This document shows, piece by piece, positions 1 through 64,000 of a stretch of 64,000 bases of DNA. Positions within the stretch are counted from its first letter, which is position 1. Every line of letters starts with the position of its first letter. Location: NCBI RefSeq assembly GCF_047495875.1, contig NC_092461.1, positions 51,346,511-51,410,510 on the forward strand, read 5' to 3'. The translations under genes were made by a program, and so were the position numbers. The notes under the pieces are model-generated. The model was not told where the DNA came from. It did no database searches and saw nothing but the letters and a program-made list of their open reading frames with translations. The stretch is from Pithys albifrons albifrons (lineage: Eukaryota > Chordata > Aves > Passeriformes > Thamnophilidae).

Positions 1-3000
1 TCTTCAATGGTCTTTCATGCTTGTGGTGTACAAAATAGAGTCACTTTTCAAATGGTACATACTGTAGATACAGCATTCCATAAAAACAGAAGGCAGAAAA
101 GCTTTGTAGAGTGAATTCCTAGAACAGCTCTTCAGAATTCTGAAAAAACCACTTATGAGCTCCTCTGTTTCTGCTCTACAGTACTTATGCTAGATCACAG
201 AATAATGAGCAACCGTTCAATTTATGTACTTTGTAGGGCACTTAGGAAACAGTTTTTCTATCACTTAGCAACTGTAGGATAAGTAAAACAGCACTGCACA
301 GCCAGAAATACACAGTAGAGAAAGACACAAAGTCATAATTATAGAAGAATTCTGTCTTTATCCATTTTGATACCATTTCAGTTAAACAAGTATTCTGTGG
401 TTCTGTTTGGCACATCAGGTACATTGAGGCCACATTAACAACTAACAGCTGTTTTTTACAGCATTTCCCCAGAGCTGGGAATGGTTGCTGCTGCACTTTA
501 GGACCAAACATGTTAAATCTGCATTAAAATGAGAAGACAAACATGTTGAAAAATTCTCAGTCAGTCAGTCTCCAGTGTCAGCTGACATAGTTCAAATAAA
601 AAGTCTCACCAGTGCACAACAGAGTACAAAAGGATGTTAACAGCATGGTCCTAGGCGCAATAGTGTGCTTCAAATTCTCCTCCAAACTAATGACAGGAAC
701 AGACTGTAAATGTCTCTAGCTTGCAATAGCCTGGACCTCAGCAGGTTCTGTTACCATACCTTTATCATTCCACAAACTGTTTGTCTCAACTCTCAGTAGC
801 CACACAAGCTTAAATACATTAAGTCCCACAACCCACAGGTTTCCTGCTCTTGCTGCTGTCCTAAGCACCAGGAGAATGGGATCCCAAGCTCAGAAAGGCT
901 GCCAGGGCATCAACTCATAGCATGTTTGATCCCACTTCTTCCCATCTGTTTAGATGAAGAAAAGGTGATCTTGAATTCATTATCTTCTAGGCACAGGCTC
1001 ACCTCCTTTGGGTACCTACAGGTAATATGCCTCAGCAGACACTAAATGAGAGCCTCAAGACTGATGAGGATGGCGGGTGTCTCTGCTAGGAACATGCATG
1101 GTCATGCCTGCTCTGACATTAGCAAGGGTCTTGTCTGAGGAGAGCAGCCTTTTCCTAACTTAGAAGTGGTGACACAATGATAAAAAGAACAGAGACATTG
1201 GTGAGACACTGAATTTTACTGACAGCATGACAAAATCCATTTCCTTTTTCTGTTCAGAAGCTTTCTACACCACCTACAAACTTGATACTGCAACGTTTCT
1301 ACTTGCAGTAGGTTTCACTGTACATTTTTCTTAGTTGAAGCATGTGCTTACTGCCTATTGGCTGGCCAAACAGAAAGGTTAAAGCAAAAACAAAATCTGA
1401 AGTATCGGGGGGCTAATTTTTCACAAATACTTGAGCAATAGGTACAGAGCTCTCTCAAAAAGCAACAGGACATCTGCACTCATGTCACATCATCACTTCT
1501 GAAGATGAATGCATCCCTGAGAGCTTGATGCTTCACAAAGCAGTAATCACATTTCTTCTACTGCTTGAAGTTATTCAGAAAAGTAAATGTGTTGAAGTTA
1601 AGCATAGCTGCCTAAAATAAGGTTCACAGGTTTGACAATTCTGAGTATCAATTTTGATGATATCAAGCATTTCTTGCAGCATCAGTGACTTGCAGAACGC
1701 TAAGTCTAAACTACAGGAAACCTTTAGGAAAATAGAACAGAAATACGTCAAATTTTTTTTCTGTTTTCCTTAACATATTTCTAATTTTACCACACCACGC
1801 TCCACCCCCTCTCCCAGTTGCTAAATGCAAGAATCCGTATAAAACACTCGGAAAACTGAAAAAGGAGGAACTGAACTGAAAATGCTACAAAATTTGTCAA
1901 ATAAAGACAAAAATAATCAAAACAAAAAAGAACCCCCTAAAAAACTCTAAATAGGTAAGAAAAAAACAATAAAATGCTTTCTTCTCCAAAGGATTTAAAT
2001 AATATTATTCAACATCGCTTGCTACAGATAAAACTGTCAGAGAAATATTATTTCAGTTCATGGTGATTATTTTTAATAAAGACGTTAAAATATCATGGGA
2101 GAAGTCAATGAATTATTTATAAATCAAGTAGTATAATAAATTCTGGTCAATATACAAATGAACACAAGCACACTTATGCGTGCAGTTACATCTCAAACTG
2201 AATCACTTTTCACCAGACTTCTTCAGTGTCCTACAACAATTCTCATTTTCAACTGTTCCAGGATTTTAAGTTATACTTTGAAGCAATACATGTGACCAGT
2301 TATGTTTCACAGGCTTCAACCTAATTTCAAACCGTTTTGCTTTAGACCTTTGTAAGATACTGCTGATTTCTCACCCGGAGTTCAGAGATCCAAATTTGCT
2401 TTTGTTCCAATTCAAAACTTAAATTGAAATTCTGGCCCATGGAAATGGCACCTTTCTGTTGCCCTGGATCTGTATTGCATTTTGAAACACTTTGGTATAA
2501 AAGGCACTGTAAGAGTTTAGGACTGCAATGTATTTTATTGCCTAAATAGCTAGATGGTTCCCATTTTTCCCCGAGTAACGCAGCGGAATGAGTGTGTTGA
2601 AGCACCCATTAAGGCTCCAAGAGACACTGAGTACTAAAAACCCTAAACATTCACTTGTTTTATTTTCCTGTTTCTTGGTTACATTTTCAAAGTGTGTCCA
2701 CTACCACTCCCATTAACATCAGCAGGGGGCTTGTAAATAAGCTTTTACCCAGTGTTTAAAAAAAATGAGCTTCTCAGTGGAAGAAGCAAAGAGATCCCAA
2801 TCCACTTCATTACTTAAAAAACAGAGCAGGACAGCAAAGAGAAAATCAAGAAGAGGCAAGTACCTTAACATATCTTTGAAATCTACATCTGAACACTTCA
2901 TAACCTGAAATGTCAAATTTTGAAATACACAAAACATAATGCAGGAAAGATTAACTGGTTAGAAACATTGTTAAAAGTGCAAATGACATAAAATTAACTT

Positions 3001-3787
3001 AACTGTACCCTGATTTAGAAGCTGGAGCATTTAACTTGGTAAATATGTGTTCCATGAACCTAGACTCACATGGGGTGGTATGCAAAACAATCCACCATGG
3101 GGGTAGATACTTTTCCCCTCCCCAGTGATCAAGCTTCTGAAACTGTACATTCATGCTAACACTGAGAATCTCCAGACACCACAAGCCAAAGGTAAAGAGC
3201 TACCATCCCAGAAAAGATAAAATCTTTCAAGAGCTATGCCTGGTTTAAAGGTCAGAGATAGTAATTCCACTGAAGCTGTGAAACTACAATGTTTAAAAAA
3301 GAATTGTGGCTCAGTATGTACTTTAGCAGCAACTTCTCATGGTGCTGTAATTGGGGTTACATCAGCATTTTCTCAATAAACCATACTGCCAGAAAAGTCA
3401 TTCCATGTTGCAAGCTGACATAGAAGATTTCATACCAGGCACAAATCCTTCAGGACCGTGGATTCAGTTTGCATGATTTTTAGCTCAGAATTTGGAAAAA
3501 AAGTCTTACAAATGGAAACCAACAATGTAGGATTATCTAATGTTCAAACAGAATCTGCAGATACTTTTCGGTGCAGATGGTTTATTACTCCAAACACACA
3601 TACACCACCTGTTAAACATAGCAATGAAACCTGTAACCTGAAAAAGACTGAAAAGCTGAGATGTTTGAAATGTAGAAGAGCAGGTGTATAAAAGTTACTT
3701 CTTGCAGCGATTTCTTAGGAAGGGCTGTTCTCTGGGTTTGATTTTTCATATTTTTAAAGAAAAGTCTTTTTGTATATTCTCACTCAC
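1..3787 (-). other. CPQ: CPQ intron 4 (3' part runs off the left edge)
   Basis: This stretch lies downstream of the exon 4 donor on the minus strand, so it is the beginning of the next CPQ intron. It is AT-rich. I see no conserved reading frame, RNA gene or recognisable repeat in it. The short ORFs here lack any family resemblance. Exon 5, which should carry the first zinc ligand of the M28 fold, is not in the window. Confidence 0.75.
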
Positions 3788-3995
3788 CTGCTCTGGATAC
3801 TTGCTTCCAACTATCTCTGCCACGGTGTTAAAAGATGGAGAGTCTGGATAGGTCTTAGCTCCCATCTTCAGGTGCATAACAATCTTAGTGCCCCGGAAAG
3901 ACATTCGTGATATCATTTCAGCATCTTCTACAGAGATGCAAGCAGTGGGAATTTGGGGTACACCAGGCTGGTAACTCTGCCCCCCGGTATGTGGG
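3788..3995 (-). CDS. CPQ: CPQ exon 4 (residues 212-281), carboxypeptidase Q
   Basis: This 208-nt internal exon lies on the minus strand. The acceptor is a TTTTAACAG-type site ending at 3996, and the donor is GTGAGTG starting at 3787. The first base completes the serine codon split from exon 3, and the exon ends in phase 0 after the residues YPEQ. The translation reads SPHTG..GVPQIPTACISVEDAEMISRM..KMGAKTYPD, then SFNTVAEIVGSKYPEQ. This closely matches the segment of vertebrate carboxypeptidase Q just before its first zinc-binding motif. In the family it belongs to the protease-associated-like insert and the lead-in to the M28 metallopeptidase core. The enzyme is a secreted or lysosomal dipeptidase and carboxypeptidase. 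No stop or frameshift is seen. Confidence 0.95.
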
Positions 3996-4373
3996 CTGTT
4001 AAAAGAAAAATAAAAACACAGTGTTAACAACTTAGCTCTGTAATTTTTTTATCATTAAAAAGACTCTCAAAAAGGGTATATTTATTATTTTCAATAAACC
4101 TTTCAATAAAATACATCAAGTGCTTTTACACTAATCAGACTGTTGCCATTATATATATCTGGAAATGTATTCTGTGTCAGCTCAATTTAGGTCATTGCTA
4201 TACTTTGACATGCTCTGATACCACAATTTCTTCAATGTGTTATCAGGAAGAAAAGCAATGAAAAGTCTGTAAGTGAACAGTTTGCAAGAAGTGTGTTCTT
4301 TTTTTTCGCTGTGTCAAGTAATAAAATTACAATTCACTACTACATTTTGATGCTGTTTTCCATTTATTATATA

Positions 4374-4510
4374 ACAGAATCACAGAACAGTTGAGGTCAG
4401 CAGGGACCTCTAGAGGTCATCTGGTCCAAGCTCCCTGCTCAAGCAGGACCACCCAGAGCCAGATTCCCAGAACCATGAACATGGCATGAGAATCTTCACC
4501 TATGAGCCTT
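4374..4510 (-). mobile_element. CR1 LINE 3'-end fragment
   Basis: On the forward strand the sequence begins CAGAATCACAGAAC and continues into the AGGGACCTCTAGAGGTCATC and TGGTCCAAGCTCC blocks. These are typical of the reverse complement of the CR1 3' untranslated end and its ATTCTGTG-type tail. The element is severely 5'-truncated at about 130 bp, as most avian CR1 copies are. The right boundary is blurred because similarity fades after about 4510. Confidence 0.8.
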
Positions 4511-7500
4511 TTTACAGTGGCAAACACATTTTATAAATACATTTAAACTAAATAAAACAAATTAAAACTTGGGTTATTTTTACATCTCCTAGACTGGGAA
4601 AAACCCTCACTTCATTTCTGGAGGAGATGTAAGGAAGAAGGCAGAAATCTACTTAGTAAGATTATAGATTAGGTAAAATGGGAAAGATTATTCAGTTCTA
4701 TTTGTTTAGAAGAATAAATCCTTCTCAATAATAACAAGTCATATTGCAATAAATAACATAACCCACAGAGAAGATATGTATAAATAATTATTTGACACGA
4801 AAATACTAAAAACCAGTTGCAGAGGTATTATAGGAACTGCTTCAGAATACAGACAGATCTGTTTATTAGGTGGCAACAGCTCAGGAAATTATTGCTCCCA
4901 GTTGTTTATGGCTGAGCCTCATACGATGGCTGGTGCCTCTTCCATCAGATTTGCTGGACGGGTGACCCACAGCTCACCTTTGAAAGAACAGTTACCTTTG
5001 TACTCAGAATGTCTTGTGCCACATAATCCTCCCTGAGTGGGATAAACTTACACAGACTTATAAGTTCAGATCTTTTTTTTCTATTTTTTTTCCTTTTGTC
5101 CTTGAAGGAAAATAAACAAAAAAGGCATTCCTCATCCCCATTTCTAAATTGTGCATATGTTTAATATTTCTTTGAGTGTTTGGGGATATACCCAGCATGT
5201 GAACCAGGAGACTTTCCAAACAATGTAAAATAAACACACTGAAAAAAAGAGAGATGACAATTTCATGTATTAATGTTCAAAAAATAAATGCCCTGCATTC
5301 AACAACTGAGCAGAAACTCTTTTTCTTCTGCTCATTTTAAACTAATCCATTCACCTGTATCTCCTGGCAAGATTATGTCCTAGTACTAACATGGTGTGTA
5401 CACTTTTTTGTCCTTGTTATTTTACAGATGCTCAACAAAAGAAACCTCTAAAACTGTATTTGTTTCTCCAATATAAGTAGCAACTATATTTCTTTAGATA
5501 CTCAATCCCAGCGTTCCACCACAACTCTGGTTAAAGCTTCTGACAACCTGCTGATGATCACACATGCTTACACATCCCAAATGAATGAATGCTTGTATGT
5601 ACAAAATTTACCCAGATCACCCAAAAAATAAACCTTGAAGTCACCTGGTAGTGTGATTTTTATGCTCAAACTACTATTTTGCCAAGATTACAAAGGTAAA
5701 CCCAACTACCCAAATTAAGACATATTGGCACAGGTGGGCAGAGCCAGCAACTCTTCAGACAATACCAGGACCTGAAGGGAATGGAGGACTGTCCAAATAA
5801 TTGCTACAGAAAGGGAAATGGACCTTAAGCATTACCAGTACAAAGACAAAAAGCAGTATCACAGTACTGTATTTTCCTAATGCTACAAGATAAACTCACA
5901 TAGAAAACATTTGTGGCAGACACTAAGCATCCTGGGAAGCACCTGATTAAAGTTTACATGCACACAAAACATGCCATGTGTTAAGTATATCATCTACATA
6001 ATTAATTGCTTAATAAAGTGCCAAAGAGTACATAAAAATAATCAAACTAAAGCAAATTAAGGTTTTTTTATGCAGAGATATCCGAGAACTGGAAAGGCTA
6101 CTGACCATATGGCAAGACCTGAGCAAGAACTAACTGAACAAAATAGAAATTCTTGCAGACACTGTGTGACAGATGGAAAGAAAAATTCCTGAGTTTGGCT
6201 CAAAACAGGGTAAAGCGGATGTAGTTCAGGAGGAAGAATTTTTGTACTAGGGGTAAGGAAGATTTTTTTCATTGAGCCTGAACAAACATGACTTTGTGAC
6301 TATTATTTTTAAAGAAAAAAGATTTTACTTAAAAACAAGAAAAAAATCTCTTGCATTTACCATTCCCTACCCCTTGAAAAGGAAAAGAAAGAAAAGCATC
6401 ACACAGAACCAGCTACAGAGATCCAAAGCAACTGTGACTCAAAATCAGCATTCAGCTTTAAAAGATTGGCACCTGCAGGCAAGCAAGGTGGACCTCTGGC
6501 ATTTCCCACTAACACCTGGGAGTGACGTCTGCTGCTTCAGGCACACACTCTCATTGTCATATACTGTCATTCAACGAAGGCTGAATTCATTTTGCAAAAC
6601 TTTAAGGGTAATTAGGCCAATTAATAGATAACATACCCATAGTCAAATACCATAGTTGAGTTTTCAGTAGAGAGAAGGTGAGTCATTCTTCCATTTTTTT
6701 TTATTAATTTTCTTAACAAAATCTCCGTTCTGATTTTAGATCTACTGCATCACCTCACCTCACATATTTAACCTACTTGAAAAAATTGAACACATCTAGC
6801 TAGATTGATCGCTATATACCTATTAATGCTAATAAAAATTCATTGTCATTTGGTCCTGACATTCTTGTTCTGAAACAAGATTCAGATAAGTAAAGTGGAT
6901 GAATTTTGCTTTTGATAAACCCCTAGATTTTGCATCTTGGAAAGCATTTAAGAGAAGTGTCATGGTATAAATAACAAAGCAGAGGAAAGGCTCCAAAAAC
7001 CAAATAAACAAAAAAGGCATTTTCTCTATTAGAAGTGCATGTCAAATGACTAGTTCTGTCTTACAGGAAAGTATAAAGGAAGAATAGAAAACTCAAGACA
7101 CAGCTAGTTAGTTTCTTTTCTGAGTAAAACCATCAAATGTGGAGCAAAATACAGATGAAAAGATGTGTTGCTGGTGTCAGCTCAGTTCTAAGTCTCATTA
7201 CTGTGGTAGCTGACCTTGCATGCTTCTTTACTTTGTTCCTGCACTTCTAACCCTTGCTCTAAGATAAGCTAAAATGCCCAGGCAAAAATAATCTGTATAA
7301 AAACCAGTGCTTCAAGCTAAACTGGGTACTCTTGATGGAAAATAGAATTCAAGGTGAAGCTTCAGACAAAGACAGCAATCTCCTAAAGAGAGAAGCAAGC
7401 ATGACATTACAAGAACTCTAACATGGCTAAAGGAAAAAAAAAACAAACAACCCAACCAAACCTTGATTATACAAAAGCTTACAAAGATGTACTTCAGCCA

Positions 7501-10500
7501 TAGTGTGAAAAAACACACACCCTCAATGCACCATTCTGCACATCAACCTCAAAAAGCAATCTAGGGTTAGGAAATACAAAATGAATGTTGTGTAAGTATC
7601 TTTACTTTACTCACTCAAAGACATTGAGAGACTCTAATTACATATGTGACTACCTATTTTCTACAGGACCCATGCAATATTCACTGCATGAACCAGATAT
7701 AAACTAAGAATTCATATCAGATCAGCTATTTTGTTATGATTGACTTAAAAAATAAAATATGTTCCTGAATAAAACCACAACTATATTAATCACTAGCTGT
7801 AACCATAGCAAGATCACAGCCTTAATTGTCAGTGATAGGCTCACATCCTCCTCATACTTTTGTTTTTTTCACTTGTATTTTCTATATATCACAGAAAATC
7901 CCACCACATACAAAGCTTTACACTTTAAAGTGAGCAATGAAACATACTGCAGTAAAAGAGAAGGGAAACTCTACATCTGGCTCTCAAGCTTAGCTGTGGA
8001 GAGTTGCTATTCATGAGTGCCTCACTCTTGTGATTTTCTCTGCATCAGGAGCAGCATGGCAAGGCCTGAACTCCATTCAAGTAAATCCCCTTTTTCAGCA
8101 CCACAAAGTCCTTACAAAAGAAAACTTGTCCTTGTGTGCAGTGAAATTGTGCATGCTCTTTCAAGATTCTTACCATTATCTGGATAGAGAGGCCAAACTG
8201 TAATTGCAATTATTCAAATGTCAAAAGTATTGTTAATCTTCTCAGAAGAATTAGGTCTATAAAAATAAAATCCAGACTATTCCCTATTGACAGCCATATG
8301 GCAAAATATGACAGAAACAAGTTCAGCCTAATTTTGTGTTTCTGTCATCATTTGTCCCAATATTCTCTCGCTTTGTTTGCTTCTTATATTGTATTTGTAG
8401 GATTTGATTTGTTGGCTTACAGTAAGTTGAAATGATATCAAGACTGATAAATTCAAAACCAAATAGGAATACGCACAGAAAATTTTAAGAAACTAAGGAG
8501 TAAAAATACAATACAAGTATGGAATTAATAATATAACAGTCTGTTACCCAAGTTACAGCATTTGGAATCTATCCATACAGTATCTTCCAGATTACTTTGT
8601 ACCAAGCTTTAATTGATGTAGCATCTGCACAAGTGTAGTGAAGTGTAACAGAGGCTCCAGAAATTACCAGCATTACCAAGGAAAATTCCCTTTGAAAAAG
8701 AGCACAGCAGTACTCTGTTACCACATGGACTCCATTTGAATTAACATTTAGAAAACTGCATTTAATCAGTGCTAGGCACTCATTAAAATTAGGCTTTACC
8801 AAGCAAGCACAATAGCTTTGCTGTAATTACATATGTCCCAGGTTACAGAACGCAACTAACATGTGTATATTTGTATTTCATTATAATATTCAGTACCATA
8901 AGCACCAAGGGAATTCTATGGTAAGCACAGAATTTTTTTAAAATTGCATGAATTAGTTATGGGGTTTCAGACAAGAAGCAGAAAACAACTGTGAATGGTA
9001 AAGTGATCAAATGAAGAAAGTCCAACAAATTTCACCCCGGGGCTATCCAACTGCTGGGAAAGCAGAAAAGTCCACACAAAGCTTTCCAAGGATCTATAGG
9101 AAATGGAAGTTTGCATCATCTGCTCTGCAACTGAAAAAGAAACTCGCTGGATCTTACAGACATGAGGATGACTCTCATGCAGCTGACAACATTTTGAGGG
9201 ATTTATTGAAGTTATACACCTGTTTGGCCTCTTTCTGCTCAACATGAAGCACCAAGCTGTGTCCTGTGTTTGCATCCCTGCCTTGTGAGAATGCAGCTGC
9301 CTGATGCATGTTAGCAGAGGTCTCCTGGAAGGAATGCCAAAGACAATCCTAATTGCCAGCAGCTGCAAGGCTACTGGCTTCATGGGCTTTTTTTTTATTT
9401 TCTTGTTGAACTCCTGGTTTCCCAGACTTGAGCTGGAGCTTTATTTAGACCTTCAGTAACCCCGCTCTATCACCAAAGACTAGTGAGCACACAAGAAAAA
9501 TTTTAAAAACCCTCACTGAGAACAGATGTTATATTTTATACCTGCAGAAAGGTCATAAATAAATACAAACAAACAAATGAACAATCAAAAACCAAAACAA
9601 CACACACACCCTCCTCCCATTTTCTTCATTTGGAAAGCAGCGAATCAGACGAAGAGGCATCACAGACCTACCAATACAAAAGCAAACTAAGTAACAGCTA
9701 GCTGTCTAGAACCTGGCCTTCATACCTCCTCCATTTAATGATGGTTTTTATTATTCATGAAGTCTTACAACAAAATTATCAGGCACAAACAGGCACGAAG
9801 TGGCATCAGAGCTTTCACGGCAGGAGCAATCATGGTATCAGTGCTTCCAAATCTGTGATTCACTGCAGACAGAATGTAGCAGAGAAGGTCCAGCTCTCTC
9901 ACACACAGGCATATACATTGTCACACCAGAAATATGAGTTTCCCCTGGCACTGAATATAATGTATCATGGGACAACACAGGGGGGTTCCTCCTCCTTTCA
10001 AAAGATGGTAATTGCTAACGGTAACCCACAGCCAACAGTCAGTGAGCTGAAGGAAAAGGGTAGGGATGGAGGACACTGGTTTTACCACCATAAAACTTCT
10101 CCCCTTTAATCACTGACTACAGAGGTAAGTAGAGGGGAGGAATGCCTGAAAGGAGGCAGAAGAAAGTCTCCAACTCACAGGAGAGGCTGTGGATGGTGCT
10201 TTTCTTCTTTCCTTCCTTCTCCAAGTCACACACCATTCATAACAGTACACTCTTCTGACACTGTCCTTCATAAAAAATGAACTACAAACTTATCTTAAAA
10301 CTCACATGCATTTAGGAACGCCTTTTCCCTTCAATATATTGGGGCAATGCAAACAAAAGCTCATAGAGATACATTTTTAAAGTGTAAAAAGTAAGACTTG
10401 ACCGTCAACAGGAAATACAAAGAAAATCTAAAAAAACAATGTAAGGTAGGTAGGAATGGGAGTGACAGAGGGAAAACATGTCTCTGAAGACAGCAGGACA

Positions 10501-13500
10501 CAGAACAGTATCTTAGCACCAAAGGCAACTATGTGAATGGGCAAAAGGGGAGAGTTTTTGAAGTGAAAAACTACAGCAGAATAACATAGTTATTATCACC
10601 TTAGATAGCATAGAATTAAATCCCAGAAATGAAATAGAAGAGAGGAAAGGGAGAAATACAGTCATCTTTTCTTTGTTTGTGAGTATAACCTGTTTCCACT
10701 GAAAATGAGTGGCAACACTTCCATTAACCTCAACAGAAAGGGGCACGGGGAGACAGCGGTGAGGGTGGAAGAACGCTTCAAAACCTAACTGAATATGAGA
10801 AGAGAGAACAAAGGGCCTGACTGGATTCAGTCTCAAGCAGTGAGCAAACCAGAAGCCACTGTACTATATCTGCCTGGGTGAGTCCCTATATTTTCTGAAG
10901 AAAACTGAAACTCTGAAACATTTTCACTACATAAATGCTTCTTTCACTCCCACAGATCTAATTTCTATAGAATATTAAACAACTTTTTGATGTTCTGTTA
11001 AACAACCCAATGCTTTTGCCATTCCAGTAAAAAAGAGAATAAAAAATATGTTAGTAAAAACAATAGGGGGAATCACCACTTATTTTTTTCTCAACTAAGA
11101 GATTTTAGTAGTGCCACATGAAAGGGACTGTTTTAACATCACTGGATCATTATAGTTGCCTGTTATCTAGTTCACACATTATACAGTGACACTTTCGCAA
11201 TGTAAATGCCTATTGGAGAGTAGAATAATCATCATGACTTTTGTAGTCTGCACATAAATCAAAATACACAAATGATTTTGGCCCTAACCAAGAGATACAG
11301 GCACACAGTCAGATCAGATGAATTGTGGTAGTTGAGGTGGTATGGATTTAGTGACACTGTGGGATTCCAGACTACCTGAAAAGAGACAGCCATGAGAATG
11401 CCAGAACTCTCCAAGCTCCCCTCTGGTGGCTCCAGGAAAAGAGGATAGCCAGGGGGGACCACAGGTTTCCTCACTTCCTCCTCACCTGTTTCTCTGGGGT
11501 CTCACCCACCTGCTCAGACAACCCTCATGAGGAGGGGCACGCAGTGAGTCACCTGCATTCACAGACTGGTGCACACCCCACAGCCCTAGGGCTCAACACA
11601 AAAACACTGAAGCCCACTTAGTGCAACACTGCAAGACAGTAACAGAATAAAAAGTGGGAATTTTCTCCCCAGCATTCATATGCTACCTAGGAATTTTTTC
11701 CATCCCTGAAGAAGACTGTGAAGAAAAATTATCTTACTGATTGTGAATGATTAATGTTAACACTGAGATCATGTATATAACTTCATGAAGAATATAAATA
11801 GAACACCTGTTAAACTATACCTAATTAGAAAGAAGTGCATCATATAATTTTTAGAAACAGAACTGTGTTTTACAAGCTAATATACACTGGCTGAATTACC
11901 TTGCAGCTATCAAGCTAAAATTCCTTTATGCAGAATATTCCACACTTCTTTGTAAGCATAGTGGAAATTGTACTTATTCCAAAACTAGTTTGTCTAAAAA
12001 CAGATGCTGAATTCTACAGAACTCTGAATGTGTGCAGTTCATAAATTTATCGCATAGTTTAAAGCAACTGTTCTGTAAGTGCAGCCCAAAGATCACCTGC
12101 AGCTTGCAAAGCCGTTGTACACACAGCCCTCAAAGTGGGGTTTTAATAGTTTCATCTACATGAAGACAAAGTTTCACTGACCTGCATCTTGTGATATGTC
12201 TCATACACTGATAGATACAAGTATTAACAAAACTCCAGGTTTAAAAGGAGAGTGCTTGAACTCTGACTTAGCCACTGGACTGTTCACCTGCAATGAACAG
12301 GTGATGTGGTTGACGTAACCCAGGATACACTGTAAATCACACAGTAATGCTTCTTGCTGCCAGAGCTATGAAACTGTTCAGTAGCTTTGCTGCAAAAATG
12401 CTGGTAAAACACCTTCTTCCTTGGCAGTTCATGACTGGTCAAACATTTGGGGGAAACAGATCTGATGAGGAGCATCTGAAACCATGACAATCAGACTGTC
12501 CAGCTCACAAGCTCTGCTCCCTGTTAACCCTTCTAATGTCCTCCTGGAAAACTCAGGTGGAGGTCAGAATTTCTGCCACAAACATATATGGACTAAAACC
12601 AAACAAAACTAAAAGCTTCAGACACCTCAAGCAGGAAACACTAGAGGGAAGAATGAAATTCTCCTTCCTTTCTCAGGAAACTTCTACAGACAAGCATCAC
12701 CTAGAAGTCTGAAGCTTTACAATGGTGTATTCCAATTCCATGTCATTGTCTCATAATTGCCTGGATTCTGGCTTCCTTTCACTAACTCTTAAGCCACTCC
12801 ATTGAGTAACATGGAAATACCCACAGAATAAAAAGGACCACTATATATGGAAAAGGGTTAAAGGAATCCATCGCTAATTGTCACTGAGAAGTACCATACA
12901 AAGATTTATATGACTAAAACCTAATTTTAGGCATGGAAAACCAGTTACGTTTCTAAAAACTTAAGTTGCAGCTGCACTTATTATTCTAAGTGGCTCTGCT
13001 AAAGTTTTCTCATAGGTCTGCCTATTCTTTTGCATTTCTGGCAAGACTGAAATGCTACCATTCTCTCAGGCACTGTAGCATACCATTTCTGTTTTCCTAG
13101 ATTGCCAGCATTATAAACTAAGTAAAGGAAGAGGGAAAAAAAAACTTACATAGTTTTGTGGAGTTACAGCTTTAGATGGTGTCTCAGATGAACTTGGCTG
13201 CTCAGGATTCTGCGTACACCTGGACAGTGTTAAATCCCTTGTCAAGCTCTTTGGCCTTGAGCACAAATGTGGATCCGTCTAATGCCCTTTCTGGAGATAC
13301 AGAACATGTACTCAAGTTGCCTGGTCCCTTCACATAATTTCTCGTGTTCCCACATTTCCCAACAGCAACTGCAACTTTCTCAGAGCCTCAAACCAGCAGC
13401 TGCAAAACTTGTTTCCTTTTCAGAGACTGCAGGTAGAGATACTCAGAGGGAGTATCTCTCTCTCTCTCCTCAAAGAAGGAGCACAGTCTACTTCCTGAAG

Positions 13501-13848
13501 AGGTGGAAGCAATACAGAGATTACAGAAGAACAGCTAAAACCTCCTTACAACCCATCTGTGAATTCACTCTTTTCGAACCTCAGACTTCGGGCAAAAATC
13601 ACATTTGAATCCCAGGACCTGATTTCTAAATTTCGCATTGTTCTTGATGATAAAGAGCTGTTACTAAGAAAAAGTCTTGTACTTTTATGAAATTCCAACT
13701 CCTTCATGGTCTTTCCAGTGGCTTCAGCTATCTCATGGTGAGTTGTTACTGAATTGAACTCAAAATCCAAATCCTTCGAGCTACAGTCAACTAATTATTT
13801 TTAAACATTTACATTTGAAAATACGATATTCCAAGGTAATAAACTATA

Positions 13849-14024
13849 TTTTCTGTCATTCACCTACTGCCAGTGTTCCCACAGATCCCTGCTAGGCCAA
13901 TGTGAAATCTTAATCTATCTGAAGTTAACAATCAAATTTTCTGTCATTCACCTACTGCCAGTGTTCCCACAGATCCCTGCTAGGCCAATGTTAAATCTTA
14001 ATCTATCTGAAGTTAACGATCAAA
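13849..14024. repeat. 88-bp tandem duplication (two copies)
   Basis: Two head-to-tail copies of an 88-bp unit, 13849-13936 and 13937-14024, both start TTTTCTGTCATTCACC and both contain CCACAGATCCCTGCTAGG. I see only two substitutions between them: a G/T in the ATGTGAAATC versus ATGTTAAATC segment, and an A/G near the end. The unit is not simple sequence and does not resemble a transposon that I recognise. It looks like a fairly recent local duplication. Confidence 0.95.
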
Positions 14025-16199
14025 CACACTACATTTTATTTCCTAATAAACTCCCTGGGTTATATAATGGATTACTTATCAGCAGTCACCCACTGTTATG
14101 AAATAATACAACCGTTACTTGTTTTTTGGCACAGGCAAATTGTCCCTGAATCTACCATTGACTACTTAATCACAGGTTAGAAGTGCTGACTTTTAATGTT
14201 GTCTTCTTTGCAGTAAACAATGTACAAATGTTATTCTAAATAAACACACAAAAAATATTACCACTACATGTAAACAGGGAGAGATATTACTATGAGCTAC
14301 TTAAGATCCCACAGGGACACAAGGAACTTCAGAATCCTCCATTTTAGTTGATTCACATGATTATTCTCCCTTGTCTGACAAAAGTATCTTTTGCTGTCTG
14401 GTGCACAAATGTCTAGAATTAATCTGAATTTTCCAGAGCTAAACAGTACAGAGGTTCAGTATCTCTTGTTGAGGCATTTTTTGTGTGCTTCACAGCCACC
14501 AGCAAACTAATATGAAGAAATCCAAATAAAAATTAGTCAGAAACAACGTAGTTGTATTCTGCTTCTTACTCTTAGAATACATGTTCTTCTTTTGCAATCA
14601 CAATAGATTAAAAAGCCAAAAATTGCAGTCAAAGAATAATCCTGGTTAATAATAGTAATAATGAAAAGAAGCATATAACAGACAACTGCTCTCTGTTTCA
14701 CAGAGTATTTGCAGTATTCACACTAGACAACCAAGGCAGAAGTGCTGTGGACAGTGACCAGGAAATCAAGGTAAGGTGAAACAGTTTAGCGTAAGTCACA
14801 GGCACTAGTCACCTATCCAGCTAATGGGAACAGTCTATAAATATCAAACAAAGGCCAGATTTAAAAAGGAAAGTTGGAAGAGAACAAAGCTACAGATTTA
14901 GGTTTGTACCATTCTTCTAAATATAGAAACAAAATGAAAGAAAGTGTAAGATACCTGAAGGAGAGGACAAGAGGAAAGTAATCAAAGCTGGCATCACTGG
15001 CAGAGCAGCGACAGGAGTCGGCACCTCTCGCTTAATAAACCTGAAGGAAAAGGATTTTCACCATTTAGGCCTACCCTTCAGGCAAGACCAAAGAATTAGT
15101 ATTTGATGCAAAAAGATGAATACAATAAGAGACTGGATTTGAAGGGGAAAACAAATCTGAAGAAAAGGATTTAAGTAATTGAAATGGTTACATTTGCAAG
15201 GCACAAGACATTGCTTATACAGGGAAGAGCCCATTATTACTGCTTGTCATGAACATCAGGCTACATCTAGAAAACAATTATAAACAACAACTGTGGAATA
15301 ATTGGCTCTGACTTCCTAAAAACACAAGTCAAAATTTGTGTGCCATAAATAAGGGGTTTCATAATGCAAACAGGTTTAGCTAATCATATTTAAGTGTTTG
15401 ACATACATCATAGCAGAGATAACATAGCAGGGTGAGGCCATCCTATGTGAAAAAAACATTTAATGAAATAATACAGAAATACCCTACCATATGGGCAAGC
15501 CACAAGCAAGACTGTGGGAAGTGGAAGAAACAGCAGAAACAAGAGGCCCCCTATCCCCTGAAAAACAGTGCAAGAGTTCTTGTAAAGAGAAATCATAATA
15601 TGTTGGAGTAAACCATACACATTAAATCACATGTTTAAGCAAACAAGGCAAAACCTATATTTGGTTGTCTGTTCAATTTGCATGAAATAAGTAAAAAGTT
15701 ACATATCAAAATAAAACATTATGTATTGATGAGACAGTCTCTGAAGCATACAGATCCAGCCAGAGTCCCCACATAACCCTGTGTTGACTTTTGGAGATCA
15801 GCAGTGAACCTTGAAAAGAATACTTGAGATGTTTTAGAGAAGATTCAACATGTTTCATAAATAAAACTTTGATATTTACAAGCTGAAATGGTTCTATAAT
15901 ATGTAGATAAATTTTAGGACCATCATCAATTACGAACAATAACAAATAGATAGAAAAAGTTTCTTGAATATTATAGGAAGTACAAACAACACATTTAAAG
16001 GGAAATAAAACCAGAAAACCAATTATAAGTCATGAAAGTGATAAAATTGGATAGGCAGGTGAATCTATACAGTAGACTTCTGTATAAGCTGTTTCAGCAT
16101 TACCTGAATCAAAATAAAAAATGAGTTGCTGTGTAACTAGAAATGAATGGAGTTAAACCTAGAATACATCAAGAAACAGACACGTTACTCGCTCTCCCT

Positions 16200-16295
16200 C
16201 TCTTTTTTTTTCTTTTTGTTTGTTTGTTTGGTTGGTTGATTGGTTTGGTTTTGGTTGTTTGGGGGTTTTTTGTGTTTTGTTGGTTGTTTTTTAAT
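16200..16295. repeat. T/G-rich low-complexity tract (GTTT/GGTT)n
   Basis: An imperfect run of GTTT and GGTT units follows a T-rich stretch. Its reverse complement yields a spurious Asn/Gln/Thr/Lys-rich reading frame. This is a simple-sequence tract with no gene. Confidence 0.9.
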
Positions 16296-19200
16296 GAAAA
16301 AGTAGAATCTTAGGTTAGGACACACCAGACACCAATTCTGTACTATTCTGGCCACAACCATTCTGGTAGAGCTTAATGTTTTCCAGTTGTCAAGAGCCAC
16401 ATGCTCATGTGCTCTGGATACGAACATTCCAGATAAAGTCCTCAGTGCTGCACAGAAAAAAACATGGAGAATTACAGGGAAACAAAATAATAGTCCACAT
16501 ATTTCTCAGATCTTATCAGCAGCTGAAAATAAATGCACACATTGTGAAAATAATTCATTTGCACTGTACTGCTCAGATCCCTCTCTGTAATCTTTATCTG
16601 CTTTTCATTCTTAGGTTTTCCATCAATCCTCTACAACTATGGTCACCACATACTAGTGAGACAATTGTCAGTGTAAAAAAAGAAAACTGAATATTGCAAG
16701 AACATTAAAACAAACCTGGAATTCATGGATCAAGATATTACAATCACGTCAGATGGTTCTGAACTTACTAACAGGGGTTACATAGCCTCAGAAACTCATG
16801 CAGAGTCAGAAGGGGTTGGCAGCACTGAAGAAAGCCGGAGCTCATTAGGGAGAAACAGGAAATCACAGAAAACTGCTGAAGTTCTCAGTGCTCAACTCAC
16901 AGCAAGCACAGCTGTAACTTCTTAAAGATGAGTACAAGAAACCCAAGACCTGCAGTTTTATACACTAAACATCTTTATATATATGAACCATAATGCAAAG
17001 GTGGAATAAAACTGTTCCTCTAAATCTTACTGACTCCAGAATATTACCAAACCTAATCAGTGGATGCTCATGGTACCCAACAAGATCAGACTTAACTACG
17101 ACATGGGTGGCCATCAGGCCACCAGCAAAATGCATGACTCAGTAATATTAGGGGAGTGGCTGAGCCAGAAGAGAAGAAAAAACTTTTGAACACTACACTG
17201 GTAAAGGTTTCCCTTTTTTTTGCTATTTGTGTGGAAGCTGAGATTTCAATAACGCCCTTATCCTCACAGTATCGTTCTGGATAACAGATTCTATCAAGAA
17301 AGATTTTACTAGCCCTTTACCTGCCTCTACCAAAATTACAGGACAATGCTTATATTACCTTACCCTAAATGGATGAAACTCTTCACAATTACATGCACAC
17401 ATTACTGAAGAGTCAACAGTAGGGAGGTAGAGAGAAAGCTCTTGTTAGTCTCATCAGCATTTTACTGACTTCATAAGAAAACAAGTATACCAGGTGTATG
17501 AAATTACCCAGAGGTTTCAGATATTACATCAAGCCTTGTCTACTGTAAAACTGTAAAAAAAAGAAAAAGAAAAAACCGAAAAACCCAATCATAACACAGA
17601 GTTATGCAGTTCAAAGCAAAAAGAGGCAAAAAGTTTGGCAAAAACCAAAGAGAGATTGGGACTGAAGAAACATCATCTACAGATTTCTCACTATTATGGA
17701 GTTACCTGAAATCTGACTCCTGAATCACTGTGCAAATATGAAGAATACACTCATCTCCTAAAACACAGGCTCCATTTCTTCTAACAACATCTAAGTTCTC
17801 TTGCTGACAGCTAGGATTTGACCAAAAGTGAGCACAAAGACTGCACTGCGGAATTCAGTCTGGCATGTTCGCCTTAAGGGAACACAGGAAGCAAAGTAAA
17901 AATTAACAAATTGTCAGTCAACAACATATACAGACATCATGGAGGGAAAGCCTCTAAGTGAAGGGTAAGAAAATAAATCCCACACTACACCACACTACAC
18001 CAGTACACACTACCTCTAAGGGCAGCAAGACAACATGCACAATGCTATAAAATATAAGTAGAATCTTTCCACAAGCTCCCTAGAGATTTATAAAACATGG
18101 TCTGCTTTTATTTCCTCTTTTTACACCACAAACAAGGGTTTTATTCTTGTTCTCTGCTCCCTTAGTAGAACAGGAGACAATAGTGCTGCATCCTATTGCC
18201 TCAGGATATTGCTTTAGGACAGTCTCTAATCAAGATACTTGCTATGATCAACTCTTGTTGCTATACTAAACCCATAAGTGAAAAATGTTCACAAATAATC
18301 AGTTGTGCTTCCTATTTCTTCAGCTGTGTTACAGCACTACTGTTGCATTGCTACAATTACCACCCAAGTTCTTGCCTTTATGCCTTGTGCATTCCCTGAG
18401 TCTGTGCAAAGCAGATGAAGATGCTGCCTACTCAGAAAAATACTATTTTAATAATAAACCTGCAGTGTTAAAAGTGAGTGTACAGAATACCAAGCAGAGG
18501 AGAATCAAGTTTGTCACTTTTCCAATTCCCTCAGAGACCAGTTCTAAACTACCTTGATCACTACTGCATTCTCCACCCCACTAAAAGGAAGTAACTCTTC
18601 AAAACACCCATTCACTCCTTCACTCTGTATGCTTAAAACTCACAAGCTGGGGAGACAAAAACCCACTTAAAAAACCACAAGGCTATAATAAGAACAGGTA
18701 TTGTCTCACTGAAAGATGGTAAAGAGCAAAGAAAGTTTCTTGAGCAAATAAATTAAGACATCAGATCCACACACAATATAGGCAAACTCTATTTTCAGTA
18801 CTTCCAACAAGAGCTAACTCCCTGGAAGCAGGAGTGGTGGTACTGCTTATTACAGTATGTACCAGGACCAAAGAACATAACATTGAAAGCAATCAAGGAA
18901 AATTCCAGATAACAGCTTAGCATGATCACATGAAGTGGAAAAAAAGGTAAAAATAATTGATTTTTTTACTCAGAGAATATAGAAATAGTTTATTTTACAC
19001 TCAGAGAAATGTCTTTTGCCCCAGACATCCTTTGAAAAACATTATTTCTGGACACATAACCCAGTAATTTTCTCCTTTCAAAACACATCTTTCTCAGTAT
19101 TTCTTCTTGACACAAAGGCTATCTAGTTTAGCCATTTCTATTACAATGTTTTCAATAATAATAATAATAACTTTTGATTTAAGGTACACATCAGCATCAA

Positions 19201-21195
19201 GGAGACTTACGTGAGTGGCATGCAGTGAGTCTGTCCGCAAGTTTGTCTTTCCTGACTTACAGAAAGCCTTGTCTCTGTCCCTGCATTCCCTCTTGCATTG
19301 CCATTTGATAATCAAGAACCACAACCTGCACTGATGAGGCAAATCTTTATATCACAGAGGGCACATCTCTGGCCACTAGTATAGAAATTAAACCAAAACC
19401 AGTTTAAATTAGTCACAGATGATGAGCATTTCTTAAAGGTCTTATGTGGTATCTCCATATTAGACTTTTAATTTACAAAAAGAATGGGCTGTTGAAGTGA
19501 CCCTCCCCAAACCCTTGGCTGCCTGATCACCAAGAAGTCTCTGAACATCAGAGTTATATCTCCTTCTGATGAAAACTAAGCCAGAAGATTCTCTCAGCAA
19601 ATACACCTAGCAAGGCTCAACACATGCTAAGTCTTGGCTGTTGCACCTAAATCTTTATTGCAACTTTTTTTTAAGTGTTTTTTCCTTAAATTATAATGAC
19701 AGATGTAAAAACTCCATTGCAACACCAGGATTTTTGTTTTGAAAGACGTAAAAATGATTTGCAATTAGAAGAGGAAAAAGTTTGGACAGCCAATAAAATA
19801 CTTTCCCTAATCCCAAGAGAATAGGACACAAGTTATTTTATTAACCAATAACCTAGGAAGCAGGTTTACAGATGGACTAAAATACATCCTACCCCTGCAG
19901 ACTCGAGAGCCCAAGGCTAGTTTAATTAGAAGCAAAGGAAAAAATTGAGAGGACTGAACAGAACTGTAGGAAATTAACTCACATACCACATGTGCTAACA
20001 GGCCAAATGCCAGAGTAACTACAAATTCCTGAACTGACACAGCACTTGGAGATGAGGACCAAAACTGAAATGCACCCAGAGCACCGGCAGCTCACACCCA
20101 CTAAGTCTGTGCAAGCGGCCAGAGATGTTATGGGCTGGCTTCTCCCCAGCTGTGCACCCTGTGAGCATCAGCCAGGCTGGCCCCTGAGCACAACCTGATA
20201 CACCACTGAGACTGCACAGCATCAGCAGCCCAGAAAATCTCATAGTCAGCAGGGTGCTATAGGCAGATCAATAAAAGGAGTATACCAATGTTGAGCAAAA
20301 AGAGGGAAGTGAAGTAAAAACTTACAAAATCTATTTATTCATAAACTACTTCATTTGGTACATATAAACCAATTTCATTTTTTTCATTTCAATAGGCAGA
20401 GATATCGAGGAATCCTAGTTAAACTCAAATGCCTGAGGAAAGCTGATGTTTTTAGCTGAGTCGTAATCTGGAAGATCAGTCCTGTGCTACAATCAGCAGT
20501 GTTACTGAAGAAATAGTGATGACGAAACTATTTTGTGCTACCATAGGCTTGCTTCTTCACAGCAATTGTTCTGTTTATTAAATAATCAAAGACGGTAATA
20601 AAAATTAAGTGATTAGCTGTAAGGCTCCTGAAATTATTTTAGTGTGTAGGTCAATTTTTAGAAACTTACATCCAGGTCAAGATTTTTTGACTGAAAATAA
20701 TAGCTGGAGGTCCAGGTCATTTAATGGGCAACAGAGGGGGCTTTCTAGGGAGAAGTGACCTGTCTCACCTGCATGACTCCCAGCCTATGATGCATGAAAG
20801 GGAATACAGGTCTGCTTTGATAGACTGTGTGCACACAGGGCAATAGAGACGCTCGAGGACCTGACCTCATGAGCAGGCTGGGCTCAGCTAATGTCATGTG
20901 AAGTCCCCTATTAACAGCAAGATGTTCTCATGCTCACACACAAGTCCAAGCCAGAGCTTACCAGCTGAAATACAATCCCAAATGGACATGGCACTTATAC
21001 CTCTCTATGGACAGCAGAACAGGTCACAAGAAAGACTTCTAAGATGGCAGCAAAAAATTAGGTATACTGGCATTTTTACTGGAAGGATGGGAAGAACAGG
21101 AGGGTAAGGAGCCTTCAGGGCTCGTGACACAATTGAAGGATACACTTTGAAAGACAGAACATCCATTTTAAAGGCCAGATGCATCTCCTTGCCAT

Positions 21196-21284
21196 AAAAA
21201 AACCCAAACCAAATAAAACCAAGCCAACCAACCAACCAACCAAAAAACCTAAACCAACCAACCAACAACAACAACAAAAAAAAA
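21196..21284. repeat. (CCAA)n / (CAA)n low-complexity tract
   Basis: Repeated CCAACCAA units pass into CAACAACAA and then an A run. The opposite strand reads as a spurious Trp/Phe/Gly-rich ORF. It is simple sequence within CPQ intron 3. Confidence 0.9.
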
Positions 21285-22206
21285 AGCCAAGGAAATCCTA
21301 CTAAAACTACTGTACCATCCCAGAATTCAAAAAACGTGGCAGAGCAGGCAGAGGAAGTTGAAAGTGTCTTTCACTACTGATGTGAATAAGCCCTTATTTT
21401 CTTCAGACATGAAGTTTCAGGGAAAGGAGGAAGATCTCCTTAGCAAGTAATTCTCATGTCTGGAACTAAAGACAGCACACCAAGTGTTAGGAAGAGGTGA
21501 TGTGGTAAGAAGTCACTGTGCTTACACCTGAGAGTTGAAAAATGCCCCTAAAAACTGGGCTCTTGGCATTTATCTCTGAGGATTCTTGGGAACTTTCCTT
21601 TTGATTTCTCAAAAAACCACTTAATTTTGCTTCTTCCTAGAGCCCTTAAAGGAATTATTATTACAAGACAGTGTTACAACTTTATCTAATCTGCGGTTCT
21701 TGAGAAACAGAAGAATTTACTGAAAGTTTCAGATTTGTAAGAGTATATTCACCACAGGATAAATACTGAACTATTTCAATAGCTAAAGGATACCTTTATA
21801 TTTACAAAATGTTTCAAAAACATAGAGTTAGGAAGCAAAAAAACCAGGCTAGCTTATTACAACCACATTTTTAACCATGTCTTGTAAATTGTATTTTCAC
21901 CATAAAAAAACTTCCGCTACAAGCTGGGAACACTCATCAATTTATTGTACACAACAGTAAACATATGTATTATTTTAACTTGTACAAGATCATTAATCTC
22001 AGCACAGTCAAGCTATTAAAGCAAAAAGAGTAAGTATTCAGATTTCTACAAAAGATCAAATAGTATGGATACTATTGAGTTACTACAATAATACATATTA
22101 TTTAAGAAGGTTCAATAAAAATAGTTCTGTTACTCTTAACTCCTAATACACCTGTTTAAATATTTCACCACCAAATTGCCAGTAATTCAGGAAATTGTTA
22201 CTGGGA

Positions 22207-22345
22207 TAAGGAGACTGCAAGAATGATGGAGAGATACTTTTTACAAGGGCTTGTAGTGATAGGACAAGGGGCAATGGCTTCAAACTTAAGGAGAGTAGGT
22301 TTAGATTATATATTAGGAACAAACACTTCACTGTGAGGATGGATA
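22207..22345 (+). mobile_element. CR1 LINE fragment, 3' part of pol/3' UTR region
   Basis: The segment contains TTTTTACAAGGGCTTGTAGT, then GATAGGACAAGGGGCAATGG and TTAGATTATATATTAGGAA. These blocks are characteristic of avian CR1 just after the reverse transcriptase domain. The fragment is truncated at both ends and lacks the 3' tail, so it is an old, partial copy. Confidence 0.85.
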
Positions 22346-23552
22346 CTTTCTTCTAAAATGTTTCCAGGATGTTTTTGAAAACTCCACAATCCTGTTATCA
22401 TTTATTCCTGTGATTGGTGAACATGTAAACACTCAGGCCAAAGCAAAGGCTCTGGTCAACAAAGCATCAGTATTTCAATTGCAAGAATGCAAGACTTACT
22501 TTCACAACATTTAGAAACCTTTTATTAGCTTTTTGTCTTCCATCTCTCACCCCTCTAACACATTCCTTCCTGCAGCAATGCAGGATTTCCCATCAGTCAA
22601 TCAAAAAGGCAAGGGACTTGAACAAACAGCACCCCAGACACCAACTGATAAGAAGCACTACATCCAGCATGCAGTCCATCTGGCACAGCACTCTGGTGGG
22701 ACAGACAAGGAAGACACATGGCTGGTGATTAAGGGAAAACATAGGTGAAGGCATGGAGATAAGGAAACCCACCCTGCCTATAGCAATACCTATGTGTTAC
22801 AAACAAGACAAACAGATCTAGTCATCACCAAGTAACAGTGACAGACTGGACCTCTGTATTATATCAAGAATTAGATTAACCAATCATTTCCACATCCAAA
22901 AAAACCCTAACTGAAGGTAAACAAAGAGAGTGCAGAAAGTACACTCAGTGAAAAACATGCTTCCTGGCAGAATCTTAGTTTGAAATTGCTTTTGGGAATG
23001 ACACCTTAACACCAAGTCTCAATTAAGAATTCAATACTTCTAAACAAAAATGAATTTGGCATCTATTTCTCCTCTCTTTTCATTCATTTTAGAAACAGTT
23101 GTAATGGTCGTACCCAGACCTAATAAACAGGCCTAGCTTCAGACTCCACCTCTGTTCTTCAAGTCTAAATTTTTCCTTACATACTAAATGCACTTTCATA
23201 AATTGTCTGCCAAACAAAAGATACAAAGAGCCACCATCAAAGAAAGCCTTCTACACAGCAGCGTAACTAAGGTCATGACTGATCATCTTCTCGTAATCCA
23301 CACATTATAGATTGCAATATTCTTCGATGATACCAAATAAGGCTATTTTGAAACCATATAATTTTTCATAAAACTGGTTTTGAAACATGTTGCACTATCT
23401 GTTCATTATTATGAACTATATTAGAAGATACATCATAAACATCACATTTGTACACTAGTAATAGTTTAGATAGCATCAGAATTCAAGTGCTGTGTATTTG
23501 AGAAAGCCCTTTAAACAAGTAATACTGGCTTCTTTAGGGGAGTATGGAGTAT

Positions 23553-24173
23553 TTTCATGGCTTAATCCCAACTGGCAACTAAGCACCTTGCAACTGCTTT
23601 CTCGCTACACCCCCAGATGGGATGGGAAGGAGACTCAGAAAAAGAAGTATAAAAAGTCATGGCTTGAGGTAAGAACAGTTAAATAGTTGGGGGAAAAAGA
23701 GTTAAACATTATAATAATAATGACAATTTAAAAAACCCAAACCAACAAACAAAAATGCACATACGCACACACCCCAAACCCCCAAAAAACCAAACAAAAA
23801 AAGCCCTGCCGCAAATAAATAACCCCAAGAAAAACAAGTGATGCACAGTGCAATTGCCCACCACCAGCTGACTGATGCCTGGCTCATCGCCAAGCAGTGG
23901 TTGGCCCCATCCAGCCCATCCCGCCATGGTAAGGAGTATCCCTTTGGCCACTTTGGGTCAGCTGTCCTGGCTGTGCTGCCTCCTAAATTCTTGTGCAGCT
24001 CCTCACTGGCAGACTATGAGACCTTGGGAAGTGCTTGACTAAGGGTAAGCACTACTGGGCAATATCCAAAACATCAGAATGTTATCAACATTATTCTCAT
24101 GCTAAATCCAAAACACAGCACTGCACCAGCTACGAAGAAGAAAACAAGCTCTATCCCTTCTGACACCAGGTCA
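23553..24173 (-). mobile_element. Solo LTR of an avian endogenous retrovirus (inverted)
   Basis: Read on the minus strand this begins with a CCTGGTGTCAG-type LTR start and then GGGATAGAGC. It continues with a GTGCTGTGTTTTGGATTTAG block, a CAGCCAGGACAGCTGACCC block and GGCCAAAGGGATACTCC. It ends near GGGATTAAGCCATG. The same blocks, in the same order, occur in the forward copy at 38204-38717, so the two define a family common in songbird-type genomes. An A/C-rich stretch (23725-23835) interrupts the U5/R side. No internal gag, pol or env sequence flanks it. A possible imperfect 5-bp target duplication (AGTAT/AGCAT) is too weak to rely on. Confidence 0.85.
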
Positions 24174-25332
24174 AGCATATAAAAATGCTACCAAGAAGTT
24201 ACAGTGGCAGCAGAGTTGTTCTTTGCATGTGTTCCAATACAGTTAGTTGGCATTACTGATTTTTGATGCTCTGAAGCATTCAAACAATGAAGTTTGCACA
24301 CTTCTCATATTGCTGAGATGTGACCACTCATGTTTTCTGTGAAACAGTGGAATCAAGCATGTTTCCAAGTGCCTGCCCCAGCCACTTCCCAGTTTCAGCC
24401 ACAACAAAAACCCAAAGCCAAATCACCCTTTCCACCTATGAGCCTAGACTTTTGCAGAAAGAAAACCTGGAAGCAAAAATCATAATGAAGCCATGGTGTT
24501 ATCTCAACAGAACACAATTCCAGGTTATCGTGTGGCACACATTTGTGGTCAGATTAGCTACTGCCAATGACTCCTCTGTGGGTAAAAAGTTACTGGGCAA
24601 CTAGTGGCAGGAATAAACAATCTGTATTGCTCTAAACATGTACTTGCCAAAGAAAGAATGATGTTACAAAATACATCACCTCTTGTACAAACTGCATGTC
24701 TCCCACGCTGGTTATGTAAGTGGTTTTATATACAGTTTAAGCAGTCAAGCTTTGTGCCTGGCATCTCTTAAAGCCCCTGACAATCCTGTTCAGGTACAGG
24801 AAGGTGGGCAGGAAGAGGAGTCTGTCCAGTTTGCAGTCCTCAGTTCAGCTCTGCTACCTGGACCTGCCTGACCAGAGCTCTCACCATAGCCAGCAGGCTA
24901 CTACACAAAGATCACTCAGGCATTAAGCTCACCAATACCTGTATAGGATTCAAAAAATACAGTGTTAAAGGATGGCAGGCATCTGTCAGCCTTTTACATT
25001 ATGGATGGACTCTTCTCCATTTCCTCTCTATGCCTCAACTAGTCTTTTCCACAATAGATAAGGATTTTAAGTGCAAGCTTTCAGAGTTGGAGAAAAATCC
25101 TAGATAAAATAAGGAACTTTGTTACCAACTAGAAAACTAAGAAAATATCATTTTGGTAACATAACACTACATGTGATATAGTGTAATGTACTAAGACATC
25201 TAAATTTTTTAAAAAATCATTCTTTTCATATACCTTACTTAAAAAGCAGTGTGAGAACTACAAACCTTACTGCTAGAATGTTCTAAATAATTATGTTCAA
25301 AGCAGACTACTCCTTCATCTAGTACAAGTCAG

Positions 25333-25488
25333 CTTCATTCTAGGAAAATGACCAATATATTGAAAACTGTACACTTACATTCTAGTCAAACATACAGAAT
25401 AACCAGTTCACTTCATTCTAGGAAAATGACCAATATATTGAAAACTGTACACTTACATTCTAGTCAAACATACAGAATAACCAGTTCA
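25333..25488. repeat. 78-bp perfect tandem duplication
   Basis: Two adjacent 78-bp copies, 25333-25410 and 25411-25488, both start CTTCATTCTAGGAAAATGAC and both end AATAACCAGTTCA. I find no difference between the copies. They sit about 300 bp inside intron 3 from the exon 3 donor. The identity implies a very recent duplication, a variable-number locus, or an assembly duplication. Confidence 0.95.
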
Positions 25489-25790
25489 CATTATCACTGA
25501 TGATAAGTCTTTGTCAGCAAAAACATTTGGTTTTGGTTGATCTCAGAATATGTAGGGCAGCCTTGAGAATGCCGGAAGTTCTTCAAAACAAATATTATAC
25601 AAAATTTGGAACAGTAACAAAAAATGAAAACATTCTGAAAAAATGACAAAGCACTGGGTAAAAGAACTATTGAGTTGCCAATAGTTTCAAAACTAAATAC
25701 CCACTCATCACTGGCAATGTTTAAATCACAGAGAGACATAACTTAAGGGCTAAAATGTAAGTTACAGGGAGAAAAGAGAAAAATGCTTAC

Positions 25791-25998
25791 CTGTGAATAG
25801 AAAAAGGAGCAATAGATCTAATGAGGGATGCCACTGCTCCAACTTTAGCAGCTTCCACTGCTCCCTGTACTCTGTATTGCACAGTTTCACCATAACTGAT
25901 GAAAGGTTCATTGTAGACAACAATCTTCCCCTTGGCCTCCTGAGCTCTTTTGTGCAGTTCATCAAAAGAAGGTACCACTATGACTTCTGCTGTTATTC
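25791..25998 (-). CDS. CPQ: CPQ exon 3 (residues 143-211), carboxypeptidase Q
   Basis: This 208-nt internal exon lies on the minus strand. It is bounded by an acceptor TTTCTTTCAG (AG at 26000-25999) and a donor GTAAGC beginning at 25790. It enters in phase 1, completing a glycine codon with exon 2, and leaves with two bases of a serine codon that exon 4 completes. The translation reads GITAEVIVVPSFDELHKRAQ, EAKGKIVVYNEPFISYGETV and QYRVQGAVEAAKVGAVASLI, followed by RSIAPFSIH. This is the well-conserved protease-associated-like segment of carboxypeptidase Q. The reading frame is open throughout, as expected for a functional gene. Confidence 0.96.
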
Positions 25999-26523
25999 CT
26001 GAAAGAAAGTATTACAGTGGTTTTAACATTGCTTTCCTATAGCTCTCTCATGGCCACTTTCAACAGACAGAAAAGCACAGATTGCAGAGAACTCAGGAAA
26101 TCACATTTAATTTTTTACTGGAAAAGGAAGACGTGAAATACTTCATCAGGGATTGGTACTAAACAGATGTAATAGCACCCTGATCAAGTACACACAGTTC
26201 TGTAAAGCATGTTATCAGGTTGGTATTAAAACAACTTGAAGGGCAAGAATAATACATGGGGGGAATTTTGTTCTCTGCATGTGCTTTAATGGCTCACTGT
26301 AATCATTCATAGTACAAAAACATTTGCAAAAGCTGCCTATGGGATTAATTAAAAAAATAAAAGACAGTAATCTTTTCATGGAAATGTTTTGATATGTTGC
26401 TAAACAACTTAGCTTAACATAAGACAACTGGAAGTACATATTTTTCGACTGAAACACTTAAAAATTTATTTAATCCATAAATGAAATTAAAGCTCTGCAG
26501 CTTCAACAAATTTTGAAGTATGC

Positions 26524-26562
26524 ATTATTATTATTATTGTTGTTGCTGTTGTTACTGTTATT
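26524..26562. repeat. (TTA)n/(TTG)n trinucleotide microsatellite
   Basis: ATTATTATTATTATTG passes into an imperfect GTTGTTGCTGTTGTTACTG run. It is short simple sequence inside CPQ intron 2. Confidence 0.85.
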
Positions 26563-27820
26563 TCTTCACATTTAATTCTGTGGAATACCACAGTTCTACT
26601 GGATCTCCTCCTGGGAGTTATTCCAGGAATCCACATTTCCCAGTTATGATTAAGAAAGTCCAGGCAGGTACTTCTGCAGAACTCTTTACACATGGTAAGT
26701 TAGATCCCACCCAGCTCTTCATTTTTAATAGCAGAAATGGTTTTAAACTGCTGCATTATCTTGCTTGAAAAAACAAAGAATGTTATGGTTAAGTAGTTTT
26801 CCCCAAAGTCAGAGAATCCTTTTAGCTTTTTAGGACATTGAGGAACTGTATTTCACAGGATTTGAAAAGTAATTAATTAAAATGACCACTATGCTTAATA
26901 TCCAATTCTGTTGATTGGTTACAGAGATAAGTAGAGACTGCTTAACAACATGGGCTGGTACTTTGTTCCTAAATATAGAAGAAGTAGTGGAGGCGTGAGC
27001 TTTTAGCATTGTATGTTTCACCTAAAAGTCACAAAATACATCAGTGAAAACTAAAACTAATAACAAATGCCTAGCAAAGAAGAGAAACTACTGCGCTTTT
27101 AAGAATAAAATTATTCTCTTTGAAAGAGTCCTCCTTTATTTTTCTTTTTTATTTGTGTATGTTTTGTAAGAATTATTTAGAGGATTTCAAAGACTTGTAT
27201 TCAAGAACTTTAATACATGAGAACTGCTACCAAAATAGGAAAGCAATCTCTCTCAGCACCAGTGCGTCTAGGCTTATGGCTGCTTTAAGATGAAACTACA
27301 CTTCAAAACCTTAAAGAAACCATTCCACATCAAAGTTTGGTCTCTTTAGCATTCACCACTAAGAGGGCAACTAAGAGGGCTACCGCAAAAGCCTGTGATT
27401 TTTACCTACAGAAATAAGCTAGTATGAGTGGTGTACAAATTTTAACTATACAGATACTTACCTTTACCTGGCAATGTTTAAGAGAAGCAAATCAGAGAAT
27501 TACCTTCAAATTTTCCTCGCTGCTGTTGGCCAGCAGGTGAGCAAACTCACAGACTTAACTGCTTGCAACAAGTTGCAGGTTCAGCTGCTTAGCTAAGGAA
27601 CACCCCAGCAACAGGATCATTTTGGGTATGAAACCATGTCACTGAAAATAAAGCCAGATATCTGCAAAATTTCATTTTCCCCAAGAGGTCATGGTCCCAG
27701 TAGGTTGATACTGCAATCCATATTTCATATTAGCTCTCCCCAAGGCTCCACTAGGATTGTGCAGCAGGCACTGGAAGGATGCATGTTGGATCACTGGCTA
27801 TTCATCAAGGAAAGTGAGAG

Positions 27821-27962
27821 ATCACAGAATCACAGACTATTCTGAGTCGAAAGGGACCCACAAGGATGATCAAGTCCAACTCCTAAGTCAATGGCCCATA
27901 CATGGGAATGAACCCATGACCTTGGCACCATTACAACAAAGTTTTAACCATGTAACTCTTCT
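27821..27962 (-). mobile_element. TguSINE1-like SINE (tRNA-Ile head, CR1-like tail)
   Basis: Read on the minus strand, the head (about 27962-27888) aligns well with tRNA-Ile. It contains GGTGCCAAGGTCATGGGTTC followed by a B-box-like GGTTCATTCC (27914-27905) and GTATGGGCCA. A tail follows with GAGTTGGACTTGATCATCC, GGGTCCCTTTCGACTCAG and a terminal TGTGATTCTGTGAT, which matches the 3' end of CR1. A tRNA-Ile head joined to a CR1 3' end is the known architecture of the passerine SINE TguSINE1, mobilised by CR1 machinery. The A-box end is diverged, so this is an old copy. Confidence 0.85.
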
Positions 27963-29270
27963 GGACATTACTTTTCATGAAGAAAAACTAACTCTGAAAA
28001 GTTTTTAAAGAAAGCTACAGAGAGCTAGTAACTATAATTCCTAGGAAATACCATGGAGAAGTACATTTATGGCCCTTCCTAGATGACAGGAATCAGGAGT
28101 TTGCAAAGTGAGCTTTGTGGAAAGTAAAACAAAGGGAAAGAACACAGAGCTGCAAACTCCAGCTCAGTATCTCTGCTTTTGAATGATCCCCCAAAAAAAC
28201 TAAATAAAGTCATCTTTTGACAAAACAAACCAAAGGTTCTCTCTGCATATTTAACTTAGCAGCACAGTATACATAAAGCATCAATTACAGGGCTTTCTGT
28301 AACAAAGTAAAACTTTGCTGTTGTGAAACTGCCAACTAATTCAGTGGCTCATTTGCATTTTAGTCCCATTTTATACCTTTTCAGACTCTACCACTGAAGT
28401 GACAAGAGTAGTGTTTAAACAAATACGTGGACACACATACACAAATCACCCAAAGACCCCCTATGTAAAAAGAGAAATGAAATAAAAACCCCAGCGGATT
28501 ATTAGTTTAAGGAGAATGAGTTATTGCCTTTAGAAATGGGAAAGGTCTCACCTTACTGAGCTTTTATGCAAATTAACAAAACTCTACCCCTAGCATCTAC
28601 CAATTCAGAGCTTCATGGCTCTGCTTCCCAGGTCAAAAGCTGTTCTTTCTCTTTCTTACTCCTATAATTTACTGATCCAGGTTTGGCTGTGTGTTTTTGA
28701 ACAGAATTCTTCACAAAATCCATGTAAGGAGGGAGATGAATCTCCTGCTTACTTAAGCAAGATATAAAGTTTACAACCTGCACGGTCCAAGAGATGAATA
28801 CAGACTGTTTGGGGAATTAGCAAAGTAAAGGGCATGAAGCATAGAAGACAGAATTATGAACATGATCTGTATAAAGCTGAAGACCATTTGATCTCACCAT
28901 GTGAAATAGATTGTTGGGTTGAGCAAGTGAGGAAAAACATCTAGGTAGTGCTTTGGGTTTCCTCTCATTTCTCATATTAGACAGTAAATTGCACCCTGTT
29001 ATTTCTGAGAATTAAGGTACAGGAAGGATGTTAATGGTGGAAACAAGAAGGCAATTTTCAATTACCAACAAAATTAAATTTTACAAAGTCTTCTGTACAC
29101 TGAAATGTATGTTTCTATCTAAACCCCTGAATATGCCACAACTTTGATGACCACATTGCCAGTTGAAATAAATGGCATGGTACGCATTAGCAGTCTAAAA
29201 TCTGTCACAGGCAGGATGAAGAGAAGAGTGATTACAGTTACCTTCTATTAGCTACAGAAAGTCTAATAAT

Positions 29271-29307
29271 ACACACACACACACACACACGTATCTATAT
29301 ATATATA
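29271..29307. repeat. (AC)10 microsatellite with adjacent TA run
   Basis: About ten AC dinucleotides are followed after a short spacer by a TATATATATA run. This is a typical compound microsatellite and probably length-polymorphic. Confidence 0.95.
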
Positions 29308-32300
29308 AAGCACCTGTAAATCAGCTGTCTGTAACACTGCCAATATAGGAGGTCTGATTCTTGGCAAGAATAATTCTGTCTGAAGAGTCATCTCCTAGCA
29401 CCTGCTTACCTACCACCAATTACGCAAAGAGTAGATTAGCTCAAAGGGGATTCCTCAAAAGATAACTTATTCTCCCCAAGATTAAATGCATCAAATATTT
29501 AAGCTGTTTTAGTATCTGGAGCCATGCATCAGTCTGTGTTAGTAACAAGTTCCAGCAAAGAGGAAGGAAAAAAGGAAAATCCACCCCATTATCAGATTTT
29601 AAAAACTGATTAACCTATTAAAACTTGAAGGAAACTGCATACAGAATATTGTTGATGTTCCTGGCCACACCAGGGCAAGACATGGCAAGACTTTACCATA
29701 TCACGCATCAGGAATTCCTGAGATTTGCAAACTCAGTCTCTATTGGGCTTTATTATTATCCTATAAACACTCTCTTCATAAACACACAGAAATTTCATTG
29801 AGTTAGTTACAATCTACTACTGTATGAAAAGAATTTAGTAAAGCCAGAAAGAAATATCATTTGCATACTGTTTAATCTTACTGGATACCATCTTCCTCAT
29901 TACTTAAATATTGTCTTACTCTCTTCTTTTTTCCCCCAGTCTCATTTTTGTCATCCAGTTAATAGCATCAGACCCTTGGAGATCTAGTTACAAAGCCAAA
30001 TGCAGCCATAATTAATTTGAAAATAAACTCTTTTCAACAGCAGCTCACCCCTACATTCCCCTCAAACTTCATTTACTTCACACTGTTAATATAAGAATTA
30101 TGATTTCTCTTACAAATCACACTATGGAACAGTCATGCTACTGATCCACATGCACTGAAGTTGTCACTGTCAAATAAATAAGCTGATGAGAAAAGCAATT
30201 TTTGCTTAAAACAATTAAAATACAGTAATTTTAAGTATAGATAAAACAAAGCTGGAAACTACATCAACTAAGTCTCCACAAAACTTACTTGTGTATTATA
30301 TATTTAAAATTTTTCACCCTAAGCATAAAATGCTGCCTGCAATATCAACATAAAAAGTCAATGAGACATCTAATTGTTCTGATACTGGTGGACATTTTGT
30401 AACTGGAGAAGATGTATCTGAAACATGTCCTAGCCTCTGCAGTCATGAGAGCAAAAGGGAGAGAGCTACCTCCTCATTCATCAGAACAGGGAATCAAGAC
30501 CCCTCTTCATGGTAGAGTAGAAAAGAGTAGGAGCAAGAGCACAGCACAGTGCATGAAGCCTATGTGATGATAGCAGCCCTGCCTCACAGACCAGCAACAT
30601 CAGACCACCCTCAGATCTCTCCTCCTGGATTGCTGCCACTTCCCAGATTTCTCCGTTTCCACCTCAGCTCTCCCCACAAAGCTACTTCAGTCTGGAAGGT
30701 GCTGCATCCAGACCTTCTGTATTCCATGCTGACTCCAAGTACATGCAGGCAGTACTCTAAGCTTTTCTGACCTTAGTCTGGCTAATCCCGTTGTCCTTCA
30801 GACTTTGATCATCTCCCCAGCATAAAAGTACCATGCCCCTGCTTCTTTCAGATATGGCCCACAAGCACTGCCTGTGTCCATTTGCAAGGCAGCTTCTTTC
30901 ACAGAGTTACAGAGAACCTGGATATTTTTTTGCATGGGTCACAGGATAGACCTGTGCACAGAAAGGTAGTTGTTGGGGCAGGTCAAAGGAAAGAAGGTCT
31001 TGGGAAATAGATGGAAAAGGCGAATACAGGTAAGATTAGGGACCTGGCATCATATCCTTTTTTAATTTCAGCATCCTCTAAAATCAGCTCAGAAAACATT
31101 TTTCCCCTTAACTTCTATCATACCTCTTTTAAAAACATGTGGCTCTCCAGGAATTTGTTCAGCTTTCCCCCAGTGCCCAACATAATTCAACTACATATTC
31201 AGAAAAATAAACCCAAATTCCATCAGTAATGAACTCATCCAATTAAGCTTTCATGTCAGGTTGAAACAAATGAAAGATTAATATTATCACTTCTTTTTTT
31301 TTTTACTCAAAAATTATAGCATGTACTGAAAATGTGAAATACTCTAACACCTAGAAGCATATTTGCTCTGTCAACACACATCAGTGTGTACCGATACAAG
31401 AATTATTATATAAAGAAAATACTAAATATTTTAGGGGAACTGTGAAATGAAGAAGTGGGGTTTTTTCAGGAAGAAAGATTTAGTAAAATCTGAAAATACT
31501 TCTGGAAAATGTGACCTCACCTACTCTGTGGAACAGCAAAGAGAATTACTTCATGATACTAAAATTACATAGCAGAGTCCTCCAAAAGGATATGAGGCTA
31601 TTCAGCTCTGATGCATAGCACAGGGAAACACAGGGAAAACATAGGGAAAAAGAAACATTATAAATAATAACATTTTTGACAAATATGACTTACAATTTCC
31701 AGCAAGTACCGGATTTCATTGGAACATTTTGGTTTCAATAACATGTAGCTTACTGTGCAGCAGCAAATCCTAGCAGAAAAGGGGTTGGAGCCAACCCCCA
31801 GCACAAGGCCTTGGATGTCAAAAGAGCAGGCTAACAGGTGAAGTTCTCCCAGGGGCAGCCCTGCATGGGGCACAGGCTTGCTGAGCTACATCTAGGGAGA
31901 ATCACGCACCCAAGAACAAGACTGAGAACAGTCAGATTCTGGGAACACAGGTGCTCAAGGCAGGAAGCACTGAGGACAACTATTCCTCCTTAGTGAGTCA
32001 AGGTGCCAGTCACTGCTGGCTGTCCTTTGGGATGAAGGTAACAGTGCCAACCAACAGTGAATGCATACCCCACACATGCAGAAAAATCATACTCAAACCC
32101 TGTCTTCATCAGCTACAGCCTGGGCTTACCATCTTTGGGGTGACAACCCTCAACTCAGTGGCACCAAAAAGGGACAAGACCTGAAAATTCAATCTTTTGC
32201 CATTGGCAATCCACAATTCACTGTATTAAAGTGGCGACTGGAACTCATGTTCTTCCAAGACAGCATGTCCACCTCAAGCCACACAGCTACTCCCACTCTC

Positions 32301-35300
32301 TAAATCTTAGACATGCCACTGCACTAACTTTTGGCCCAAATTCTGGGCCATTGAAAACCACAGTGTCTGAGGTCCTTCATGTATGTCATCTTTTACATTC
32401 CAAGAAAAACAGTAGCATAATTACCATATCACAAGCAGCATTGCTCTAAGTAACAGTAAAAAATCCAGGCACCCAGTGCTGAGGCTCACGGTCTCAAGAT
32501 GTGAATCAATAGCTCCTCACACACAACAAATGAGGAATCCAGTGAAGATAGAAGGAGGACTTTGCCATGCATTGTGCTGTCATGCCTACAACTCTCTCCA
32601 ATCCCTGTTCTCATCACTGAACCCCTCATCAAAGGGGTACCCTCCAGAAGGATGGCCTTTTCTTCCACTAGGTCAGTGGTTATCAAGATGCTGGCAACCC
32701 AAGGGTAAATCCTCTGGTACATATTAAAATTAACTTTTTCCATTGGCCTTTTGTTTATCTAGGTGAATTTCTTAATCTACTTTACCACTGAGAAAAAAAA
32801 AAAAGGAGGGTCAACAGAGGGAAAATGGATCAGCCATGACTGGGACCAGACTGCTTCTTTCAGCAGCAGCCCTGGCTTAACATAATGGTGACCCTACAAC
32901 AACAGCACACACCTTCAACAACTTCAAGACATGTATTATCCCCATTTTATACATAAGAGTCTAGAACTATTTTCATATTATCTAAGTGCAACATTGCTAT
33001 CACCCTCTATTAGAGCAAAACTGGATCAAATGTTGACAGTTAAAAAAAAAACCAACAACTTGAACATAAAAACAGGAAAAAGTCTGCCGACACATCATCT
33101 TCATATTTATATTATTTCAGTTTCACTGCAACAACCAGTACATAAAAACCAGAGACTGTTCCTTTCACAAGGAGACATTTCAGGGTAGGCTGCATTCTGG
33201 TGTTGCTTTTGCTTGTCAGTATGTCCTTAAAATTAAAGGGCAGGATCACGCATCAGGGTAAAAAAAGTGCATTTTAAAACACATGCAAAAAATATGAAAT
33301 CTTTGATATTTTATGGTCAAACATCTGCTAAACTACTACTTTCCTTCAATTATGGGATTCTCAAAGCAACAATTATACCTATTTTCCTCAGAATTTGGGG
33401 GACATAATCAGTACTACCAGAAATCAACACAGTGTCTCTATATATATATCTTCATGTTTTGCCAATGTTGAAAATGAAAAATGACACAAGGACATTGACT
33501 AAATCCACTAAATCTCCAGTTTGCCAGCTCCTAGCACTTTCTAATATTCAATCCTGTTTGTTAGCTAGGAATCCATTTCTTCGCGGTGTTGAGCATTTTC
33601 AGTCTCTGCTGACTTCTGGAAATCCAGGTCACTCTGTGTTTCCTGTGTCTTCTCTCTCAGTCACTAAGACAAGCACTAAAGTTACTCCCTCATTGTGAGG
33701 AGATCAAAGGAAGTAAAAACTTTCTCTTTGTCCCAATACTTCCGTATCTTGGAATACACTGAGAGGGACAATGTTGGGTTCTTTTCCTCCTCAGGAGGAA
33801 ATTGAACCTTTTCTCCTGAATTTTTTTTTGCTATAAATCAGATAGAATCTGGAAACTTGACATCCTGGCATGTTGCCCAGCCATGAAGATGAAAGCAGAG
33901 CTTTATCCACAAGATCACAAGGTACTGAAAAGCCTTCTGTATGTCATCCAGCTTTTCCATATCTGAACCAAAGTAGGCAAATCTCATTCAATCAAATAAA
34001 CGAAGAAAGCTCTGCCCATATCCCAATAGATTTTCAACCCCACATGAATGGGTTAGATAGAAGACCTGAAGGAAGAGACACTACTTGTATCCTGGAGTCA
34101 ATACTGGCTTGGACTTCATGGCTAAAATACTGCTACTATTTAGGGCTTCCTGTTCCTGCCCCAAAGGATTGCAGATTTTTTCCACACTCGCATGGTGTAT
34201 GTTGAAATGGAAAGGAACCAACCCCAGCATGTGCTCTGGCCATTGCTTCACTTTTAGGAAACACTGGTTGGAATTTCCATGGCCAGAAGGAAAAATAAAC
34301 ACTGAATTTCCAACATCTAAAGCCAGGTTTCTAATTGCTGTTAGGCTATTGCCATAATAATGATGAGCCTTTCAGAGCACTAGCCTGAGGTGCTGAGCTC
34401 CAGAAGGAGCTGAGGGCACTGAGGGCCACCAAGTCCAGCACCAAGTTTTAAGTTTCTGCCAATACTTCCTATTTTCTCAGCTTATCAGGCCACAAGCCTG
34501 GGGGCAAATCATGGGATGGGAGGAATACAGGAAATATAACTGATGGGAAAACAAGAAATTGTCACCTGTACCTCTTGCTGGGATGGGGGAGCCACTCCCT
34601 CTCATCTTAGCCCCATCCCTCAACCTTAAAAGACAGAAAGTCCAGCCAGTGCTGTCCTCTAGCTCTAAGTAGGCATCAGTATTGTCAAGGAAGGGATCTG
34701 CTTGGAAAGGGGTTTGTAAACTGAGGGGTCTGAAATATATCCTAATAGGAACACTGATTTAAAACATGCAATAAATATCAGGCTAATACTAAACAACTTC
34801 AGGGATCATCTGCACAGTCCACTTTAGAGGCAGGTGTGAAGGAATCCAGGAACCATTATAGAGCCAACACCTGAAGGACATTCCTTGGCCTTTAATAGGT
34901 GCCTCTGTCAAGGCTCAGCACAGCAGCAAAACCCTCCCTAGTCTGATTCAATGTGACAACAGCAGTTGAGTTGCATTATTTTGATTACAGGAAGACTCAC
35001 ACTCCCACAGCTTCTTGGCTAAAACAAGATATATCAAAACCACTGATAGACCCTCACTGAGGGAAATTGTGTAAATATTTCTGATGGCATTTAGGGCAGC
35101 CTTCTATTCCTTTTTCTCAGGAATAAGGCACAGTAATAATCACTGAATAGAGCAGAGGAGGCTGTTCTGGGAACAAAGTCCTCAGAAGTGATAATGCAAT
35201 TGTTTTAATAGTATAACTACACATTTTTCATTCCATGCTTGGGATTAGTGAGTGTTTTATGACAGGTGCTTTTCTGAACAGCACACCTTCAGTGCTCTTG

Positions 35301-37276
35301 CCTGGAAAAGGCTGGTGATAAGCAGCTCTCACCAGACATTTCCATCAGCCAGGAAGATAGTCCAGAGATCAGAAGAATGAGAGCCAAGAGCTCACCAGGG
35401 ACCAGATACCACACATAACCTTCTCAAGCATGAAAACCTGCCACAGATTGCACAGAACAAGATAAAACCAGCAGATTTCAGAACAGCCACAAACAGTAGG
35501 ATAGTCAGAAGTCAGAAGGTAAGTAATTTAAGCAAAATTATTCCACCAAGTGTGAGAAACTGTCTGCTCTTTTATGAGAGATCTCATTGCCAGAAAGTCT
35601 TCTAGCACCAACACATACATCTCTTCAGAAACTTCTTGGAGGATAGTAAAAATAGGAGAAAGAATAATGTGGGGGTTTTGAACATTACTCAGTATAAACC
35701 AGCACTGGATAACAAAATCTTATCTTTCAAGGCATTACAAGCCAAAAGTATTAGTCTGACCATGCAGTTGTCAGTATAAGGACTTTACAGATGAAAAAGA
35801 ATGACATGATTAGCCTCTGTGAGCATTTTTAACATGTAAATTCAGTATCTCTCTAAAACAAAAAAGGCACACCTAGAGGTAAAACCAGGCAAGTGCAAAT
35901 AACTACAAGGCTAAGAAAGAGAAACAAAAACCAGTCTTCTCAGGATGTGAAGATGTTTGCCGAGCTTAAATCGCGTGTTATCTTTGAAGGTTCAGTAACA
36001 CTTGCTCAACACCAAAAATGTCTTTTATATTTTAGCTTCCTTCTTAGGAAGCTTGTAATAGGACTGGAAAGGATACAAAATAAGTTACAGGCTTAAACTT
36101 TGCTATACATATTCTCCTATCAAAGCACTAAACCTTACACATATCATGGGACAAACAGATATTATTAATTGTTTTAGTTGTTTTCCATTTTAGGCACATC
36201 TTTACCTGAATATAACAAAAATACCTTAGACAAAATTTACAGTAGCAATTTTGCAAACCAAGTATGATTTATTTTAAGCATGTCTTAAATTACCCTGTTT
36301 AACTTTGTTGCAGTTTGAAAAGCCATGTAATTTTTCTAAACAAAACGTCTTTTATACATTGTTTCATTTCAAACAGAAAGCTCACAATCACAAAAATTTA
36401 CAATTAATAAAAAAATTATGAGTATCATGTTACCTTTCATTTCCTAAACTAAGTTTATTTTCTCATAAAGGAATATGAATGCTTTTGAAGTGGTCTAGGA
36501 ATAATTTTAGTGGGTTTTATGGAGAGAAGTCATAGAAGGAGGTTATCATCCGGCCTTTAAACAAAATCCTGAGAAAGCCCCACATTAATATGTACAAAAA
36601 CCAGAATCTTATTAATCATTTTGTTTGGGGGCTCAAAAAACCAGAATTTTCTTGAGCGCAGTTAATGGTCATTCTTGTTTCTGAAGAAACATATCACAAA
36701 TGATCAACTAAAATGCAACACATAATTCAATAACAGGTAAGTGCTAAAGACTTTTCCAAGGTGAAAATGAGTGGGAGAAGGGAAGGAAAGGACACACAGA
36801 TACAAACCACCATCCATAGCAAGGGGTTGGAACTTCCCAAGCTCAGCACAAGATACTCCTTTTCTTCCTGTCTTGTTTTTAACCAGAGTGAAGGGCTGAG
36901 CTTGGCAAGACAGAACATGGCAAGAAAAACAAAAATCACAACTCAACACCCCATGGAGAACTTCTCTCCAACCAACCACAGTGAAGGACCAGAACCTTTG
37001 CAAAGAGATTCAGCAGTGTTAAACAACAGGGCATAGACTTGATGGAGAGATCAGGAATCAATGCAAATCTGCAGGCCAGTTCAACCAAACTGTAATAATA
37101 CAAACTGCATTATTCACAACCATGCCACATAGAAAAGTCCCCAAAAAATAACATCTTGTTTTGCTGAACTATTGCAGCAGGAAGAAAACCATAGTTTGAA
37201 CACTAAGAGAAGTTGTTAGGAGCATAATACAGTTTGGTGTTATAAAGTGATATATAATTCCAAAAGGATGCGTTAC

Positions 37277-37703
37277 CTTCTGGGGGAGTTCCAACACTGT
37301 TCCCAAGTCCCAAAATAGCAATGCTGTGATTCCTTGGTTCCAGCATCATTGCAAACTCTTCTCCTCTTTCCCAGTGTGGTACTTTCACAGGCTCCAGATG
37401 CACATTTTCCAAGCCATCTTCCTGCAGGGCACTGAACATATATTTGATGGCTGCATCCAGACTTTTCGAACCACTGAGTCTAGGACCTATGGTATCGGCA
37501 AAAACTGCTAATCTTTCATAGGATCTGTTCTGAGCCTTTCCATGAACTGCAAGATCAATAATAGCCTTAGCAATGTCAGTATAACCGGCTATCTCATTTT
37601 TAATGTCTTCAAATGATTTTGGGTAACTGCCGTTTCTTCTTAAAGATTTCCCAGCATACTGTGGTAATAAATTCATGAGAAATATTATGAATAAGTACTT
37701 CAT
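37277..37703 (-). CDS. CPQ: CPQ exon 2, first coding exon (residues 1-142)
   Basis: Translation starts at the ATG whose A is at 37703 on the minus strand. The exon itself extends 32 nt further to 37735, after the acceptor CTCCAACAG, as 5' UTR. It ends at the donor AAG|GTAACG (37276). The N-terminus MKYLFIIFLMNLLPQYAG is a signal peptide, consistent with a secreted or lysosomal enzyme. The mature part contains AKAIIDLAVHGKAQNRSYER, LAVFADTIGPRLSGSKSLD, then GLENVHLEPVKVPHWERGEE. These are diagnostic of carboxypeptidase Q (M28 family), a thyroglobulin-processing and plasma dipeptidase. NGS (24-26), NRS (59-61) and NHS (125-127) are potential N-glycosylation sequons. The exon ends one base into a glycine codon, which matches exon 3. 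Confidence 0.96.
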
Positions 37704-38203
37704 TTTTTTCTCTTTTTTTCTTTTCCACAGATGGCCTGTTGGAGAGGCAAAAAGAAAAAAGTATTAAAAAAATCATACAGCTACGAACAATACTTTTTGG
37801 TTTTTTGGATTGGCAGACAGAAATGAAAATAAATCAGTTTATCATGAAAATGCTTTGATCAGAACTATCAGGAAAGTAAACTCAACTTGAAGACACAATT
37901 ACTGAAAGCAAATGAAAAAGATATTTAGACCACTGGACACAATCTTTGTTGTGGTATTTAGAAATATCCTTGGAATGCTGCATCACTTTAAATAATCACA
38001 TTCTTCACTGAATCAAAATCCAGGGCTGCTTCCATGCAACAGGAGCTTTGTATCTCCTTTCTGCTAAGAGCAGGAATTGTCACATGTCTATACACAAAAC
38101 ATCAGACAAAAGCTTTTCTTAAACCATTCATGAATAAAAGTGATTCTTAATTTTCCTACTGCACTAAAAACATGTAAGAGTGATTTAGATCCAATGCCAC
38201 CAG

Positions 38204-38717
38204 TGTCCTGGTTTCAGATGGGATAGAGATAATTTTCTTCTTAGTAGCTGGTGCAGTGCTGTGTTTTGGATTCAGCATGAAAATAATGTTGGTAACATGC
38301 TGATATTTTGGATGTTGCCAAGTAGTGCTTACCCTCAATTAAGGACTTCTTAGGGTCTCATGCTCTGCCAGTGAGGAGCTGTACAGGGAGGGAGCACAGC
38401 CAGGACAGCTGACCCAAAGTGGCCAAAGGGATATTCCATACTGTGTTCAGTACACAAACTCGGGGAGTTGATTGGAAGGGACTGATCACTGCTCAAGGAT
38501 GGGCTGGGCATTGATCAGCAGCTGGCGAGCTGCATTGTGCATCACTTATCCTGTGTTTTATTTTTTAATTACTATTATAATACTTTATCATCATCATCAT
38601 CATCATCCTTTACTTCTCTTCATCTATTAAACTGTTCTTATCTGAACCCAGTTGAGAATTTTTGTACTTCTTTTTCTGTGTCTCCTTCTTGCATCACTGA
38701 GGGGTTAAGTCATGCCA
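38204..38717 (+). mobile_element. Solo LTR of an avian endogenous retrovirus (forward)
   Basis: The element starts TGTCCTGGTTTCAG and continues GGGATAGAGATAATTTTC and GTGCTGTGTTTTGGATTCAG. Next come CAGCCAGGACAGCTGACCC and GGCCAAAGGGATATTCC, then ATTAAACTGTTCTTATC near a polyadenylation-type hexamer ATTAAA (38626-38631). It ends GGGGTTAAGTCATGCCA. It is the same family as the inverted LTR at 23.6-24.2 kb. An (ATC)7 tract (38587-38607) sits in the R/U5 area. The last part is shorter than I would expect, which suggests an internal deletion in U5. No proviral coding sequence is attached, and I see no clear target duplication. Confidence 0.85.
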
Positions 38718-41102
38718 GAGTATTAACAAGTTTTCTTCAGATCCTGTTCCCCTTTCAGGGCTTTATCCCACAGGACTCATATCAAGAAAATCTGTGAAGA
38801 CGACAAAATCTTCTCTTCTGAGGTCCAGTGCTGTGATCTTGCTTTTTGACCTGCTCTTAGGATCCTGAATTCTATTATCTCACAGACACTGCAGCAAAGG
38901 CTGCCTTTGACCTTCATATGACAAACAGCCCTTCTGTGCTTGTATGAATTCCATTAGAGCACCTCTCCTTGCTGACTTCTCTATAACCTGTGTCAGACAC
39001 CTCCTGCATTGCTTAAAACCTGCTGTGATGACCCTCCAGTAGATCTTGGGATGGTAAAGTACACCATAAGCATCAGGGCTGTGAATGAGAAGCTACTTCT
39101 GGCTGTCAAGGCCTCATCTACTTGTTTCTCTGATCAAGTGGCTTAGAGCATACAGCTACTACAAAGTCACCCATACTGGTCCGCCCTTTAATCCTTATCC
39201 ATTCGCTCTCAGTTGGTTCATCATCCATCCCCAGCCAGAACTCCAAGAACTACAGTTGTCCTCTCACATAGAGGTCAACTCCGTCTCCTTTTCTTCCCAG
39301 TCTGTCCTTCCTAAAGGGCATCCATTGCACTATCTCAGTCATGTGAGCTATCCTTCCACACCTCCATGATCCCAGTGAGATCACAGCCCTGCAACTGCAC
39401 ACAGATTTTTAAATTCTTGTATGTATTCCCTATATTGTGTATATTAGTGTACAGGCACTAAGAAGTAACAGATTCATCAATGGAAAGAGAAGAGGCAACC
39501 CACAACATTTATGAATGCTTCTGATCAGCTCCCAAAAAGGGGTCTGACCCACCAGGCAAGCATCCATAAGACACTGAAAACTGGCTGTGAAATGCAGAAA
39601 TAAGATACAGAAAGAGCAAAAATTTCTAGGATCTATAAACCATCAGAATTCATAAACAAACAAAAACAACCCAATACCCACAAAAAAGCATATGTAAGCA
39701 TTTTGGAGTTACCGTGCCTAGCTTGCATGATAACCAACACAAATTTCCAGCTTTCCACAGGCTGTTACAGGTCTTTTCAGAAACAGCAACTTAAACAATA
39801 GCTTTAGCAATGTAAAAATATTAAGCTATTCTGCCTTTCAAATGTCCCCCAAACTTGAGCAGAAGGAAGCAGTAAGTTCTTCACAGTGTAGAATCATTTT
39901 CCCAAAAGAACAATAAAAATAATTTCTGATTTCATTTATGAATGGTAAATCTATCACAGAGATTTCATCTCTCTCTGTGAGACAGACAGGGCAAAGGTCT
40001 TACACAACCAGGAGCAGAAGACTTGGGTTATCTCAGGACAGTGCCTGAGAACTGCAGAATGCCTTTTATAGTCTGACTTACTGTTTATTTGTGGTTATAC
40101 TACACACAGGGTATTGGTATATTTTTATTGCTATGCTCTGCACTTTCCCTATTTTCTTTCCCTTTGGACCGGTTAATTACATGCTCACAGGCATACTCAG
40201 TTAGAGACATCAGTAATTTTTTCAGGATGACCATGCTCATTCCCTGATTTTTGCCAAGTTCATCATGCACAAAGAAGAAAGCTAGATAATCTCATTTCTG
40301 CCAAAAGAAACTGTTGCTGAATGGAATAAGACAACTACTTTGGAGAGTTAGTTTCAAAACCCTAAGGTGTGGCGTTTTGATAGTTTAAGGGTTTGCAAAA
40401 TCCACCAGACAAAGCTGATACACTTAGCTATTACACAGAAAACATGGGGGGATTGTTTAATTAGCATTGACCGCCTCAAAGAGCCCTCAGCTACAAACTT
40501 CATGCATTTTTTCAATGGAGAAATGAAGCTGCAGTTATCATAATTCCCTTAACTACAAAATGCTTTCTTTGTTCTTCCTGGCCTCACTCAAAACCAGCAG
40601 CATCCACACTCCAAAGTCTGCCTCAGAGGAGCTGCATTTAAGAGCTACACTTCTTCCAGGAATTTCCCACTGAACATTGAGAACAGATACATTTCCACAG
40701 CTTTTGTGGATGCAACATACCTCTGCCTCACACAGCATTTTACTACCTGCCTATGTATTGTAAGAGGATCATAACTTAATTCAAACCCTGGGAAAGAACA
40801 CAAAAATGGGAACGTAATTTATTGTGCTTTCCTTGAATAGTCGAGCATAATCTGTTCAAAAGCAGCTATCAGAAATAATTCCCTGCTAGGTAAAATAACA
40901 TCATACTCGGACAGCAATAGAGAAATCACTCCACTGCTATATCAGGGAAAGAATTGCACATCTCTTGCCGCAGTCTCTACAACTTTAAGTTCATCATCCC
41001 CAGTGAATTATCTAGAAAAGGGAATTAATAATTTTTGCACATCTGACTAGTTAAGACTCAGCAAATGAACATTAGAGTGCCAACCAAAATAATACAAAAT
41101 AA

Positions 41103-41227
41103 TCATCATCATCATCATCATCATGGCTAGGCTTCGCGAACAAAGATTTGAGAAGGGCACTACCCATGCTTGCTGCAAGCGTGCTGGTGGCTAAAAAGGC
41201 CGATACGGGATAGGCAGGTCCGGTCAC
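41103..41227 (-). mobile_element. 5'-truncated copy of the RTE-like LINE (3' terminal 125 bp)
   Basis: The minus strand matches the last about 105 bp of the RTE-like element at 50692-54669. It reads TGACCGGACCTGCCTATCCC, then GTATCGGCCTTTTTAGCCAC, CAGCACGCTTGCAGCAAGC, AAATCTTTGTTCGCGAAGCC and TAGCCATGATGATG. The 3' end continues into about seven TGA/ATG units (forward 41103-41124). The larger copy carries the same tail reduced to two units. Similarity stops abruptly at 41227, consistent with premature termination of reverse transcription. It encodes the C-terminal Cys/His finger and nothing else. Confidence 0.93.
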
Positions 41228-41329
41228 TGTTCCTGAGGCAGATAGGGGCCATCTACTTGTAGCAGTAAATGGATCTATACACAGAAGGAATATAGCTCAC
41301 AGAAGAGAGACTTCATCCTGCAAAATCCT

Positions 41330-42625
41330 TGCAGCACATTTCAAAGTGGAAGTCTGGAGCAAGGAAGATACACCCTTGGTGGAGGAAAACCATGTTAAGG
41401 AGCACTTAAATGAACTGCATATCTAAATCCATGGGGCCTCATTGGGGTTACCCACAAATATTGAGAGCTGGCTGATGTCATTATTAGGCCACTCTCCATT
41501 ATATTTAGAAGGTCATGCCACTCCTATCTTCAAGAAGTGAGATAAAGGAAACTACAGACCTGTCAGCCTCACATCAAGCTCTGGCACAGGGACAGGAGAA
41601 AAGTCCTGGAGATTACTTCCAAACATACAAAGGACAAGAAGATAACTCAGAATCATTAGCATGTATTTACCATGGGGAAACTGCACAGTCTACATGATAC
41701 CCTTCTAGGACAAAATTGCTGGCTTGCTCTAAGAGGGGAGAGCAGTGGATATTCTTTCCCTTAACATTAGTAAGGCAGTTGACGGTCTCCCTAAAGGTTT
41801 CAGGGAAGCTGATGAAGTACAGGTTGGATGAGCAGACAGTGAAGGGGGTTCAAAATTGGCTGAACAATCAAGCTCAGAGGATTTTCCTTATTTGTGTGAC
41901 ATCTAGTTGGCAGATGTGGTGTCCCCTAGAAGTCCATACTCACTCCAGTACTTTTATAAATCTCCATTAATTAACTGGATGCTTAGACAGATTGTGGCCT
42001 CAACAGACCGGCAGATGACATGAAGGTGCCTGTGTACACGAGGGTTGTGCTGGCACTCAGAGTACATGAGGAAACAGGCAGGTAGGAACCTTATAATGTT
42101 CAAAAGCCCTGCATCTGGGGAGGACTAACCCCCATGTGCTAAGACACATGGATGTCCAGCTGGGGACATCCAGTTGGAAAGAAGCTTGGTAGAGAATGAG
42201 TCAGCAAAGCAACCACATGTTGGCAAGGACCAACAGCCTGCTGGGCTGCACGTTAGGAGTGTTGCCAGCAAATGGAGGGATGTGATCTTTCCCCACTACT
42301 CTGCGTTTGTGAGGCCACAGGTGGAGTATTCGTTCATTTCTGGGCTTCCAAGTACAAGAGACATGGACATACCAGACAGTGCAACAAAGGGCCACAAAGA
42401 TGATTAAGGGACTAGAGTGTCTATCCTATGAGGAGAGGCTCAAAAAATTGTGACTGTTCAGCCTGGAGAAGAAAAAGACTGAGGAAGGGTTTCACCACTG
42501 GTAAATACCTGATGAGAGGGAACAAAGAAGACAGAGCCAGGCTCTTCCAACAGAACTAGAGGCAATGGACTGAAATCAAAGGAAGCAAAGTAGTCTTTTT
42601 CCAGCTCAAAGGAGTATGAAAGAGA
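41330..42625 (+). mobile_element. Decayed CR1 LINE, reverse-transcriptase region to 3' UTR
   Basis: Successive blocks recall CR1 ORF2 and its 3' UTR. They include AAATCCATGGGGCCTCATTG and AGGCCACTCTCCATTATATT. A decayed form of the AFDTV motif region lies near 41765 (AACATTAGTAAGGCAGTTGA). Further on are GAGGCCACAGGTGGAGTATT, GGGCCACAAAGATGATTAAG, CTATGAGGAGAGGCTCAAAA and GTTCAGCCTGGAGAAG. Many stops and indels interrupt the frame, so it is an ancient inactive copy. The left boundary lies close to or against the truncated RTE copy, and the 3' tail is missing. Confidence 0.8.
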
Positions 42626-45600
42626 ATGAAATGTACAGCACAACACTATGCTGGTAGTGCTGAGGGTGTCATAAGATATGTTTAATAGCAGCTACTTGAA
42701 GGATGCTCCTACCTATTGCCTGGGCAATTTGCCTGTCGCTTACTGCTGTCTTTGATGCCAAAGGGCAAGATCATCGAGTCCTTCATCTTTTAATGATGCC
42801 CATATAGAAAAGAAGTTTAGCACACCCAATCTGTAACCAGACTAACTGGTGTTACCACCATTAAAATCATTACAATATAAATTCCTTAAATGTTAAGATG
42901 GAAGAGAATGAGAGAGAGAGGACAAAAGAATCTCTCATATGAGAACGCTGTCTACAGCAATCAGATAACAGAAAGAAGAGCAAAGGGCACAAAAATAGGA
43001 TTAATGAAGTTAGAGCACTGATTGTTCTCTAGTGTGGCAAAGTTTTCCCAAAATCCCAGCTGAAAATATAGACAAAAGGATACAGAGAGTTCACAGGAGC
43101 GATGGTTATGGGAAATGGAGGAAAGAAAACAATAAATTGAGGATATTAACCACTTAATTGCTAGAGATCTGCTATATCTGCTATCTATATCTATCAGTTT
43201 CCTAACCACATTCCATCTGATTTTCCTCCAAGGAATGTAGGAAATCTTAAAATCACACAGTGGTTTTGATGACATGAGAATAGACTGAAAAGCCCTAGGG
43301 TAACAAACTCACATGCTACAGAGTGATGTCTGATACATATAATAGCACTGGAAAAAAGTTTGTTGTGACAGCTGTGGAGTAGGATGGCTGGAAGGCTAGG
43401 TGAACTTGCAAAATGAGGAGATTTCTGCCTAAAAATAAAGTCATAGAGTTCTTCCATCACTTATAAAGATGAGGAGGATAGGGGGACAAGCTTTATGAAG
43501 CAAAAAAGCAGACATCCCTCAAAGACTGCTTTTCCAGAATTTTCAAGATTTCTCATCTGTGAGAATATTTAATCAGTTGGAAAATCTTGGGTTTGGGAAC
43601 ACACACTGTCAAAGCCAGTGTTTACATTACAAAGTCCTTAAAATTAGCCTTTTTACATCTAAAACTAAGGAAAGGAAGACTACAACACAATATGGACATA
43701 AGACTTTGAACAGTCTTATCACTTAGATCAAAAAATGTAAAACACCAAAGGAAATACCTGAGCTGTTTTACCTTTACCAGCTTCCCAAGAACTGTTTTGA
43801 TTTGCTGCAACTGAAGATGACTACTGAAATCCTTTAAAAGGTGTGACCTATGACCATGTAGGCTCGAGTAGTGATATTGACTTATGTAGACAGAATAGGA
43901 AGTGAAAAGTTTAAAAAAGTCTAAGGGTTAAGACAGAGATCAAAATTCATAGCCTATTTATAGTCAGTATGGGGGAAGTACTATAGCTTAACATAGGAAG
44001 GAAGCAGCAAAAGGAGCCACTCTTCCCTCCTTCTTCACCTCCAAGGCTCAGAATAATAAAAGGCTACCTCGATACAACCTTATTGAGTAGCTCCTGCTAA
44101 AACAGATGGCAATAATCCTGAAGAATCGCACCACAATCCATGTGCAGAGTACTGAATCAGCAAAGCTACAAAAGTGATCAGTCAGCTACTTCCCTAAGAA
44201 GCAGTGACAGCCAAGACAAAAATTAAGTTAACAATAACAAAAAAACCCACAACCACCAAACAATGCCTGGGCCATGTAGCAAATGATATTATTCTTCTTA
44301 ATGAGCATGGAAAATACAAATAGCTCTCAAAAGGGAGAACATTATCTTTTCAGACGCAAAAGACAGGAATTCAGCTGGATTTTTAGATGAGAACAACTGA
44401 ATAGAACAGAAACATTTAATGAATGGAAGGGAGTTAGGAAATGATGACACCAAAATAGAGTATTGTTCATACTAGAACAAATGCCAAAGTACATAGCTAA
44501 AGTCAGGTGATGGTGTTGAAAGGCAGCTGAGGGAAGGGTAGGAAAGATCTGGACAATTCAATCAAAACATATGAGAATAGGGCTGCATTCATATTACCCG
44601 TTATTTTTATGCTCAACTTCTTTTGAGTCCACAACTATTGCCCTACTGTAAAATCAAGACAGGTTGCCTTCCAACATAGAATGACCGGCTTATGAAAAGA
44701 AATTAATATATTCACACACATCCACTCAGAGAATGTTAGTGGCATCTTTCTAATTAATGGAACCTTTCTTGATTGTAAAGCCTCTTGGAACAGACATGTA
44801 TCTTCTGTCTTTTCACAAAATTCCTAAATAAGTGAGACACAAACTCTTCAGAACTGCATATTTTTCTTTCAGCTTTTCCTATGGGTGAAAACCACTCTCT
44901 TTTTATTGAAGCAACATAACCACAGAAATCTTCTCTTACTACCTCTTTCGCACTTTCTGTATATTCTTATTGGAGGAGATGAATCAGGCTGAGGAAAAGA
45001 ATAGAATACACAAAAGAGAGAAAGAAGAGGCCACAAATTAATGGACATCAAAGACAAGAATTGCCATCAAGGCACAATATTTCTAACACCCAAAATTCTA
45101 AACTAAGTTTCTTTTTGAAAACATGTTCAACAAGACACTTTATATCCTGTATTTATTGAGTTAAATTACTCCCACGGTACTGATGCTAAATATTTTCTTT
45201 CTGAGTTTTTACTGAAAGACTAGTAGACTACATCCAGCCAAATAATGATCCTTATCTTTTCAGCAGGAGAAAGCCTAAAACAGAAGGTATGAGCCATTAG
45301 CAAATATCAAGCCATATCTCTGGATAACAAACACTCCAAAGCTGTAAAATTGATTGATGAACATTGTAACAGGAGCGAACCAAATTCTGTTGACAACAGG
45401 CAGTGCAGGGCTGTTACTGTCAAAAGCTGGGCTGCCACCCCTATGAAAGCCAAAAGGAATCAAATTGCCATGTATCTGACACTGCCAGAGAGCTGGTGCT
45501 CCTCCAAGCAGCATTCTGGCAGAATGCTACAGAACATGTGTGCTCTACGGTGCTCCGTATTTTGGCCAGACAACACAAACATTGTCTCCTTCCAACAATG

Positions 45601-48600
45601 AAATAAATTACATAATGGAGTGCAACAGGCCAAGATTTCTGATGAAGTGACCTGTCTGGCCTTAACAAAATGATCCCAGATGATATTTGCACCCACATAC
45701 ATTATGTACCACTCCAGAATTAGAAACTCTTAAATTAAATTCTTAGCATTTTCATACATGACAAGAATAATATGTCTCTACGACCACATACGTACAAAGC
45801 ACTTTTTGCCTTGTACATGAAACAAAATTTTTCATTTTAAGTCAAGTTCAGAGAAGAGTTATGCACATTATTAAACACTTCAAAAAAGACCAAAAAAAGA
45901 CAACAGCAACATTTTCAGAAGTATCAAACCATTTTAGCTATTTTACTCCATACAGCTACAATCCCAATGTACACACTATGAACAGCACCACAGTTCCAAA
46001 TTAAGTCAATAATTATTCAGCAATGCTGAATATAAGATATGTAAGAATATTAGTAAATAAAATTTCCCAATTAAAATAACCGTAACTTTTCTAAACATCT
46101 TTTTTATTTGTCAGGTTTTTTCATTCAGTCTTTCTCTACAGTCACAAGAAAAGGTATGTTTCTCATACTGCTACAGTAACAACATTCAAGGGGTTTCGTG
46201 AAGCTGAGAAATCTGGCAAACATATTGCTAGACTCGTTAAGAACTGATATCTTAGTGTTTTCCCTCCTTATTGTAGGATACACCCACCTCTCCAGAGAAA
46301 CAAAGGATGAATTTGTAAATACAACTATATGAAAAAGGCACAGCATCAAGAATGTCTCACTACGATTGACAGAAAAACAATCTTTATGACACACACATTA
46401 CTTACGTTAAGGGTGGGAAAGGATATTAATCTCAATGAGATACGAAGCACGTCATTTATGATTTCATCATGTTCACCAGAGCATAATACTGGTACTCAAA
46501 TATCATACTGTATTCCAACATTTCAACATCAGAAACAAGTTGCTACAGTGACAATGCACATTTGGGGCCACCATCCCACTGAGGACTGCACTGAAATGGG
46601 GGGAAAAAAACGAGCTTAAAAAGTTTAAAGAATGAAGTCAAAGAACAGGAAGATAAATATGCTTGACTTAAAGAGCTTGCGATAAAACAGTTTTTCAGCC
46701 AATATTGAGAAAAACATTAGTAAAACTAGACATCTTTCTGATGTGGAGGAAAGCTCCAACGCCACTTTTTCATCAAAGCTACTCCTCAGTGCAGCATACA
46801 TTTGATTATGGAGCACTACAGTTACTATGCATAAGGCACTTCTGATTCTGTATTTAACTTTTAGTTACGTTTTACTGCCATTTAAAGACAAAGAATTATC
46901 AAAACACTTGGCTTTGCAGGACAAAAAAGTCAGCTATGACAGAAAACATCTATCAGTTTTAACTTTTTTTAATGTTAAGCAATGTTCAACACATTCCAGT
47001 TATCACCAGGGTCTGCAGTGCTACGCACTGCACAGACACACTGAGACACACATGCCTTACAACTACAAACAGACAAAACAGACAAACAACTGGAAGAGGA
47101 GTGACCCAGAAGTGGCATCTCCAAGTGACATCTCCAAGTGATTCCGTTGCCACAAGGAAGACATTTCAATTAGCATGACCACTTGGCCCCATTCTTCTGA
47201 AACTACCAGAAGATAGAATAAACACACCAATTTCACACAGAAGACAGTGACAGAATGTGATCAACCCTACCTCTGCAAATGTTGACATCTCTCTGACTTT
47301 GCACTGATATGATTCTGACACTGCAACTGAACAATACGCAGAGACTAAATGATGCCAAGAAAGCATGGGAGGAAACAGAAAAGACAGAAGTGTCCTCCTA
47401 GGTCTTAAATATTTCTGCACAGTTCACATTGCATAAGGCAAAGCTAACACACAATTTTCACACTGGCCATCTTTGAAAAAAACAACTCATCAGCACTGCC
47501 AAGAACACACCAAGTTCATGTAAGTGACTACACCTGAGCCCAGGAGGTATACAGGGACTTCAGCCAAGGAGAACCCAGAGAGCCCACAGCTCCACTTCAT
47601 ACCCCAGTTGCTCCTCCTGTCCTTCTGCTATTGCAGGTGACAGCCACAAACTCCTGGGTTTGCTGGACACATTATGCCTGGTACACAATAAAAAGTGAAG
47701 CTGTTTAGACACTCTTTAAATTGCTATTTACATGCAGTGTTATCAAACTGGGCAGGGATCTTAATACAGGTATTAAGACACCCCCAGTTTTTATCCTACC
47801 TCCTAAGTTGCCTTCTGCAAGCACAGCTTTGGGAATGTGGCCTTAAAGTGTTTCTAGTCACAAGACCAAACACTGACAAGACAAAAGCTTGCAGAAACAA
47901 CGCACTTAGGGCACTCCGATTTATTGGTAAAGGTTGATTTTCAAACCCACATATTTGCCCTGTCATAACTGCATAAAATTCAGAGGGCTTTATCTACAGC
48001 ATAAGTAAAGAGACCATTTAACATTTGGGGCTCTGGTGTCACTAATATGAGGCAAAAAGGGAGTTTTGCACCCTTCAGATGTTGCAAGAGTAAGTCCCTT
48101 CACGAATTAAATGCAGTTCCAAGTGAAATGTAAGCAACTTCAGGGTTGCTTACGCTTGGTTTCCCTTTTATCACATATATCAGCTTGCAAGCAGAGGCAA
48201 TTGATGAGGCAGAGTTTACATGAAGTTACCCCTGTTTCTTCATTCAGAAGCGGCCAAGTAGTCCTCTTTGACTTCTTGATGAAGCACTGATCCTTTCAGG
48301 ATGATTGTCTCACCACACGTACCTACACTTCCATGATTTCCATAATAGGGTCATTTCTCAGAAAGCTCTTCTTTGAAACTACTTTAAATCCAGGGCAAGA
48401 CAAACAGTGCTTTGGGCAATGAATTATTTATCAGTCCTGCTCCCTGATGACAACTTCTCAGTTATCCATTGAAACAGATCTGATGGCAACAATAATTCTA
48501 CACCATTTAATCCATGTTTAGCAACAAGCCCTACTTGTTGAGTACAAAGTATGTAGATATGAACAACTGGAAAGCAGCCAAGGTCAGCAAGAAGCCTACA

Positions 48601-49062
48601 TTTCTTAAGTTTACTATCCTATTTAATTCTTAAAGCTTTTTTTTACGCAAAGTTACCTTCTGCTTTCAGAAGAACTGCCGAGCTTACACAGACCACCACC
48701 ACAGTTGCAGCAGCACTTGCAGAAAACAGCCCAGCTGTTACCATACCACAGCTGAAAATGTTTTCCAGGAAAAAAGCAATTAGCTTTCATCCTTCCTATG
48801 GCAGTCATCTATTGGGACAGGCATGTAAGACAGCATGGTTCATTTTGGTAATTCTGGGCGGTTGCACTAGACAGGTGCCTACTCTTATTATTATTTATCC
48901 AGTGTGCATCTGTTTGTTTTTTTTTTAATAGCGTTCACATACTGATAAGATCCCAATAGTTATTTTTATATAACATTCTTCAAAGGAACTTTCCCATGCT
49001 CCCATTCCTGTCTACAGTTGCTCAACCAGACTGCGTGTTGTGGATTTTCAGAAAAGAGCCAT

Positions 49063-49462
49063 CAGAGAATCATAGAATAATTAGACTTGGTGGGCATCCT
49101 TAAAGGTCACTTAGTCCAACTCCTCTGCGAAGAGCAGGAACTGCGTCAACTAGATCAGGTTGCTCAGAGCCCAATCCAACCTGACCTTGAATGTTTCCAG
49201 GGATGAGACATCTACTACCTCTCTGGGCAACCTGTCCTAGAATTTCATCACGGTCAGTGTAAAAAATGTCTCCTTTATATCTAGTCTACCTCTACTCTCT
49301 TTTCATTTAAAACCTTTACCTCTTGCCCTATCACAACAGACCCTGCTAAAAAGTCTCTCTCTGTATTTCTTATAAACCACTTTTAAATACTAAAAGGCTA
49401 CAATAAGGTCTGCCTGGAGCCTTATCTTCTACAGACTGAACAACCCCAACTCTCTCCTCTGA
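49063..49462 (-). mobile_element. CR1 LINE 3'-end fragment (~400 bp)
   Basis: The forward strand begins CAGAGAATCATAGAATAATT and continues TTAAAGGTCACTTAGTCCAA, ACTAGATCAGGTTGCTCAGA, ATCTACTACCTCTCTGGGCA and then CAACCCCAACTCTCTCCTC. That is the reverse complement of the CR1 3' UTR and the end of ORF2. It is moderately diverged and 5'-truncated. Confidence 0.88.
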
Positions 49463-50680
49463 ATACATTTATTTCTAACAGCAAAAATGCATTGAGAACA
49501 AAAGCAACAGAGAAGTACCATGTCTTCCAACACTACAACAAGGAAAAACCAAAGGAGATACAGCAGCATGTGAAAGGTGAGAAAAAAAATTAGAAAATTA
49601 GAAAATTTGTATTAGAAAATACTACTGCCCCAAAATGTAACTGTTCCGACTTTAGTAAAGCCTTGAAAACTGTAAATGTGTGATTTTGGGACTGACAAGA
49701 GTGTGATGTATACCACAATGATGAGCTAGCTGAGAAGGATGCACCATAATCACAAGAAAATTGCACTGGTTTAAGCACAAAACAAAAAAACCAAAACCAA
49801 GCACATAAATGTTAGATATGCTTTATAGACACATATGTTGTGTGGATTTTAACTGCTGGGTTTATCTCCTGACTTAAAGTCAGGATCAGCAAAACAGGAC
49901 CTACTTTGTACACTTTTTTTATGCTTCTACACTAAACAAAACTCACCACACGATCTGGATAGAAAAAATAGGATATATCACTATTGATACTGATAGCTTG
50001 TCAAATAAAGCTGAAAAACGCATTGACTTCTTTCAGTCTAAAAGCTTAAACCATAGAGCAACTTTCACAAATTTGTTTCATAAACAACATTAGATGGGAG
50101 AGCATGATGTGGGGGAAAAAATCAGTTCTAGTCATGACAAATCCCCAAACTAGACAAAGCATAGAGTCTTGTTCACTTATGACACAAAGCAGCTTACACT
50201 GCTGTGTCAAATTTATTACCTTTACTCGAAACCAAAATTCTGGGTCAAAACCCCAGACCTACTTTGAGAAGTGAGAGGACTGCTAACAGAAACACCACTT
50301 AGCACTGGGCTTATACTCTAGAGAAAAAAATCTGCAAGAGTTTTCAGCTGCCCCGCTTCCAGACATAAACACAGAAAGGTAACCATACTATTCTACCCAT
50401 CTCTTTTTCCACTTAAAAAATTCATTGCTTGAATCAAAACTTAGAAGGGAAGCTGAAGGCACTCCTGTCACCTGCTGTGAGCACAGCAAGGTTTTAAGAG
50501 CTGTTTTGACACTCAGCCTAAGCTGTTCTCTCCAAGTTTCTTCCAATTTGACCACTTTCTCCTCTTTCATCATCAGATTTCCTGGAACAGTCCAAAATTG
50601 GACAACTACCAAAAAGCCCTGTATGATCCAGCGTATTGGATACCCTGCATTTGGCTATGCCAGGTCTTTTTAACAATTGT

Positions 50681-50691
50681 ACTGTACACCT
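50681..50691. repeat. Left target-site duplication of the RTE-like LINE
   Basis: ACTGTACACCT lies immediately left of the LINE and is repeated exactly at 54670-54680. The 11-bp perfect direct repeat defines the insertion as 50692-54669 and shows target-primed integration. Confidence 0.93.
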
Positions 50692-50738
50692 CTTCTCCGG
50701 GGACACCCCCTTGTCGCGGGGGAGAAGCTTGCGTGCCC
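50692..50738 (+). promoter_or_regulatory. Candidate HDV-like ribozyme core at the LINE 5' terminus
   Basis: The first seven bases of the element, CTTCTCC (50692-50698), are exactly complementary to GGAGAAG (50721-50727), giving a possible P1. Directly before the second P1 strand, CCC (50708-50710) and GGG (50718-50720) can form P3 around the 7-nt loop TTGTCGC, the position and type of loop L3. GGG-A-CAC (50700-50706) could pair with GTGCCC (50733-50738) as P2. The fold would cleave precisely at the 5' boundary set by the target duplication. HDV-like ribozymes are known at the 5' ends of R2- and RTE-type LINEs. P4 and the catalytic J4/2 cytosine are not clear, so activity is uncertain. Confidence 0.55.
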
Positions 50739-51449
50739 TCATGAGGTTGAGAGCTATGCTGGAGGTGGTTTGTGCCACCGGTAGGGTCTCCCATGCCAGA
50801 GAGGTCTCAGCTGAAGGGTCAGACAAAGTGTGTCCACGGGCAGGATGGGCTCGCTAGCCATCTGGCAACCATCCTAGGAGAAGGACAACTCCAACCCCAA
50901 ACCCGGGCAGATGGAGCTCGCTTAGCCCTGTAAGGCCATTCATCTAAGAGAAGGATACTCTAACCAAACCTACGTCCTGAGGCATTCGCTGTCACCATCC
51001 AAGCTCACTAGGCCGTGGCAGATGAACCTTAGGAGTAAAGGGTGGGGCCAGTTCTGTGCACGCTGTGCCTCACCTAAAAAATCCATTGCGCAGGCTTGAA
51101 GGGTTCACCCACATTGCAAAGTCCTGTAGCAACAGGTGAGGGTCGAAAACAGCAGGTGATAGGAAGGAGCTGGAAGCCGCAGACCCAACCCTGCATGCAG
51201 GCGGTTCAGGATATGGGTCATTAGAGACTTGACCCCGGAGATGACAGTCTCTTGCGGCAGCATCCTGAATGACCAAGCAGCCTTTTCTAGGGACAGCATT
51301 GCTTGCTCCACACGGAGAGGGGCCTAGCAAAGGTGGCCTAAACAAAGCTCATCTCCACACCCGGTTGGATAACCGCGGCCAACTGGCATCTTCCATGCGG
51401 TCAAACAAAAACAAAGAGATTTCAAAGGCATACACCTGTCTGCAAAGGT

Positions 51450-52377
51450 GTGCTCAAACTAGCACTCGCATATTGGAACATCAGAACCATGCTTGATACT
51501 GGGGATAGTGGATGTCCTGAGCATCATCCTGCTCTAATTGCCCACGAACTGTCACGGCTCAATATTGACATTGCTGCTCTCAGTGAAGTTTGTCTTCATG
51601 AGGAAGGCAGCCTTAAAGAACATGGTCCTGGCTACACACTCTACTGGTCAGGCAAACCCAAAACCGAAAGACACCTTTCAGGAGTTGGCTTCATGATTAA
51701 AAACTCCATTGCCTTCAAACTTGAAAATCTGCCGACAGGTCATTCCGATCGCATTATGTCCTTACGCCTCCCTCTACACAACAGGCAACATGTTGTTCTT
51801 TTTAGCATATATGTCCCAACTCTCCAAGCTGACCCAGCGGAAAAAGACAAATTCTACACAGACCTGGACCGCCTCACCCAAAATGTTCCTGCAGATGATA
51901 AGATCATAATCCTTGGTGACTTCAACGCCAGAGTAGGTAAGAATTCTGAAGCCTGGAAAGGAGTCCTGGGCAAGCATGGCACTGGAAACTGCAACGACAA
52001 CGGACGCCTCCTGCTAGCGTTTTGCGCAGAACGGCAGCTCACCATCACCAACACTATCTTTCAACAGAAAGACAGCCTGAAGACAACCTGGATGCATCCT
52101 CACTGACTATATCTTAGTACAACAGAGAAATGTCAGTGATGTCCATCATACTCGAGTGATGCCGAGTGCAGAATGTCAAACAGACCACCGCCTTGTGCGC
52201 TGCAAACTTAACCTCCACTTCAAGCCCAAACCTAAGAGAGGCGGCATTCCAAGGAGGAGGCTCCAAGTCAGCAATCTTCAAACAGCCACAGTGAGAGACA
52301 GCTTCCAGGGAAACCTTCTAACTAGACCTAAAGATAATCCCATAGATCCCTCTCCTGAGGCGCTTTGGCAACATTAA
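51450..52377 (+). pseudogene. RTE-like LINE endonuclease domain (frameshifted)
   Basis: The first part (51450-52106) encodes LALAYWNIRTMLD, IDIAALSEVCLHEEG with the catalytic glutamate region, SGVGFMIKNS and IIILGDFNARVG. These are the signature motifs of the apurinic/apyrimidinic-like endonuclease that nicks target DNA for LINE integration. A small deletion after TTWMHP ends this frame. The domain resumes in another frame (52156-52377) with CQTDHRLVRCKLNLHFKPKP, which contains the conserved Asp-His pair near the C-terminus of the nuclease. The true start codon is uncertain: the leucine-rich LALAYWNIRT context follows an upstream segment that seems to be in a different frame. Confidence 0.88.
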
Positions 52378-54628
52378 AAGTTGCATCCTGCAGTCCTCTG
52401 AAGAGTCCCTAGGGTTCTCCTCCAAGAAAAACAAAGACTGGTTTGATGAGAACAATCAAGAGATTCAGGAATTGCTGAAGAAGAAGAGAACTGCTCACCT
52501 AGCACACCTTGCTCAGCCATCTTGCCATATAAAAAAAGCCGCCTTTCGTCTTGCATGCAGCAAGCTCCAACAGAAACTTTGAGACATCCAGAACAAATGG
52601 TGGCTCGACCTAGCAGAAAAGACACAACTATGCGCAGATTTGGGTGACCAAAGAGGATTCTATGAGGCCCTGAAAGCAGTGTACGAACCCACACACCAGG
52701 TTCAAAGCCCCCTACTCAGTGGAGATGGTCAACTGCTTCTAACAGATAAAACCTCCACCCTGAACCGATGGTCTGAGCACTTTCAGACTCTCTTCAGTGC
52801 CAACCGTGTAGTCCAAGGCTCAGCAATTCAGCACATTACACAACAACCGGTGAAACATGAATTGGATGCAGCCCCTACTATGGGAGAGATACTCAAGGAC
52901 ATACAACAGGTGAAAACTGGCAAGGCAGCTGGGGTTGATGGAATTCCACCTGAAATCTGGAAGCATGGAGGTCAAGCACTCCATGCCAAATTCCACGAGC
53001 TTGTTGTGCGTTGCTGGGAACAAGGGGAACTACCACCAGATCTCCGTGATGCAGTCATTATCACCCTGAACAAGAAGAAAGGAGAAAAATCAGACTGCTC
53101 AAATTACCGAGGTATTACTTTGCTCTCCATTGCTGGTAAAATCCTTGCAAGAATACTTCTGAACAGATTAGTACCCACTATTGCAGAAGATCTTCTACCT
53201 GAAAGCCAGTGCGGTTTCAGAGCCAATAGGAGCACCACAGACATGGTGTTTGTTCTCAGACAACTGCAAGAGAAGTGTAGGGAACAGAACAAAGGTCTCT
53301 ATGTAACCTTTGTTGACCTCACCAAAGCTTTTGACACTGTGAGCAGAAAAGGCCTGTGGCAGATCTTGGAACGTTTAGGATGTCCCCCCAAGTTCTTCAA
53401 AATGATCATCCTGCTACATGAGGATCAGCGTGGACAAGTCAGATATGGCGATGCACTCTCTGAGCTCTTTCCAATAACCAATGGTGTGAAACAAGGTTGC
53501 GTTCTTGCACCAGCTCTATTCACAATCTTCTTCAGCATGATGCTCCAAAGAGCCACAGCAGACCTCGATGAAGAAAACGGCATCTACATCCGATATCGTA
53601 CCGATGGAAGCCTATTCAACTGAAGGCGACTGAAGGCCCACACCAAGACCCTGAATCACCTTCTCCGCGACCTGCTTTTTGCTGATGACGCCGCCCTCGT
53701 TGCTCACACAGAAGCAGCTCTGCAGCGCTTCACATCCTGCTTTGCAGAGGCTGCTGAGCTTTTTGGGCTGGAAGTCAGCCTGAAGAAGACAGAAGTTCTC
53801 TACCAACCTGCACCTCAAGAAGTCTTCCATCATCCTCACATCACCATAGGCAATTCAGAGCTTAAGTCAGTCCAGCAGTTCACCTATCTGGGAAGTATCA
53901 TTTCCTCAGACGGTAAGATTGACAAAGAGATAGACAACAGGCTAGCAAAGGCATACAAAGCCTTTGGAAAACTCCATAAAAGAGTCTGGTGCAATCAGCA
54001 TCTGAAGAAAAGTACAAAGATTAGTGTCTACAGAGCCATTGTACTGTCTACTCTTTTATATGGGTCTGAATCATGGGTCATCTACCGCCACCACCTGCGG
54101 CTTCTTGAACACTTCCATCAGCGCTGCCTCTGTTCAATCCTAAACATCCACTGGGCTGATTACGTTACCAATGTGTCTGTTCTTGAACAGGCAGGGGTCA
54201 GCAGTATCGAGGCCATGCTGATGAGAACGCAGCTGCGCTGGGCAGGGCACGTCTCCAGGATGGAGGATCACCGCCTTCCGAAGATTGTGCTCTATGGTGA
54301 ACTCGCCACCGGCTGCCGCAAGAGAGGAGCCCCGAAGAAGAGATACAAGGACTCCCTGAAACAACACCTCAGCCTTGGCCATATTGACTGCCACCAATGG
54401 TCCACTCTGGCCTCCAGTTGGGATTCATGGAGACACACCATTCACGATGCTGCTGCTTCCTTTGAGAATGCATGGAGAGTCAGTCTTGAGGAGAAAAGAC
54501 AACGCAGAAAGAACTATTCCTTGCCAATGTCACCTAGGGAGGTGTTTCGCTGTGCCTTTTGTGACCGGACCAGCCTATCCCGTATCAGCCTTTTTAGCCA
54601 CCAGCACGCTTGCAGCAAGCGTGGGTAG
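52374..54628 (+). pseudogene. RTE-like LINE reverse transcriptase with C-terminal Cys/His finger (stop-interrupted)
   Basis: After a frameshift at the end of the endonuclease, one frame runs to the natural stop at 54626-54628. It is interrupted by TGA at 52580-52582 and TGA at 53621-53623. Visible motifs are GKAAGVDGIPPEIWKHGG, SNYRGITLLSIAGKILARIL, ESQCGFRANRSTTDM, VTFVDLTKAFDTVSRKGLW, GVKQGCVLAPALFTIFF and the catalytic RDLLFADDAALVAH with FADD at 53678-53689. Then come the thumb-like LKSVQQFTYLGSIISSDGKI and the tail LRWAGHVSRMEDHRLPK. The last residues, FRCAFCDRTSLSRISLFSHQ and HAC, form a Cys-Cys-His-Cys finger that may bind nucleic acid. The second stop separates the fingers from the active site, so the copy cannot make an intact enzyme. 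Confidence 0.9.
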
Positions 54629-54669
54629 TGCCCTTCTCAAATCTTCGTTCGCGAAGCCTAGCCATGATG

Positions 54670-54680
54670 ACTGTACACCT
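54670..54680. repeat. Right target-site duplication of the RTE-like LINE
   Basis: ACTGTACACCT follows the short ATG-type tail and matches 50681-50691 without mismatch. The identity of the repeats suggests the insertion is not very ancient, although the coding region has already picked up several lesions. Confidence 0.93.
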
Positions 54681-55156
54681 GCACTGCAAAGCAAGATGTA
54701 TCAGCTGACTTGGGTGGCATCAGTTGCTGGAAACAAGCACATCTGTCCTCATTCGGTTACTCTTTGAAGGGCAGTCAGAGATATTCCTGCTCACTACCAT
54801 TCTTTCTGCAAGTTTTCTCTTCAATTTTAAGACCTAAGTCCAAAATGAAGCATGAACCACAGCCTCAGCTGTTGTAGCAACATATATTAAAACCGGTGTA
54901 GGTGTATTTTAGGAGCCTGTAGGCTGAGTGGGACACATAAGACTTGGATCAGTTGTGGCTTAAGTCCATTAGACCGCAGCTATAGTGGTTCCGCCCTCCA
55001 AACTGCCATTCACTTTCACCAGAACCTCATCCCATATATCAGCAGCAAGTTGGCTCTGAGAACCAATCCAGTCAAAAACCTTAATACTTTGTTTGAAGAA
55101 AATAGAAATTCATGATGAGCATTAGTAGCAGTAGGTTACTGCCAAAGAGTAAAATG

Positions 55157-55168
55157 AAGGTGGACTAC
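55157..55168. repeat. Target-site duplication of the composite SINE (tail side)
   Basis: AAGGTGGACTAC at 55157-55168 pairs with AAGGTGTACTAC at 55537-55548. The repeat is 12 bp with one mismatch and flanks the composite SINE exactly. It shows that the SINE inserted independently of the neighbouring LINE. Confidence 0.8.
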
Positions 55169-55536
55169 ATATGCATGTATGGCCAAACTTCAAGAAAAAG
55201 ATTTGGGAAGGGTTCTCCCCATGTGGGTGTGCCCTTCCAGCCTGCACAGTGGATTTTTTAGGTCAGGCACAGCGTGTGCAGAACTGGCCCCACCATTTAA
55301 GTCCTGAGGGTCCACTTGCCGTGGCCAAGTGAGCTTGGACAGTGACAGTGAAGTCCTCGGGACTGTCACAGCACCCGTTACTAACCGGGGCTGACCCTGC
55401 TGAGCATCCGAGATCTGATGGGATGGGATGACAGGGAGGCATTGAACTGCCAGGGGACGGTCCCACTGAGACTCGAACTCAGGTCCTTGGGATTCAGAGT
55501 CTGGAGTGCTCTCCATTACACCACTGGACTGCCTCA
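55169..55536 (-). mobile_element. Composite tRNA-Gln/5S-rRNA SINE with an RTE-derived body and tail
   Basis: This is a 368-bp element on the minus strand. Its head (55533-55459) matches tRNA-Gln, with A box TGGTGTAATGG, anticodon-region GACTCTGAATCC and B box AGTTCGAGTCT. A second RNA-derived piece (55430-55363) resembles 5S rRNA: GATCTCGGATGCTCAGCAGG, GTCAGCCCCGGTTAGTA and ACGGGTGCTGTGA. The 5S stretch that normally holds box C is missing. The body (about 55350-55221) aligns with 50978-51117 in the 5' region of the RTE-like LINE, sharing GGTGGGGCCAGTTCTG and CACGCTGTGCCT. The end (55220-55169) resembles the LINE's last about 46 bp. It is therefore probably mobilised by that LINE. Confidence 0.85.
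55459..55533 (-). ncRNA. tRNA-Gln-derived Pol III promoter head of the SINE
   Basis: A 75-bp region shows the tRNA-Gln order of blocks and both internal RNA polymerase III boxes (A box 55523-55513, B box 55479-55469). It is not a functional tRNA gene: the acceptor-stem ends do not pair well, the anticodon arm has lost its stem pairing, and it is fused to downstream SINE sequence inside the target duplication. Confidence 0.85.
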
Positions 55537-58500
55537 AAGGTGTACTACTCACAGGAAGATTGTACTGTGGCAGTCCCTGCAGTCTGAGGAGCAGACTGCT
55601 CTGCTCTTTCCACCACCACTGCTACCTGGATGAGAATCACTGACCAAGGGACAGGTCGGTGGCTGGGGTGGAAAACTCTGCAGCAGCTGCAGGAAAATGT
55701 ACAAGGGCAATAACTCAGAGCCTGCATAGAATTTTCCAAGCCTGTTCCTGAGACTTCTGTGTTTCTGAAAACCCTCCAGAGATTTCTAATTTAACAGCTG
55801 TTTCAAGACAACCAAACCAAGCAAGCAATTAAAATCAAGTTGACTTTGTTTTCCTTCTAGAGTATCTCACACTGCGGGTAGAAATTGTCTGCTGTGTATT
55901 TTTCAGCAGCACTGAAGAGATTACCCAAAGATTAGTAGTTTTCTGCCTTACCTAGTTTTCATAAGAGAAAAGAGCCCACCCCAGTATACAGCATCTATCT
56001 TAAACAATGGTCCTATGATCAATCTTTAGGAAATTAGTAACTTATAAGTTTTTATGCTTCCAAAGCACCGAAGAAATGTAATTAAACTAAAAGTACAAAA
56101 AGTGTTTCATAGTCTGCCACAGAAGAGCACTTGTGTTTTGCACAGGAGAACATGACTGGAGAGAGAACTAGAAGGTGAGCCCTGTGATTCAGAACAGTAT
56201 ACATCAACAGGATCACAAATGCTAATCTCAAAACCTGTGCAGAGTAGAGGGGGAAACCATTACAGATAAATCAGATTTATGCTTTGGTCTGCAAACATAA
56301 CAGATAAAATAGTGGATGCTTTCCCATTGGAGTCTTTCAGATCAGATCTCATTTTAAGAGCTCAAGAAAACCCCCATTTCTTTCTCAAATGACTATTGGC
56401 AAATTCATGATATTATATAAGCTCCACTTGAAACACAAAATTACTTTTGACTCACTTGTCTTAGGTAAATTCACAGTCAAGTGCCTCCTCTGAAAAAAAC
56501 CTAAGAAAAAATTAAAGGCACAGGATATCAGTGTATGTGCAGCAGATGAAGACTAGAAAATTTGCAGGAGAGTGGGAAAGTGGTCTTATTCCCTTTCATA
56601 TCAGAGTGTTCTAGCAAGAAATGTATTATCACTATACTTAAATAAAAGATCAGGCACCTTAACCAGCAACTAGACAAAAAGAAAGGAAAAAACCTCAAAT
56701 GACACACATAGACTTAATACCAGAACTGTTTTCTACAGGCTTCAAAATGTTGACAGCAATTCTCAGTTGCACAAGATGCTGCATCTGTGGGGTCACAAAA
56801 CAGGTTTGGGCAAATCCTTACCTGGTAGAAACTGTCACTGTTGTACTGAATGCAGGATGGTCACTCAGGCAAGTTTAAAATAAATCTTATTTGTTTACAA
56901 CTCCTATGATGTAAGGAATGTTAGGTGACCTGAGATTAACCTCTTCTCACTATGACATAAAGATCATTGATTTAAAATTTATCTTAGAGAATTGAGACAA
57001 ATTTGAGTGATATTTTTCCTTTTTAAAGGAGCATTAGTATCTTTTAAAGTCAGGTTTTAAGATCACAGGTGTTTTGCCATACCTCTGATTGCAGTCCATA
57101 CATAGTACAGAGAAACATCTTGCCAAAATACATAAACTTTTAGAGATGTATTTTAATCCATGTCTGTTCATAGGTACTTCTACTAAACCCCTTTTGGCAG
57201 CAACAGCACCAAAGGGATTTTCGCTTTTTTTTTCTCATGCACTGTGGAGAAAATTCATCAAACAAATCCACGTTAATTAGATTTGAAAGAGTTTGAGAAG
57301 ATATTACTAATAACAGTACAGAAAAAAAAAAAGGAATCCAAATGAGCCCGGTGTCTGAATAACCTCCATTAATAAAAAAAAAATCAGTAGATGGATGAAT
57401 CTAAAGGCAACTAACGGCAAACCTCCCCATATTGGTCCATTCTCCCTATCTCAAAACCAGAAATCAATTTGCTTGTGAGATCAAGACATCCAAATTATCA
57501 TTTTTTAAAACTACAGGCTAACAAGGTTAACATTTTTCTCAAGCTGACATACAATTTTTCCTTCTACTGTAAAACTGAAACAAAAAAAGAGCAAAGCATT
57601 CTCCATACATTCTGTCAGAAATACTGACTTAATCAGGTAATTGGCATTTAAGAGATTACAAATTGAAGCTAAAAATTCACTATCGCCATCACAGTGAAAA
57701 TGTAAGACTTGGGGTCAACCGAAGAAAGAACTTACATTTATTTCACTACTTTGAAATTACTGCAGACATTTGGTAACAAGAACGTGAAAAATTACTGCAA
57801 TGCAGTTTTTGACAGATAGTATTTCTTGTTGAGACAGAACAGAAAGAACTGTAGAGCTCAAAGATTGTAATCATTTCATACATTTCTAAGCACAAGGTAC
57901 TTCTTTAAGCAAAATATTTCACCCCTACAGCTGCTATCTCTTACATGTACTGTCATCCTTCATCTTCATCCTCCCACAAGTGTAAAGGAAGGAAGAAATG
58001 ACAAGTTTTCAATTTTGAAAACAAGGAAGTTTTATACAATATAGCAGGAATAGATAAAAGAATCCCATGTGCATTATAAGTTTATGCAATTATATCAAGA
58101 TACTGCAAGTTGTTTCCTTTCTCAATTTGGCATTAAAGATACGCAGGCATTTGCAAAAACGTGTTTTAAAACAAGTAGGAATTTATATGAGCTTTTTCTA
58201 ACAGATGTCTCCCAACAGGGGTCAATGCCAGGTTGTTCTTCTCCAGCCCAGATTCGCAATCTGTTCTTACCTGATTTAGTATCTTACTGTTCTGCTGTTC
58301 AAAAGATTATATGTATTTTAAACACCAAGAAACAAGATTGGGTAAGACAAAGCCTCTGTATGAATCTCTAAAGTTGTGGTGGCTTTGATCCAAGTTTACC
58401 TGCACAAACTTCATCTGAAAAACAGAAGTTTGAGAAAAGTAAAACTGATCACAAGGTACAGCTGATAAATGCTCTCCAAGATAGGGTGGATATGCCTAAG

Positions 58501-59819
58501 AAAATGAGACAAAATTTAGAAGGAAACATGGGATGTAGGAACTCTCATGTACATGGTAGGCTTTGTGAGGTTTCTTTGTGAAAAGAAGTGTTTGAGAATT
58601 TATTAAAAATAATAATCTAATAGAGGCAGGACCAGACAAGACTGGAAGGTGATTTTAAGAACTGACAGCAGCTAAGTATGAGACTTTTAATAAAATCTTT
58701 TGTCCTGGCAGAAAACTAACCAGAACAAAATAAAGGCAAACTTTTGTCACCCTAGGTTGTCATAAGCATTTTCTCAAGCTAAAACAGACAGATACATTCT
58801 AGATAGATGAAGATACAAGCAGTCTTTCCATTCCCACACATGGAGTCTGTTCTACAGCTGTACCAAGTACTGCTCTGTAAGAATAAACAATCACATGCTC
58901 CCCTTTCATCAATGGGTTACACACTTGTACAGTCTTGGAACTATTTCCAGAAACAGTAAAACTAATCTAGTTTTGAACGGAGTGAAAAGCATAGACAGGC
59001 AAAATTCTGAAAATTAAGGCTCTCTAAACAATAAATTAGGATTTTAGGTGCTTCTTATGTATAGAACAACCTGAGCAGGCATTTTTGGTGCTCATGCAGC
59101 AGTTAGGAAAGTCTGGTCCCCAAACCACTGCAGTTTGAAGGAAGAAACAAGTCAAACAGAATTCTTGTCCTTGTGTTTTGAATTCACTCTTTCATAGTTC
59201 TGAGCAGACTTGGAACTTGTCAAGACATAACCACTAGACTCAAAAGGCTCCTTCGTATTTAATGCTTCCTTAGTCAAACCTTTTCACCCTGCTGAACTTA
59301 CATTTTTCCATGTTTTTTATATCTTACTTTTTTCTCACTTGAATACATTTTAGTACTTCTATAAAATATGTATATGCATATTCACATATATAAAAATTGT
59401 ATATACATATAAAAATGCTTCTCTTATATACTTTTCCCTTTTGCATCAAATTGAAAAAGGTAGTCTTTGAAGAATGAACAGCTGTCAAGACAAACCAAAT
59501 GGGTACTAGTTACTAGAATTGCTTACTCTAAAGCACTAAACCACTTTATATGCTCAGACCTCTTCACGATGAGGTGCATCCTAAAATGTAATTAAGCATC
59601 TAATGCACTCATTTGGTATTTATGGGGTTTATCCATTTGCAGGGACGTAGTTTTCGGTCAGTGACTGCTGTCAGATCTGCTCTTTTAAGGATCATGGCAG
59701 AGCACTGTGCCTCACCTAACGCCGATCATGCATCCCCCCAAGCACCATGTGACTGCCAACTTCAACTTTGGGTCCGTATTTGTTTTTAAATTAAGAGGAA
59801 CAAGAGAGTATGCAAGGAT

Positions 59820-60484
59820 GTCACAGAATCCCAGAATCACTCAGGTTGGAAAAGACCTCTGAGATCTTCCTGTCCAGCCTCTGATCAAACATGACCATGT
59901 CAACTAGACCATGGCACAAAATGCAACATCCAATCTTTCCTTGATAACCTCCAGGGATAGTGACTCCACCACCTCTCTGCGCAGCCCATTGCAATCTCTA
60001 ATAACTCTGTGATGAAATCCCTCCAAATGTCCAATGTGAACCTCCCCTAGTGCAACTTCAGACTCAGTCCTCCCATTGCCTGGGAGAGGAGACCAAACCC
60101 CCAGCTGGATACAACCTCTTTCAGGTAGTTGTGATAAGGCACTGATAATGTACACCTTCTCTTCTCCAGGCTAAACTTCAGCTCCCTCAGCTGCTCCTCA
60201 TAGAATGTGTGCTCCAGACCCTTCACCAGTTTCCCTGCCCTTCTCTGGACACACTCCCAGCACCTCAATGTCCTTCCTGCAGGGAGGGGCCCAGAACTGG
60301 ACACAGCGCTGGAGGAGCCGCCTCACCAGTGCTGAGGACAGGGGGACAGCCCTAGTCCTGCTGGCCGCACTATTTCTGATATTTGCCAGGATGCCACTGG
60401 CCTTCCTGGCCTCCTGGGCACACTGCTGGCTCATGTTCAGCTGCTGCCGACCAACACCCCGCAGGTCCTTTTTCGCTGCCATGC
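59820..60484 (-). mobile_element. CR1 LINE fragment with the C-terminal part of ORF2
   Basis: The forward strand begins CACAGAATCCCAGAATCACT and contains AACCTCCAGGGATAGTGACT and CTTCTCTTCTCCAGGCTAAA. Minus-strand translation gives [37 protein letters not shown] and [19 protein letters not shown]. These are diagnostic of the C-terminus of CR1 ORF2 reverse transcriptase. Frameshifts separate these pieces. The 5' truncation point abuts the CpG island directly. Confidence 0.93.
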
Positions 60485-61200
60485 GGTGGAATGTCCGTGC
60501 TCCCGAAGCGCGACCATGCCGGTGACAGCCACCCCTCCGTCGGGACGGGCAGTGGGATCCGCAGGGCGAGCCCGACGCTGCAGCCCCGAGCAGGGCTGGC
60601 CCGGTAGCACGGGCGCCAACCCAGGGCCGCATTTCGGGGGCCGGGGGACAGCACACGCTGCACGACTTTAAAGGGAGGCCTCGGCAAGAGAAGGAGCCGG
60701 GGCTGAGCCCGCCGAGGCGCCGGGGATGGTGCCGGCGTGCCCCCCCCGGGAAGCGGGAGCCGAAGCCGGGGCCCCCGGCAGAAGCTGCAGCCCGGCGGAG
60801 GGGGCCGGCAGCCCGGGGGAGCGCTTCCCGAGCGGGGATTCCCTGTGAGAAGCAGGAGGAAGAGGAGAAGGTGAAGGAGGAGATGAAGGAGGAGGTGGTG
60901 GGCAGAGCAAAGACGCACCTTCCCCGCGCAGATCGGGCGGCGGCGCCGCCGGCACAGCCCCAGACTCGGCTCCTGCCCGGCCGCGGACGGGGGAGGAGGA
61001 GCCGCCGCGGGGACGAAGGGCGGGCCCGGCCCGGCGGTGCCCGCGGGAAGCGGCCGTGGCGCCTCCGAGCCCGCCCCGAGGCGAGCTGGGTCCGGTCCCG
61101 GCGCTGCCACCGAGCCCGGGGGCCTGAAAACCCTCGTTCAGCATCACCAGCGCCTCGTCCATCATCTCCACCCCCTCCAGGGGAGTGGCAGCCGCCGTGT
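60485..61200 (-). promoter_or_regulatory. CPQ: CpG island, probable CPQ promoter
   Basis: This block of about 700 bp is strikingly GC- and CpG-rich, unlike everything else in the window. It sits about 23 kb upstream of the ATG exon, where a housekeeping-type promoter for the widely expressed CPQ gene is expected. A GC box (GGGGCGGGCT on the minus strand, about 61078-61069) is present, and I see no TATA box. It could also start transcription towards the right. Open frames crossing it are by-products of high GC. Confidence 0.7.
60919..61060 (-). other. CPQ: Candidate non-coding exon 1 of CPQ
   Basis: On the minus strand a donor-like CGGGGAAG|GTGCGT occurs with its exon boundary at 60919, inside the CpG island and downstream of the GC box. 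An exon from somewhere near 61060 to 60919 would join to the exon 2 acceptor at 37735. The transcription start is a guess, and other donors in this GC-rich block cannot be excluded. Confidence 0.35.
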
Positions 61201-61207
61201 GAGCGGG

Positions 61208-61397
61208 GTGAGACACTGGCACAGGTTGCCCAGAGAAGTTGTGGATGCTCCATCCCTGGATGTGTTCAAGGCCAGGCTCGATGGGGTTGTGAGCAACGTG
61301 GTGTAGGGGAAGGTGGCCCAGCCTATGCCAGGGGGATTGAAACGAGATTGTCTTTAAGGTCCCTTCCAACCCAAACCATTCTATAATTCTGTGATGA
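61208..61397 (+). mobile_element. CR1 LINE 3' end
   Basis: The segment starts GAGACACTGGCACAGGTTGC and continues CCAGAGAAGTTGTGGATGCT, GGTCCCTTCCAACCCAAACC and ATTCTATAATTCTGTGATGA. This is the intact CR1 3' UTR with its octamer-type tail. Its 5' truncation lies directly against the right side of the CpG island. Confidence 0.93.
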
Positions 61398-64000
61398 CAT
61401 CTATGATTGGGCTTTCATAGGGCAGGTGTGAGTGGTGGAAAGGCACATGGACAATGGATGAAGCATGCAGACTCTTTCCTGCTGCCTGCACGGTAGCAGC
61501 ATCCTTCTGGGTGCTTGAGAGCATGGCTATTCTTGCACATGTAGTTCATTGATTGTTTCGAGCTGTATGAGAGCCTTTGCTGCCTTCATGCTGTTGGGAA
61601 CCAAGGTAGGGCCACCAGGCCTTAGATGGTGGCAGCCTGCAGAAGTAACATTGCACTCACTTAAATAAAGGTATGTTTATAAAAACACTTAGGTAAATGA
61701 GTGCAATTTCTTCTGTAGATATGATCTTAAATTACAAACATATGTCTTAATCTGCAAACACTTGAATTAAAGCACTTGTTTGATTTTGTTAAAGTCAATG
61801 GGACTACCTACCCAGTGCTTAAGAGGTAAGTGTTTTTAGGATCAAAGCCCTTGGTGCATTTCCAAAAAGCTGCTGTAGCAGGAAGACAGTGAAAAATTTC
61901 CCTCTGATATTCAACACAGTATTCCAATATTCATGAACTTTCTGCCTCAGTGAATGACTGTTATACTAATGAGCTTCATGGGTGTGTACCTTGAGGAGGG
62001 ATTTGAAACACGTTATTATAAGATAATGTTTGCTCCTGCCAAGCTGACTCCTCCAACCATTTATTTGAGGTGGCTCATTTGTATTTTTCACTTACATTTT
62101 TCAGTGCAGAATCTGAGTGGTATGTTTTGCAGCTGGGAGTGTGTCCTCTGCAATACAGATCAAGAAGCATACTGACGGAGTGCAACAATATGTTTCTCAA
62201 ACTGCCATAGCCCTTGAGAGTCCTGTTCCATTGAGGGTAACAAAGCAAATGTTTAAATAAAAATGTTACACAGGTAAAAGTCTGCCAGAGATCTTGCCTC
62301 TTTCCTGCACATTCTGTATATTCTTTACATATAATCTGTAAGCATCCATCTAGGACTGTATCTCTGGAAAGAGATTATATGCAGTGATTAAATAGTTATA
62401 AATGTGCCTCTGAAAGTCATGCAAGAATATATTTTAGCCTCAAAGTCTGGCTGTTGTACACACAACACCTTGAACTTAACTACCAGTGTATGACCTTCTT
62501 TCTGCTTCCAGTGAGAGAGAACAGAGGACAGGTCTGCACAAACAGGCCTATGGAAAACTACTGGCAGTATTTGAATTTAGAATTTTGGTTGATTCTGGGA
62601 TTAATTTTTTTTCATTTGCTCCCTTTACAATAAATCAGTTTGCCCAACTAATTTCCCATTATTTATTTCCTTTGTTATCCTTCCATAGCTAAGAAGTCAA
62701 AAGAATGAGCGATAATAGGCCATCTTTTTTGTCTGTCAAACAGTCAGAAGGATGAAGGTATCTTGGCATGGTTATTAATCCCAGGTCAGAGGGTAGAGGG
62801 CACACTGCTCCTGTCTCCTGTTGTCCTTGCCAGAGGAGTGATAAGAGCTAGTAAAGAGGTGTAACAACAAAACTTAGAGCTGCCCCTCTCAAGCCTATTC
62901 AGCCAACAACATGCACCAACTCTGTTTACAGGTTTGAAATACATCAATACCCACTTAGCCTTGGGAAAGGCATTTCCATTGCACCCATTTCTTACATATT
63001 TTTCTCCTGTTTTGCATTATTCACTAAATACATAGTTTTGTTTTCCTTTAGTTTGCAGCTTCAGGACTTCCCGACTGTGTGTATTTCCCTCCTCAGGACT
63101 GTGATTGTAAATCAGGGAGAGGATGGAGCTGAGGAGACCTGTGGTCAGTTTCCCAGACTTTATAAGCTACTATGCTGGGCAAAATCCTAGCCTCACTATC
63201 CAGAAATGAGCATTGTCAACCATATTGCATGTTCCTGAACTCATAAAGACTGGCAGGTGCTTGAAGGTCCCTTTATGCATATATCTTTATAAGATTGCTG
63301 TGATTGTACTGGTAGAAACAGTGTCAGAGTCAAGAACTTAATATTCAAGAAAGGGATTGGATATATATGAATGTCAAAAACAATCAAAATTATCTGATTG
63401 TAACTTGGTGCTTCAAGGAATAAGCTGGCATCTAACTCATGGAAAGAGGAGTTCAACCTAAAGTAAGGACACAAGACAGTTCTTACTACTGGATTTTTTC
63501 ACTTTCTAATACACATTATATGAAGCAGCTGGCAGAGTGTGCTGTTAGGTGTACAATAGTGACTGAATGGATCCTGAATCTCTTATGATAGGACAGTTGC
63601 TGGGTACCATGCTTCTCCCTGCACAGGATAGGGATGACAGATGATGCTATATCCCCGTTGTTTTTCCACTTTGTTTAGACTGGTTTTTTGGAGCAAGGAC
63701 TGCTTTGGTGGAGCTTCAAACTTCGATGAAGTCTCTAAAATGTGACTTTATTAGAATAATAGTAAGAAATCATAAGCATATTCACATGCTAATTATTATG
63801 CAAAGTGGGGAGGAGGAGGGAAGAAAGCATGAGATTCCTTTGAAAAGCTGCCAGCACAGGTCCAAATACAAGAAGTGTTTGAAGTGGGAGCACACAACAC
63901 CAGACTGAAGGAATTACCAATACACAAGTTACCTTTGTTTAGAAGTATGCTCTCAGTTTTCATTTTATGACATTTATTTACTTTGGCAAAGTATTTTTTA
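61398..64000. other. Sequence upstream of CPQ, no gene seen
   Basis: This AT-rich region to the right of the CpG island has only short ORFs without recognisable domains and no repeat that I can name. A distal enhancer or the upstream neighbour's flank could lie here, but nothing in the sequence supports a specific call. Confidence 0.6.

Follow-up and report, generated by a model that had tools for sequence, protein, structure and literature searches.

In SINEs, which are short parasites of genomes, the promoter is borrowed from the gene of a small RNA and the tail from a LINE. The closest described relatives of the element reported here are the SINEs moved by AviRTE, a LINE made up of a 5' UTR of about 800 bp, an ORF of 3.2 kb and a 3' UTR of about 40 bp, for a sum of about 4.04 kb (Suh et al., 2016; PMC4844689). 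All the AviRTE-moved SINEs described in that study have a tail in common that joins the AviRTE 5' UTR to its 3' UTR, and differ in their heads, which are given as tRNA-Glu in ManaSINE1, 5S rRNA in GymnSINE, GC-rich in BuceSINE and ManaSINE2, and 28S in MeloSINE; the tRNA-Glu and 5S heads are reported there separately (PMC4844689). More generally, RTE elements are described as often yielding bipartite forms, and these at times acquire an RNA-derived head (PMC7245038).

The element lies within the 64-kb stretch of DNA that we analysed (hereafter the window), at positions 55169..55536 of the minus strand, and is 368 bp long in the sense 55536 -> 55169. Read on that strand, it consists of a tRNA-Gln-like unit, a 5S rRNA-like unit, a piece of the AviRTE 5' UTR and a piece of the AviRTE 3' end. 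The initial annotation of this DNA had proposed these four parts in this order, with no strand given, and all four are present. It had also reported a 12-bp target duplication, which does span 12 positions but is not exact: the 3' copy in element sense (AAGGTGGACTAC, 55157..55168) and the 5' copy (AAGGTGTACTAC, 55537..55548), neither of which was assigned a strand, are identical at 11 of 12 bases; when flanks were drawn at random from the window 20,000 times, 25 draws matched as well as this. An open frame runs along the minus strand of the element from 55552 to 55190. Judging from its sequence, the element is very probably a SINE with a fused tRNA-Gln and 5S head and an AviRTE 5' UTR and 3' tail, likely transcribed by RNA polymerase III and mobilised by AviRTE.

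The tRNA-Gln-like head (55458..55530, minus strand) was recovered by the Rfam model RF00005 at 35.7 bits, above the cut-off of 29, while ARAGORN, run in bacterial mode, returned no tRNA in the whole window. In alignments with ten human tRNAs, both tRNA-Gln references scored 65 and the next best, tRNA-Lys, 35; tRNA-Glu was rejected as the source of the head, as its two references scored 15 (Glu-CTC) and 14 (Glu-TTC). Promoter motifs were sought with consensus patterns for the A and B boxes. An A-box-like motif, TGGTGTAATGG, was found at 55513..55523 (minus strand) with the pattern TRGYNNARNGG, and a B-box-like motif, GTTCGAGTC, at 55470..55478 (minus strand) with the pattern GWTCRANNC, which has a second match in the SINE at 55447-55439. 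Neither the longer A-box form TRGYNNARNNGG nor the stricter B-box pattern RGTTCRANTCC had a match. With its A- and B-box-like motifs, the tRNA unit would represent the promoter-bearing head of an AviRTE-mobilised SINE.

The 5S rRNA-like unit (55368..55457, minus strand) directly adjoins the tRNA unit and spans almost the whole of 5S, except for a gap of about 26 nt (5S nt ~76-101). Over 85 aligned bases it is 77.6% identical to human 5S rRNA, a reference of which a 25-base core is also printed in one paper. Local alignment against this reference gave a strict block of 49 bases with a score of 53, compared with a maximum of 24 among 2,000 dinucleotide-preserving shuffles and with 23 for the highest-scoring of 2,642 tiles taken elsewhere in the window. 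The Rfam model RF00001 gave the unit 16.7 bits, below its cut-off of 38 (E = 1), with the match drawn at 55343-55451. The covariance models thus sided with the initial annotation on the tRNA and not on the 5S part, although the latter stands in direct alignment. Since the missing stretch is where box C of the 5S promoter lies, we infer that the 5S unit would be a passenger as far as promoter function is concerned.

The rear of the SINE leads to AviRTE, of which the window holds two further copies. The first is a near-full-length LINE of 3,978 bp (50692..54669, plus strand), about 500 bp from the SINE, whose reading frame is broken by frame changes and stops. It is flanked by an exact 11-bp target duplication, ACTGTACACCT, at 50681..50691 on the left and 54670..54680 on the right (no strand assigned), and its length between these duplications is consistent with that published for AviRTE. 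Pfam domains for an endonuclease (Exo_endo_phos, 1.3e-11) and a reverse transcriptase (RVT_1, 8.6e-28) were identified in it. We assigned this LINE to AviRTE because all ten AviRTE primers printed in PMC4844689 map onto it in order, with one to four mismatches each and 24 in all. The internal primer pair spans 50976-51101, that is 126 bp end to end, equal to the published length (PMC4844689). As a control, the best of 100 shuffles per primer had two to five mismatches; taken alone, full1F (four mismatches) is no better than chance and full2F (three) ties its best shuffle. For the primers int-F and full4R, the best sites in the window are the SINE and the copy at 41 kb.

The reverse transcriptase piece of this LINE has 3,714 relatives; within the best 120, those with a legible bird name come from Lathamus discolor (83% identity over 79% of the query), Manacus candei (89% over 57%) and Willisornis vidua (70% over 74%), and the top-scoring ones are other proteins, at 73-80% identity. 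Further named entries among these 120 come from molluscs, shrimps and a soft-shelled turtle. They agree with the placement of AviRTE among the RTEs of aquatic animals in PMC4844689. In IMG/VR, a 17-base pattern from the AviRTE 5' UTR occurs in three contigs, and a protein search with the reverse transcriptase piece matched ten stretches by pattern, none of which was confirmed. The second copy in the window (41118..41227, minus strand) is truncated at its 5' end, has a GAT-repeat tail and, across 110 bp, shares 96.4% identity with the LINE 3' end; its flank resembles CR1.

The larger of the two AviRTE pieces in the SINE is a 143-bp fragment of the 5' UTR (55221..55363, minus strand), where 55363-55221 matches 50974-51114 of the LINE at 83.7% over 141 aligned bases (E = 5e-35). 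The origin of the body in the 5' region of the LINE, as first proposed, is thereby upheld. The other piece, of about 45 bp (55179..55223, minus strand), takes in the 3' UTR together with a few preceding bases. Its match to the neighbouring LINE taken by itself is weak (E = 0.23), and an unrelated match of 23 bases is better (E = 0.066); it aligns with the AviRTE 3' end of the second copy at 41123-41168, at 80% over 45 bases (E = 4e-4), and the score of the tail against that copy (41118-41227) was reached by none of 5,000 tail shuffles, in line with the LINE-derived 3' tail of the initial annotation. The combination of AviRTE 5' UTR and 3' UTR in a bipartite tail, the hallmark of the AviRTE SINEs in Suh et al. 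(2016), is therefore found here as well.

The initial annotation had further taken these pieces for an internally deleted copy of the RTE-like LINE found 500 bp away. The family is indeed the same, but that LINE copy is disfavoured as the direct parent: outside CpG sites, the SINE differs from it by 14%, whereas the difference between the window's two AviRTE copies is 1.1% (1 of 93 sites), so that the neighbouring LINE is not the direct source of the SINE. The SINE would instead go back to another lineage of AviRTE, or to an older one.

As a side observation, the target duplications of the LINE (50681-50691) and the SINE (55537-55548) have GTACACCT in common in element sense, which may reflect chance or a target preference, with two insertions to compare. 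The LINE target carries TTTTT 10-14 nt ahead of a duplication that starts with A after T. Compared with the Tn-TA insertion signature described for Bov-B (PMC13295347, section 3.2), the AviRTE LINE target fits and the SINE target fits loosely, with a shifted boundary; with n = 2, the likeness is anecdotal.

The SINE occurs once in the window, together with its target duplication, but relatives elsewhere speak against a single-copy sequence. When its open frame was searched as a protein, nine candidates were obtained, five of them with E values up to 0.01, and all five of these are antbird proteins, predicted from Willisornis vidua and encoded on contigs of five different lengths. No other bird appeared among the five in this predicted-protein search, an outcome that annotation habits may explain. 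These copies were read at the level of predicted proteins. In all five the reading crosses the junction between the tRNA part and the 5S part; three of them (P0242, P0244 and P0245) continue into the reading of the AviRTE 5' UTR. In P0242, the residues ahead of the SINE part resemble a fragment of CR1 reverse transcriptase, and this copy may sit within a CR1 element.

As five predicted proteins on five contigs carry the same fusion, the tRNA-5S element represents a family. Details of the 5S part bear on how the family spread. In the 5S core, the window sequence departs from 5S at six of 13 codons; at four of these six the residue of the window is common to all five antbird copies, and at the remaining two to four and three of them, respectively. 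At each of these remaining two codons, one antbird copy retains the 5S residue. Moreover, the three W. vidua copies that cross the gap in the 5S unit all lack the same stretch as the window. That several copies have derived changes in common points to spread of the family from altered masters, rather than to repeated independent chimeras, as far as can be read from these sequences.

The proposed life cycle of the SINE would run as follows. Transcription by RNA polymerase III would begin at the tRNA unit, using its tRNA-type A and B boxes; the AviRTE proteins would then recognise the 3' tail and copy the SINE RNA at a nicked target, leaving the duplication. As to its origin, the element would have arisen by template switching, which had been suggested from the outset and is plausible, or through a bipartite AviRTE derivative gaining a head. 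In the simplest version, a tRNA head would later have been added in front of a SINE that was already 5S-headed.

How does this architecture compare with known SINEs? Like AmnSINE1, the element combines 5S-derived and tRNA-derived units; however, AmnSINE1 is given as 5S, then tRNA, then Deu domain (PMC3234267), whereas here the tRNA comes first and the body derives from AviRTE. The initial annotation, according to which known 5S/tRNA SINEs of vertebrates usually begin with 5S, was right that the order here is reversed, as the comparison with AmnSINE1 shows. It had also regarded a body taken from the 5' region of a LINE as unusual. This main point of novelty falls, because a 5' UTR and 3' UTR tail is already known for the AviRTE SINEs as presented in PMC4844689. 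From the AviRTE LINE itself, the source family of both rear pieces, the SINE differs in having no coding region. SINE3, the 5S-headed class, is likewise different, as the 5' end here is a tRNA unit and 5S nt ~76-101 are missing.

Two further systems offer parallels for a change of head. PittSINE, from pittas, is also a suboscine SINE and, according to its authors, originated through the gain of a different tRNA head, for which they suggest template switching; unlike the present element, it is mobilised by CR1, and the term '5S rRNA' is absent from the text of that paper (PMC5729268). HaSE3 of Helicoverpa is 5S-derived, has a body and tail in common with a tRNA-headed SINE, and ends in an RTE-like tail, but it is an insect element in which, according to the source, 5S replaces the tRNA head rather than following it (PMC3272025). 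In the paper texts that were searched, no description of a fused tRNA-Gln and 5S head turned up. Within that literature, the joint head is the new part of this element; the kind of element, an AviRTE SINE with a bipartite tail, has already been named.

The main alternative is that the element is GymnSINE, with a tRNA-Gln unit that simply went unmentioned in a short legend, a reading to which we give slightly less than an even chance. GymnSINE is described as an antbird-lineage SINE with a 5S-derived head and a bipartite AviRTE tail (PMC4844689, legend), and here too we find a 5S-derived unit, a bipartite AviRTE tail, and relatives that all come from an antbird. On the other hand, the legend names 5S only (PMC4844689), and the carboxypeptidase Q (CPQ) encoded in the window is nearest to a cluster named after a manakin. 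As to the 5S-derived head of GymnSINE, the 5S unit of the present element comes second, after a tRNA unit, and scores below the Rfam cut-off. Besides a GymnSINE seen in full, the element may be a GymnSINE capped by a tRNA, or a third family.

A promoter hand-over would relate the two kinds of element by descent: a GymnSINE-like, 5S-headed AviRTE SINE would have gained a complete tRNA-Gln unit in front, then lost box C of the 5S unit and kept spreading from the tRNA promoter. We advance this scenario tentatively and regard it as possible but doubtful. If it were true, the tRNA-headed and 5S-headed AviRTE SINEs of suboscines would form one lineage in which the class of Pol III promoter was swapped, and this would contradict their separate emergences as published.

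The element is unlikely to be ManaSINE1 or a subfamily of it. ManaSINE1, a tRNA-headed SINE moved by AviRTE and reported from manakins and tyrant flycatchers, does have a tRNA head and a bipartite AviRTE tail in common with it, and the CPQ nearest to that of the window belongs to a manakin, but that head is published as tRNA-Glu, and the legend mentions no 5S part (PMC4844689). By contrast, the tRNA-Gln of the present element is followed by 5S, and its affinity to tRNA-Gln rather than tRNA-Glu is clear from the alignment scores given above. Finally, although chimeric retrocopies produced by template jumping do occur in the human genome and the window holds a single copy, a one-off chimera of tRNA, 5S and AviRTE-derived RNA that founded no family is highly improbable, given that five antbird predicted proteins agree with it in the fusion, in the 5S gap as far as they cover it, and in derived changes in 5S.

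Under the preferred reading, that of an AviRTE-mobilised SINE with a tRNA-Gln and 5S head, a tRNA unit followed by a 5S unit that has lost part of its promoter core may be an intermediate on the way from one class of promoter to another. Such an element would allow one to test whether a SINE changes its head by replacing the old unit or by adding another ahead of it, and to do so in a system that is young and dated by the horizontal transfer of AviRTE. The interesting question is whether this SINE is a link between the published 5S-headed and tRNA-headed families.

As for the genomic surroundings, tblastn located coding exons of CPQ (carboxypeptidase Q) on the minus strand at 37691-37275, 25999-25793 and 4036-3785, and the SINE, which is on the same strand, is situated upstream of the first of the exons located. 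The trimmed and joined translations of these exons match birds best among the best 120 of 4,820 hits, first the manakin Pseudopipra pipra (94% identity), with Morphnus guianensis (93%), Sapayoa aenigma (92%) and a crow (92%) also among them. By these matches the host is a bird and perhaps, by a small margin, a suboscine passerine. Tandem duplications were observed at 25333-25489, where a 78-bp unit is present twice at 100%, and at 13848-14024, where an 88-bp unit is present twice at 97%. An island at 60250-61250 reaches up to 74% G+C, against 40% for the window, and is possibly the promoter region of CPQ.
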